Assembly (NCBI GenBank): GCA_029882515.1 | Contig: JAOUKN010000014.1 | Location: 1 to 34,879 of the forward strand | Source of the DNA: Candidatus Bathyarchaeota archaeon | GTDB lineage: Archaea > Thermoproteota > Bathyarchaeia > Bathyarchaeales > Bathyarchaeaceae | Direction: 5' to 3' | Length of the DNA: 34,879 nt | In this document: piece by piece, positions 1 to 34,879 of the stretch | How the letters are laid out: each line of letters begins with the position of its first letter | Numbering within the stretch: the stretch's first letter is position 1 | The notes under the pieces: generated by a model | Database searches by the model: none | Told to the model about the DNA's origin: nothing | Seen by the model: only the letters and a program-made list of their open reading frames with translations | Program-made: the position numbers and the translations under genes

Positions 1-252
1 TTCCTTAAGCATTACTATATCGTTCTGAACTGGGTCTGTTTCATCGCTGCGTTTGCTCGTCATCTCTGTGAAAAAACACGTCTTTCCTCTTTCTGATTCT
101 CTGAGAGTTTCAGTTTCAAGTAAGAACCGTGACAATTTTACTGCAAGGATTTGTTCCTTCAGTTTCCATCTAATCTCCTTGATCAGTTCTTCTTTCTCGG
201 AGGTCGACATACCCGTGAGATTAACTTCACATTTGCTAGTGTGCTCAAACAT
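1..252 (-). CDS. Hypothetical protein, N-terminal 84 residues (runs off left edge)
   Basis: The reverse strand is open from an ATG at 252 to the window edge with no stop (84 codons). The protein is charged and largely helical; an internal in-frame ATG at 210 begins MSTSEKEELIKEIRWKLKEQ and is an alternative start. A TATA-like element on the same strand at about 293-284 would start transcription roughly 10 bases before the 252 ATG, which favours the longer form. An overlapping plus-strand frame at 53-361 was judged a shadow because its composition is unlike a protein and it has no start signals. No family was recognised from this fragment and the C-terminus is missing. Confidence 0.55.
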   Translation of the reverse strand, partial: MFEHTSKCEVNLTGMSTSEKEELIKEIRWKLKEQILAVKLSRFLLETETLRESERGKTCFFTEMTSKRSDETDPVQNDIVMLKE

Positions 253-283
253 GTCAATCGCTACCTTGTTCTATATCGCATAT

Positions 284-293
284 CTTAATAAAT
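284..293 (-). promoter_or_regulatory. Putative TATA box of the left-edge gene
   Basis: ATTTATTAAG on the minus strand lies about 35 bases before the 252 ATG, an archaeal core-promoter distance for a near-leaderless transcript. It was assigned by eye. Confidence 0.35.
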
Positions 294-362
294 CACTTCC
301 TTTGAATATCGATATGTATCACAAACGGATATATGTCTCCAACGTGAACCTGTTAGAATAAA

Positions 363-863
363 TCAAAAAGGAAGTCTAGGTCTGCTTTTGCGCGTGCGCA
401 TCTTGCTCAGGGTTTCTTTGAATGCCATCACTTGCTCCTTGAGTGTGGACACTTCGCTTTGCAGTTCCTCAGCTTTCCTCTCCATCTCTTCTTCAACTTC
501 TTCAATATCACGCATGAGCTCGGCTCTCTCTTTATGTAACCTCCACACTCTGTTCAGAAAATCTTCCAGCCCTTCCCCAAAATTGATCCAAGTTTCCTCC
601 TTTTTTCCATAAAATCGATTCTCCACATCACCCATTTCCGCACTTCTCTCGATATTCATGACCCTCGTTAACCATCGTGATCCCTTAACCATCGATGCTC
701 TTCTAATTTCTTCTGGAGTAGGTTTCTTCAAAAAGCGCTTGCAGACTGGACATTTCGCCAAATATGCAATTACTGTTATCTTTCCGTTTTCTTCTTTGAA
801 AGCCGCTCTTTGCTTAACTCGGTTCTCACAATACTTGCAGTCTCTATCTAGTTCTATTTCCAT
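363..863 (-). CDS. Zinc-ribbon / coiled-coil protein, 166 aa
   Basis: From the ATG at 863 the protein has a four-cysteine zinc ribbon (C9-x2-C12 and C38-x2-C41), a basic middle (about 45-75), and a long heptad-rich acidic coiled coil (about 98-155) with a basic tail. The open frame continues upstream to 953, but 863 is preferred because a purine-rich stretch (GAGGCAAAGGGAAGG) precedes it and the zinc ribbon then sits at the N-terminus. The layout suggests an oligomeric nucleic-acid- or protein-binding factor, which is inference only. No named family was recognised. The next gene downstream on this strand, at 252, has its own TATA-like element, so the two are probably separate transcripts. Confidence 0.7.
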   Translation of the reverse strand: MEIELDRDCKYCENRVKQRAAFKEENGKITVIAYLAKCPVCKRFLKKPTPEEIRRASMVKGSRWLTRVMNIERSAEMGDVENRFYGKKEETWINFGEGLEDFLNRVWRLHKERAELMRDIEEVEEEMERKAEELQSEVSTLKEQVMAFKETLSKMRTRKSRPRLPF

Positions 864-1130
864 CGCCCTTCCCTTTGCCTCGTCAGGAATCTTCTTTTTT
901 GAAAACTTGAAAACTACTATTTTGGTTAGGATAGAATAATGTTTCGACAACACTCTTTAACTGGATAAGCGAGCTTTTCCGAAAACATAACCTTACACAG
1001 CGAACTGACCTCAAAGCAAAAATCCTTACGGAATTATGTTGATCGACTTCAACCATGTTGTTCCACGAAATAACACAAAACATAATAAATTGAATTATTT
1101 GATAAAAAATGACGACCAGTCACTCCAAAA

Positions 1131-1143
1131 AATATAAAGGGCA
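1131..1143 (+). promoter_or_regulatory. Strong TATA promoter followed by an inverted repeat
   Basis: AATATAAAGGGCA contains a near-consensus TATAAA at 1133-1138. Directly after it GTGTAT (1144-1149) and ATACAC (1156-1161) form a perfect inverted repeat with a 6-base loop, at the place where transcription would begin (about 1160). The repeat could be an operator. An almost identical promoter core occurs at 11082. Confidence 0.55.
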
Positions 1144-1159
1144 GTGTATCGTCTAATAC

Positions 1160-1300
1160 ACAATAGGACGTGCACGTGCAACCCTATTCATTCCTCTCTC
1201 TTCCTCATTCTTCCCTTTGGGATGAATGTAATTTTATGCACGTGACACGTCCAACACCCCCTATATGGTTCTGACTTCTAACGCATACGCTCTTCATTTT
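1160..1300 (+). ncRNA. Candidate structured small RNA or long structured leader
   Basis: The predicted transcript starts near 1160 and immediately enters a long hairpin. GGACGTGCACGTGCA (1166-1180) pairs with TGCACGTGACACGTCC (1237-1252) with one bulged A. An inner helix pairs ATTCAT (1186-1191) with ATGAAT (1222-1227), plus CC with GG, and encloses a pyrimidine-rich loop. A T-run near 1296-1301 could end transcription. No known RNA family (5S, SRP, RNase P, tRNA, C/D box) fits. It may be an independent RNA or the leader of the aminopeptidase gene that follows. Confidence 0.35.
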
Positions 1301-1359
1301 TGACACAAGTCTTAAGTGCAGTCCATAAGAGAAATCCGCAAAGAAGAATTGTGATTCTC

Positions 1360-3438
1360 ATGAGATCGACAATTAGGAAAGTTGTCAGAGAAGAATTCTC
1401 TGGAGACAACGCAAAACTCTACGTTCAGCAGATTTCTAACTTTCATAGGATTCAAGCTTCCCCAATGTTTCATGCAGCTGCAGAATATGTAAGGAATACA
1501 CTACTAGAAGTCGGAATCAAAAACGCCAAAATCGAGCAATTCGTATCAGATGGATCAAAAAAATACTGGACTCATACTTCACCTGTCGGCTGGGAAGTGA
1601 AAAGCGCAGAACTAAGATTGGTTGAGCCAGAAGAGAAACTTATCTGTAGATACATCGATACACCCACATGTTTGCACACCCATAGTAAAGCAACTCCTCC
1701 AGAAGGCATAACAGCACAACTTGTCGATGTTGGAGCAGGAACGAAAGCAAAAGATTATGAAGGCAAAGATGTCAAAGGAAAGTTCGTCTTAGCCACTGGT
1801 AGAGCCAAAATGGTCCATGAACAAGCAGTCTACAAGAGGGGGACAGCTGGCGTCATCACCGATACGCTTACCTACGAAATGAAATATGTCCGAGAAAGCG
1901 TTGATACCCCTGATGCTCATGCGTACCAAGCAATCTGGCCCACAAAAGATGATCTAGATAAGGTAACGTTTGGATTTTCTGTAAGCAGAAGGCAGGGAAA
2001 CCATCTTCGCGATTTACTGAAACACGATAAGCCTGTAAAACTCCAAGCCAAAGTCGATGCAAGACTCTTTTCCAGTAATCTAGATGTAGTAGTAGCAACA
2101 ATTCCCGGTTCTTCTAAACCTAACGAAGAAATATTTTTGATTGCTCATCTTTGCCACCCAAAACCGAGTGCCAACGACAACGCTTCAGGCAGCGGATTAC
2201 TACTGGAAATCGCTCGAGTCATCAACACTTTAATCGACTCCGGTAAGATTACGGACCCCGCAAGGACGATAAAATTCATCTGGGTACCTGAAACTTATGG
2301 CACAATAGCCCTTTTATACAATCACCCAGAACTCCCGCGCAAACTGGTTGCAGGGATCAACCTTGATATGGTTGGACAAGACCAAGAACTGTGCAAATCG
2401 ACCCTCACCGTAGCTAGAACACCAGATTCTCTACCCTCATATCTAAACGATTTGATGATAAACCTACTTGAAGAATCCAGAGAAGAATTTGATTCCTCTA
2501 CGATGTTTGGATCGGCATCAACCTTTAGGTTCAAAGCAGATGTATACACTGGTGGAAGCGACCATGCTGAGTTTGTAGATTCAACAATCAAAGTTCCGTG
2601 CATTATGTTGCTCCAATGGCCCGACCTCTTCTACCATGCAAGTATGGATACCATTGACAAAGTCTCTCCACACAGCCTGAAACGGGTCGGATGGGCCGCA
2701 ACTGTTGCTGCACTAACGATTGCAAATGCCGACGTGAATACTGCTCTCTATCTCGCTGATCAAACAAGTTCTAGAGGAATAACCAGAATAAAAGAAACTG
2801 GAAGAAAAGCTGTTGAAGAATTGTACCGCATAAAAGAGGAGCCAAAACTGAACGAAAAACCAGATGAACTAGCAAAATCACTTGCAACGAAATCATTTTA
2901 CTACAGAAATAAACTAGAACACATAATCCAACGCGAAAAAGAAGCAGTGATTTCCGTAAAAAGACTCGCCAGCAGCATCAGCTTAGACAACTTCATCCAC
3001 AAATTCACTGAAGACATTTCTACCACTGGAAAAAAAGAAATTGCCAGAATTAGTGAAGTACTTTCCCATATAGCAAAGACAAGCGGAGTAAGTGTTCCTG
3101 AACAAATGAAAGAGACTGAGGTTGAAGCGGAATCGAAAAAACTTGTTCCTCAAAGATTGTTTAAGGGCTCTTTATCAATGGAAGCCGTCAGAAAGGCCTT
3201 GACTGAGAAAGAACATGAGTGGTACGAAGAAAAGCGCAAGAAAGACCCAACTTTCGGAATGAAGGTAGTAGAAGCATTGAATTTTATGGATGGAAAAAGA
3301 ACTCTCTACGAAATTATTAAGGCAATTTCTGCGGAATACACTGAGACACGAGTGGAGGACATACTAGAGTTTCTGCGAGACCTCGAAAAACTGGAACTGG
3401 TTTCCTTAGAGAAAAGTGGAGACAGAAGAGACCTATAG
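1360..3438 (+). CDS. M28-like / DUF4910-type aminopeptidase with C-terminal winged-helix-like domain
   Basis: A zinc exopeptidase-type protein of about 692 residues. From the 1360 start it has an N-terminal helical region, a PA-like insert (roughly 110-230), and an M28-type catalytic domain. Visible metal and catalytic segments are AHLCHPKPSANDNASGSG (His and Asp), the Glu in WVPETYG, the Asp in NLDMVGQ, and the His in FYHASMDT. The last 70 or so residues (DGKRTLYEIIKAI and following) resemble the winged-helix or PqqD-like domain that ends DUF4910 proteins. No signal peptide is seen, so it should be cytoplasmic. The frame is open from a TTG at 1300; the ATG at 1360 is preferred because the extra 20 residues are basic and unlike the usual N-terminus. 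The substrate cannot be told from the sequence. Confidence 0.85.
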   Translation: MRSTIRKVVREEFSGDNAKLYVQQISNFHRIQASPMFHAAAEYVRNTLLEVGIKNAKIEQFVSDGSKKYWTHTSPVGWEVKSAELRLVEPEEKLICRYIDTPTCLHTHSKATPPEGITAQLVDVGAGTKAKDYEGKDVKGKFVLATGRAKMVHEQAVYKRGTAGVITDTLTYEMKYVRESVDTPDAHAYQAIWPTKDDLDKVTFGFSVSRRQGNHLRDLLKHDKPVKLQAKVDARLFSSNLDVVVATIPGSSKPNEEIFLIAHLCHPKPSANDNASGSGLLLEIARVINTLIDSGKITDPARTIKFIWVPETYGTIALLYNHPELPRKLVAGINLDMVGQDQELCKSTLTVARTPDSLPSYLNDLMINLLEESREEFDSSTMFGSASTFRFKADVYTGGSDHAEFVDSTIKVPCIMLLQWPDLFYHASMDTIDKVSPHSLKRVGWAATVAALTIANADVNTALYLADQTSSRGITRIKETGRKAVEELYRIKEEPKLNEKPDELAKSLATKSFYYRNKLEHIIQREKEAVISVKRLASSISLDNFIHKFTEDISTTGKKEIARISEVLSHIAKTSGVSVPEQMKETEVEAESKKLVPQRLFKGSLSMEAVRKALTEKEHEWYEEKRKKDPTFGMKVVEALNFMDGKRTLYEIIKAISAEYTETRVEDILEFLRDLEKLELVSLEKSGDRRDL

Positions 3439-3486
3439 AAGATTTTCACAGAAATCTTAAAATCCTATTAAAACAAAGTAGAAGCC

Positions 3487-4014
3487 ATGTCAGAATTGAA
3501 GACAAGTGATGGATTTTTCTTCCTGTCACCAGTACTCGTTCTACTTTCAATCTTGATCATCAATGACAATTTAGGATTTACTGCAACTGAATCTGATGCT
3601 ATCTTGTTTAGTATCAGAATGAACCTTCTGGGAGCAATAATATTTGCTTTTGGCATCGGTTTCTTGGCTTTTGCCCTGGCTGGTCGTTTAAGGATGAGGG
3701 CACCTAGTGGGGTTTTCATGTTCTTTGAAGGTGTAGGGCTGGTTATTACAATAGTAGGTTTCTTTGCTTATGGTTTGGGAATGAAGGAGATGGTCGACCT
3801 TCTTGCAGGGACACACATATTGATCATTTCCTTACCGCAGTTTATCACGGGCTTGATAATCTGGGCAACTGGAATCCTTCTGATAACCTTTGCTGGCGCT
3901 AGTACTGACAGGAATGAAGAAAGGATGATCTTCTTTGTAATATTAGTTACGCTGGCTGTTTGCTGCTTTGTCTTGGCTATGCTCTTCCCATGGGAAGTAA
4001 CCACTATAAGCTAA
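3487..4014 (+). CDS. Hypothetical integral membrane protein, 175 aa
   Basis: A very hydrophobic protein with about five predicted membrane segments (roughly residues 10-26, 45-66, 76-96, 108-136 and 148-168) separated by short loops. It has few charged residues outside the loops and no catalytic motif. It follows the aminopeptidase after 48 bases on the same strand and could be co-transcribed, though the ribosome site is weak. No family was recognised. Confidence 0.7.
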   Translation: MSELKTSDGFFFLSPVLVLLSILIINDNLGFTATESDAILFSIRMNLLGAIIFAFGIGFLAFALAGRLRMRAPSGVFMFFEGVGLVITIVGFFAYGLGMKEMVDLLAGTHILIISLPQFITGLIIWATGILLITFAGASTDRNEERMIFFVILVTLAVCCFVLAMLFPWEVTTIS

Positions 4015-4193
4015 ATGGATTCCCTTTTTGGAAATTCCTTAATAATCTCTACAGATATCCAGTAACTTTTTCCCAATTTGGTTAGGGGGATCTTGGTGTA
4101 TGTTTGGCGAACAGTTAAACAATGCAACAGAAATACTTATATCGAATCGTAATATTTAATATTTATTAGTGCTTCACGGAGGATAGAAAAAAA

Positions 4194-4496
4194 GTGAGGT
4201 GCCCATATCCCAGTTGCAGGAAAGAATTCGACAAATTTGAAATGCTCATTGATGACTTTAACAAATTGATTCGAGAAACCTATTACGCCTGCCCTCACTG
4301 TAAATCCAGAGTAAATGTAGTTGCCACAGGCGAAAATGCATTCGAGTTTTCACCCAATGGAAAAGATATTCCACCGTCCACTTCCATATGTCCTTATCAC
4401 TTTGGATATTTATCCCTATTTTGCAAGGAGTCGCCTATTCCCGAAGAATGCTTGGCATGCACACGGATTACAAAATGCATTACTAAAAATCTCTAA
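4194..4496 (+). CDS. Small cysteine-rich zinc-binding protein, 100 aa
   Basis: The GTG start at 4194 is fixed by a strong GGAGGA ribosome site at 4178-4183 (10-base spacing). Two likely zinc or metal sites are visible: C3/C8 with C33/C36 (a split zinc ribbon), and a C-terminal group C66, H69, C77, C86, C89, C95. TATA-like sequence lies upstream at about 4151-4165. The family was not recognised; a DNA- or protein-binding adaptor role would be a guess. Confidence 0.7.
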   Translation: MRCPYPSCRKEFDKFEMLIDDFNKLIRETYYACPHCKSRVNVVATGENAFEFSPNGKDIPPSTSICPYHFGYLSLFCKESPIPEECLACTRITKCITKNL

Positions 4497-4719
4497 CATA
4501 AAGGGACGTACTTGAATCAATGCACTATCAAACATTCTACGAAGGAAATTCTTATCTTCGAATATTGATCCTCAGTTCACAACCTTTTTGTTAACGAAAT
4601 CCTAATGATAATTGACGATCAGACGATAAAGGGACCGAAACATATTATGAATGCTAAATTGGGGTGAAAACGAAAAAGATCTCTAGGTGTGGTGTGTTAT
4701 CGATTGGAGGCTCATACTA
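4497..4719. other. Intergenic DNA without a recognised gene
   Basis: AT-rich spacer. It probably carries the promoter of the following small membrane protein, but no convincing RNA or ORF was seen. Confidence 0.4.
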
Positions 4720-5064
4720 ATGTATAAAGAATATATGCGGGAACATGTGGAAGAATTGAGGCACAGAGAGACTTTAGGGTTCTTAATAATGATTATGGGT
4801 ATGATTTCATTGATGGGAGGGTTGACCATGACGATAATCCTTGCAAACCAATTAAGTTGGTTTCTGTTCTTCCCGTATGAATCAGCTTCCAGTCCGTCTA
4901 GTTTATTAGGGATGGCTTTAACTCTTCTGGGTTTTGCATTAACCTCAGCCGGGTTCATATTAGTCGTTTACTATGATAGAGAAAAGATGTGGTTTTTAGA
5001 GCAATTAAGAGAATCAAATGCTGTTGTAGACGTAATACTAAAAAAGGGAAAGAAAAAATATTAG
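4720..5064 (+). CDS. Small two-segment membrane protein, 114 aa
   Basis: The ATG at 4720 is chosen over an upstream in-frame ATG at 4687 because GGAGG (4706-4710) sits 9 bases before it. The protein has a charged helical N-terminus (about 1-20), two hydrophobic segments (roughly 22-45 and 62-85), and a basic C-terminus ending in KKGKKKY. This gives a hairpin topology with both tails probably cytoplasmic. No family was recognised. Confidence 0.65.
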   Translation: MYKEYMREHVEELRHRETLGFLIMIMGMISLMGGLTMTIILANQLSWFLFFPYESASSPSSLLGMALTLLGFALTSAGFILVVYYDREKMWFLEQLRESNAVVDVILKKGKKKY

Positions 5065-5479
5065 CCAATGAATATGGAATAGTCATCTTTCCTGACGATC
5101 ACTTGAATGAAAAAATTTCATTCTTAGGAACATAGATTCTTCTTTGGAATGAAATAATCTTTTCAAGCAGTTTCTAGCCGAACATTTGCTGTGCGCGCGC
5201 AAACTGAAACAATCAGACAAGCATGCTCAAGTGACAATAAGTTCATAGGCTTTGCATGTCAACGTGGTGCTCAGTACTCATCAAAACATCCAATCACTCA
5301 AAAAGCCCGCACATAGAATGGAGAACAGTGATGATTTTACGATGGCATCCCTTGAAACATAAATAGGTTTCTGATGAAAACAAGATTAATGCAGTTTTGT
5401 GCAAAACAAAGGGCGAATCACGAGAGAAAACATAAAAACTCACTACATCAAACTACATCTTAGGTAATAAAACTCTGGT
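5065..5479. other. 415-base intergenic region
   Basis: No gene could be supported. It holds a 12-base alternating purine-pyrimidine tract, TGTGCGCGCGCA at 5190-5201, in otherwise AT-rich DNA. It also has a weak C/D-box-like pair, GTGATGA at 5328-5334 and CTGA at 5371-5374, spaced like an archaeal C/D sRNA but lacking clear D' and C' boxes. The promoter of the following methyltransferase must lie near its right end. Confidence 0.4.
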
Positions 5480-6232
5480 GTGAAACCTTTGACTTATAGA
5501 TCGGCAGCTAAATTCTACGATCTTTTCGGCGAGAAAAATGACTTGGGATTCTACAAGGAACTCGCACTTCAAAGCGGAAAGAACGCATTAGAATTGGGTG
5601 TCGGAACGGCACGGGTAGCAATTCATCTCGCAAAAGCTGGAATAAGGGTTGTAGGCATTGACAATTCAGATTTTATGCTTGAAGAGGCTAGAAGAAAATT
5701 GGCAAAGGAATCTATGGAGGTTAGAGAGAAGGTAATTCTGAAAACGGGCGACCTAAGGAATTTTGAACTCCACAAGTCCTTTTCCTTCATCTACATTCCA
5801 GCGTCCACGTTTGACCATTGTATTACAGTTCAAGACCGAAATAGATGCTTAACCTGCGTCTATAAACACCTTGAAGACAATGGAAGATTTGTATTTGATG
5901 TGGAACAAGCAACGTTGGAGAAACCTCTCGCCTCTTGGTGGATAGATAGGAAGAAGATCAACAAGGACGAAATGGTTGTTCGAAGCATATTCACAAGAAG
6001 AGACTTCGGAAGGCACACGTGTAGCATGGACCTCTTCTTTGATGTCTATAAAAACGGAAAACTCACAGAGAGACATCATGAATTCGGAGAAGTTGCGATG
6101 CTGTCGAAAAGAGAACTCACTGACTTACTTGAAGAACTTGGCTTTGAAATAGAAGCTATCTATGGTGACTTTGACAAAAAACCATACAATCCAGATAGCT
6201 CCAAGATAATATTAGTGACCAAGAAAAAGTAG
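5480..6232 (+). CDS. Class I SAM-dependent methyltransferase
   Basis: A 250-residue Rossmann-fold methyltransferase. Motif I is ALELGVGTARVAIHLA (about 36-51), followed by the acidic residue of motif II in GIDNSD (D61), and motif IV-like FSFIYIPASTFDH near 108. This binds S-adenosylmethionine; the acceptor is unknown. The GTG start is taken because the protein begins just before the conserved helix (YRSAAKFYDLF) typical of the family. The gene stands alone, with a radical SAM gene 109 bases downstream on the same strand. Confidence 0.85.
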   Translation: MKPLTYRSAAKFYDLFGEKNDLGFYKELALQSGKNALELGVGTARVAIHLAKAGIRVVGIDNSDFMLEEARRKLAKESMEVREKVILKTGDLRNFELHKSFSFIYIPASTFDHCITVQDRNRCLTCVYKHLEDNGRFVFDVEQATLEKPLASWWIDRKKINKDEMVVRSIFTRRDFGRHTCSMDLFFDVYKNGKLTERHHEFGEVAMLSKRELTDLLEELGFEIEAIYGDFDKKPYNPDSSKIILVTKKK

Positions 6233-6341
6233 GCAACACAAATCAAAGGAATGATGATCTTCCATCCAGTTTGAAATTACTATACTGTAAACGGTAGAAT
6301 TATGTATGTCTTTTGAAAACATAAGGAACCAGTAGAGAAAA

Positions 6342-7772
6342 ATGAAGTTTTCCTTCATAAATCCCAGTCCCAACGTGGAACTTCCTACATGTGAGAAACA
6401 TAAGGCCATCGGTTCATGGCCTCCGCTGGGCATTTTATACACTGCCACAGCCCTAAAAGAAGAGGGCACAGAAGTTTCTGTTTTAGACCAAGCGGCCAAA
6501 AACCTATCCGTGAAGGCTGCAGTGGACTGGGTAAAGCATCAAAATCCTGATTTACTAGGGTTCTCTACTTTAAGCAGCTCAGGTCGCACTGCAGCAATTA
6601 TTGCACAGGAAGTCAAAAGAGAAAACCCCGGCTTGCCAATAATTTTGGGAAATTATCATGCAACCTTTAACGCTGAAAGGATTCTCAAAACATATCCATG
6701 GATTGACATGATTGTTCGCGGAGAAGGCGAAGAAACAAGTCTTGAAATTCTAGAAAGCCTAGATAAGAAGAGAAGCCTGAAAAATGTGTTAGGTATTACT
6801 TATCGCGATAGAGGTAGAATTGTGTCAACACCTGACCGCCCACTGATAAAGAACCTTGACCCTCTACCGTTTCCTGATCGTAATCTATTAGACGTTGAAT
6901 ATCACTCAACTGTTGCTGGATTAAATGTTGCCCCAAAGAAGTTTACCACAATAATTTCCTCCCGTGGGTGCGTTTATCGATGCCGTTTTTGTGGATGCCG
7001 CAAATTTGCTCGCAATCTCTGGAGGAGCAGATCAGCAAAGAACGTCATGGACGAACTACGTATGTTGGTAGGCGAGGGTTATAGGCAGTTTCTTTTTGTG
7101 GACGACAGTTTTGCTACTAACTCCAAGAGGGTAGTGGAGTTCTGTCGAGAAATCAAGAAAGAGAAGATGGATATAGAGTGGATCTGTGAAATGCGAGTGG
7201 ATCATTGTTCCTATGAAATGTTACGGGAGATTGTGAAGGCGGGTTGTATAATGGTTTACTATGGAATTGAAAGTGCTAACCAACGGATTTTGGATTACTA
7301 TAACAAACAAGCAACTCCTGCACAGGCAGCAGCTGCTGTGAAGACCACTAGAAAGGCGGGAGTAGACATAATCGTGGGTTCTTTTATATTAGGCGCTCCC
7401 AAAGAAACAAAAGAAGAAATCATAAACACTCTCAAATTTGCCCAGAAAATAGGTCTAGATGTCCCACAATTCAACATATTAGGAGTTTTTCCTGGAACTG
7501 ATCTTTGGGACGAACTTCAAACCGCGAGTATCTTAGACGCTGACCAGTATTGGGAAACGGGCGTTTGTGTAAGTGAAATTTCCCCAGATACTGTACCCTT
7601 TGAAACAATTAAGGGTATGATTCACGAGTATTTCACGGATTTCTTTTTGCGTCCAAGTTTCATTTTCTCTGAGATAACACGAACGTTAAGAAGTCCTTAT
7701 CGCCTTAACCTCTTAGTTCATAACTTCAACCGAATAGGTGCTATTGCAGAAAGCCTTCGCCATTTCACATAA
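6342..7772 (+). CDS. B12-binding-domain radical SAM protein
   Basis: A 476-residue enzyme with an N-terminal cobalamin-binding-like domain (about 1-140), followed by a radical SAM barrel. The [4Fe-4S] site is C210-x3-C214-x2-C217 (CVYRCRFC), with a further Cys at 219. Later barrel motifs include YYGIESAN and FILGAPKET. The layout matches the Elp3/MiaB/BchE-like family; no DxHxxG cobalamin motif is evident in the N-terminal domain, so cobalamin may be bound base-off without a His ligand, or not at all. The reaction cannot be named; methylation or C-C chemistry on a lipid, cofactor or peptide is typical of relatives. Confidence 0.88.
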   Translation: MKFSFINPSPNVELPTCEKHKAIGSWPPLGILYTATALKEEGTEVSVLDQAAKNLSVKAAVDWVKHQNPDLLGFSTLSSSGRTAAIIAQEVKRENPGLPIILGNYHATFNAERILKTYPWIDMIVRGEGEETSLEILESLDKKRSLKNVLGITYRDRGRIVSTPDRPLIKNLDPLPFPDRNLLDVEYHSTVAGLNVAPKKFTTIISSRGCVYRCRFCGCRKFARNLWRSRSAKNVMDELRMLVGEGYRQFLFVDDSFATNSKRVVEFCREIKKEKMDIEWICEMRVDHCSYEMLREIVKAGCIMVYYGIESANQRILDYYNKQATPAQAAAAVKTTRKAGVDIIVGSFILGAPKETKEEIINTLKFAQKIGLDVPQFNILGVFPGTDLWDELQTASILDADQYWETGVCVSEISPDTVPFETIKGMIHEYFTDFFLRPSFIFSEITRTLRSPYRLNLLVHNFNRIGAIAESLRHFT

Positions 7773-7799
7773 CGATGATTTTGTTCATTTTATACTTAT

Positions 7800-8357
7800 T
7801 CACGCTTTGAACCACTTGAATATAAGGTATTGAATTCCTTCTGTTTCTAGGTTCGGTATGGCTATTATGAACCTTTTTCTCACCGTAGTGGCAAGTCGTC
7901 CAACCTTCACGATCTCTGTAGCTGTAACCTCACTTTCTGTTTTTTTCACGGAAACCATGTATGGCGCATGTTCCATACCTGGACCATGTTTGTAGACAGC
8001 GAAATCACATCCATATTTTATACCTGGAGTAACAATTAGTCCAGTATCACGAAGGTCCTGATATACTGCATACTTTAGATCGAACTCATCGTACAACTTT
8101 CTAACTCTTTTGCGCAATTTCTCAAAACTGACTTCATCTTTTTTTGGTCCTTCTAAGATAGTGATGATCCCTTTTCCCATTAAGTAAAGGCCTTCCATGA
8201 GATCAAGAATTAGTGGAACATTGAAATCTGCGACTTTCGGTTTTGGAATACCTATAGGTTTTCCATAGAAGCCAAGTTTGTAGAGTTCTGATCCCTGTTC
8301 CGGATTCCAAACTACAAGAAAGTTTTCGATAAATTCTGTTTCAATCTTGTTGGGCAC
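7800..8357 (-). CDS. endA: tRNA-splicing endonuclease (EndA)
   Basis: An archaeal intron endonuclease of 185 residues that cuts bulge-helix-bulge introns from pre-tRNA. The catalytic C-terminal domain shows GIKYGCDFAVYKHGP, then EHAPYMV and VRKRFIIAI. Tyr122, His130 and Lys161 are the likely catalytic triad by position in these motifs. The length fits a single-domain subunit; whether the enzyme is a homotetramer or pairs with a second subunit encoded elsewhere cannot be told here. It lies 12 bases downstream of the DUF47 gene and is probably co-transcribed with it. Confidence 0.93.
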   Translation of the reverse strand: MPNKIETEFIENFLVVWNPEQGSELYKLGFYGKPIGIPKPKVADFNVPLILDLMEGLYLMGKGIITILEGPKKDEVSFEKLRKRVRKLYDEFDLKYAVYQDLRDTGLIVTPGIKYGCDFAVYKHGPGMEHAPYMVSVKKTESEVTATEIVKVGRLATTVRKRFIIAIPNLETEGIQYLIFKWFKA

Positions 8358-8369
8358 TGTTTTTCCCTT

Positions 8370-9029
8370 TTACATTGCGAAGGCTAGCACTCGAGCGGCA
8401 TCGGATGCATCTTCAGCTTTATCAGCGGCGTCCTCTAGAAGCTGAGTAACATCTCTCAGCAAGAGCAAAACAGGGAAGTCAAGGGAACTGCTGATGAGCC
8501 TTACATCAAGCTCTCTATAGAGACCATCAACTACCTGCTCGGCAATTTCTACTTCTCTAGCTTTTTCTAGGGTTTTATCCGACCCATAGTTTAAGGTCAT
8601 TGCTGTTTCTCGAAGTTTTGAAATTGCCTCAAAAACACTATCGGAAAGTTTCTTCAACCCATCTTTCAGGTCCGAGGGCACTGCCCAGCCTCTCTCCATG
8701 ATTTCCAACAATCTGAAAGCTATACCCTCACAAAAATCTGCGATTTCACTTGTTAGATTGGTAAAACGTAGGAAATCTTCCCTACTAATTAAGATAGCCC
8801 CGATTTCAGCGAGCTCCTGCGACACCATACGTCTTGCCACATCCACGTCTTCCTCAGACTTTTTGATTTCGTTGAATAGTTGACGTGTTAGGTTTTTGTC
8901 ACCTTTTGAAAAGGAATCTATTATTAACGGAACCTTGCGAGCTGTGTCTATTACTTTTCGTACGTGATCTCGGCAAACAGTGAGGGCTCTCCGTTTTACC
9001 CGTTGTTCGGTTTCCACTGGAAAGACCAT
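8370..9029 (-). CDS. DUF47 / PhoU-like phosphate transport regulator
   Basis: A 219-residue all-helical protein of the TIGR00153/DUF47 family, related to PhoU. The C-terminal signature LLEDAADKAEDASDAARVL is well conserved and carries acidic metal-binding residues. Members usually accompany Pit-type phosphate transporters; none is present here, so the partner must be elsewhere. It is first in a two-gene minus-strand unit with endA. Confidence 0.85.
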   Translation of the reverse strand: MVFPVETEQRVKRRALTVCRDHVRKVIDTARKVPLIIDSFSKGDKNLTRQLFNEIKKSEEDVDVARRMVSQELAEIGAILISREDFLRFTNLTSEIADFCEGIAFRLLEIMERGWAVPSDLKDGLKKLSDSVFEAISKLRETAMTLNYGSDKTLEKAREVEIAEQVVDGLYRELDVRLISSSLDFPVLLLLRDVTQLLEDAADKAEDASDAARVLAFAM

Positions 9030-9116
9030 GGACGCTAACCTCAGAAGTCCCTTATAGTTGTCTTAACATAAGATATGAAGAAGTATTAAAAAGCATAACG
9101 TAAGAGAGAACTCTGG

Positions 9117-10868
9117 TTAATCTTTAATTGGTTGTCCCAAACCATCAAAATCGATTTGATATTTGAGGTAAGCACGAAGCAGTTCAGGAAGTTCTTCAAT
9201 AGCCGTTCTAACTTGCTTCCATGTGTCACGGTCACGTATGGTCACCGTGTCATCTTTGAGAGTTTGATAGTCCACTGTTACCCCAAGGGGGGTTCCTATC
9301 TCGTCAGCACGTGCATAACGTCTTCCAATTGACCCAGATTCATCGTATTCTGTCATAACTCTTTGATCCATCAACAGTTGATAGACCTGTTTTGCTTTTT
9401 CAGGCAATTCATCTTTGTTCAAAAGGGGGTAAACACCTACTTGTATGGGTGCAAGGTCTCGTGGAAGAGTGAGTAAAGTTCTTCCTCGCTTCTTCTTGTA
9501 AGCATATTCGAGAGCTATGTAAACTAGTCTATCAGAGCCGAAACTCGGCTCTACAACGTGAGGAATAAATCGCTTTCCGTCTTTTTTCACTTTTGTGCGC
9601 ATTATTTTGACATGTTCTGGAAGAATTTTGAACCCTTTTAGCGAATAGAAGGCTTTTCTCTTTAGTGCCATCTGGACTTTTTTTGGATCGGCATTGGACA
9701 AGAGTCTAACAATCTCTGAGGCTTTTCCTTTGAAAGCCGGACCAATTTTAGGCATCACAGGTTGGATTGTTACCTCTTCTTCCCAAACTGGTTTTTCATA
9801 TTCTTTGAATACTGTCATATCGACACCACTGAATTCCATATGTCTTCTTAAGTCGAAGTCTGTACGGTAATTATGACCAGAGACTTCTACCCATCCCCAT
9901 CTTTCCAAATATATTTCTTGATCGAATCCTTGCAGGGAATAGTGTGCTCTTTCCCAATCCAGTTTTTCAATAAAACGTTGTTTGTCTTCCGGTACTCCAA
10001 GCTCCATTAGGAATCTTTTGGATAAAGCCATGAAAAACGCTTGCCACTCAGCCTTAATATGTCCCTGGTTCAACGCTTCTTTAACAGTAACTTCCACAGA
10101 CTCTTTTTTACCCTTTAATTTGGTCCCAGCTGTTAGTAGTCTCAAAGTTTCGTTTTCTACATCCTTCAAGAGAGGACAGTTCGAGTCCTCTGGATCGAAA
10201 AAGAACTCTACATCCATAATTGTGAACTCCCGCAGTCTAATTAGACCTTGCCTCGGCGAAATCTCATTACGCAATGCGTGACCGATCTGAAAAACTCCAA
10301 AGGGAAGATTCTCTCGGGCATAGTCACACAAGCGTCTAAATTCTACAAAGATTCCTTGCGCAGCTTCAGGACGACCATATCCAGTTGCCTCTGAGTATGG
10401 TCCGATGGTTGTTGTAAACATTGTCATGAAATGTTTAGCTTTACGAAAATCTCCATCGCATTCTGGGCAATGGACGTTGCGTTGCTTAATTTTGTCCATT
10501 AACTCTTTGAGGGTGAGTTTTTCCGTTTCCGTGTCGCTCATCCCAGCGATTTCTTGAAGGAGGTGATCAGCTCGAAATCCACGCTTGCAGTCTCTGCATT
10601 CGACCATTGGTTCCCTGAAATGGTCCACATGTCCAGATGCTTCAAATATTTTTCCAGGTGTAATCACTGAGGATTCAATCTCAAAAATGTTAAGCCGGCG
10701 TGTGAAAAAATGCCGAAATTTGTCTTCAATTTTTCTTTTAACTTTTGAACCCAATGGACCAAAGGTGTAGAAGCCTCCTACACCTCCGTAAATTTCATAG
10801 GAAGGCCAGAAATAACCTCGACGTTTTGCCATCTCACTGATTAGCTCGAACTTGTCAGAAGCTGGCAC
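9117..10868 (-). CDS. glyS: Glycyl-tRNA synthetase (dimeric, archaeal/eukaryotic type)
   Basis: Attaches glycine to tRNA-Gly. The 583-residue class II synthetase starts with the typical segment AKRRGYFWPSYEIYGGVGGF. Zinc-ligand cysteines C91/C94 and C134/C137 lie in the insert. Motif 2 is FGVFQIGHALRNEISPRQG, motif 3 lies in EPSFGSDRLVYIALEY, and the anticodon-binding domain begins at LAPIQVGVYPLL. Length and order match the alpha-2 form. It is transcribed alone from a promoter upstream of 10868. Confidence 0.97.
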   Translation of the reverse strand: MPASDKFELISEMAKRRGYFWPSYEIYGGVGGFYTFGPLGSKVKRKIEDKFRHFFTRRLNIFEIESSVITPGKIFEASGHVDHFREPMVECRDCKRGFRADHLLQEIAGMSDTETEKLTLKELMDKIKQRNVHCPECDGDFRKAKHFMTMFTTTIGPYSEATGYGRPEAAQGIFVEFRRLCDYARENLPFGVFQIGHALRNEISPRQGLIRLREFTIMDVEFFFDPEDSNCPLLKDVENETLRLLTAGTKLKGKKESVEVTVKEALNQGHIKAEWQAFFMALSKRFLMELGVPEDKQRFIEKLDWERAHYSLQGFDQEIYLERWGWVEVSGHNYRTDFDLRRHMEFSGVDMTVFKEYEKPVWEEEVTIQPVMPKIGPAFKGKASEIVRLLSNADPKKVQMALKRKAFYSLKGFKILPEHVKIMRTKVKKDGKRFIPHVVEPSFGSDRLVYIALEYAYKKKRGRTLLTLPRDLAPIQVGVYPLLNKDELPEKAKQVYQLLMDQRVMTEYDESGSIGRRYARADEIGTPLGVTVDYQTLKDDTVTIRDRDTWKQVRTAIEELPELLRAYLKYQIDFDGLGQPIKD

Positions 10869-11081
10869 TACTTTTCCACCACTCGTTTGCGAGACTATAC
10901 AAGCCTATAATAATTGAACCTTGTGTTTTTCAACTTTGCTTGTCCGCCTTTTAGATATGACTACTCCAAGCTGCTAGATAAGCAAATCCGTTAGACACAA
11001 ATATTCGACTTTAATAGAAATATTTGAGGGATGCGTGCTAAGCAAAGTTTTTTCTCTCCTTTCTCTCTGAAGGGCTCACCC

Positions 11082-11095
11082 AATATAAAAGGGCA
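11082..11095 (+). promoter_or_regulatory. Strong orphan TATA promoter
   Basis: AATATAAAAGGGCA has near-consensus TATAAAA at 11084-11090 and matches the 1131 promoter except for one extra A. Transcription would start near 11110 and read through ATTCGAAC...GTCGAAT (a 7-pair helix with one bulge, about 11123-11148) and a CCCG/CGGG hairpin near 11172-11188. No ORF follows within 350 bases, so a small RNA is possible. Confidence 0.4.
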
Positions 11096-11350
11096 CGCAA
11101 CCCTTCTACTTTCTATATCGTGAATTCGAACCTCATGCGCGCGTCGAATGACTTTGGAAAGAAACCATTAGCCCGCTCGTTTTTCGGGTTATACGAAGTT
11201 CACTGTTCTAAAGTCTAGTATTATTAGTGTGCCATTAACGGTAACTACATCTAATCTATGGAAAAAGCTAATTCTTAAGATTACCAGATTCCAAGAAAAA
11301 CATAGTGATAATAGATTATATCAATGGTTATTTCCAGAATAACATTTTAT

Positions 11351-11436
11351 CTTAATTCCCTTATTCTAAGTAAAAAGATACCTGTATTGCTCAAATCTTA
11401 GATGTGATCTGTGAGCGTTTACCTTAATTCCCTTAT
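11351..11436 (+). repeat. Short direct repeat CTTAATTCCCTTAT (two copies)
   Basis: Identical 14-base copies lie at 11351-11364 and 11423-11436, 72 bases apart. This could be a protein-binding pair or chance in AT-rich DNA. Confidence 0.35.
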
Positions 11437-11462
11437 CGTACTGGAACAGCTTATTCTATTAA

Positions 11463-11738
11463 GGCTCTATTACCTCTAAAAACGTAGATTCCTTGTTAGA
11501 CTACATACGTCTATCTATTGATGTTAAAACTATGTTCTTTATACACAAAAAGAATTCTTAGAAGAATATTCTAAATCATGGTGCTATCTAGGAAAGTACG
11601 ATAAACTACCTACAGAATACAAGAAGCTCATACGCAGAGAAGAAATTATACACAAGAACAATGATACTTATACACAAATCATACCAAATCAAAATAACCC
11701 CAATAATCAAAGGAATTTGAAAAAGAGGATGTGTTTAA
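11463..11738 (+). pseudogene. Possible decayed ORF in two frames
   Basis: A frame from 11463 to 11561 reads protein-like sequence (…SLLDYIRLSIDVKTMFF…). A second frame open from 11528 to 11779 continues with KEFLEEYSKSWCYLGKYDKL and further basic, hydrophilic residues, as if one frameshift separated the two parts. Neither has a good start codon or ribosome site, and the second overlaps the next gene out of frame. The family is not recognised; it could be chance openness in AT-rich DNA. Confidence 0.25.
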
Positions 11739-12809
11739 TTGAGAAGATTGAATCACCAAGACTTGATAGATCTCGTTAATGGCGCTGCCATACTTTCAGC
11801 CGGCGGTGGCGGAGATCCTAAAATGGGACACAAAATTGTTGACACATTAATTGAGGAAGGTCATGTGGTAAACCTCGTTGATCCCAATGAGGTACCAAAT
11901 GATGCTGCAGTTACAAATTTCGCGTGTGTGGGAGCCACCACGACAGTGGGGTACGACAGTAACGCTGCGACCCAAACGGTTCACGCATTGGAACAATATG
12001 TAAAGCAAAGGTTTTACGCAGTAATTCCCGTTGAACTCGGAGGATTCAATACGTTGGCAGCCGTTGACGTGGCGGCTAGGCGAGGAATACCAATTGTCGA
12101 CGCTGATGGAGCAGGACGAGCGGTTCCAGAGGTTCATCTCAAGGTTTACACGATAGATAACATCCCGTTGGCACCTATGGTAGTAGCTGACCTTCACGCC
12201 CGAAATGTTGTCATAGTGAAGAAAACGCAAGATTCCAAGTCAGCGGAAAGGATTGCTCGAATCCTGGCCACAGAATGGGATCAAAGTGCCTACACAGCCC
12301 GAAGAATCTTAACGGGAAAACAAGTGAAAACCTCTCCAATCTTGCGTTCCCTTTCTACATCGATTAGGACTGGTACGTTACTGCGGAAGGCTGTGGAGCC
12401 AATAAAAGCAGTGCTCAAAGAAACTGGTGGCTTCAAACTTTTCGAAGGCAAGGTGAAAAAGATCGAAAGGAAGACGGAAGCTGGCTTTACATGGACAAGG
12501 ACCACACTGGAAGGAACACACGAATACAAAGGTTCAAGGTTTGAGTTTCAAGCGAAAAATGAGGTTCTCGTTGCCTATAAAGATAATAGACTTGTTGCCC
12601 TTGCCCCCGACATCATAGTGCCAGTACATCATGAGACGGGGAAATGCATTACGGCCGAAAAAATTGAGAAAGATGAAAAGCTGGTGATCTTGGGTATTCC
12701 AACTCCACAGAAGTGGAGAATCCCCAGAGGGCTGGAATTATGGAAAGATGTCCTAGAGCGATCTGCCATAAAGGAAACCTACACTCCAATTGAACAACTT
12801 AACAAGTAG
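11739..12809 (+). CDS. DUF917 family protein (S-methyl thiohydantoin desulfurase-like)
   Basis: A 356-residue protein of the DUF917 (PF06032) family. The hallmark N-terminal segment is AAILSAGGGGDPKMG, with VELGGFNT and the DADGAGRAVPE segment near residue 128; the last is the likely active-site region. Relatives are linked to hydantoin metabolism, and one group is described as S-methyl thiohydantoin desulfurase; the substrate here is unknown. The TTG start gives an N-terminus that aligns with the family (LNHQDLIDLVNGA). It lies alone, convergent with the redox operon on the right, and has normal coding composition despite the AT-rich spacer before it. Confidence 0.88.
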   Translation: MRRLNHQDLIDLVNGAAILSAGGGGDPKMGHKIVDTLIEEGHVVNLVDPNEVPNDAAVTNFACVGATTTVGYDSNAATQTVHALEQYVKQRFYAVIPVELGGFNTLAAVDVAARRGIPIVDADGAGRAVPEVHLKVYTIDNIPLAPMVVADLHARNVVIVKKTQDSKSAERIARILATEWDQSAYTARRILTGKQVKTSPILRSLSTSIRTGTLLRKAVEPIKAVLKETGGFKLFEGKVKKIERKTEAGFTWTRTTLEGTHEYKGSRFEFQAKNEVLVAYKDNRLVALAPDIIVPVHHETGKCITAEKIEKDEKLVILGIPTPQKWRIPRGLELWKDVLERSAIKETYTPIEQLNK

Positions 12810-12887
12810 TCACGCCGTCCTCTCAAATCACACGATTTGGAATAAAGGTTCAGGAACATACGCGCATTTCATCTAAGTTGACTGGAG

Positions 12888-13157
12888 CTAAGTAGCTTGA
12901 CCACATTTTAAAATGGCATCTTCAAGGTCTTTCTCGTCAAAATCTGGCGTGAGCTTGATTTTTCCATCTACTACCACACACATGTCTTGAACTCCATATT
13001 TAGAGGCTTCAGGCGACTTGGTAGACTTTGTCTGGACTTCTACGAAATCTTTAAACTTTGATGTTACCTGTCCCACTTTTTCCATAAGTGGCGCGAAGTT
13101 ACAGACGCAGGAGCCTAGAGGCACAAACACTTCAACTTTCACTTTGTTTGGTTTCAT
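12888..13157 (-). CDS. Small thioredoxin-like protein with CVC site
   Basis: An 89-residue protein with a compact thioredoxin-like layout: beta strand KVKVEVFVP, a redox or metal site at C17-V-C19, helix, strand FVEVQT, then YGVQDMCVVVDGKI where thioredoxins normally carry a cis-proline. Here that Pro is replaced and C60 is present; C85 lies near the C-terminus. It resembles the small redox-active disulfide proteins found with ars permeases, but the CxC spacing is unusual and could bind As(III) or another soft metal. It is the last gene of the eleven-gene minus-strand operon, one base after ccdA. Confidence 0.75.
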   Translation of the reverse strand: MKPNKVKVEVFVPLGSCVCNFAPLMEKVGQVTSKFKDFVEVQTKSTKSPEASKYGVQDMCVVVDGKIKLTPDFDEKDLEDAILKCGQAT

Positions 13158-13158
13158 T

Positions 13159-13863
13159 CTACCATCCTCCTAATACGTAGCCTATCATGACTATGCCAAT
13201 TACAACAAAGGCTATTCCAAAAATCTTTGTTAGCCATTCGCCTGCCACAGCAGTTCTCTTACTTACTGCTTTGCGTGCAGTAGCTAATAGCACACACAGT
13301 AATATGACCGGTAAGGCGTGACCAAGACCAAAAGCGAATAGCAAAAGTCCACCGTGAAAAGGTGTCGGCGCACTGAATATAGTTAGTAGTATGGCTGGCA
13401 GAACCAAAGATAAGGAGCATGGACCTAGGGCTAGTGAAATAACTACTCCGAAAAGAAATGAACCAGTTGCATAGTTGTATTTTGAAAAGCGTGTCAGAGC
13501 GGTTAACTTCAAAGCATTTACTCGTTCGGTAAGAGAGTTACTGGCATTGCTGGCAATCTTGATTCTCTTGAATAAGCCTATGTTGTTGATTCCAAAGAAT
13601 ATGAGAAGAAGACCTGCCATGCCGAAGAAGAATCGTGTGCTTGTCGGATCAGCTACGGGAATTAGAGAGGATACGGCGTATCCGAGAACAAAGAAAACCA
13701 GACACATCGCTATAGTGAAGCTGCAGCCAATTATGAAGCCCTTACGTATGCTCTTGCTGACGCCCAGGGCATATGTCAAGTAGACTGATATTAGAGCAAT
13801 AGAGCATGGTGAAAGAAAGGTTACGATTCCAAGAATGAATAAACCTAAAGACTCCTCAAGCAC
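13159..13863 (-). CDS. CcdA/DsbD-type membrane thiol-electron transporter
   Basis: A 234-residue membrane protein with about six membrane helices in two repeats. Each repeat carries the hallmark Pro-Cys: FLSPC (C20) in helix 1 and LALGPC (C149) in helix 4, the redox pair that moves electrons across the membrane in CcdA. The neighbours are thioredoxin-like proteins on either side, one cytoplasmic and one probably facing outward, a classic arrangement for such a relay. An ArsG-like permease, which belongs to the same superfamily, is an alternative given the ars context; the intact PC pair favours thiol transport. Confidence 0.88.
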   Translation of the reverse strand: MLEESLGLFILGIVTFLSPCSIALISVYLTYALGVSKSIRKGFIIGCSFTIAMCLVFFVLGYAVSSLIPVADPTSTRFFFGMAGLLLIFFGINNIGLFKRIKIASNASNSLTERVNALKLTALTRFSKYNYATGSFLFGVVISLALGPCSLSLVLPAILLTIFSAPTPFHGGLLLFAFGLGHALPVILLCVLLATARKAVSKRTAVAGEWLTKIFGIAFVVIGIVMIGYVLGGW

Positions 13864-13870
13864 CTTTTCA

Positions 13871-14575
13871 TCATGCTCCTAAAAGCTGACTGATCTTTGA
13901 CGACAGTGTATCAGCAGTTATCGCGTCAGTGTATACTTTGGCTACATCGAAGACTTTGTCTATGAGAACGATTGTTCCATCTTGTATAGAGTATTTCTTG
14001 TAGGCCTCAACTATATCCATTTTTTCATCGGCGTAGTCGTTTCCTAAGACCCAAGTGATACCGTAGTTTGCTCGGATTTGCGCAAGATCGCTATTTTGAC
14101 AGGTTGCTACAGCAACGGTGACGACAGTAACTGGTTTGCTACCACAATAGCCGTTACACACAGTTTTCAGTTGGTTAAGTTGGTGGTCGTTTATGGGATA
14201 GATTTGTCCATGGCAACCCACAGCCATAAAATGAATAGCAATCACCTTCCCACTAAATTGATTAAGAGAGAATTGAGTCCCGTCTATATCTCTCAGAGAG
14301 AAGTTTGGAGCTGAGCCAGTCGGTGGAGGATTGTTTCCTCCATTGCTGATTGGTGGAGGAAGTTGACTGTTATGGTATTGCCATGCTCCATATGCCACAA
14401 ATACTATGGCAATTAAGCAGATTGCCCCAAGTATTTTTCCTTTAGGCCATTTTCTCGGTTTTGCTCTTTCTCGTTCTCTCTGTATTTGATAAGTCTCTTG
14501 TGCCTTCTGCTGACTTATCTGTTTCTCTTTCTGTCTTTCCCTCCAACTTTTCTTCTTCCTTTTCTTCTTAGGCAA
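13871..14575 (-). CDS. Membrane-anchored redoxin (TlpA/AhpC-TSA type)
   Basis: A 234-residue protein with a very basic cytoplasmic N-terminus (1-47), one membrane helix (about 48-64), a Pro/Gly/Asn-rich linker (70-88), and a redoxin domain (PNFSLRDIDG onward) outside the membrane. The active-site position reads VGCHGQ (C121-x2-Q124), so the second Cys of a CxxC is missing. C140, C144 and C159 could supply the partner. It is the likely outward-facing partner of the adjacent CcdA protein. Peroxidase, metal-delivery or thiol-repair roles are all possible. Confidence 0.82.
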   Translation of the reverse strand: MPKKKRKKKSWRERQKEKQISQQKAQETYQIQRERERAKPRKWPKGKILGAICLIAIVFVAYGAWQYHNSQLPPPISNGGNNPPPTGSAPNFSLRDIDGTQFSLNQFSGKVIAIHFMAVGCHGQIYPINDHQLNQLKTVCNGYCGSKPVTVVTVAVATCQNSDLAQIRANYGITWVLGNDYADEKMDIVEAYKKYSIQDGTIVLIDKVFDVAKVYTDAITADTLSSKISQLLGA

Positions 14576-14585
14576 TTCTTCTCCC

Positions 14586-14831
14586 TCATAATGCTACATT
14601 TATTTTTTTGGGTCTGAACGGGTGACAATGGCTCTCATCAATTATTTTTATCAAATCAACCAGTATGTCCTGTGCTTCGGCTAACAAATCTTCATTCTTT
14701 TCATCTGTGGCTCGCAAGTTCTTGATGAACGACTCGATTTCCACTTTCAGTGACAGAAGGTCGCTGTTGCTCTCTTTACGCTTAGCATCTCTGTATTTCT
14801 TACGTATTTCCTCAAAACGTGCTCTATTCAT
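14586..14831 (-). CDS. Small helical protein, 81 aa
   Basis: A short, charged, mostly helical protein (ARFEEIRKKYRDAKRKES, then an acidic amphipathic helix to about residue 65) ending in SHCHPF, a possible metal ligand group. It lies 10 bases before the redoxin gene and 4 bases after the GcvH-like gene, so it is embedded in the operon. No family was recognised; it may be an adaptor or subunit. Confidence 0.7.
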   Translation of the reverse strand: MNRARFEEIRKKYRDAKRKESNSDLLSLKVEIESFIKNLRATDEKNEDLLAEAQDILVDLIKIIDESHCHPFRPKKINVAL

Positions 14832-14835
14832 TTAA

Positions 14836-15303
14836 TTACCTCTTTTTTCCCAGCTTCTCTTTTTCCGATTCGACCTTTCTTTTCAATACTTCAAAGTATT
14901 TTTGGGCATCCAGAAGATTTTCTCGGTCGCTTTCGAAGTCTTTGAGCTTCAAAACGGCGAACCATCCTTCTCCATACGGATCTTGATTTACAAGCTCAGG
15001 CCTTTCTGACAATTTCTCATTGATCTCGACTATGATGCCACTCACAGGCGATATCAAGTCAAGAATGGCTTTCGAGGATTCGAAAGAAGCCACTTCATCC
15101 AGTTGCTCAATTTCTGTGCCAACATCCTTGAATTCCACAAATATAATGTCAGTAGCCATGCTTTGAAGGAAATCCGTAATTCCCACCCTTGCTTTGGGTC
15201 CCTCTATTTTCGCCCAACAATCATTTTCATTGTAAAGCAGATCTTTTGGTACTCGAAAAGTCCATTTTAGAATCTTGAGTTGATAAGAGTCTTCGTTTTT
15301 CAA
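14836..15303 (-). CDS. GcvH-like lipoyl carrier protein
   Basis: A 155-residue protein with the full H-protein fold: a DCWAKIEGPKARVGITDFLQ segment, FVEFKDVGTEIEQ, then the lipoylation loop SFESSKAILDLISPVSG with K78 at the position of the lipoyl-lysine, and RPELVNQDPYGEGWF. A charged helical extension of about 35 residues follows. No gcvT or gcvP is nearby, so it probably does not serve glycine cleavage; H-like carriers of this sort (LbpA) also work in sulfur-oxidising Hdr-like systems. Its dihydrolipoyl dithiol would bind arsenite tightly, which fits the ars context. Role inferred, family certain. Confidence 0.88.
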   Translation of the reverse strand: MKNEDSYQLKILKWTFRVPKDLLYNENDCWAKIEGPKARVGITDFLQSMATDIIFVEFKDVGTEIEQLDEVASFESSKAILDLISPVSGIIVEINEKLSERPELVNQDPYGEGWFAVLKLKDFESDRENLLDAQKYFEVLKRKVESEKEKLGKKR

Positions 15304-15307
15304 CCAC

Positions 15308-15709
15308 TCACTTCCTTAAAATCTTGTCAATCAAGAGAGCTGTTTCATCAGCGATTTTTGCTGCAAGTTTTTCTCCTTCAGGACCAATTTCTGCAGATGC
15401 TTTTGGTTTCAACCCATACTTTTGAACACTTTGCGGAATGAATACTCTTCCTCTTATTCTACCTCCATTTTTTGCGACGATCTTTGTCGCACAACGTTCA
15501 GGACATCCATCAATCGTAATAACCGGATATTTCTTAATCCATTCAGAATGAGGGGTGGCACCAATAACAAGAGGGGGAACACAGACTAGGACAGAATCTT
15601 CTGGCTTCAACTCTTCCACTACCTTGAAAGCGCAAGCACGAGCCACCGAACCCAGTGGTTTGTCCATTCCTGCACAGGCGACAATTGCAACTTTTTCTTC
15701 TTTACTCAA
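15308..15709 (-). CDS. DGC-domain putative zinc-binding protein, copy 1
   Basis: A 133-residue member of the DGC family (PF08859). Four cysteines shared by all three tandem copies are C12 (ACAG), C43 (VLVCVPP), and C69 and C73 in IDGCPERCA; C26 is specific to this copy. The family is usually annotated as zinc-binding, and its biochemical role is unsettled. The three copies, separated by 14 and 6 bases, suggest a multi-subunit complex or three substrates. It lies 4 bases before the GcvH-like gene. Confidence 0.85.
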   Translation of the reverse strand: MSKEEKVAIVACAGMDKPLGSVARACAFKVVEELKPEDSVLVCVPPLVIGATPHSEWIKKYPVITIDGCPERCATKIVAKNGGRIRGRVFIPQSVQKYGLKPKASAEIGPEGEKLAAKIADETALLIDKILRK

Positions 15710-15723
15710 TTACTGACGCCTCT

Positions 15724-16137
15724 TCACTTTTTTCTTCCCAAGATTTCGTCGACTTTTGCCGCGATTTCCTCTGCAACTTTAATAGCAAGTTTCTTTTCTT
15801 CGGCACTGAGATTGTCTCTTGATTTCGTTTTTAGATGGGGATATTTTTTCATAATTTCTGAAACAACAATTACTGCAACTGGTTTGCCGCTGTATTCTTT
15901 GGTTCCAACCTCTGCACATCTTTTGTCGCATCCATCGACAGCAATCGTTGGAAATACTCTTGCGAAGGCTCTTTCATCCTCGCTTCCCGCAAGAAACAAC
16001 GGAAGGCATATAGTTACCGTATCGTGCGGTCTCAGTTTCTCCAACACAAGGCGGGTGGCGATGCGGGATATAGTGCCTTCAGGTAAATCCTCACCGCTGC
16101 AGGAGACTACTCCCACCTTGTCTTTTACTATAGTCAA
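15724..16137 (-). CDS. DGC-domain putative zinc-binding protein, copy 2
   Basis: A 137-residue paralogue of the flanking genes. The conserved cysteines are C13 (VSCSG), C44 (ICLPLF), and C70 and C74 in VDGCDKRCA, followed by the shared C-terminal helix ending SAEEKKLAIKVAEEIA. Its sequence differs enough from copies 1 and 3 that the duplication is old. It lies in the same operon with a 14-base gap to copy 1 downstream and 6 bases to copy 3 upstream. Confidence 0.85.
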   Translation of the reverse strand: MTIVKDKVGVVSCSGEDLPEGTISRIATRLVLEKLRPHDTVTICLPLFLAGSEDERAFARVFPTIAVDGCDKRCAEVGTKEYSGKPVAVIVVSEIMKKYPHLKTKSRDNLSAEEKKLAIKVAEEIAAKVDEILGRKK

Positions 16138-16143
16138 TCATAT

Positions 16144-16551
16144 TCACCTATTGTTGTTTATTTCATCGATTCGCCCAGCAATTTTTTCAGCTAAAATGCT
16201 GGCAAGCTTCAATCCTTTTGGACCCAACTCGGTAACACCTTCTGGTTTCAGACCCCTGTTTTCTCGCAAAACGTCGGTGACCACGAAGCTGGCTACGAGC
16301 TTGCCTTTAGAAGATTCTATGTTTTTGCGTGCACACTGAAAAGGGCAACCGTCGACAGATATGCAAGAGTTGTTTCTTGCAAGTTTTAGAACTGCTTCAT
16401 CCCTAATTGTTAACAGAGGAAGACAAACAGTAGTAGCCTCATTTGGCCGAAGCTTTTCCACAACTTCATACATGGCAGCTCTGCCAACGGTTCCCAAAGC
16501 CTTCCCAATTCCACTGCACGGAATTACGAATACCTTTCCATCCTTTAACAT
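16144..16551 (-). CDS. DGC-domain putative zinc-binding protein, copy 3
   Basis: A 135-residue paralogue. The conserved cysteines are C12 (IPCSG), C43 (TVCLPL), and C69 and C73 in VDGCPFQCA; C63 is extra. It shares the ELGPKGLKLA C-terminal motif with copy 1. It is the first of the three in transcription order, 11 bases after the ferredoxin gene. Confidence 0.85.
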   Translation of the reverse strand: MLKDGKVFVIPCSGIGKALGTVGRAAMYEVVEKLRPNEATTVCLPLLTIRDEAVLKLARNNSCISVDGCPFQCARKNIESSKGKLVASFVVTDVLRENRGLKPEGVTELGPKGLKLASILAEKIAGRIDEINNNR

Positions 16552-16562
16552 ACGACTACCTT

Positions 16563-16829
16563 CTAATAATCCCTAAGTTTCTTTATTAGGGCTAAGACTT
16601 CCTTCTTTTCTGGAAAATGTAATGCGTTGGGTGCGCATACTTTCTTACAAGAACGGCAAAAAACGACACAGTTGTTTGGGTTTTCAACAACCAATTTCTT
16701 TGGCTGTCCCTTTACTGCATATACTCTGTGAGGGCAGAACTTTAGGCATTGAGGGTCGTTGTCGCATAAATTGCATTTGTCGTAGTCTATTTTTGGATAC
16801 CATGGTATCTTGCTGCGAGGTACACCCAT
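16563..16829 (-). CDS. Two-cluster ferredoxin-type protein
   Basis: An 88-residue iron-sulfur protein. The first cluster site is C19-x2-C22-x5-C28-x3-C32-P and the second C54-x3-C58-x2-C61-x3-C65, so two [4Fe-4S] clusters with atypical spacing. It likely carries electrons between the HdrA-like protein encoded just upstream and the DGC or lipoyl proteins downstream, a role inferred from gene order. Confidence 0.85.
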   Translation of the reverse strand: MGVPRSKIPWYPKIDYDKCNLCDNDPQCLKFCPHRVYAVKGQPKKLVVENPNNCVVFCRSCKKVCAPNALHFPEKKEVLALIKKLRDY

Positions 16830-16839
16830 GTAGGTTTCT

Positions 16840-17217
16840 TCAGACAGTTTCCGCAGCCTCCTCTATGGCTTTCTTTACCACTTTAAGCGCGTCTTCGGTT
16901 TTCATGTCTCTGACATCTAGGGGAATCAGGTCTTTCTTCACATCAAGCCCAGCAGCTTTGAAGGCGTCTCGAAATAGTTTCTTCTGCATCACTGGAGCGC
17001 AACCGGTGATGATGTATTTTCTGCCTTTCTTCAGAAATTCGGCTAGAAACCGGTCTCCATCTTCGTCACAGAGCATGGGATGCACAAAGGCGTATTCAAC
17101 TGGATATTCGGCTCGAATAATATTGATGAAGTCCCAAATATCCATTTTAGAAAACCCGGGACATTTCCCAGTGCATACACATAAGATGAACCCCATTTTC
17201 TGCTTTTTTTCCACCAT
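16840..17217 (-). CDS. Stand-alone HdrA N-terminal-like Fe-S protein
   Basis: A 125-residue protein that matches the N-terminal domain of heterodisulfide reductase subunit A. Visible are FILCVCTGKCPG (C13, C15, C19), PMLCDEDGDRFL (C50), and IITGCAPVMQKKLFRDAF (C73). The FAD-binding part of HdrA is absent, so this is a free-standing domain rather than a truncated enzyme: its start and stop are clean and the next gene follows after 10 bases. It probably binds a [4Fe-4S] cluster and acts in electron transfer or disulfide chemistry. Confidence 0.8.
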   Translation of the reverse strand: MVEKKQKMGFILCVCTGKCPGFSKMDIWDFINIIRAEYPVEYAFVHPMLCDEDGDRFLAEFLKKGRKYIITGCAPVMQKKLFRDAFKAAGLDVKKDLIPLDVRDMKTEDALKVVKKAIEEAAETV

Positions 17218-17229
17218 GAATATCTCTGC

Positions 17230-17400
17230 CTAGTTTTCTCTGCAATCAAGACAAAGATTACCGTCCACATTAGTCCAGAAGACTTTCCCACACTTTGCGC
17301 ACATAACTTTCTTCAACAAATCTTTCTTCGGTTTGGCCGCTCTTAAAACATCTGAGACTCTTTGAGTACATGCGCACGTGCCCTTGTCCCTTTCACTCAA
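17230..17400 (-). CDS. 56-residue zinc-ribbon protein (TTG start)
   Basis: A short gene that opens the minus-strand operon. The TTG at 17400 has a strong GGAGAGGT ribosome site 8 bases before it (17416-17409). The protein has C9-A-C11 near its N-terminus and a C-terminal zinc ribbon of C34-x2-C37 and C50-x2-C53 (CAKC, CLDC), ending REN. Its stop is 12 bases before the HdrA-like gene. It may bind zinc or arsenite; the CAC pair echoes the CVC of the neighbouring ArsR and thioredoxin-like proteins. No family was recognised. Confidence 0.75.
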   Translation of the reverse strand: MSERDKGTCACTQRVSDVLRAAKPKKDLLKKVMCAKCGKVFWTNVDGNLCLDCREN

Positions 17401-17443
17401 TGGTAGTTACCTCTCCGAGTTTAGTGAGAACACCATGTAGGGC

Positions 17444-17479
17444 AACATATTTATATATTTTGTTTTGTTAATGTAACAA
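17444..17479 (-). promoter_or_regulatory. Promoter and operator-like sites of the leftward redox operon
   Basis: On the minus strand TATATAAATA (17457-17448) is a TATA box that would start transcription near 17426, about 26 bases before the TTG at 17400. It overlaps AACATATTTA (17444-17453, plus strand), which is identical to one half of the arsR operator. An inverted repeat TTGTTA-ATG-TAACAA lies at 17465-17479 between the two divergent promoters. Confidence 0.6.
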
Positions 17480-17496
17480 CTCACGTGCGAGCTGGA

Positions 17497-17514
17497 AACA
17501 TATTTAAATATGTT
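17497..17514 (+). promoter_or_regulatory. 18-bp perfect palindrome: ArsR operator overlapping TATA
   Basis: AACATATTTAAATATGTT is a perfect inverted repeat. Its centre is the TATA box of arsR (TTTAAATA, 17503-17510), so a bound repressor would block TBP. The ATG of arsR at 17539 lies about 30 bases downstream, giving a leaderless or nearly leaderless transcript. Confidence 0.75.
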
Positions 17515-17538
17515 CAAATCACTTTCAAGTGTCGAAAT

Positions 17539-17928
17539 ATGATATCTAAATCCAAAGTGAGCAAACGACTTAATCGATTGATAAAATCTGGGATTTGCCC
17601 TGCAGAAGATGCTCTAAAATATGCAGATGAGTTGAAGCAGATGGCCAATGAGATCGCAAGTGTTGAAGCCGCTGATAAGCAACACAGGTTTTTCAAGGCT
17701 CTTGCTGACGAGACACGTTTAAGGATTTTAAGTCTTCTCGAAGTCCGTGAGATGTGCGTGTGTGAGGTAATGGTCGCGTTAGACCTAACGCAACCCACTG
17801 CTTCTCATCACCTAGGTCTTCTAGAAAATGCAGGATTAGTCAAGGATAGAAAAGAAGGAAAATGGGTCTTTTATAGCCTCGCAGACCCCAAATTGCTTGA
17901 GGGCATGCATAAACTGAAAATTCTGTAA
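17539..17928 (+). CDS. arsR: ArsR-family metalloregulator
   Basis: A 129-residue winged-helix repressor. The ArsR metal-binding box reads VREMCVCEVMVAL with C73 and C75, the As(III)/Sb(III) ligands of classical ArsR, followed by the recognition helix TQPTASHHLGLLENAGLV and the wing RKEGKWVFYSL. A GTG at 17485 is also in frame, but it precedes the palindromic operator and TATA box, so the ATG at 17539 is chosen. An N-terminal helical extension (1-45) with C20 may add to dimerisation or sensing. It probably represses itself, acr3 and the leftward operon. Confidence 0.9.
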   Translation: MISKSKVSKRLNRLIKSGICPAEDALKYADELKQMANEIASVEAADKQHRFFKALADETRLRILSLLEVREMCVCEVMVALDLTQPTASHHLGLLENAGLVKDRKEGKWVFYSLADPKLLEGMHKLKIL

Positions 17929-17988
17929 GCAGTTGACGGTATTGCGTCTTTTCAAGGCGACGTACTTCATGTTGATTTGTAACGATAG

Positions 17989-18000
17989 ATTTAAATATGT
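17989..18000 (+). promoter_or_regulatory. acr3 promoter with ArsR-site match
   Basis: ATTTAAATATGT is an exact 12-base match to part of the arsR palindrome and forms a TATA box 75-85 bases before the acr3 start. This suggests a separate ArsR-controlled promoter for the exporter. Confidence 0.6.
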
Positions 18001-18074
18001 AAATGCGACATTCTAATTGGCACGACCTCAAGGGCATCTCTTGAAAATGAGAATTCTGCAGGAGAAGTACAACC

Positions 18075-19109
18075 TTGACAGAGAAAAAGGAAGCCAAGCT
18101 CGGGATTTTTGAGAAGTACCTTACCTTGTGGATTGCCATCTGCATCGTTGTTGGCCTCTTACTAGGAAGATTTTTCCCAAGATTTGGGCAGTATCTGGAC
18201 TCTTTGAAATTCGCCAAATTGTCGATTCCGATTGGTATCTGCCTTTTTTTCATGATGTACCCAACAGTTGTAGGCATAGCCTTCAGCGACATTAAGAAGG
18301 CGGTGAGAAAGCCAAGACCAATGCTCCTCACAATAATTGCAAATTGGGTCATCGCTCCCCCCATAATGACTCTCTATGCAAACCTGCTTGTTGCTGATCC
18401 AATTCAAAGAGCAGGCATCATTCTTCTCGGTATGTCTCCTTGCACTGCAATGGTTATGTGGTGGATGCTGCTTGCTAAGGGAGACCTAGCCCAGGGACTA
18501 ATAAATACAGCTATCAATGCATTGCTGATGGTTATTCTCTATGCGCCTATGTCAGCATTCTATTTAGGAGTGAGTGGTATTCCGATTCCATGGGATTTGA
18601 TCGCCATCAGTGTAATCATTTTCATAGCTCTTCCAGTGTCTCTAGGGGCGGCTTCCAGAAAGCTGCTAATAAGAAGGAAGGGGAAGGAGTGGTTTGAGTC
18701 CACTTATCTTGAACTTGTACGCAGAATATCCATTATCGCGCTCTTGCTTACTCTAATCGTCATGTTTTCCTTTCAAGGAGAGATCATCCTCAACAATCCG
18801 CTCCTAGTAGCTTCTCTAGCAGCTCCAAATTTGCTCCATTACGTTACAATGATCGCAATCACTTATACAACCTCCTGGCTGTCAAACTGGGACTACGCAA
18901 CATCAATAGACACCACTCTCATCGGGTCAAGCAGCCATTTCGAGGTCGCCATCGCAGTCGCAACAACACTTTACGGTCTCAATTCAGGCGCTGCCTTAGC
19001 TACAGTGATAGGACCTCTAATGGAAGTTCCGCTAATGCTGGCTCTCGTAAGGGTTGGTCTACGAACGCGCCATCTGTTTCCAAGGAATAAAAGGAAAGCC
19101 AATATATGA
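18075..19109 (+). CDS. acr3: ACR3-family arsenite efflux permease
   Basis: Exports As(III) using the proton-motive force. The 344-residue protein has about ten membrane helices. Family marks are PIGICLFFMMYPTVVGIAF, the conserved Cys in SPCTAMVMWW (C123), and the C-terminal GLNSGAALATVIGPLMEVPL. The TTG start is supported by AGGAGA 9 bases upstream. The canonical RCIAMV segment is slightly diverged here, so antimonite or another thiolated anion cannot be excluded as substrate. It lies 146 bases after arsR with its own promoter. Confidence 0.9.
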   Translation: MTEKKEAKLGIFEKYLTLWIAICIVVGLLLGRFFPRFGQYLDSLKFAKLSIPIGICLFFMMYPTVVGIAFSDIKKAVRKPRPMLLTIIANWVIAPPIMTLYANLLVADPIQRAGIILLGMSPCTAMVMWWMLLAKGDLAQGLINTAINALLMVILYAPMSAFYLGVSGIPIPWDLIAISVIIFIALPVSLGAASRKLLIRRKGKEWFESTYLELVRRISIIALLLTLIVMFSFQGEIILNNPLLVASLAAPNLLHYVTMIAITYTTSWLSNWDYATSIDTTLIGSSSHFEVAIAVATTLYGLNSGAALATVIGPLMEVPLMLALVRVGLRTRHLFPRNKRKANI

Positions 19110-19288
19110 AGAGCTCGAAAGTGGTGGAAGAAAAGAATTGACAATAAGATTGAACATAGGCGCGCACTGGGATATCATTCCGGTCAAGTCAGAAACATAA
19201 CACAGAAAAAGCTGAAACTTGAAAATGACTGTTTCCAACATCAGCGAACCTGATGTGATCAACTTCTCATGCGCATGCCTTTTTAGGC

Positions 19289-19495
19289 TCATGGTCGCTC
19301 AGCGACGAACGCTATCTTGACATTGGTCTTGTAAGAAGCGATCTTGTTTTTCTCAACCTTAGCAGTCCAGCCGACAACATCCATTCCCACGATGTTTCTC
19401 ACCGTTTTAGAAGCTTCAGTTAATGCTTTTTCAGCGGCCTCCTGCCACCCTTCCGTAGAAGAGCCAACAAGTTCTATAATCTTTACAATAGCCAT
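19289..19495 (-). CDS. Dodecin (flavin-binding)
   Basis: A 68-residue dodecin that forms a hollow dodecamer storing flavin. It matches the family throughout: KIIELVGSSTEGWQEAAEKA, then ASKTVRNIVGMDVVGWTAKV and YKTNVKIAFV. The ATG at 19495 is preferred over 19501 because GGAGG (19509-19505) is then 9 bases away. It is a single-gene unit, convergent with acr3. Confidence 0.92.
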   Translation of the reverse strand: MAIVKIIELVGSSTEGWQEAAEKALTEASKTVRNIVGMDVVGWTAKVEKNKIASYKTNVKIAFVAERP

Positions 19496-19615
19496 ACGCA
19501 TTCACCTCCCTAGATAATTCAGACATACAAATATGAAAAAGTAGGTTTATTTATCATTTTGTCATACCCGGAGGCTTTGGTTAGAGCTTACTTCAAGGCA
19601 AAGAAGGGGGTAGAA

Positions 19616-19628
19616 GCGCGCGCATACA
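19616..19628. repeat. Alternating purine-pyrimidine tract GCGCGCGCATACA
   Basis: A 13-base strictly alternating, GC-rich tract in the AT-rich spacer between dodecin and the inositol-phosphate synthase gene. It is one of about ten such tracts in the window. Confidence 0.5.
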
Positions 19629-19781
19629 ATAGCACACGTTTACCACACATATCATGTCATTCCTTGTGCCTTCTGCACTCGGTTTTATGAAAAGCGTTCG
19701 CCAGAATTAAAATTAGATGTCAAACCTTATGAACACATTTGTTATACCTTGTTAACTCTTAATACAAGGTGATGGGCATTC

Positions 19782-20849
19782 ATGCCTCAAATTAAAGTTG
19801 CATTAATTGGTGTAGGAAACTGTGCTTCTGCACTTGTACAAGGCGCTCATTTTTATAGAGATGCTGAGAAGGAAGAAGATGCATTAGGACTGGCACATCT
19901 TTTCCTTGGAAATTATCACCCTAAAGACGTTAAGTTTGTTTCAGCCTTTGACATCGACGCGAGAAAAATAGGAAAAGACCTCTCCGAAGCAATTTATGCG
20001 CAACCAAATAATACTCAAAATCTCGCCCATGTTCCTCATCTGGATGTGCCAGTTCTAAAAGGCCCAGTCTTAGATGGAGTTGCCAAATATCTAAAAAATG
20101 TAATTGAAATAAGCGATAGCCCCCGAGTCGAAGTGGCAAAAGAACTTGAAGAAACCGATGTTGAAATTGTTATCAACCTTCTCCCAAGCGGGGCCATAAA
20201 GGCTTCACAATGGTATGCAGGGGAAGCACTCAAAGCAGGATGCGCCTTCATCAATGCCCTGCCCACCTTTATTGCCAGTGACGTTGCATGGGGAAAACGT
20301 TTTGAGAAAACTGGTTTGCCTGTTGTTGGCGACGACTTGGTGGATCAAGTGGGAGCCACAATCATCCATAAGATGCTTCTGAAGACTTTAGCAGATCGAG
20401 GTGTTCGTGTTTCCAAAACTTATCAACTTGATGTTGGAGGAGGAACGGAGTCACTTAACACACTTGAACGAACTAGAGAAGCCAAAAGAATTGTTAAAAC
20501 AAAGTCTGTAGAAACGGCACTACCATATAGAGCGTCTATTGTGGCTGGGTCCACTGATTATGTGGATTTTCTTGAAAACCGAAGGGACAGCTACTTTTGG
20601 ATTAAAGGATTCTACTTTGGAAGAGTGCCTATGCAGTTAGATCTGAAGTTGAGTACAGTTGACGCCCCGAATGCAGGTTCAGTTCTGCTTGATGTCATAA
20701 GAGGGGTTAAGATTGCCCTTGACAGAGGACTAAGTGGTCCTTTGACCAGCCTTTCAGCCTATGCCTTCAAACATCCACCACAAATTTTGCCACTAGAAAC
20801 AGCTGAGCAATGGTTCATGGAATTCGTTGATGGAAACAGGGAACAATAG
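19782..20849 (+). CDS. ino1: myo-Inositol-1-phosphate synthase
   Basis: Converts glucose-6-phosphate to inositol-1-phosphate using NAD, for archaeal phosphatidylinositol lipids or inositol solutes. The 355-residue protein starts with the Rossmann motif ALIGVGNCASALVQG and shows the conserved NLLPSGA, GDDLVDQVGATI and DVGGGTESLN segments. The length is that of the short prokaryotic/archaeal form. A ribosome site GGTGATG lies just upstream. It is a single gene. Confidence 0.95.
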   Translation: MPQIKVALIGVGNCASALVQGAHFYRDAEKEEDALGLAHLFLGNYHPKDVKFVSAFDIDARKIGKDLSEAIYAQPNNTQNLAHVPHLDVPVLKGPVLDGVAKYLKNVIEISDSPRVEVAKELEETDVEIVINLLPSGAIKASQWYAGEALKAGCAFINALPTFIASDVAWGKRFEKTGLPVVGDDLVDQVGATIIHKMLLKTLADRGVRVSKTYQLDVGGGTESLNTLERTREAKRIVKTKSVETALPYRASIVAGSTDYVDFLENRRDSYFWIKGFYFGRVPMQLDLKLSTVDAPNAGSVLLDVIRGVKIALDRGLSGPLTSLSAYAFKHPPQILPLETAEQWFMEFVDGNREQ

Positions 20850-20966
20850 AGCGATACTGTAAGCTTAACCATCATGTAAGAAAATGTTATTTCAAAATTT
20901 TTTATCAACGAAAAGTTAAAGTAAAAGAGACACACCACCATCAACAACACAGTGGAAGTTTACAAG

Positions 20967-21278
20967 ATGAAAATTAAAGTAACCTCTCAACAACACAATC
21001 CTTTACTGAAACGGAAAGAAATAGTCTTCGAAGTAAACCACGAAGAAACAAAAGGGACCCCATCACGCCTTGAAATAAGAAAGAAACTTGCAGAAAAACT
21101 GAAAGCAAACATTGAACTATTGTATGTTAGAAAAGTGGAAACAAAAACTGGAACGATGCTAGCCGTTGGAGAGGCTAATCTTTACGAGTCTCCGGAACAA
21201 GTTAAGCTTGTAGAACCAGAGCATATAATTACCAGAAATATGCCTCCAGAAAAACCAACCGAAGAGAAGAAGGAATGA
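20967..21278 (+). CDS. rps24e: Ribosomal protein S24e
   Basis: A 103-residue small-subunit protein of archaea and eukaryotes. It has the typical core NPLLKRKEIVFEV, then PSRLEIRKKLAEKL and LYVRKVETKTGTMLAVGEA. An upstream in-frame GTG at 20952 exists, but the ATG at 20967 matches the family start (MKIKVTSQQHNPLL). It ends in an acidic and basic tail. The rps27ae gene follows after 3 bases, the usual archaeal pairing. Confidence 0.95.
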   Translation: MKIKVTSQQHNPLLKRKEIVFEVNHEETKGTPSRLEIRKKLAEKLKANIELLYVRKVETKTGTMLAVGEANLYESPEQVKLVEPEHIITRNMPPEKPTEEKKE

Positions 21279-21281
21279 TAA

Positions 21282-21560
21282 ATGACTGAAGAAGTCGAAG
21301 AAGTTAAAGAAGAAGAGGAGACAGAGGAAGAAGAAGAGAAAATAGAGGAAGAGAAAAAGAAAAAGAAAGGGGCGGAGAAGAAAAAGAAGAAACGAAAAGG
21401 CCTCTTCACCCATTATAAAATTGAAGGAGACAATGTCAAACGTTTACTTCCCTTCTGTGAAAGATGTGGAATTGGATATTTCATGGCAGATCATAGTGAT
21501 CGTTACACATGCGGGCATTGTGGGTTCACCAGATATAAGCCGACGGAAACAGAGGAGTAA
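21282..21560 (+). CDS. rps27ae: Ribosomal protein S27ae with long charged N-terminal extension
   Basis: A 92-residue small-subunit zinc protein. The core is at the C-terminus: C59-x2-C62 and C77-x2-C80 with the hallmark YFMADHSDRYTCGHCGF. The first 40 residues are unusual, a glutamate-rich run (about 3-24) followed by a lysine-rich run (25-39); many archaeal orthologues have little before the core. It is co-transcribed with rps24e. The kae1 gene that often follows is not in this position. Confidence 0.95.
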   Translation: MTEEVEEVKEEEETEEEEEKIEEEKKKKKGAEKKKKKRKGLFTHYKIEGDNVKRLLPFCERCGIGYFMADHSDRYTCGHCGFTRYKPTETEE

Positions 21561-21615
21561 TCTACACTTAAAGTCTAAGACGACCCAAGTTCGACTTATG
21601 CTCGCATCCTTCGCT

Positions 21616-22629
21616 CTAGAGCAGTATTACGTAGTCTACGTTGTAGGTTAGCTCTAGTTTCTCTGAAATTGTGTTGATCAGATCGTTTTGAACTTCGGTT
21701 GCAACCTTTTCTGTGGGTAATGACGAAGCGTAGATGGTATAGTAGACTTCACCTTCTCTTGACCCTCCATATGTATCTTCGTTCGCAATTTTCAGTCCTT
21801 CTTCATGCAGCACGTTCTTGATGTCTCCAAATGAATCTAGCTTATAGACTAGAATAACGAAATCGTAAAGCGTCCATGAAAGTATCCTCCATTGTGTGTT
21901 AGAAAATATGGCTATGTGCAAGCTTGGATCCATCTTGGCCAAGTCGATTATAATCTGAGCAAGATCTTGGAGTTCTCCTTGATAGTAAAAACGCACCAGA
22001 AGAGAATCCGTGGGTGTGTATCTATATTCATCAACGATCGTTCCACCAAGCGCTTCAACGCGGCTTAACGTGTAATCCTTCATTTTACTCGAATTAACTT
22101 GGTGATCGACAAAGCGTGCATCCATAAATTCAACAGTAAATCCATCTAAGCACTTTTCAAATTCCTCCTTCTCTACTACCATTCCGTAAGTGCTGTTTAT
22201 TTCCTTAACCCAGAACATGTTGTACGTTTTGTGAACTTCATATTCATCAACGGCATCTCTCATAATTACTGATAAGGTGTAGTTTCCATCTGTGATGTTA
22301 CCCAAATTGATCTCGGCTTTTGCTGGTCCCAGAACAGTTAACAGACCACGCGTGAGAATGTTGTAAGGAAGAATTAGCCAACCATTGGAGAGCGTAGTGA
22401 CCTCTGCAAGAATGTGAATTGGTTGAGTCGTGTAGGTTTTGTCTGTCCTTGTGATTATGAGATGTCCTCCTTTGGAGTAGTGCCAAGAATAATCTAGCTC
22501 GTAAGCAAAGGACATTGCTTCCCTATGGTGCAAAACAATATACGCTAGTACGGAGGCAGCAAGCAAGGTGATCATCGTCACAGCTATTGTGCGCACGCGC
22601 AACCAATTTTCCCTCCATGAAAAAACCAT
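21616..22629 (-). CDS. Membrane-anchored hypothetical protein, 337 aa
   Basis: One N-terminal membrane helix (about 13-33) after a basic start (WRENWLRVRT), then some 300 mostly beta-type residues probably facing outward, with NxT/S glycosylation sequons such as NITDGNYT and NSTY. No catalytic motif was seen. It converges with rps27ae. The family was not recognised; a surface or cell-envelope role is inferred from topology. Confidence 0.7.
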   Translation of the reverse strand: MVFSWRENWLRVRTIAVTMITLLAASVLAYIVLHHREAMSFAYELDYSWHYSKGGHLIITRTDKTYTTQPIHILAEVTTLSNGWLILPYNILTRGLLTVLGPAKAEINLGNITDGNYTLSVIMRDAVDEYEVHKTYNMFWVKEINSTYGMVVEKEEFEKCLDGFTVEFMDARFVDHQVNSSKMKDYTLSRVEALGGTIVDEYRYTPTDSLLVRFYYQGELQDLAQIIIDLAKMDPSLHIAIFSNTQWRILSWTLYDFVILVYKLDSFGDIKNVLHEEGLKIANEDTYGGSREGEVYYTIYASSLPTEKVATEVQNDLINTISEKLELTYNVDYVILL

Positions 22630-22694
22630 CTCTGTTTAGTATTATCAGCACTATTATTTTTCAAAAAGGTATATCCCCAAGTCCTACAAACTTG

Positions 22695-22715
22695 TTGCAG
22701 TTTGCAATATATAAT
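22695..22715 (+). promoter_or_regulatory. TATA box with adjoining inverted repeat
   Basis: AATATATAAT (22706-22715) follows an inverted repeat TTGCA-GTT-TGCAA (22695-22707). Transcription would start near 22738, just ahead of the alternating tract ACATGCGTGCGCG (22751-22763). No ORF starts there; a second TATA at 22826 serves the next gene. Confidence 0.35.
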
Positions 22716-22750
22716 TCTACACATTAGAACAGTGTTTGCGGGCACTGGTG

Positions 22751-22763
22751 ACATGCGTGCGCG
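22751..22763. repeat. Alternating purine-pyrimidine tract ACATGCGTGCGCG
   Basis: A 13-base alternating tract in the spacer between the divergent genes at 22629 and 22856, downstream of a TATA box. Confidence 0.45.
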
Positions 22764-22855
22764 GGGGAGATGCAGTGATAGATCTTCTGCAACATACATG
22801 CATAATGTTCTTCGCAGACAGAGAGTATTTAAGTGCTTGAGTGTTATGTTGTTTG

Positions 22856-23299
22856 ATGATGCTTATGAACGGAAACACTAACTTACAAGTCAGGGTTTTC
22901 ATAAATAATATTTCCGCTGAGCGTCTTTGGGAAATAGGAAAACCAATCCCTCCAGTGAAGATCGCTACAAATGTTAACATACTTGGGATAAACAAAAAAG
23001 AAGCAGACGTTTTAGAAGTTCCTTTTGTTTTCACCATAAATTACGCGCCGCCGGTCGCTCAAATAAGTGTAAAAGGAAGAGCACACGTAAGAGGAAAACA
23101 AGATGAACTGAAGAAAATTCATAACGATTATGAAGAGAAGAAGCCTCCGCCGCAAATTGTTGTCCAATCAATTTCTAATGTTGTATTCCTAGAATCCGTG
23201 ATTATCACCCGAACATTAAATATTCCGCCGCCAATTCCTCTTCCTCGAATCTCTCCGATGAAGAAAAAAGAACCCACAGAACTGACTTATCGAGCCTAA
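22856..23299 (+). CDS. Conserved-looking archaeal protein, possibly SecB-like
   Basis: A protein of about 147 residues, mostly beta strands in its first two thirds (VPFVFTINYAPPVAQISVKG), a short charged helix with KKPPP, then a Pro-rich strand pair (RTLNIPPPIPLPRI). The pattern of long strands followed by a C-terminal segment recalls SecB-like export chaperones, but this is a weak impression. A TATA box (TATTTAA, 22826) about 30 bases before the ATG at 22856 suggests leaderless initiation; in-frame starts at 22841, 22859 and 22865 are alternatives. Confidence 0.6.
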   Translation: MMLMNGNTNLQVRVFINNISAERLWEIGKPIPPVKIATNVNILGINKKEADVLEVPFVFTINYAPPVAQISVKGRAHVRGKQDELKKIHNDYEEKKPPPQIVVQSISNVVFLESVIITRTLNIPPPIPLPRISPMKKKEPTELTYRA

Positions 23300-23367
23300 T
23301 CTCAGAAAGAATCGCGTGATCCTTCCACAAAAAACATATAACACCCAATTCAGGTGTTTTTTGGATA

Positions 23368-23772
23368 CTACTTCAGAGGCACATACATAGATGAACGGGA
23401 TGCCCCGATACCGGGTGATCCATGCTTAACTGGTCTATTTGTGATGGCAAATTCACCTAAATAATGTCCAACCATTTCAGGAAGTATTTCAACAGACGTA
23501 AACTCTTTCCCATTATGAACCAGAAAAGTGACACCAATCATCTCTGGGAGGATAATCATGTCACGCACATGAGTTTTCACAACAACCTTTTGTCCCTCGT
23601 TTAATGTCTCCATTGCTTTTCGAACATTTTCGAGAAGAACCCGTTGTTCGCTTGTCAGCCCACGATGTAGACTTCGGCGTTGCCTTGAAGGAAGTATACG
23701 AATGAACTCGTCCATTGACATGCTTTCCAGTTCGTTTAAAGTATGACCACGATAGATGAATTCCTTAGGCAA
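23368..23772 (-). CDS. rps19: Ribosomal protein S19
   Basis: A 134-residue small-subunit protein (uS19). It has the archaeal N-terminal start [19 protein letters not shown] and the conserved C-terminal segment [24 protein letters not shown], then [10 protein letters not shown]. It is normally next to rpl2 and rpl22 in the S10 operon. Here it stands alone, separated from rpl2 by an ABC exporter and a surface-protein gene, and no rpl22 follows it. Confidence 0.96.
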
Positions 23773-23948
23773 AATCTTCGCCTCATTTTACATGACTTCT
23801 TAGGTTCTATTAAAGATTCCGTTCATAATAGACAAGTTGAATACATGCCAAAATGAACACGCACAGATTTAAGGATATGTTGATTTCAGAGATTTTAACA
23901 GTGAAGTAAGTTCCAAAAAAGTCTAAAGCACGCGAACAACGACTACTG

Positions 23949-24620
23949 TTACTCGAGTGTGATCACGCCATCGCAGATTCGATATGTTACGTCAGATACT
24001 TCGGCCATTCTCTCATCATGCGTTGCGAGTACCACGGCAATGTTTTGATTTTTGCATAACTCAGAAAGTAGGTTTATGATTTCGCAGCCAGCTTTCGAAT
24101 CAAGTTCACCTGTCGGCTCATCAGCAAGGATTAGAGAAGGATTGTTTGCAAGGGCTCTAGCTATTGCGACTCGCTGCATCTCGCCCGCGCTGAGTTGCTT
24201 GGGTCTGTGTTGGAGTCTCTCGGCTAGTCCAACGGTTTCGAGAAGATTAACGGTCTTACCCATCTGCTCTTTCTGTGAAAACTTGGCAAGCGCCATTGGC
24301 AATTCAACATTTTCTAAAGCCGTTAGTGTAGGAAGTAGGTTGAAGGTCTGAAAGATGAAGCCCATACGCTGAAGCCTAGTTTTCCTCCGCTCGCTTTCGC
24401 TTAGAAATGAAGTATCGTCCCCATTGAAGAGAATCTTTCCTGATGTGGGTGTGTCGTTTAGTCCTATGAGATGCAGAAGCGTGGTCTTTCCGGAGCCAGA
24501 TGGTCCTATGATTGACACAAGGTTCGCTTCATCTACCTGAAGATTGACTTTGTCTACTGCTGTTATATGAGAAGAGCCAAGGCGATATATGCGGGTTAAT
24601 TCTACTGCCTTTACAATCAA
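23949..24620 (-). CDS. ABC transporter ATPase, LolD/MacB type
   Basis: A 223-residue ATPase of the MacB/LolD/FtsE class. Walker A GPSGSGKT (39-46), Q-loop Q91 in FIFQTFNLLP, signature LSAGEMQ (143-149), Walker B LILADEPTGELDS and switch His201 (ATHDERM) are all intact. It overlaps the end of the permease gene by 4 bases (ATGA), so the two are translationally coupled. Such exporters move lipoproteins, peptides or surface components. Confidence 0.95.
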   Translation of the reverse strand: MIVKAVELTRIYRLGSSHITAVDKVNLQVDEANLVSIIGPSGSGKTTLLHLIGLNDTPTSGKILFNGDDTSFLSESERRKTRLQRMGFIFQTFNLLPTLTALENVELPMALAKFSQKEQMGKTVNLLETVGLAERLQHRPKQLSAGEMQRVAIARALANNPSLILADEPTGELDSKAGCEIINLLSELCKNQNIAVVLATHDERMAEVSDVTYRICDGVITLE

Positions 24621-25783
24621 TATTCTGACCTCAAAACTTCCGAGATGTTCGCTCTCATCGCATTCACGGCTGGAACTAAGCCTGCAGCACAGCTTACCAC
24701 AACAGTTGATGTTAGAACTTCGGCCATAAAGACTGGAGAAACTATGTCAAACGGACTTTGGAAGAACAATGTGAGTGGAATGTTTGTGTAAAGGCTCGCC
24801 AGAAGAAGCGTGGCTACTGTGCCTACTAGTATTCCGAGAAGCCCACCGAACAAGCCTATTAGAGTCGTTTCGGTGATGACTAGACGGAAGATGAAGCTTC
24901 TGGGCGCACCTATAGCGCCCAATGTGGCGAAATCTCTTCTCCTCTCAGAAATGTTCATTACAGCAACGGTTGTCACAAGGATCATGCTCAAAAAGAAGAG
25001 CATACCTCTTATTCCCAGATTCCACATTTCGATGTCGGAGAGAAGAGGGGCAATAATCTCGTTTCTCTCATCAGCTGTTAAAGCTTCGACCCCACCAATG
25101 TTCGTTTCAATGTTCTCCGCAACTTCTTTTTCCATACTTTCGTCTTCTGGCTCGACAACTATCATGTTGATCCAGGAGGGATGGGTGGGAAGATATACAT
25201 GTTGAGCTACTCGGAGAGGGATGATGATCGCGCGAGTCAGAATCGCTGAAGGGGTGTCAAGAATTCCTACAACCATTAGATCATTGTTTTGGATTCTTAT
25301 TGTTGAGCTGACAGCGAGGTTATACTGGTCAGCAAGGGATGGGCCGACTACAACTTCTTTTGCACTGGAATTTGCTGAGGGCCATCTTCCATCAGGTTTT
25401 AGAGGTGTGGATCCAACTAGAATTGCCCAGCTTTCAGGAGGTATTCCGATGCTGATGTTTGCTGGTACAGGTTGGATAACACCTTCGAGTTTATAGCCGA
25501 AGAAAACTAGCATAGGAACCGCCGTTCTCACTCCTTCTATTTCCTTCATCTCGTCAATTGTATCTTCTGGAAGGTTTCCTCCACTTATCGGAAACGCTTG
25601 GACTACTATGGAACCTTGGGCGACGACCACAATGTCCCCACTGAAAAAAATGTTCATTTCTCGGATGACAGATGTGTATCTTGAAGTTGTCGCGCCAATC
25701 GTCACTATAAATATGGTGGCTAAGGTGATCCCGAGGATGCAGAGTGAAGTTCTTAGGCGTCTACGAAGAAGGTTCCGTAAGCA
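24617..25783 (-). CDS. ABC transporter permease, MacB/FtsX family
   Basis: A 388-residue permease with the MacB/FtsX topology: one N-terminal membrane helix (about 10-30), a large extracytoplasmic domain, and three helices near the C-terminus (about 255-280, 300-328, 346-370). The frame is open from a GTG at 25861, but the ATG at 25783 gives the typical N-terminus (CLRNLLRRRLRTSLCILGI) and leaves room for the divergent promoter, so it is chosen. It pairs with the ATPase downstream and probably handles a surface substrate, perhaps the large protein encoded divergently. Confidence 0.88.
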   Translation of the reverse strand, partial: CLRNLLRRRLRTSLCILGITLATIFIVTIGATTSRYTSVIREMNIFFSGDIVVVAQGSIVVQAFPISGGNLPEDTIDEMKEIEGVRTAVPMLVFFGYKLEGVIQPVPANISIGIPPESWAILVGSTPLKPDGRWPSANSSAKEVVVGPSLADQYNLAVSSTIRIQNNDLMVVGILDTPSAILTRAIIIPLRVAQHVYLPTHPSWINMIVVEPEDESMEKEVAENIETNIGGVEALTADERNEIIAPLLSDIEMWNLGIRGMLFFLSMILVTTVAVMNISERRRDFATLGAIGAPRSFIFRLVITETTLIGLFGGLLGILVGTVATLLLASLYTNIPLTLFFQSPFDIVSPVFMAEVLTSTVVVSCAAGLVPAVNAMRANISEVLRSEY

Positions 25784-25838
25784 CATAGTGGTGATCCGCG
25801 TAGTCTTAATCCTCCACTTGACTTCTTCTAAGCCCAAA

Positions 25839-25850
25839 TTATTTATAACT
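25839..25850. promoter_or_regulatory. Shared divergent TATA region of ABC permease and surface protein
   Basis: TTATTTATAACT reads as a TATA box on both strands (TTATAAATAA on the minus strand). It would serve rightward transcription toward the GTG at 25904 and leftward transcription toward the ATG at 25783. Confidence 0.45.
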
Positions 25851-25903
25851 GTAGGTTTCACTAGAGATTTTGGTGAACGAATACGAAGACAAGTAGGAAA
25901 ATT

Positions 25904-28867
25904 GTGCCGGTATTACTAATATCTTTTCTAACGTTTTCGATTTTGTCGAGTCTGGGAGGACAGATATCTTCTGTCGGTGCGCAACTATTTCCTTTAGGTT
26001 ATGGAGCTAGTCTTACCGGTGATGTTGATGACAAAGGTGTTGATACCGATGGTGATGGGCTTTTCGATTACTTGCAGATCAGCGTAGAGGTGAACATTAC
26101 TTTTCCTTGGATACTATACAATGTTGAAGTGTCCAAGCTTCTGGACCATGAGGATTCCTCTCTCAGATATATACACGTTCAGCAATCTGAAATCGTATAT
26201 CCCGAAACTGGTATTCAACTTGTCAACCTCTCCGTTTATGGTCCAATGATCTACAATTCTGGTTTAGACCCGGAAAAAATCTACCAGATCACATTATCTG
26301 AAACGTATCCTGAGTATTCCTCATATTTCGGCTTCAATTGGTACACCGATGTTATTGACACCATATCAAACATACCTCTATCAAGAGAGTATTCATACAT
26401 GGAGTTTGACCCACCCGTCACAAATGTGGAAGCGAAGTTTGTTGTGTATCCAGATGGGCGAGTAGTGATTGGTGGAGGGTTAAATTCGACCCCTACAATG
26501 TCACCCTTTGTAGGTATGCCCTCATTGAAAGATCTGGTAATGCAGGGAGATGTAAGCCTCATGAGGACAGGACTTCGTACGGTGATTTCACAGAATAGTA
26601 CAGTCTTATTGTCTCCTGAATACGCCTCAAAATTTCCACTGAATTCAACAACTATGTCAATGCTTGAAACATATTCTGCTGATGTTTTTGACACAAGGAC
26701 CAATTGCACGGTAATTCTCCCCTCATATATTACTTCGAAAGTTCCCTTCAACTCTACGGATGCAAGCCTAAGCGTAACGTATTCGGATGGTCTTTTCACT
26801 ACAGAGATTGGCTGCTCAACAACTGTACCAACAACCTTTCTACCTTTCGATTTTGAAGTGCCTTCAGAAAGCGAACAACTATTTGACTTCGTATGTTTTC
26901 TGCTAAACTCAACCGACGTCTCAATAGTCGGAGAATATCAAAGTGGTGAGCTAAGTGGCAATATGACAATAAGCATGTTGCCAGGTTTTGCATTAGGCAA
27001 CTTGGACTTGGCTTTTCAAGGAAACCAAACCAACCTTTCTCTAAGTGGCAACATAAGAGTCCTGTATGGCAGTTTCTATGGTCTTGAACTGAGTGAAGAA
27101 AACCTTGACATGATACTTCTACAATTGAACTCCATCCAAGGAACAGGGTCAGGGTCCCTTTATGAAATGACAAACGGAGTGCTTGAATGCACAAAATTGA
27201 ACGCTACGAAGACTCCGATAACCGACCCTTCAGGTTCAGAGGTCGATTTCGAAGTGGATATTCATGGAGACTTTCTTGAAGCATTCGCAAACGCTATCTT
27301 GTCTCTATACTTATCTCCATACGTGCCCCCAGAAGAGAGAGAACAACTGCAAACACTGATGTACTCAGCATTAAACACCACTTTATGTTCGGTTCAAACA
27401 ACCTCATTCGAGCTAGGATACACTCATTCCACAAGACAAGCCTCCATGGAATTCACGTTTGTTGACGACGTTCAAAGCCTTGTCGATGGGTTTCTTCCTC
27501 TTGTACCACAAATCCACCCCTCAATCCCTGAAACTCTTCCAGACATATTGAACAAAACGTTTTCCTGCACCAAAACTGCATCCGTCCAAATGACCTATAC
27601 CAAAACAGACGGAAGATTTGCTTTCGAAACAACCGCAGTAGCAGAGGACCTTGAGCAGGTGAGGGAGGAAGTGACTCAACTAATTGTAGAAACACTGCAA
27701 AATGTCACTTTGATGCCGCTGGAAATTATGCCAACTGAAATAAGAATGTTGGTAGAGTCGCTTCTAAACACCACCTACTGCTCTCTAGAGTCATACGAAA
27801 GTTCATTAACCTATGAAAACGGCAGGCAAGAGGTGAGAGAAACCTACACAATCCGAGACGACCTAAACGCTGAACTGAACCACGTAAAAGATATCTACCT
27901 CCAATACATGCTAGCACAATACAGTCGCTACCACATGCCAGTACCATGGCAACACTCCTTCATAAACCAAACAGAAATAGACATCAGAAGTCTTACAGCC
28001 AGCTACAATTTCACAGAAACACTGATGAAGGGAAGCATAGATGGACTCGGACTCTGGGCACCCATAGACATCATCAACAGTACAAGGTTCCAACTCAGAA
28101 GATTCCTTAATCTCGCCAGTGAGATGAGCCCCTATGATCGACCTAGAAAAGGAGAAAAATTCAAAATAACGATCGAAGGAGGCAGCAACCTCACCCATTC
28201 GATTGTATTATTCGCACCTGCCACTGTCCCAGAACCAGACGAAACTGCTTCTGACAGGAGCCGCATGATTTGGTACAATCAGACTCCCAATAGCGTCATG
28301 GATATGATGTTCGACATCGAAGTCAAATCGGGCGTGGGCGAATTCGAAATAGCGCACCCTGAATTCGTCAGCGAAGCCAACCCCTATATAGCGAATGCAA
28401 CAGAAAATGTTGGGACCGTTATCGAAATAACTGGAATCTCAAAACCTGCTAAACTATATGTCGCAAATCTAACAGAGCCCCCTGAGGGAGTTGAACCTCC
28501 TCCAAACACATACAAGGTTCTCGGAAAATACGTATACATCCAATGTATTGAGACTGACGTAAATGTGAACGCCACCATACGCATGGACTACACTCCAGAG
28601 CAGTTGAGCGAAATGGAACTAGACGAAGAAACCTTGAAAATCCATTGTTGGAACGCTACGCTAGGTGTATGGGTTCCTATTGAAACTCATGTGAACACCT
28701 CAGAACATTATGCATGGGCAACGATCAGTCACTTCAGTATTTGGGCTCTCATGGGGCAGCCTAGTGCTGCGCTAATCTGGAGTGAACCGTTGTTCTGGAT
28801 TCTGATAGTTGCTATTGGTTTGGTGATTACAGCTGCTGCTTACGCTCTAATGAAAAAGAGACGATAA
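25904..28867 (+). CDS. Large cell-surface protein with repeats and C-terminal anchor, 987 aa
   Basis: An exported protein with a signal peptide (about 1-26, cleaved near SSVGAQ), a Ca-binding-type loop (DTDGDGLFDYLQI, about 47-59), and a long glycosylated ectodomain with many NxT/S sequons. A degenerate unit of the type LNST-x-S...TYS-x-G recurs near residues 245, 282, 335, 490, 549 and 620. The C-terminus has a membrane helix (about 960-980) and a KKRR stop-transfer. A putative wall domain ends in ISHFSIWALMG. It probably belongs to the S-layer or envelope. The GTG start is the only one available after the last in-frame stop. The neighbouring ABC exporter may be its partner. Confidence 0.85.
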   Translation: MPVLLISFLTFSILSSLGGQISSVGAQLFPLGYGASLTGDVDDKGVDTDGDGLFDYLQISVEVNITFPWILYNVEVSKLLDHEDSSLRYIHVQQSEIVYPETGIQLVNLSVYGPMIYNSGLDPEKIYQITLSETYPEYSSYFGFNWYTDVIDTISNIPLSREYSYMEFDPPVTNVEAKFVVYPDGRVVIGGGLNSTPTMSPFVGMPSLKDLVMQGDVSLMRTGLRTVISQNSTVLLSPEYASKFPLNSTTMSMLETYSADVFDTRTNCTVILPSYITSKVPFNSTDASLSVTYSDGLFTTEIGCSTTVPTTFLPFDFEVPSESEQLFDFVCFLLNSTDVSIVGEYQSGELSGNMTISMLPGFALGNLDLAFQGNQTNLSLSGNIRVLYGSFYGLELSEENLDMILLQLNSIQGTGSGSLYEMTNGVLECTKLNATKTPITDPSGSEVDFEVDIHGDFLEAFANAILSLYLSPYVPPEEREQLQTLMYSALNTTLCSVQTTSFELGYTHSTRQASMEFTFVDDVQSLVDGFLPLVPQIHPSIPETLPDILNKTFSCTKTASVQMTYTKTDGRFAFETTAVAEDLEQVREEVTQLIVETLQNVTLMPLEIMPTEIRMLVESLLNTTYCSLESYESSLTYENGRQEVRETYTIRDDLNAELNHVKDIYLQYMLAQYSRYHMPVPWQHSFINQTEIDIRSLTASYNFTETLMKGSIDGLGLWAPIDIINSTRFQLRRFLNLASEMSPYDRPRKGEKFKITIEGGSNLTHSIVLFAPATVPEPDETASDRSRMIWYNQTPNSVMDMMFDIEVKSGVGEFEIAHPEFVSEANPYIANATENVGTVIEITGISKPAKLYVANLTEPPEGVEPPPNTYKVLGKYVYIQCIETDVNVNATIRMDYTPEQLSEMELDEETLKIHCWNATLGVWVPIETHVNTSEHYAWATISHFSIWALMGQPSAALIWSEPLFWILIVAIGLVITAAAYALMKKRR

Positions 28868-28949
28868 AGAAATCCACTGCACCCACGTTGTCCATATAAC
28901 TTTTCCATCAACTTGAATAAATACTATTAAACCTTTCCAGCGTCATGAA

Positions 28950-29681
28950 TTATCTTCTCTTTCGTTTACGACCAGTGCTCCTTGCCGCTATCAATCCAAC
29001 CTTTTTACCTGGCGGTGCCCGACGAGAAACTGTGGTGACCTTACGTGCACTCCTTTTACTGCTTCCATATGGGTGAGATGCCGCTACCATGGCAATACCT
29101 CGTGTTCGTGGATACTTGTGACCCTTCGCTTTTTTCAAATGAAATTTGGCGCCAGCTTTGAGAAAAGGCTTCTCAACTCGCCCCGCTCCCGAAATGACTC
29201 CAACGGTTGCTCGACAAAGATCATTTACGTATCGTGTTTTTCCTGACGGAAGCTTTATCATAGTTCCGCTAGGAGTGTGTCCCACTATAGTTGCATAGGC
29301 TCCAGAAGAACGGGCGATTTTGCCTCCATCTCCAAGTGAAAGTTCAATGTTGCATACCATCGTACCTTCTGGGATGCTGCCTAAAGGAAGCACATTGCCG
29401 ATGTCCACGGCAGCTCTGCTTCCAATCTGTGTCGGTTGGCCTTCATAGACACCTTCTGGAACAACTGTATAGAATGTCTCGCCGGTTTCTAATCTCACTG
29501 AGGCTAAAGGTGCCCCCCTTCCGGGATCATGGAGAATTTCTGAAATCTGACCTTGAATGACACCTTCCTTCTCTTCTTTGGAGGTAGGAGGGTAGTGAGC
29601 TGGGGCAACTCTTTTGTGGGAGGACGCCCGAAAGGTTGAAGAGCCTCTACCGCGTCTTTGAACACGAATTCGCTTACCCAT
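28950..29681 (-). CDS. rpl2: Ribosomal protein L2
   Basis: A 243-residue large-subunit protein (uL2) near the peptidyl-transferase centre. It matches the archaeal family (GKRIRVQRRGRGSSTFRA, and RAPPGKKVGLIAARSTGR near the end). The C-terminal loop differs from the usual NxVDHPxGGG: here it reads AASHPYGSSKRSARK (about 200-214), keeping the His203 but lacking the preceding Asp and the Gly-Gly-Gly. It is the last gene of the L3-L4-L23-L2 cluster. Confidence 0.96.
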   Translation of the reverse strand: MGKRIRVQRRGRGSSTFRASSHKRVAPAHYPPTSKEEKEGVIQGQISEILHDPGRGAPLASVRLETGETFYTVVPEGVYEGQPTQIGSRAAVDIGNVLPLGSIPEGTMVCNIELSLGDGGKIARSSGAYATIVGHTPSGTMIKLPSGKTRYVNDLCRATVGVISGAGRVEKPFLKAGAKFHLKKAKGHKYPRTRGIAMVAASHPYGSSKRSARKVTTVSRRAPPGKKVGLIAARSTGRKRKRR

Positions 29682-29694
29682 AAACTTGCATCTC

Positions 29695-29955
29695 CTACAG
29701 AATGCCCAGCTTGATTGCTACATCCACTGCTTTGTATTCTGGATGAAGTTTCACAAACGCCTTTTTTTGGGCTTTTGGTGTTATCATTATATTGACTTTT
29801 TCTACCACAACCTCATAGAGTTGTTCAACTGCCTTCTTGATGTCTGCTTTTGTTGCAGATGTGTTTACAATGAAGACCAGTTTGTTTTCGGTTTCAAGTA
29901 TGCGACTTGTAACCTCTGTCATAACAGGATAACGTATAACCTCATAAGGGTCCAT
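29695..29955 (-). CDS. rpl23: Ribosomal protein L23
   Basis: An 86-residue large-subunit protein (uL23) at the tunnel exit. It begins MDPYEVIRYPVMTE and shows NKLVFIVNTSATKADIKKAV. The ATG at 29955 is one base past the rpl4 stop and has GGAGG inside the end of rpl4, so it is preferred over an upstream ATG at 29973 that would overlap. Confidence 0.96.
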   Translation of the reverse strand: MDPYEVIRYPVMTEVTSRILETENKLVFIVNTSATKADIKKAVEQLYEVVVEKVNIMITPKAQKKAFVKLHPEYKAVDVAIKLGIL

Positions 29956-29956
29956 T

Positions 29957-30739
29957 TCATTGCCTACCTCCAAATACAGTGTCCAGCATTTGGAATGCTG
30001 AATTTGTCCATATGGTAAGCCTTCCCGGATGAGTACCAGGGGCTAAAAGTTCTACATTCAAGCCATCTATAGTCACTATGGCTACTCCTGAGACATTTCG
30101 TGCCGCTTCAACAACTCCTTCGTTTTTGGCGATTACGAGAAGTGGGCCCACTGCCTGTTTAATTCTTCGCCCTCGCATCTTACCTTTGCCAGCCCGAACC
30201 TTCCGACTTTCCTTAACTCGATAGATATCTGGCCAAACTCCCAACTGAATGAAAGTGTCTCTAACTTCTCGGGTTTTTCTTAAGCCCTGAATTTCGTCCA
30301 CCACAACAAGTGGAAAATCCGGAACCTCATCTACCACATGCCCACGAGAAGACACGATCTCTTTGGAGGCAGTGGCAGCAACTGCTGACTGCAAAGCAAG
30401 TCTCATCTCTTTTTTAGGGATTTTCTTTTCAACTTTTTTTTCAACCTTTGGGGGATGCGTAGCTCGTCCCCCTACAGCAAAGGGGATGAAGGCAGCTCGC
30501 TGGCTTCCCTTCACTCTTGAAACCCTTGCAATCCCTAGACCAACGCCTCGGGATTCAGCAGTTGTTCTTTTTCCAGCAAAAATATCCCGGCCTTGTGGTT
30601 GGAAGCGATGAGATTGAATTGCAATAACCGCTCTTTTTATAACATCAGGTCTAAGGGGTGTTCTGAAAACTGGAGGTAGACGGGCTTTTCCAGTGGCTTC
30701 GCCCTTGAGGTTAAAGATTTTTGCTGATCGTTTACCCAT
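29957..30739 (-). CDS. rpl4: Ribosomal protein L4
   Basis: A 260-residue archaeal L4 (uL4). It has the core [27 protein letters not shown], a basic loop ([18 protein letters not shown]), and the C-terminal [17 protein letters not shown]. It lies between rpl3 (12-base gap) and rpl23 in the conserved order. Confidence 0.97.
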
Positions 30740-30751
30740 GGTTTTCCCACC

Positions 30752-31756
30752 TTATCCTTGCGGTGATGCGAGGGATATTTGTGTGATTTTGGGTGGGACT
30801 TCTGGGGTTCCTCTAGGTGGTCGTGCCGGATATCGTAATCGTATAAGACGTTTGGCTGGACCTGGTAGGCTTCCATCTATGAGGAGGTATATTCCTTTAA
30901 CTGGACCATACCGTAAGAATCCTCCTTTCGGAGTAACCTCGTTTCCGTTTGTTCCGATCTTTAGAATGCGTTTGTTGTATTCGGTTCTTTGATGGTAACC
31001 CATCTGACCCGCTCTTGGAACTGTGTAAAGAACTCTTGTGGGATGCCATGCTCCAAGAACCGCAACGCCCCTTTTGGTTTTTCGAGATTTTCGGGACAGA
31101 ATTCTTACTCCCCAGCGTTTTACAGGTCCCTGCCAACCTTTTCCCTTTGTTACCGAGATGGCATCTATAAGTTGTCCTTCTTTAAAGACGTCTAGTACAG
31201 AGATTGTCTTTCCCAGCAACTCCTTAGCGTACGTGAACTGGTCGTTTATGGACCTTCCATCAATCTTTATTTCCATTAGGTCAGGTTTTTTCTTGGGAAT
31301 GCCAGCTAGTCTTGGTTGTGTAGAGGCTAAGAGGCGAAATTCTGCAATCTTTTCGAGGTCTTCTTCTATTTTCGTGAGAAAGTTTTCTGGAAAGCTTTCT
31401 GGAATTGTAAGGAGTCGATTAAAGTCTTCTGGTGGACTTTTCATCCAAGCTTCGGTTAGGGTTCTTAAGCCGTATGGGGTTTTGGTGTAGGCTCGGATGG
31501 CACAGATTAAGATTGGTGGGGTGTCGAGGATTGTGGCTGTATGGGCTGTTTCTTTGCCGAAGTCTGGAGATGCGGGTTTATCTTCTATCATATAGACATG
31601 GGTCATTCCAGCCTTGAAGCCCATGAACCCAAGTAACGTAGGGCCTTCCTCTACTGTGGGCCAGAATCGTATTCTACCGATCTGACTGGCGGCACGTCCT
31701 CTGGGTAAATAGGCTAGTGAACCTCTTTTGGGGGCGTGCTTCTTTCGGTGACCCAT
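30752..31756 (-). CDS. rpl3: Ribosomal protein L3
   Basis: A 334-residue archaeal L3 (uL3). Characteristic segments are MGHRKKHAPKRGSLAYLPRG, GFMGFKAGMTHV, and the core VTKGKGWQGPVKRWG. It is first in the minus-strand rpl3-rpl4-rpl23-rpl2 unit, with a TATA box at about 31820-31813. Confidence 0.97.
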   Translation of the reverse strand: MGHRKKHAPKRGSLAYLPRGRAASQIGRIRFWPTVEEGPTLLGFMGFKAGMTHVYMIEDKPASPDFGKETAHTATILDTPPILICAIRAYTKTPYGLRTLTEAWMKSPPEDFNRLLTIPESFPENFLTKIEEDLEKIAEFRLLASTQPRLAGIPKKKPDLMEIKIDGRSINDQFTYAKELLGKTISVLDVFKEGQLIDAISVTKGKGWQGPVKRWGVRILSRKSRKTKRGVAVLGAWHPTRVLYTVPRAGQMGYHQRTEYNKRILKIGTNGNEVTPKGGFLRYGPVKGIYLLIDGSLPGPAKRLIRLRYPARPPRGTPEVPPKITQISLASPQG

Positions 31757-31812
31757 GCCTGATAATTTCCTTTGTTTTTTTATGTTACCTTTTGTTTCAA
31801 TGAGAGTGTTGA

Positions 31813-31820
31813 GTTATAAA
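31813..31820 (-). promoter_or_regulatory. TATA box of the rpl3 operon
   Basis: TTTATAAC on the minus strand lies about 60 bases before the rpl3 ATG, so a leader of roughly 35 bases is expected. Confidence 0.5.
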
Positions 31821-31991
31821 TGTTGCGAAGAACCTACTGAATGGAAAAGGATTGTTGTGTTTAATTAGATTCATGTTTACTGAGCCACATGAAACTTGGG
31901 AAAAATCCTTTAGGTTTTCAAGAATGCTCACAGTTGAAGGAGACTTTCATTGCGGATTTAAGGTGCAACTGCAGAACCCAAGAATTACATA

Positions 31992-32000
31992 ATTTAAATA
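31992..32000 (+). promoter_or_regulatory. TATA box of rps12
   Basis: ATTTAAATA lies 39 bases before the rps12 ATG at 32039, giving a short leader. Confidence 0.55.
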
Positions 32001-32038
32001 GGAGGTTTGTGATTATGTGACAGAGGATACGATAAAAC

Positions 32039-32479
32039 ATGGGTTCAAAGTCTCCAACAGGCGAGTTCGCCGCAAGAAAACTAAGTAAAAGACGAAAGAA
32101 GTTTCGATGGAGTAATATCTACTATAAACGCCGAATGTTGAAACTCGACGTTAAATCAGACCCTTTACAAGGGGCTCCTATGGCTCGTGGGATAGTTCTA
32201 GAAAAAGTTGGAGTAGAAAGTAAACAACCTAACAGTGCCATCCGAAAGTGTGTAAGAACGCAACTCATAAAGAACGGTCGAACCCTAACGGCATTTCTTC
32301 CAGGAGACGGTGCCCTGAATGTAGTGGATGAACATGATGAAGTTGTAGTAGAAGGCATTGGAGGTTCTCGTGGAGGAAGCATGGGCGACATACCTGGAGT
32401 TCGCTGGAAGGTTATTACTGTTAATGGAGTTTCCCTTAAAGAGTTGGTGTTAGGCAGAAAGGAAAAACCCTTACGTTGA
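32039..32479 (+). CDS. rps12: Ribosomal protein S12
   Basis: A 146-residue decoding-centre protein (uS12) of archaeal type. It has the conserved loop [12 protein letters not shown] and [24 protein letters not shown]. It is followed after 92 bases by rps7, which has its own TATA box. The usual upstream nusA and downstream EF-2 genes are absent here. Confidence 0.97.
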
Positions 32480-32522
32480 CCCATCTCCTTGTTTTATGGC
32501 TTCGTAATAATGACTTAATAAA

Positions 32523-32531
32523 CTTTAAATA
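32523..32531 (+). promoter_or_regulatory. TATA box of rps7
   Basis: CTTTAAATA lies about 45 bases before the rps7 TTG start. Confidence 0.5.
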
Positions 32532-32571
32532 GAGGCTTCAAAACCCAGATGGCTATCTAGGTGACATCCAC

Positions 32572-33147
32572 TTGAGCAAAGAACAAGAGATCAAGTTGTT
32601 CGGAAAATGGAGCTTTGAAGGTATAGAAGTCATGGATCCCGGGCTTAAAAGCTACATTTCTCTTAGCCCAGTTTATGTCCCCCATAGCATGGGGCGTCAT
32701 GAACACGGAAGATTTCGCAAAGCAGAAGTCAACATTGTAGAAAGACTTGTTAACAATCTCATGCGACCAGGAAAAAGCGCTGGGAAAAAATCTAGAACTA
32801 TCAACCTCGTAAGAAATGCGTTCGAGATTATTAGTCTCCGCACAGGAAAAAACCCAATTGAAATCCTTGTTAAAACGGTTGAGAATTCTGCACCTTGCGA
32901 AGACACTACCCGGATTAGCTATGGTGGCGTCGTGTATCACATGGCAGTTGATGTGTCACCGCAAAGAAGAGTAGATTTAGCTCTGCGTTTCATTTCTGAG
33001 GGAGCGAGGAAGATAACGTTTGGCAATCCTCGTTCCTACGAGGAATGTCTTGCCGAAGAGCTTATTTTGGCTACTAATAACGATATGAAAAGTGAGGCAA
33101 TAAAGAAAAAGAATGAGATGGAGAGAGTAGCACGAGCGTCTCGTTGA
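32572..33147 (+). CDS. rps7: Ribosomal protein S7
   Basis: A 191-residue archaeal S7 (uS7). Family segments are KSAGKKSRTINLVRNAFEII, GKNPIEILVKTVENSAP and VDVSPQRRVDLALRFISEGA. The TTG start at 32572 has GGTGA 8 bases upstream (32561-32565). Confidence 0.96.
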   Translation: MSKEQEIKLFGKWSFEGIEVMDPGLKSYISLSPVYVPHSMGRHEHGRFRKAEVNIVERLVNNLMRPGKSAGKKSRTINLVRNAFEIISLRTGKNPIEILVKTVENSAPCEDTTRISYGGVVYHMAVDVSPQRRVDLALRFISEGARKITFGNPRSYEECLAEELILATNNDMKSEAIKKKNEMERVARASR

Positions 33148-33163
33148 ATGAAATTCTTGTCAG

Positions 33164-34375
33164 TCATTTCGTGTGAATTTCCACGATGTCTCCATCTTCT
33201 AGTGGAAACTTCAGGCCTACTTTTTGTCCATTATAACGTAACCCTCGTTTCATGTCTGTGCTCTTGCCCTTTTCTGAATGTTTGGACCAAACCTTAGAGT
33301 AAGAAAACTGTTTGTGAAAATCGCTATGTATTTGTTTAGCAAGGTCAAGAATCTTAGCACTCCTCTTTAGGATAAACGGCTTTTTGGATGGTTCTTTCTT
33401 GCTTGGGTCTCTTGTATAGATTCGAATTAAGTTCAATGATTCAAACAATTCTCTTCCCAAAAACTCTAGTCCAGTTTGAGTTTTGCAGGAAATGGATAAT
33501 ACTCTTATCTGTTCTCCAACCATTTTCTTTAGTTCCGCTAATTTCTTTACCGCTTCTGGGTTGTCTGCTTTGTTAGCAACAACAACCGCTGGTCGATATA
33601 TGGTATTTTCGAAAATTGCGTCTTCTATGTTGCCTAAGGTGGCGTCTCCAAAAATTTTTACAGTCGCAGCGTATATTCGGTAGCTCTTCAGCAAGTTCTC
33701 AACGTCGTTAGTTGTGCAATTTACAAGTTGCCCAAGAGTGATTATTTTGAGACCAGCACCTGCATGTTTTCTTTCGATATCCACTCGCGCAAGTGGTTTG
33801 TTTATAAGGATTCTCGCTTTCTCTAACTCGCTTAGAATCAAAGAGAACTGCTTCGTTGGGTTCTGTGATAAATCTGCCATTAGGATTAGCCCGTCTGCGT
33901 TGCGGGCGAGTGCTAATGTCTGCAGGCCACAAGCTTCGCCTTTTGCCGAACCCTCCATTAAAGCTGGGGCTTCAATAATCTGAAATTGGATGTCTTCGTA
34001 TTGGAAAATGCCGGGTACAGGTTGTCTAGTGGTGTAAGAATAGCTGGAAACCTCCGCTTTTGCGTTGGTGGTTGAAGCCAATAAACTACTTTTACCAACG
34101 TTTGTCATGCCTAAAACTACAATCTGGGCTGCTCCTTCTTTTTCTATAAAGAATTTGGGTCCGCCTTTTCCCACTCGCCGTTGTTTCTTCTCTGCAATTT
34201 CTTTCCGTAGTGTAGCCATTTGGCGTTTGACTTGGGCGCATAGACGTCCAGTTCCTTTGTGCTTTGGAACTAGACTTAGGAATTCTTGTAATAGTTGAAG
34301 TTTTTGTTGATCTGTCCTTGCCGCAGAAACTTCGCTCCATTTATGCTTTGCTTCTGCAGGTAAGTTTGCCGGCAT
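33164..34375 (-). CDS. OBG/DRG-like GTPase with C-terminal TGS domain
   Basis: A 403-residue translation-linked GTPase. An N-terminal coiled region is followed by the G domain: P-loop GMTNVGKS (89-96), NKAD (268-271) and SCKT for guanine binding, and a C-terminal TGS domain (about 325-403, ending DGDIVEIHTK). The G3 motif that is normally DxPG is IEAPAL here (E135, A138), which is unusual and may alter hydrolysis. Its neighbours are ribosomal protein genes. It converges with rps7, 16 bases apart. Confidence 0.9.
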   Translation of the reverse strand: MPANLPAEAKHKWSEVSAARTDQQKLQLLQEFLSLVPKHKGTGRLCAQVKRQMATLRKEIAEKKQRRVGKGGPKFFIEKEGAAQIVVLGMTNVGKSSLLASTTNAKAEVSSYSYTTRQPVPGIFQYEDIQFQIIEAPALMEGSAKGEACGLQTLALARNADGLILMADLSQNPTKQFSLILSELEKARILINKPLARVDIERKHAGAGLKIITLGQLVNCTTNDVENLLKSYRIYAATVKIFGDATLGNIEDAIFENTIYRPAVVVANKADNPEAVKKLAELKKMVGEQIRVLSISCKTQTGLEFLGRELFESLNLIRIYTRDPSKKEPSKKPFILKRSAKILDLAKQIHSDFHKQFSYSKVWSKHSEKGKSTDMKRGLRYNGQKVGLKFPLEDGDIVEIHTK

Positions 34376-34489
34376 GGTTCAGTGACCTATGAATATATCA
34401 ATGTGCGAACGCTAATATCTGTTTTCAGATCCTTTCATTAACCATCTTATCTCTCTTGAAAACCTTACATAAATCAGAATCACATGGTT

Positions 34490-34879
34490 TCACTTTTTTC
34501 CTGGAAAAGTTTTCTTGTATAGGTTAATCGCATAGCTGATGGTCTTCTTCGCTTCTTCAGCCTTTTTCCACACTTTGAATTTAACCCATTTTCTAGGTTC
34601 TAATCGTTTATATGTTTCGAAGAATTCTTGAATCTCTCTCAATGTATGGGGATGTACATCGCCAATATCCTGGAATCCATTGAACCTTGGATCACATGTA
34701 GGCACCGATAATATTTTTGGGTCTTCTCCTTCTTCATCTTCCATGATCAATAGACCAATTGCCCTTGTCTTTACTATGCAGCCCACTTCCATGGGTTCGT
34801 AACTTAACACCATAACATCCAGTGGGTCATTATCATCAAACCAAGTTTGAGGAATAAAACCATATTCTACCGGAAAAAC
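34490..34879 (-). CDS. ppa: Inorganic pyrophosphatase, family I (partial)
   Basis: Hydrolyses pyrophosphate. The C-terminal 129 residues are present and the N-terminus lies beyond the right edge. Active-site segments seen are YGFIPQTWFDDNDPLDVMVL (the Asp triad in DNDPLD), MEDEEGEDPKILSVP, and ETYKRLEPRKWVKFKVW near the end. It ends in KKTFPGKK. Confidence 0.95.
   Translation of the reverse strand, partial: VFPVEYGFIPQTWFDDNDPLDVMVLSYEPMEVGCIVKTRAIGLLIMEDEEGEDPKILSVPTCDPRFNGFQDIGDVHPHTLREIQEFFETYKRLEPRKWVKFKVWKKAEEAKKTISYAINLYKKTFPGKK

Follow-up and report, generated by a model that had tools for sequence, protein, structure and literature searches.

Damage to lipoyl groups is a textbook effect of arsenic, and their dithiols are a classic target of As(III). 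In the sHdr–LbpA system of sulfur oxidation, a GcvH-like lipoyl carrier is encoded together with heterodisulfide-reductase-related genes and dedicated LplA (lipoate ligase) genes (Cao et al. 2018, PMC6067878). In the SirTM–GcvH-L operon, too, a lipoyl carrier is encoded along with a ligase dedicated to it; this redox operon is linked to stress and is independent of glycine cleavage (PMC4518038). The locus described here lies in a window of 34,879 nucleotides, the whole stretch of DNA analysed, from a Candidatus Bathyarchaeota archaeon. Its cassette resembles sHdr–LbpA in having a GcvH-like carrier with a conserved lipoyl lysine and, at 16 related loci, a linked lipoate ligase. In contrast, the cassette possesses the N-terminal domain of HdrA only, with no FAD domain, and its core has no TusA or DsrE but instead three DGC proteins accompanied by ArsR and ACR3. 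Neither HdrB nor HdrC was found among the window genes or the annotated recurrent neighbours and, with the FAD domain missing as well, the cassette cannot be counted as an sHdr–LbpA system. The pairing of a lipoyl carrier with a ligase is also shared with SirTM–GcvH-L; however, the cassette has ferredoxin, HdrA-N, DGC and arsenic genes instead, and no macrodomain or sirtuin was found among its annotated recurrent neighbours.

Parallels can also be drawn with arsenic systems. As in ars operons, the window encodes a regulator and an efflux pump, and the regulator carries an As(III)-type ArsR motif. To our knowledge, lipoyl carriers, HdrA-N proteins and sets of DGC proteins are all absent from the characterised ars functions. 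The SAO (selenocysteine-assisted organometal) cluster is an organometal- and arsenic-linked redox cluster of anaerobes, comprising double-selenocysteine proteins and Sao genes. In a comparison by Sao model scores, the core cassette proteins gave no match at E<=1e-6, and a SaoE-like permease near the cassette of Caloramator scored 129.7 bits, below the 325-bit cut-off. A search of the full-text literature, in which preprints and most subscription papers were outside the scope, found no description of the cassette, including under lipoyl, GcvH or DGC with arsenic.

Eleven ORFs run along the minus strand from 17400 to 12888, pointing away from arsR and acr3 and separated successively by 12, 10, 11, 6, 14, 4, 4, 10, 7 and 1 nt (Table 1). 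A sequence-only reading of this DNA had described eleven closely packed minus-strand genes with 1–14 nt gaps, diverging from an arsR–acr3 pair, as an ArsR-linked thiol, iron–sulfur and lipoyl operon of a composition not known from any described system. The ORFs, their strand and spacing and the identities of arsR and acr3 were all verified, conservation of an ArsR-linked operon in relatives was borne out, and no published counterpart was found in the full texts searched. The same reading had treated the eleven genes as one joint system; they were found instead to split into five accessory genes and a conserved core of six, whose products are a protein with the HdrA N-terminal domain, a ferredoxin of the 2x[4Fe-4S] type, a GcvH-type lipoyl carrier and three DGC proteins that differ from one another.

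Table 1. Features of the arsR–acr3 region and of the divergent operon, listed from acr3 to the last gene of the operon
Feature	Position	Strand	Evidence or remark
acr3, arsenite efflux pump	18075..19109	+	TIGR00832, 324.7 bits (cut-off 282.8)
arsR	17485..17928	+	HTH_5; As(III)-type motif CVCE; probable start ATG 17539
Perfect 18-bp palindrome AACATATTTAAATATGTT, candidate shared ArsR operator	17497..17514	.	Palindrome search
Second palindrome copy, imperfect (2 mismatches)	17444..17461	.	Overlaps TATA-like stretch of the leftward operon
Zinc-ribbon-like protein, 56 aa, first gene (accessory)	17230..17400	-	Weak domain match, E 0.005
HdrA N-terminal-domain protein, 125 aa (core)	16840..17217	-	Profile search and predicted fold
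2x[4Fe-4S] ferredoxin (core)	16563..16829	-	Fer4_6, E 4.6e-6
DGC protein type a (core)	16144..16551	-	PF08859, 54.6 bits; cassette DGC clade a, SH-aLRT 93
DGC protein type b (core)	15724..16137	-	PF08859; cassette DGC clade b, SH-aLRT 99
Third DGC protein, adjoining the lipoyl carrier (core)	15308..15709	-	PF08859; own branch in the tree, outside clade c
GcvH-type lipoyl carrier (core)	14836..15303	-	GCV_H, 125.8 bits; motif ESSKA, lipoyl Lys78
Helical protein, 81 aa (accessory)	14586..14831	-	Bathyarchaeota-only
Predicted membrane-anchored ResA/AhpC-like redoxin (accessory)	13871..14575	-	Weak AhpC-TSA/ResA scores
CcdA/DsbD_TM membrane protein (accessory)	13159..13863	-	DsbD_TM, 53.9 bits
Thioredoxin-like protein, last gene (accessory)	12888..13157	-	C-V-C motif, not CxxC

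Searches with the HdrA-N-like protein identified 66 loci in 13 lineages with the core set in matching order. The conservation in relatives which the earlier reading had proposed to check thus extends to seven archaeal lineages and six bacterial phyla, the range taking in Asgard archaea, Bathyarchaeia, Bacillota, Acidobacteriota, Actinomycetota, Planctomycetota, Bacteroidota and Armatimonadota. Among the isolates which carry the cassette are Caloramator fervidus DSM 5463, Lucifera butyrica and Candidatus Formimonas warabiya. The core genes overlap, with median spacings of -8 nt (HdrAN–Fd), -4 nt (Fd–GcvH), -1 nt (GcvH–DGC) and -1 nt (DGC–DGC), and a conserved redox module is well supported. The HdrA-N protein had no match among plasmid records, so that spread of the cassette on plasmids is not supported.

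The association of the core with arsenic genes is widespread. An ArsR-family or arsenic gene lies within 10 kb in 54 of the 57 loci (one counted twice) whose contigs are 10 kb or longer. Six of 79 loci have no ars gene; all six are on contig pieces shorter than 12 kb, and in three the core is at the contig edge. Most of the ArsR proteins near the core contain a CxC motif. The neighbours include ArsM, ArsC, ArsP and ArsA/ArsD, but the commonest arsenic gene besides arsR is ACR3, found near 32 of the 57 cores as against about 0.006 expected per 20 kb. At the level of whole genomes, ACR3 is present in 32 of 36 cassette-bearing genomes and in 85 of 201 genomes of the window's class, which is a different sample. 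One class of ArsC belongs to the LMW-PTP family, genes of which type occur in 31 of the 36 cassette genomes (131 of 201 in the class); the cassette is therefore not simply a stand-in for an absent arsenate reductase. That it recurs next to arsenic genes in many bacteria and archaea unrelated to one another points to an undescribed, oxygen-free way of handling arsenic.

No Pfam model exists for the HdrA N-terminal domain. Nevertheless, the HdrA-N-like assignment made from the sequence alone proved correct: the family profile matches solved HdrA chains (7bkb_A, E 3.9e-4), and the predicted fold (pLDDT 90.9) resembles the N-terminal domain of HdrA in 7bkb (TM 0.74, E 3.8e-5). Residues C13, C15, C19, C50 and C73 are invariant in 66 sequences. 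The N-terminal fold and cysteine motif of heterodisulfide reductase subunit A are thus present, but the chain stops after this domain, at 125 residues, with no FAD/thioredoxin-reductase domain, and the protein is not HdrA proper. Mean column identity is 57% for HdrA-N (30 sequences) compared with 34% for the DGC proteins. In the ferredoxin, all eight cysteines are invariant across 55 sequences.

The three DGC proteins score 54.4–54.6 bits against PF08859 (Pfam gathering cut-off 27), and each has four near-invariant cysteines. Type a has a confidently predicted fold (pLDDT 96.4) for which no solved relative was found in the PDB at E<=0.001; the DGC ligand could be Fe-S, Zn or As. In the DGC tree, three positional lineages are common to archaea and bacteria, with 6 label changes against a minimum of 5 and a shuffled mean of 54. 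The third DGC protein of the window is the positional counterpart of a DGC domain which in other lineages is fused to GcvH; outside Bathyarchaeota this DGC is usually joined to the carrier, and the fusion accounts for 53 of 60 carriers. The lipoyl lysine, K78, is conserved in about 98% of the 60 and is invariant in 39 fusions.

The carrier resembles the H protein of glycine cleavage in that it retains this lysine and exceeds the GcvH subfamily cut-offs (PRK01202, 138.5 bits, cut-off 117; TIGR00527, 127.3 bits, cut-off 115.85), the second of which the DGC~GcvH fusion of Caloramator, at 107.9, does not reach. It differs in belonging to a lineage separate from the window genome's own GcvH, in being usually fused to DGC and in having no GcvP or GcvT at the window locus; in this genome GcvP is on contig C14 and another GcvH on C106. 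In 8 of 36 cassette genomes, some of them perhaps incomplete, no GcvP was found. Given the separate lineage and these genomes, glycine cleavage is unlikely to be the main role. In many bacteria the core has neighbouring genes for lipoate ligase and dihydrolipoyl dehydrogenase, the former (LplA; TIGR00545, 435 bits) near 16 loci and the latter (TIGR01350, 496 bits) just upstream of the core in 9. The LplA of the window genome is unlinked to the cassette, on contig C91.

Computation establishes the conserved gene set and its order, cofactor residues that scarcely vary, the fusion, a complement of three paralogues, the arsenic linkage and the linked lipoylation genes. The reading tentatively preferred here, at somewhat below an even chance, is that the core forms one ArsR-controlled anaerobic redox complex whose lipoyl arm serves arsenic detoxification. 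The proteins would associate in a single complex, which low-potential electrons would enter via ferredoxin and, in Bacillota, also from NADH via the adjacent dihydrolipoyl dehydrogenase. From ferredoxin they may cross the HdrA-N domain and then cysteine sites in each of the three distinct DGC subunits before reaching the GcvH-type carrier, fused to one DGC in most lineages, and reducing its swinging lipoyl arm. The resulting dihydrolipoyl dithiol could carry out a reductive or thiol step, either reducing an oxidised arsenical or binding As(III) as a dithiolate, and the trivalent arsenic would then exit through ACR3 or pass to ArsM. The CVC thioredoxin and the redoxin–CcdA pair may act as partners where present. 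The arsenic reaction itself may consist in reducing an arsenical, handing over As(III) or supplying thiols. That the cassette is an undescribed, ancient, lipoic-acid-dependent arsenic-transforming complex of anaerobes, in which ferredoxin, HdrA-N and three DGC proteins power the reduction or carriage of arsenic by a lipoyl arm, is judged an even chance.

ArsD hands As(III) to ArsA, and by analogy the cassette could be a chaperone or sponge, its dihydrolipoyl arm and Cys-rich DGC proteins catching As(III) for delivery to ACR3 and protecting other lipoyl enzymes of the cell, with ferredoxin and HdrA-N merely keeping the thiols reduced. The known affinity of As(III) for lipoyl dithiols, the four cysteines of each DGC and the proximity of ACR3 at 32 of the 57 long-contig loci are consistent with this. 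However, such a carrier needs no 2x[4Fe-4S] ferredoxin, HdrA-N domain or dihydrolipoyl dehydrogenase, and the conservation of HdrA-N, far above that of DGC, suggests catalysis and not binding; this role is considered unlikely. Similarly unlikely is a general anaerobic supply of dithiols, whereby the complex, a counterpart of thioredoxin reductase that depends on ferredoxin, would feed thiol-dependent arsenic enzymes (ArsC, ArsM and ArsE/CVC-type thioredoxins) and would also serve extracytoplasmic thiols by way of CcdA and the redoxin. Thioredoxin-like genes do lie near many loci (CVC type at 23, Thioredoxin_3 at 20, the CcdA cluster at 16), ArsC-type genes lie near 11, and in Acidobacteriota an ArsM fused to an ArsE-type thioredoxin adjoins the core, but no one thioredoxin partner occurs throughout, many loci lack all of them, and most have no nearby ArsC or ArsM.

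The substrate might instead be a methylated arsenical, a thioarsenate, antimony or a sulfur compound, in which case the ArsR linkage would reflect co-regulation. An ArsP-family permease near 6–8 loci, the AcsV homologue, resembling a corrinoid activator, that follows the core at a short distance in Thorarchaeota (locus L092) and the resemblance of the core to Hdr–lipoyl sulfur chemistry would fit, but corrinoid genes are sporadic and ACR3, the commonest arsenic neighbour besides arsR, is an As(III)/Sb(III) pump, and this explanation appears improbable. Many of the loci are on MAG contigs, which could speak for a chance or assembly-made neighbourhood with no joint function; gene order is nonetheless kept in 13 lineages, including the three isolates, the genes overlap and DGC is fused to GcvH, conservation which effectively refutes that notion.

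If true, the role of lipoyl as a victim would be reversed by a conserved lipoyl carrier that is linked to ArsR and has an electron supply of its own. An arsenic-transforming complex of the kind proposed would also provide a first function for DGC proteins and a role for lipoate in metalloid detoxification. For DGC (PF08859) proteins, as for an HdrA-N domain standing alone, the cassette suggests a role that can be tested. Its wide spread in archaea and bacteria suggests that the cassette could be relevant to how arsenic cycles in anoxic sediments and soils.

The accessory genes have a narrower distribution. Homologues of the zinc-ribbon-like protein are confined to Bathyarchaeota loci or class-mates of the window, and a domain search with the 81-residue helical protein gave no family. 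The membrane redoxin, which has no CxxC motif, has strong homologues in Bathy- and Lokiarchaeota, and a cluster containing CcdA occurs near the core at 16 loci. The CxC motif of the last gene product is retained in 26 homologues from Bathy-, Loki-, Thor- and Sigynarchaeota. A full electron path from the cytoplasm to the outer face, as had been suggested for the operon, is not supported as stated, since most lineages have the HdrAN–Fd–DGC–lipoyl core without the redoxin/CcdA side. Such a path could apply only where these accessories co-occur, as in Bathyarchaeota and some Lokiarchaeota.

Translation of arsR probably starts at ATG 17539 rather than GTG 17485, which leaves about 138 bp of intergenic DNA shared with the leftward operon, and the perfect 18-bp palindrome at 17497–17514 lies within it. 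Palindromes of 18 bp with up to 3 mismatches have a chance expectation of 0.04. In L034, L037, L038, L040, L041, L052 and L056, the DNA separating arsR from the cassette likewise contains palindromes with this ATATTTAAATAT core. The ATATTTAAATAT palindrome looks like an archaeal TATA element.

The eleven minus-strand ORFs running divergently from arsR and acr3 lie exactly where the sequence-only reading had placed them and are separated by gaps of 1–14 nt. Family searches confirmed the ferredoxin and the CcdA/DsbD_TM protein, assigned the three DGC proteins to PF08859 (each about 54 bits against a cut-off of 27) and identified the carrier, with its lipoyl motif ESSKA, as GcvH-type (GCV_H, 125.8 bits). 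Family scores were weak for the redoxin, zinc ribbon and CVC thioredoxin, and the 81-aa protein matched no family in these searches. A genome-wide search placed all DGC matches of the window genome inside the operon. Among the predicted starts, the first available codon is TTG in five of the eleven ORFs and GTG in one.

Coordinates of features in the window and in loci compared (L-numbers)
Feature	Locus	Position	Strand
Eleven-ORF operon	Window	17400 to 12888	-
Perfect 18-bp palindrome, between arsR and operon	Window	17497-17514	
Dodecin gene, directly past acr3	Window	19289-19501	-
S-Me-THD-like protein, ending opposite final operon gene	Window	11739-12809	+
Methyltransferase–thioredoxin fusion ahead of Acidobacteriota cassette	L080	8900-9994	
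Same	L094	8900-9994	
Same	L089	3472-4752	
Same	L090	3190-4284	
Corrinoid-activator-like protein, after core and arsR	L092 (Thorarchaeote)	13345-14952	
HdrA-N break	L120	about 9590-9990	
GcvH-like pair	L122 (window genome, contig C145)	9105-9719, 9716-10345	

The 125-aa protein had been read as an HdrA N-terminal domain, and this is borne out by both profile and predicted fold. Pfam returned no match and NCBIfam only E 0.004; a family profile, however, recovered solved HdrA chains (7bkb_A, E 3.9e-4), and HdrA chains were the sole matches of the predicted fold (pLDDT 90.9) below E 0.001 (7bkb, 5odc, 8rvy; TM at most 0.74).

With this protein as sole query, 66 loci were recovered from public genomes at 54–97% identity, a search that will have missed distant forms of the cassette. 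Many are MAG contigs, some closely related, and the counts thus do not represent independent events; the neighbour profiles come from iterative rounds on this one set of loci. The hosts are archaeal (Bathy-, Loki-, Thor-, Heimdall-, Sigyn-, Jord- and Nezhaarchaeota) and bacterial (Bacillota, Acidobacteriota, Actinomycetota, Planctomycetota, Bacteroidota, Armatimonadota). Nearly all loci share a single gene order, HdrA-N, ferredoxin, then GcvH carrier and DGC genes, adjacent core genes usually overlapping by a few bases. The HdrA-N tree mostly follows lineage (13 label changes for 12 groups, the minimum being 11). Every one of the 66 HdrA-N sequences has cysteines 13, 15, 19, 50 and 73, all eight cluster cysteines of the ferredoxin are conserved, the four DGC cysteines (C12, C43, C69, C73) persist in 98–100% of 105 sequences, and of the 60 carriers about 98% have the lipoyl lysine, as do 39/39 aligned fusions. 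This is the pattern expected of cofactor-bearing electron carriers.

Of the 60 carriers, 53 have a DGC domain ahead of the GcvH domain in a single fused protein, so that what the window encodes as two separate proteins, DGC3 and GcvH, is the positional counterpart of one such fusion elsewhere. The DGC-domain tree contains three lineages by position (a, b and c), each common to archaea and bacteria, and three non-interchangeable subunits therefore seem old. DGC1 of the window falls in a and DGC2 in b; Bathyarchaeota DGC3 forms its own branch, equivalent to c by position only. Nine Lokiarchaeota loci (L043, L045, L046, L049, L050, L054, L058, L060, L067) carry an extra DGC gene and CVC thioredoxin after arsR, on the strand opposite the core.

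The Bathyarchaeota operon is this widespread core plus a local gene set. The CVC thioredoxin recurs, CxC intact, in Loki-, Thor- and Sigynarchaeota and the redoxin in Lokiarchaeota, while the zinc ribbon and 81-aa protein were found in Bathyarchaeota only. Since most cassettes lack the redoxin/CcdA pair, the electron path to the outer face once proposed is not general. In L120, from the single-contig relative G200, HdrA-N breaks off at a GCGCGCGCGC run, about 33 codons in, and the sequence picks up again where the 81-aa gene ends; the rest of the core is absent, and the retained zinc ribbon, redoxin and CVC thioredoxin adjoin arsR. This is either a deletion or an assembly artefact.

The window ACR3 scores above its curated cut-off (324.7 bits), and its ArsR carries CVCE, as in As(III)-sensing ArsR proteins. 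On contigs of 10 kb or longer there are 57 loci (L095 and L113 being one locus entered twice); 54 of these have an ArsR-family or arsenic gene, and 32 have ACR3, within 10 kb. A background of about 0.31 ACR3 per Mb, sampled from one archaeal class, gives about 0.006 expected per 20 kb. ACR3 occurs in 32/36 cassette genomes versus 85/201 genomes of the window's class, although the samples differ. Most ArsR proteins near the core contain C-x-C. Further neighbours are ArsP-family permeases, ArsC-type LMW-PTP proteins, ArsM and, once, ArsA/ArsD. In some Acidobacteriota, ArsM directly precedes the core, fused to an ArsE-type thioredoxin; the L080 fusion reaches 351 bits as an arsenite methyltransferase, and its C-terminal part is a thioredoxin of the MTH895/ArsE type. 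The L092 protein is AcsV-related (381 bits, below cut-off), and any connection with methyl-arsenic chemistry is speculative. The window palindrome, of a kind expected 0.04 times there by chance with up to three mismatches, has counterparts with the same ATATTTAAATAT core between arsR and cassette in seven relatives, and may function as the ArsR operator, as a TATA element or as both.

Very probably the genes constitute a conserved redox module linked to ArsR. That their proteins form one ferredoxin-to-lipoyl complex is probable: HdrA-N and three DGC subunits would charge the lipoyl arm, which would perform a thiol or reductive step of arsenic detoxification prior to export. Direct action on arsenic, by reduction or dithiolate chemistry, is suggested more tentatively. 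Plain replacement of arsenate reductase is argued against by the LMW-PTP proteins in most cassette genomes; the complex may instead act as a chaperone or as a general supply of dithiols.

The nearest known system in logic is sHdr-LbpA, in which an Hdr-like complex uses a GcvH-like carrier that has a ligase of its own (PMC6067878). The cassette, by contrast, lacks HdrB and HdrC, has no FAD portion of HdrA and contains DGC proteins; it is therefore not a member, although its mode of action may be related. Another instance of a lipoyl carrier outside central metabolism is found in SirTM operons (PMC4518038). No description of the cassette was found in the literature searched, preprints and most subscription papers falling outside its scope, and its novelty is provisional to that extent.

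A lipoate ligase gene lies near 16 loci, and a dihydrolipoyl dehydrogenase gene directly upstream in nine, mostly in Bacillota. GcvP was not found in 8/36 cassette genomes, some possibly incomplete; the window genome has GcvP and an unlinked lipoate ligase, and its other GcvH proteins are separate from the cassette carrier. Two GcvH-like proteins at L122, apparently without the lipoyl lysine (VETWMFMFDLYSP, VETWWFVHDLYSP), adjoin two HdrA-like proteins of roughly 1000 aa, two MvhD/FlpD-type proteins with ArsR-like HTH tails and a GltD-like Fe-S flavoprotein.

Follow-up and report, generated by a model that had tools for sequence, protein, structure and literature searches.

The described protein nearest in function to the one analysed here is LbpA, a GcvH-like lipoyl carrier that is essential for sHdr sulfur oxidation, is not exchangeable with GcvH and has its own ligases (PMC6067878). 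LbpA has two conserved cysteines, near the N- and the C-terminus, which are absent from some archaeal LbpAs (PMC6067878). Operons for arsenic resistance, built from ArsR-Acr3, ArsC, ArsM and ArsD, form another set of described systems, and in the open-access literature searched we found none that includes a lipoyl carrier, an HdrA-N-type protein or a DGC protein. The same kind of search found no paper on the function of the DGC family (PF08859). That arsenite binds dihydrolipoyl dithiols tightly is long-established biochemistry, and arsenic toxicity is largely due to the trapping of dihydrolipoyl groups. Here, starting from a contig of a Candidatus Bathyarchaeota archaeon, we describe an apparently so far undescribed conserved module composed of HdrAN, a ferredoxin, several DGC proteins and a lipoyl carrier, which occurs in Bathyarchaeota, Bacillota and Bacteroidota.

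The window, that is the whole stretch of DNA analysed (34,879 nucleotides), holds the module in a minus-strand operon with intergenic gaps of 1 to 14 bases. On the plus strand, arsR and acr3 are divergent from this operon, and the divergent promoter is common to both. The features are as follows, with the minus-strand genes in operon order:

17230..17400, minus strand: 56-aa Cys-rich (zinc-ribbon-like) protein that opens the operon, TTG start; conserved in loci L075, L095-L097 and L099
16840..17217, minus strand: HdrAN, stand-alone homologue of the HdrA N-terminal-type [4Fe-4S] domain, by hhalign against the genome's own HdrA
16563..16829, minus strand: small 4Fe-4S ferredoxin (Fd88) with Fer4 matches; adjoins HdrAN in archaea and bacteria
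16144..16551, minus strand: DGC1, four-cysteine DGC protein (PF08859)
15724..16137, minus strand: DGC2, four-cysteine DGC protein (PF08859) with the conserved cysteines and a confident alpha/beta model
15308..15709, minus strand: DGC3, four-cysteine DGC protein (PF08859, 54 bits), counterpart of the DGC half of the bacterial fusions (L106-L108, L116-L123)
14836..15303, minus strand: GcvH-like lipoyl carrier, 155 aa (GCV_H, 126 bits; own clade, 100/99)
14586..14831, minus strand: 81-aa conserved hypothetical protein downstream of the carrier, an ORF with relatives in several archaeal loci
13871..14575, minus strand: TlpA/ResA-like membrane-anchored thioredoxin-fold protein (ResA family, 29 bits), conserved in archaeal loci
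13159..13863, minus strand: CcdA/DsbD-type permease (DsbD_TM, 54 bits; weak ArsG match, 42 bits, cutoff 200)
12888..13157, minus strand: thioredoxin-like protein of 89 aa with CxC, at the end of the operon; weak TrxC match, conserved downstream of CcdA
17485..17928, plus strand: ArsR-family metalloregulator with an MCVCEV motif (HTH_5; NF033788, 108 bits, cutoff 55)
18075..19109, plus strand: Acr3 arsenite efflux transporter (TIGR00832, 325 bits, cutoff 283)

The bacteroidal counterpart of the CcdA/DsbD-type permease reaches an ArsG score of 314 (cutoff 200). Elsewhere in the window, acr3 is followed on the minus strand by a gene for dodecin (flavin-binding; 19289-19495), and a 987-aa Thr/Ser-rich protein (25904-28867, plus strand), with internal repeats visible by eye and no Pfam match, is probably secreted or membrane-anchored.

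LbpA is the nearest functional analogue of the carrier. Each is a dedicated, single-domain GcvH-like carrier with a lipoyl lysine that apparently acts outside glycine cleavage; both are tied to an HdrA-type Fe-S protein, have a lipoate ligase in some loci and an ArsR-type regulator nearby. Unlike LbpA, however, the carrier belongs to a module that has only an HdrA-N-type domain, with no HdrB or HdrC among the module ORFs; it lacks the paired N- and C-terminal cysteines, falls in a separate clade in the best tree and has DGC proteins as partners. Its neighbours are acr3, arsC and arsM, whereas those of LbpA are genes of sulfur oxidation. Membership in the LbpA group was rejected, given the lack of HdrB/HdrC and of the paired cysteines. 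With GcvH the carrier shares the fold, the lipoyl lysine and general motifs such as PYGEGW, but its operon lacks gcvT and gcvP, it forms a distinct clade, its C-terminus is extended and in bacteria it is fused to a DGC domain. As in ars operons, ArsR and genes for arsenite export or methylation lie beside the module. The DGC proteins have the four conserved cysteines of PF08859, including the DGC motif; here they are present in several copies and, in bacteria, joined to a lipoyl carrier. HdrAN aligns with the N-terminal-type Fe-S domain of HdrA, cysteines included, but stands alone, without the flavin (thioredoxin-reductase-like) domain and without HdrBC.

The carrier gene starts with TTG, a start supported by relatives that begin at the same point, with ATG there in L076 and L100. 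The PYGEGW segment (residues 109-114) and the lipoyl lysine (K78, within SFESSKAI) are both intact, and the protein exceeds the Pfam GCV_H cutoff of 22 as well as the equivalog cutoff of NCBIfam gcvH (127 bits, cutoff 116). The first-pass annotation, which had reported a GcvH-like carrier with K78 and PYGEGW at this position, agrees with these matches and coordinates. K78 is invariant among the 13 archaeal relatives, and the lipoyl lysine is retained in all 11 bacterial DGC-carrier fusions. The carrier contains a single cysteine (C29), and its C-terminus has none. For one bacterial fusion (L108) a structure was predicted with a pLDDT of 88; its second half resembles solved H-proteins with a TM of about 0.9, while a pTM of 0.54 makes the mutual placement of the two halves uncertain. 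Judged on this fusion, the modelled fold of the carrier is indistinguishable from that of GcvH.

It had also been claimed that no other glycine-cleavage gene is present. This is true of the window, in which none was found besides the carrier, but not of the genome: on contig C106, gcvT overlaps a second gcvH, and gcvPA/gcvPB are located on contig C14. Since the genome has this separate housekeeping set, the carrier is an extra, specialised copy, probably apart from glycine cleavage. Family searches of the genome, which is 88% complete, gave five GCV_H matches in total. In three of these (two on contig C145, one on C95), the place of the lipoyl lysine is taken by methionine or tryptophan. At least one further GCV_H protein was present in each of the 12 module genomes tested.

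The lysine-less proteins form a group of their own. Those at L007:11105-11719 and 11716-12345 (contig C145), with L162 and L163 in relatives, are GcvH-like with M or W in place of the lipoyl lysine. Their N-terminus resembles, by eye, a ribbon-helix-helix DNA-binding domain and their genes stand upstream of an HdrA-like gene array; they are possibly non-lipoylated sensors or regulators.

A tree of 74 H-domain proteins, including 13 archaeal and 10 bacterial module carriers, placed all 23 module carriers in one clade (100/99), within which the archaeal and bacterial carriers were sister clades (100/91 and 100/99). The LbpA-type proteins, recognised from gene context alone (LplA-like and LipS-like neighbours), formed another clade (100/99), and the lysine-less H-like proteins a third (100/100). 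Grouping the archaeal carriers with the gcvT-linked H-protein of the window's genome was rejected (AU p=0.002). A tree that unites the module carriers with LbpA, the latter being assigned by context, was not rejected (p=0.17), although the best tree separates them. The module clade persisted when the more divergent carrier of L195 was added (98/99), and conclusions on deep branching are limited by long branches. A comparison with GcvH of this kind had been proposed in the first-pass annotation; gcvP and gcvT do exist elsewhere in the genome, but the carrier lies outside the housekeeping branch and the genome holds a second H-protein, so the refuting outcome named there was not observed. On the strength of the clade, the AU test, the fusion to DGC and the presence of other H-proteins, an identity of the carrier as the housekeeping GcvH was rejected.

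The module is conserved in 24 loci, 13 archaeal and 11 bacterial. Among 300 sampled genomes of the phylum, only the window's genome and two others (G059, G285) showed a carrier gene together with DGC genes. In a scan of 84,980 species genomes, 14 related loci came up; 11 belong to Bathyarchaeota MAGs and three to bacteria (two Bacteroidota and one Desulfitobacteriaceae). The phylum of the Desulfitobacteriaceae locus was then represented by 399 genomes, in which an HdrAN profile search gave 24 matches. The nine strong ones all had the complete module with a DGC-carrier fusion; the other 15 were weaker, and the 11 of these that were examined, together with one Bacteroidota match, all consisted of the ferredoxin-HdrAN pair alone. 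A strong HdrAN match was also present in 20 of 257 genomes of the window's class, some of them being minimal HdrAN-ferredoxin sets. Apart from L098, every locus with sufficient contig reach contained the core of HdrAN, ferredoxin, DGC and carrier. DGC-carrier fusions occur in every one of the 11 bacterial loci (L106-L108, L116-L123), and in the first three of these the DGC domain is N-terminal and the carrier forms the C-terminal half, followed by two more DGC genes. Complete archaeal loci have three to five DGC copies. The carrier of L195, one of the strong HdrAN matches in the window's class, has an intact lysine and its gene is in line with those for HdrAN, the ferredoxin, two DGC proteins, arsR and acr3. 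Plasmid carriage of the fusion was rejected, as no plasmid record had a DGC-carrier fusion and, among the matches listed, only the GcvH half was covered.

Several loci depart from the common layout. The module of L098, on a chromosome-level contig (CP070828.1), is broken: only about 45 aa remain of DGC3 and the genes upstream of it are gone, with carrier, TlpA, CcdA and thioredoxin still in place. The MAG DVMM_8 has three module copies (L102, L103, L104), each followed by an extra ferredoxin-like gene, which in L102, the copy examined in full, encodes a zinc-ribbon-like tail. A small GCGCG-rich protein follows the module in L118-L121, which have no dihydrolipoyl dehydrogenase and may be a sulfur-type variant. 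Next in line is a cysteine desulfurase-family gene, confirmed for L118 (TIGR01977) and recognised by sequence for L120 and L121. At L122:12155-13807, a 550-aa chain combines a ferredoxin-like N-terminus, a DF-family (seleno)protein stretch and an arsenite methyltransferase domain.

HdrAN (125 aa) has no Pfam family, no other domain and no flavin domain. Compared with HdrA of the same genome by hhalign, it gave a probability of 91% (E 1e-6) with the cysteines aligned, and from this alignment to the HdrA N-terminal-type domain it is expected to carry an Fe-S cluster. Across 45 homologues of the DGC proteins, C13, C70 and C74 are invariant and C44 is nearly so. Their predicted fold is alpha/beta and confident (pLDDT 92), with the cysteines at the ends of successive strands, a position from which they would presumably face one site. 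No fold relatives of DGC were found at E<=0.001 among PDB or viral models. A relationship between DGC and HdrAN was rejected by profile comparison (probability 1%).

Genes related to the lipoyl cofactor accompany the module in some loci. In four of the 24, all bacterial (L108, L116, L117, L122), HdrAN is directly preceded by a gene for dihydrolipoyl dehydrogenase; three of the products score 495-535 bits against TIGR01350 (cutoff 409), and that of L117 was recognised by blastp, with 60% identity to its counterpart in L108. Lipoate ligase was found in three of 24 loci, namely L117 (TIGR00545, over cutoff), L122 (blastp) and the archaeal L100, where two LplA-like genes (LplA-B_cat) come after the carrier. 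A gcvT-gcvH-gcvP cluster is present in the L108 genome as well; judging by sequence, it apparently has a dihydrolipoyl dehydrogenase and ligase of its own, which makes the module copy an extra one. The archaeal lipoyl synthase LipS2, of confirmed identity, was present in eight of nine other archaeal module genomes tested; the window's own genome, 88% complete, gave no match.

The claim that the carrier gene sits in an arsenic locus is borne out by an acr3 above the NCBIfam cutoff and by an arsR metalloregulator gene, both divergent from the operon. Within 8 kb of the carrier, the 24 module loci contain arsR in 18 cases, acr3 in 12, arsM in three and arsC in three; where HdrAN was in view (n=19), arsR was found in 18 and acr3, arsM or arsC in 15. 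None of 14 control loci, the surroundings of housekeeping, LbpA-type and lysine-less H-proteins, had acr3, arsM or arsC within 8 kb. The ferredoxin-HdrAN pairs without carrier (L124-L135) had arsR in 12/12, acr3 in 10/12 and arsC in 8/12. All these counts used identical blastp thresholds for the module, control and pair sets, and the acr3, arsM and ArsG assignments were confirmed by NCBIfam in representative loci only; the ArsC of L108 is a clear match below the NCBIfam cutoff. The pairs, from a Bacillota-type phylum and one Bacteroidota, are an unannotated two-gene unit that is arsenic-linked by itself. The tie between a specialised carrier and arsenic, suggested earlier from the window, has thus proved to be conserved across two domains of life, and at the level of sequence both the arsenic link and the dedicated carrier are well supported. 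ArsC-like LMWPc genes are present in 11 of 14 module genomes tested; therefore, the module does not simply replace a missing arsenate reductase, and such a role as a stand-in for ArsC was rejected as not general.

Two elements near the divergent promoters may bear on the mode of regulation:

17497..17514, no strand: perfect 18-bp palindrome AACATATTTAAATATGTT, putative ArsR operator near arsR; recurs in other loci
17444..17461, no strand: second copy of the palindrome with 2 mismatches, in the module promoter, by sequence match

These are two matches in the window against 0.04 expected in shuffled sequence. The pair is found again in L095 and L096, and in a variant form in L075, L097 and L105. 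With its core ATTTAAAT, which resembles an archaeal TATA box, the palindrome may do double duty as operator and TATA element. We infer that the module would be controlled by ArsR through these putative operators, common to both divergent promoters.

In the reading that we prefer, and to which we give about an even chance, an arsenic module under ArsR control uses the protein as its dedicated lipoyl carrier, and the dihydrolipoyl arm and the DGC proteins reduce or chelate arsenic. The carrier would be lipoylated at its lipoyl lysine, and As(III) would release ArsR. Ferredoxin and HdrAN would keep the lipoyl arm in the dithiol form, as would NADH via dihydrolipoyl dehydrogenase in some bacteria. 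The swinging dihydrolipoyl arm and the DGC cysteine sites could then reduce arsenic species and/or chelate the resulting As(III), which would be passed on to Acr3 for export or to ArsM for methylation. Somewhat less probable, though still a serious candidate, is an unrecognised pathway of archaea and anaerobic bacteria in which a lipoyl arm moves between Fe-S/NADH donors and DGC sites, reducing or dethiolating arsenic and delivering As(III). A natural lipoyl-domain variant is reported to be causally tied to the arsenic response in C. elegans (PMC6453569), which fits a lipoyl-arsenic mechanism. The first-pass annotation had offered a redox shuttle similar to LbpA, and this idea stands in outline, with dihydrolipoyl dehydrogenase and ligase in some bacterial loci and Fe-S partners in all. 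Kinship with LbpA is not supported, although the tree test does not reject a joint clade. Of its suggestions, which also included a carrier of As(III), that of a target of arsenic is the least likely, given the position of the gene within the resistance operon.

There are rival readings of these observations. Thioarsenates are common in sulfidic anoxic habitats, and the lipoyl arm could instead carry sulfane sulfur, a role proposed for LbpA, with the module adding sulfur to arsenic or stripping it off while ferredoxin and HdrAN reduce the persulfide. The parallels with sHdr-LbpA are an HdrA-type Fe-S domain, ligases beside some carriers and ArsR-type control (PMC6067878, PMC12423496), and the gene neighbourhoods add genes of the cysteine desulfurase family (L117 and L118, where TIGR01977 confirms them, and L120 and L121, where ORFs look alike by sequence), a rhodanese in L116 and an apparent rhodanese-like protein in L107. 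The desulfurase-family genes of four bacterial loci and the rhodanese-like genes of two could hint at sulfur. However, we saw no HdrB/HdrC in module loci and recognised no rhodanese or desulfurase beside archaeal modules, and the carrier lacks the two conserved cysteines of LbpA and falls in a separate clade; we regard sulfur transfer as unlikely, yet still a serious rival. We hold the same doubt about a non-redox As(III) chaperone, comparable to ArsD in its service to ArsA, in which the dihydrolipoyl and DGC cysteines would sequester As(III) for Acr3 and the Fe-S proteins would only protect thiols. The four conserved cysteines of each DGC protein, the several copies per complete archaeal locus, the fusion of carrier to DGC and the adjacent acr3 all suit such a role. 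Yet it would make the dihydrolipoyl dehydrogenase superfluous, and also the conserved HdrAN/ferredoxin pair, although this pair is arsenic-linked alone in 12 loci.

The carrier could also be a surplus housekeeping GcvH, or donate lipoyl groups to other enzymes, and just happen to lie within an arsenic island. This would explain the score above the gcvH equivalog cutoff and the GcvH fold of the bacterial fusion model. A clade of its own that spans archaea to bacteria, the rejected grouping with the housekeeping protein of the same genome, the fusion to DGC and the separate H-proteins in 12/12 module genomes argue against it, and this reading, largely refuted, is very improbable.

The reading that we prefer, in which a protein of a family that normally serves glycine breakdown has become the dedicated lipoyl carrier of an arsenic module, points to lipoic acid, a dithiol cofactor, as a microbial means of coping with arsenic. 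If a resistance module has recruited a lipoyl carrier, the very group that the poison classically attacks would have been put to use against it. The DGC-carrier fusions of bacteria, in some cases with dihydrolipoyl dehydrogenase and ligase adjacent, allow this to be tested outside uncultured archaea. If true, the reach of lipoic acid would extend past carbon metabolism and sulfur oxidation, the DGC family and a stand-alone HdrA-type Fe-S domain would gain a function, and the module would serve to trace arsenic chemistry in anoxic sediments.
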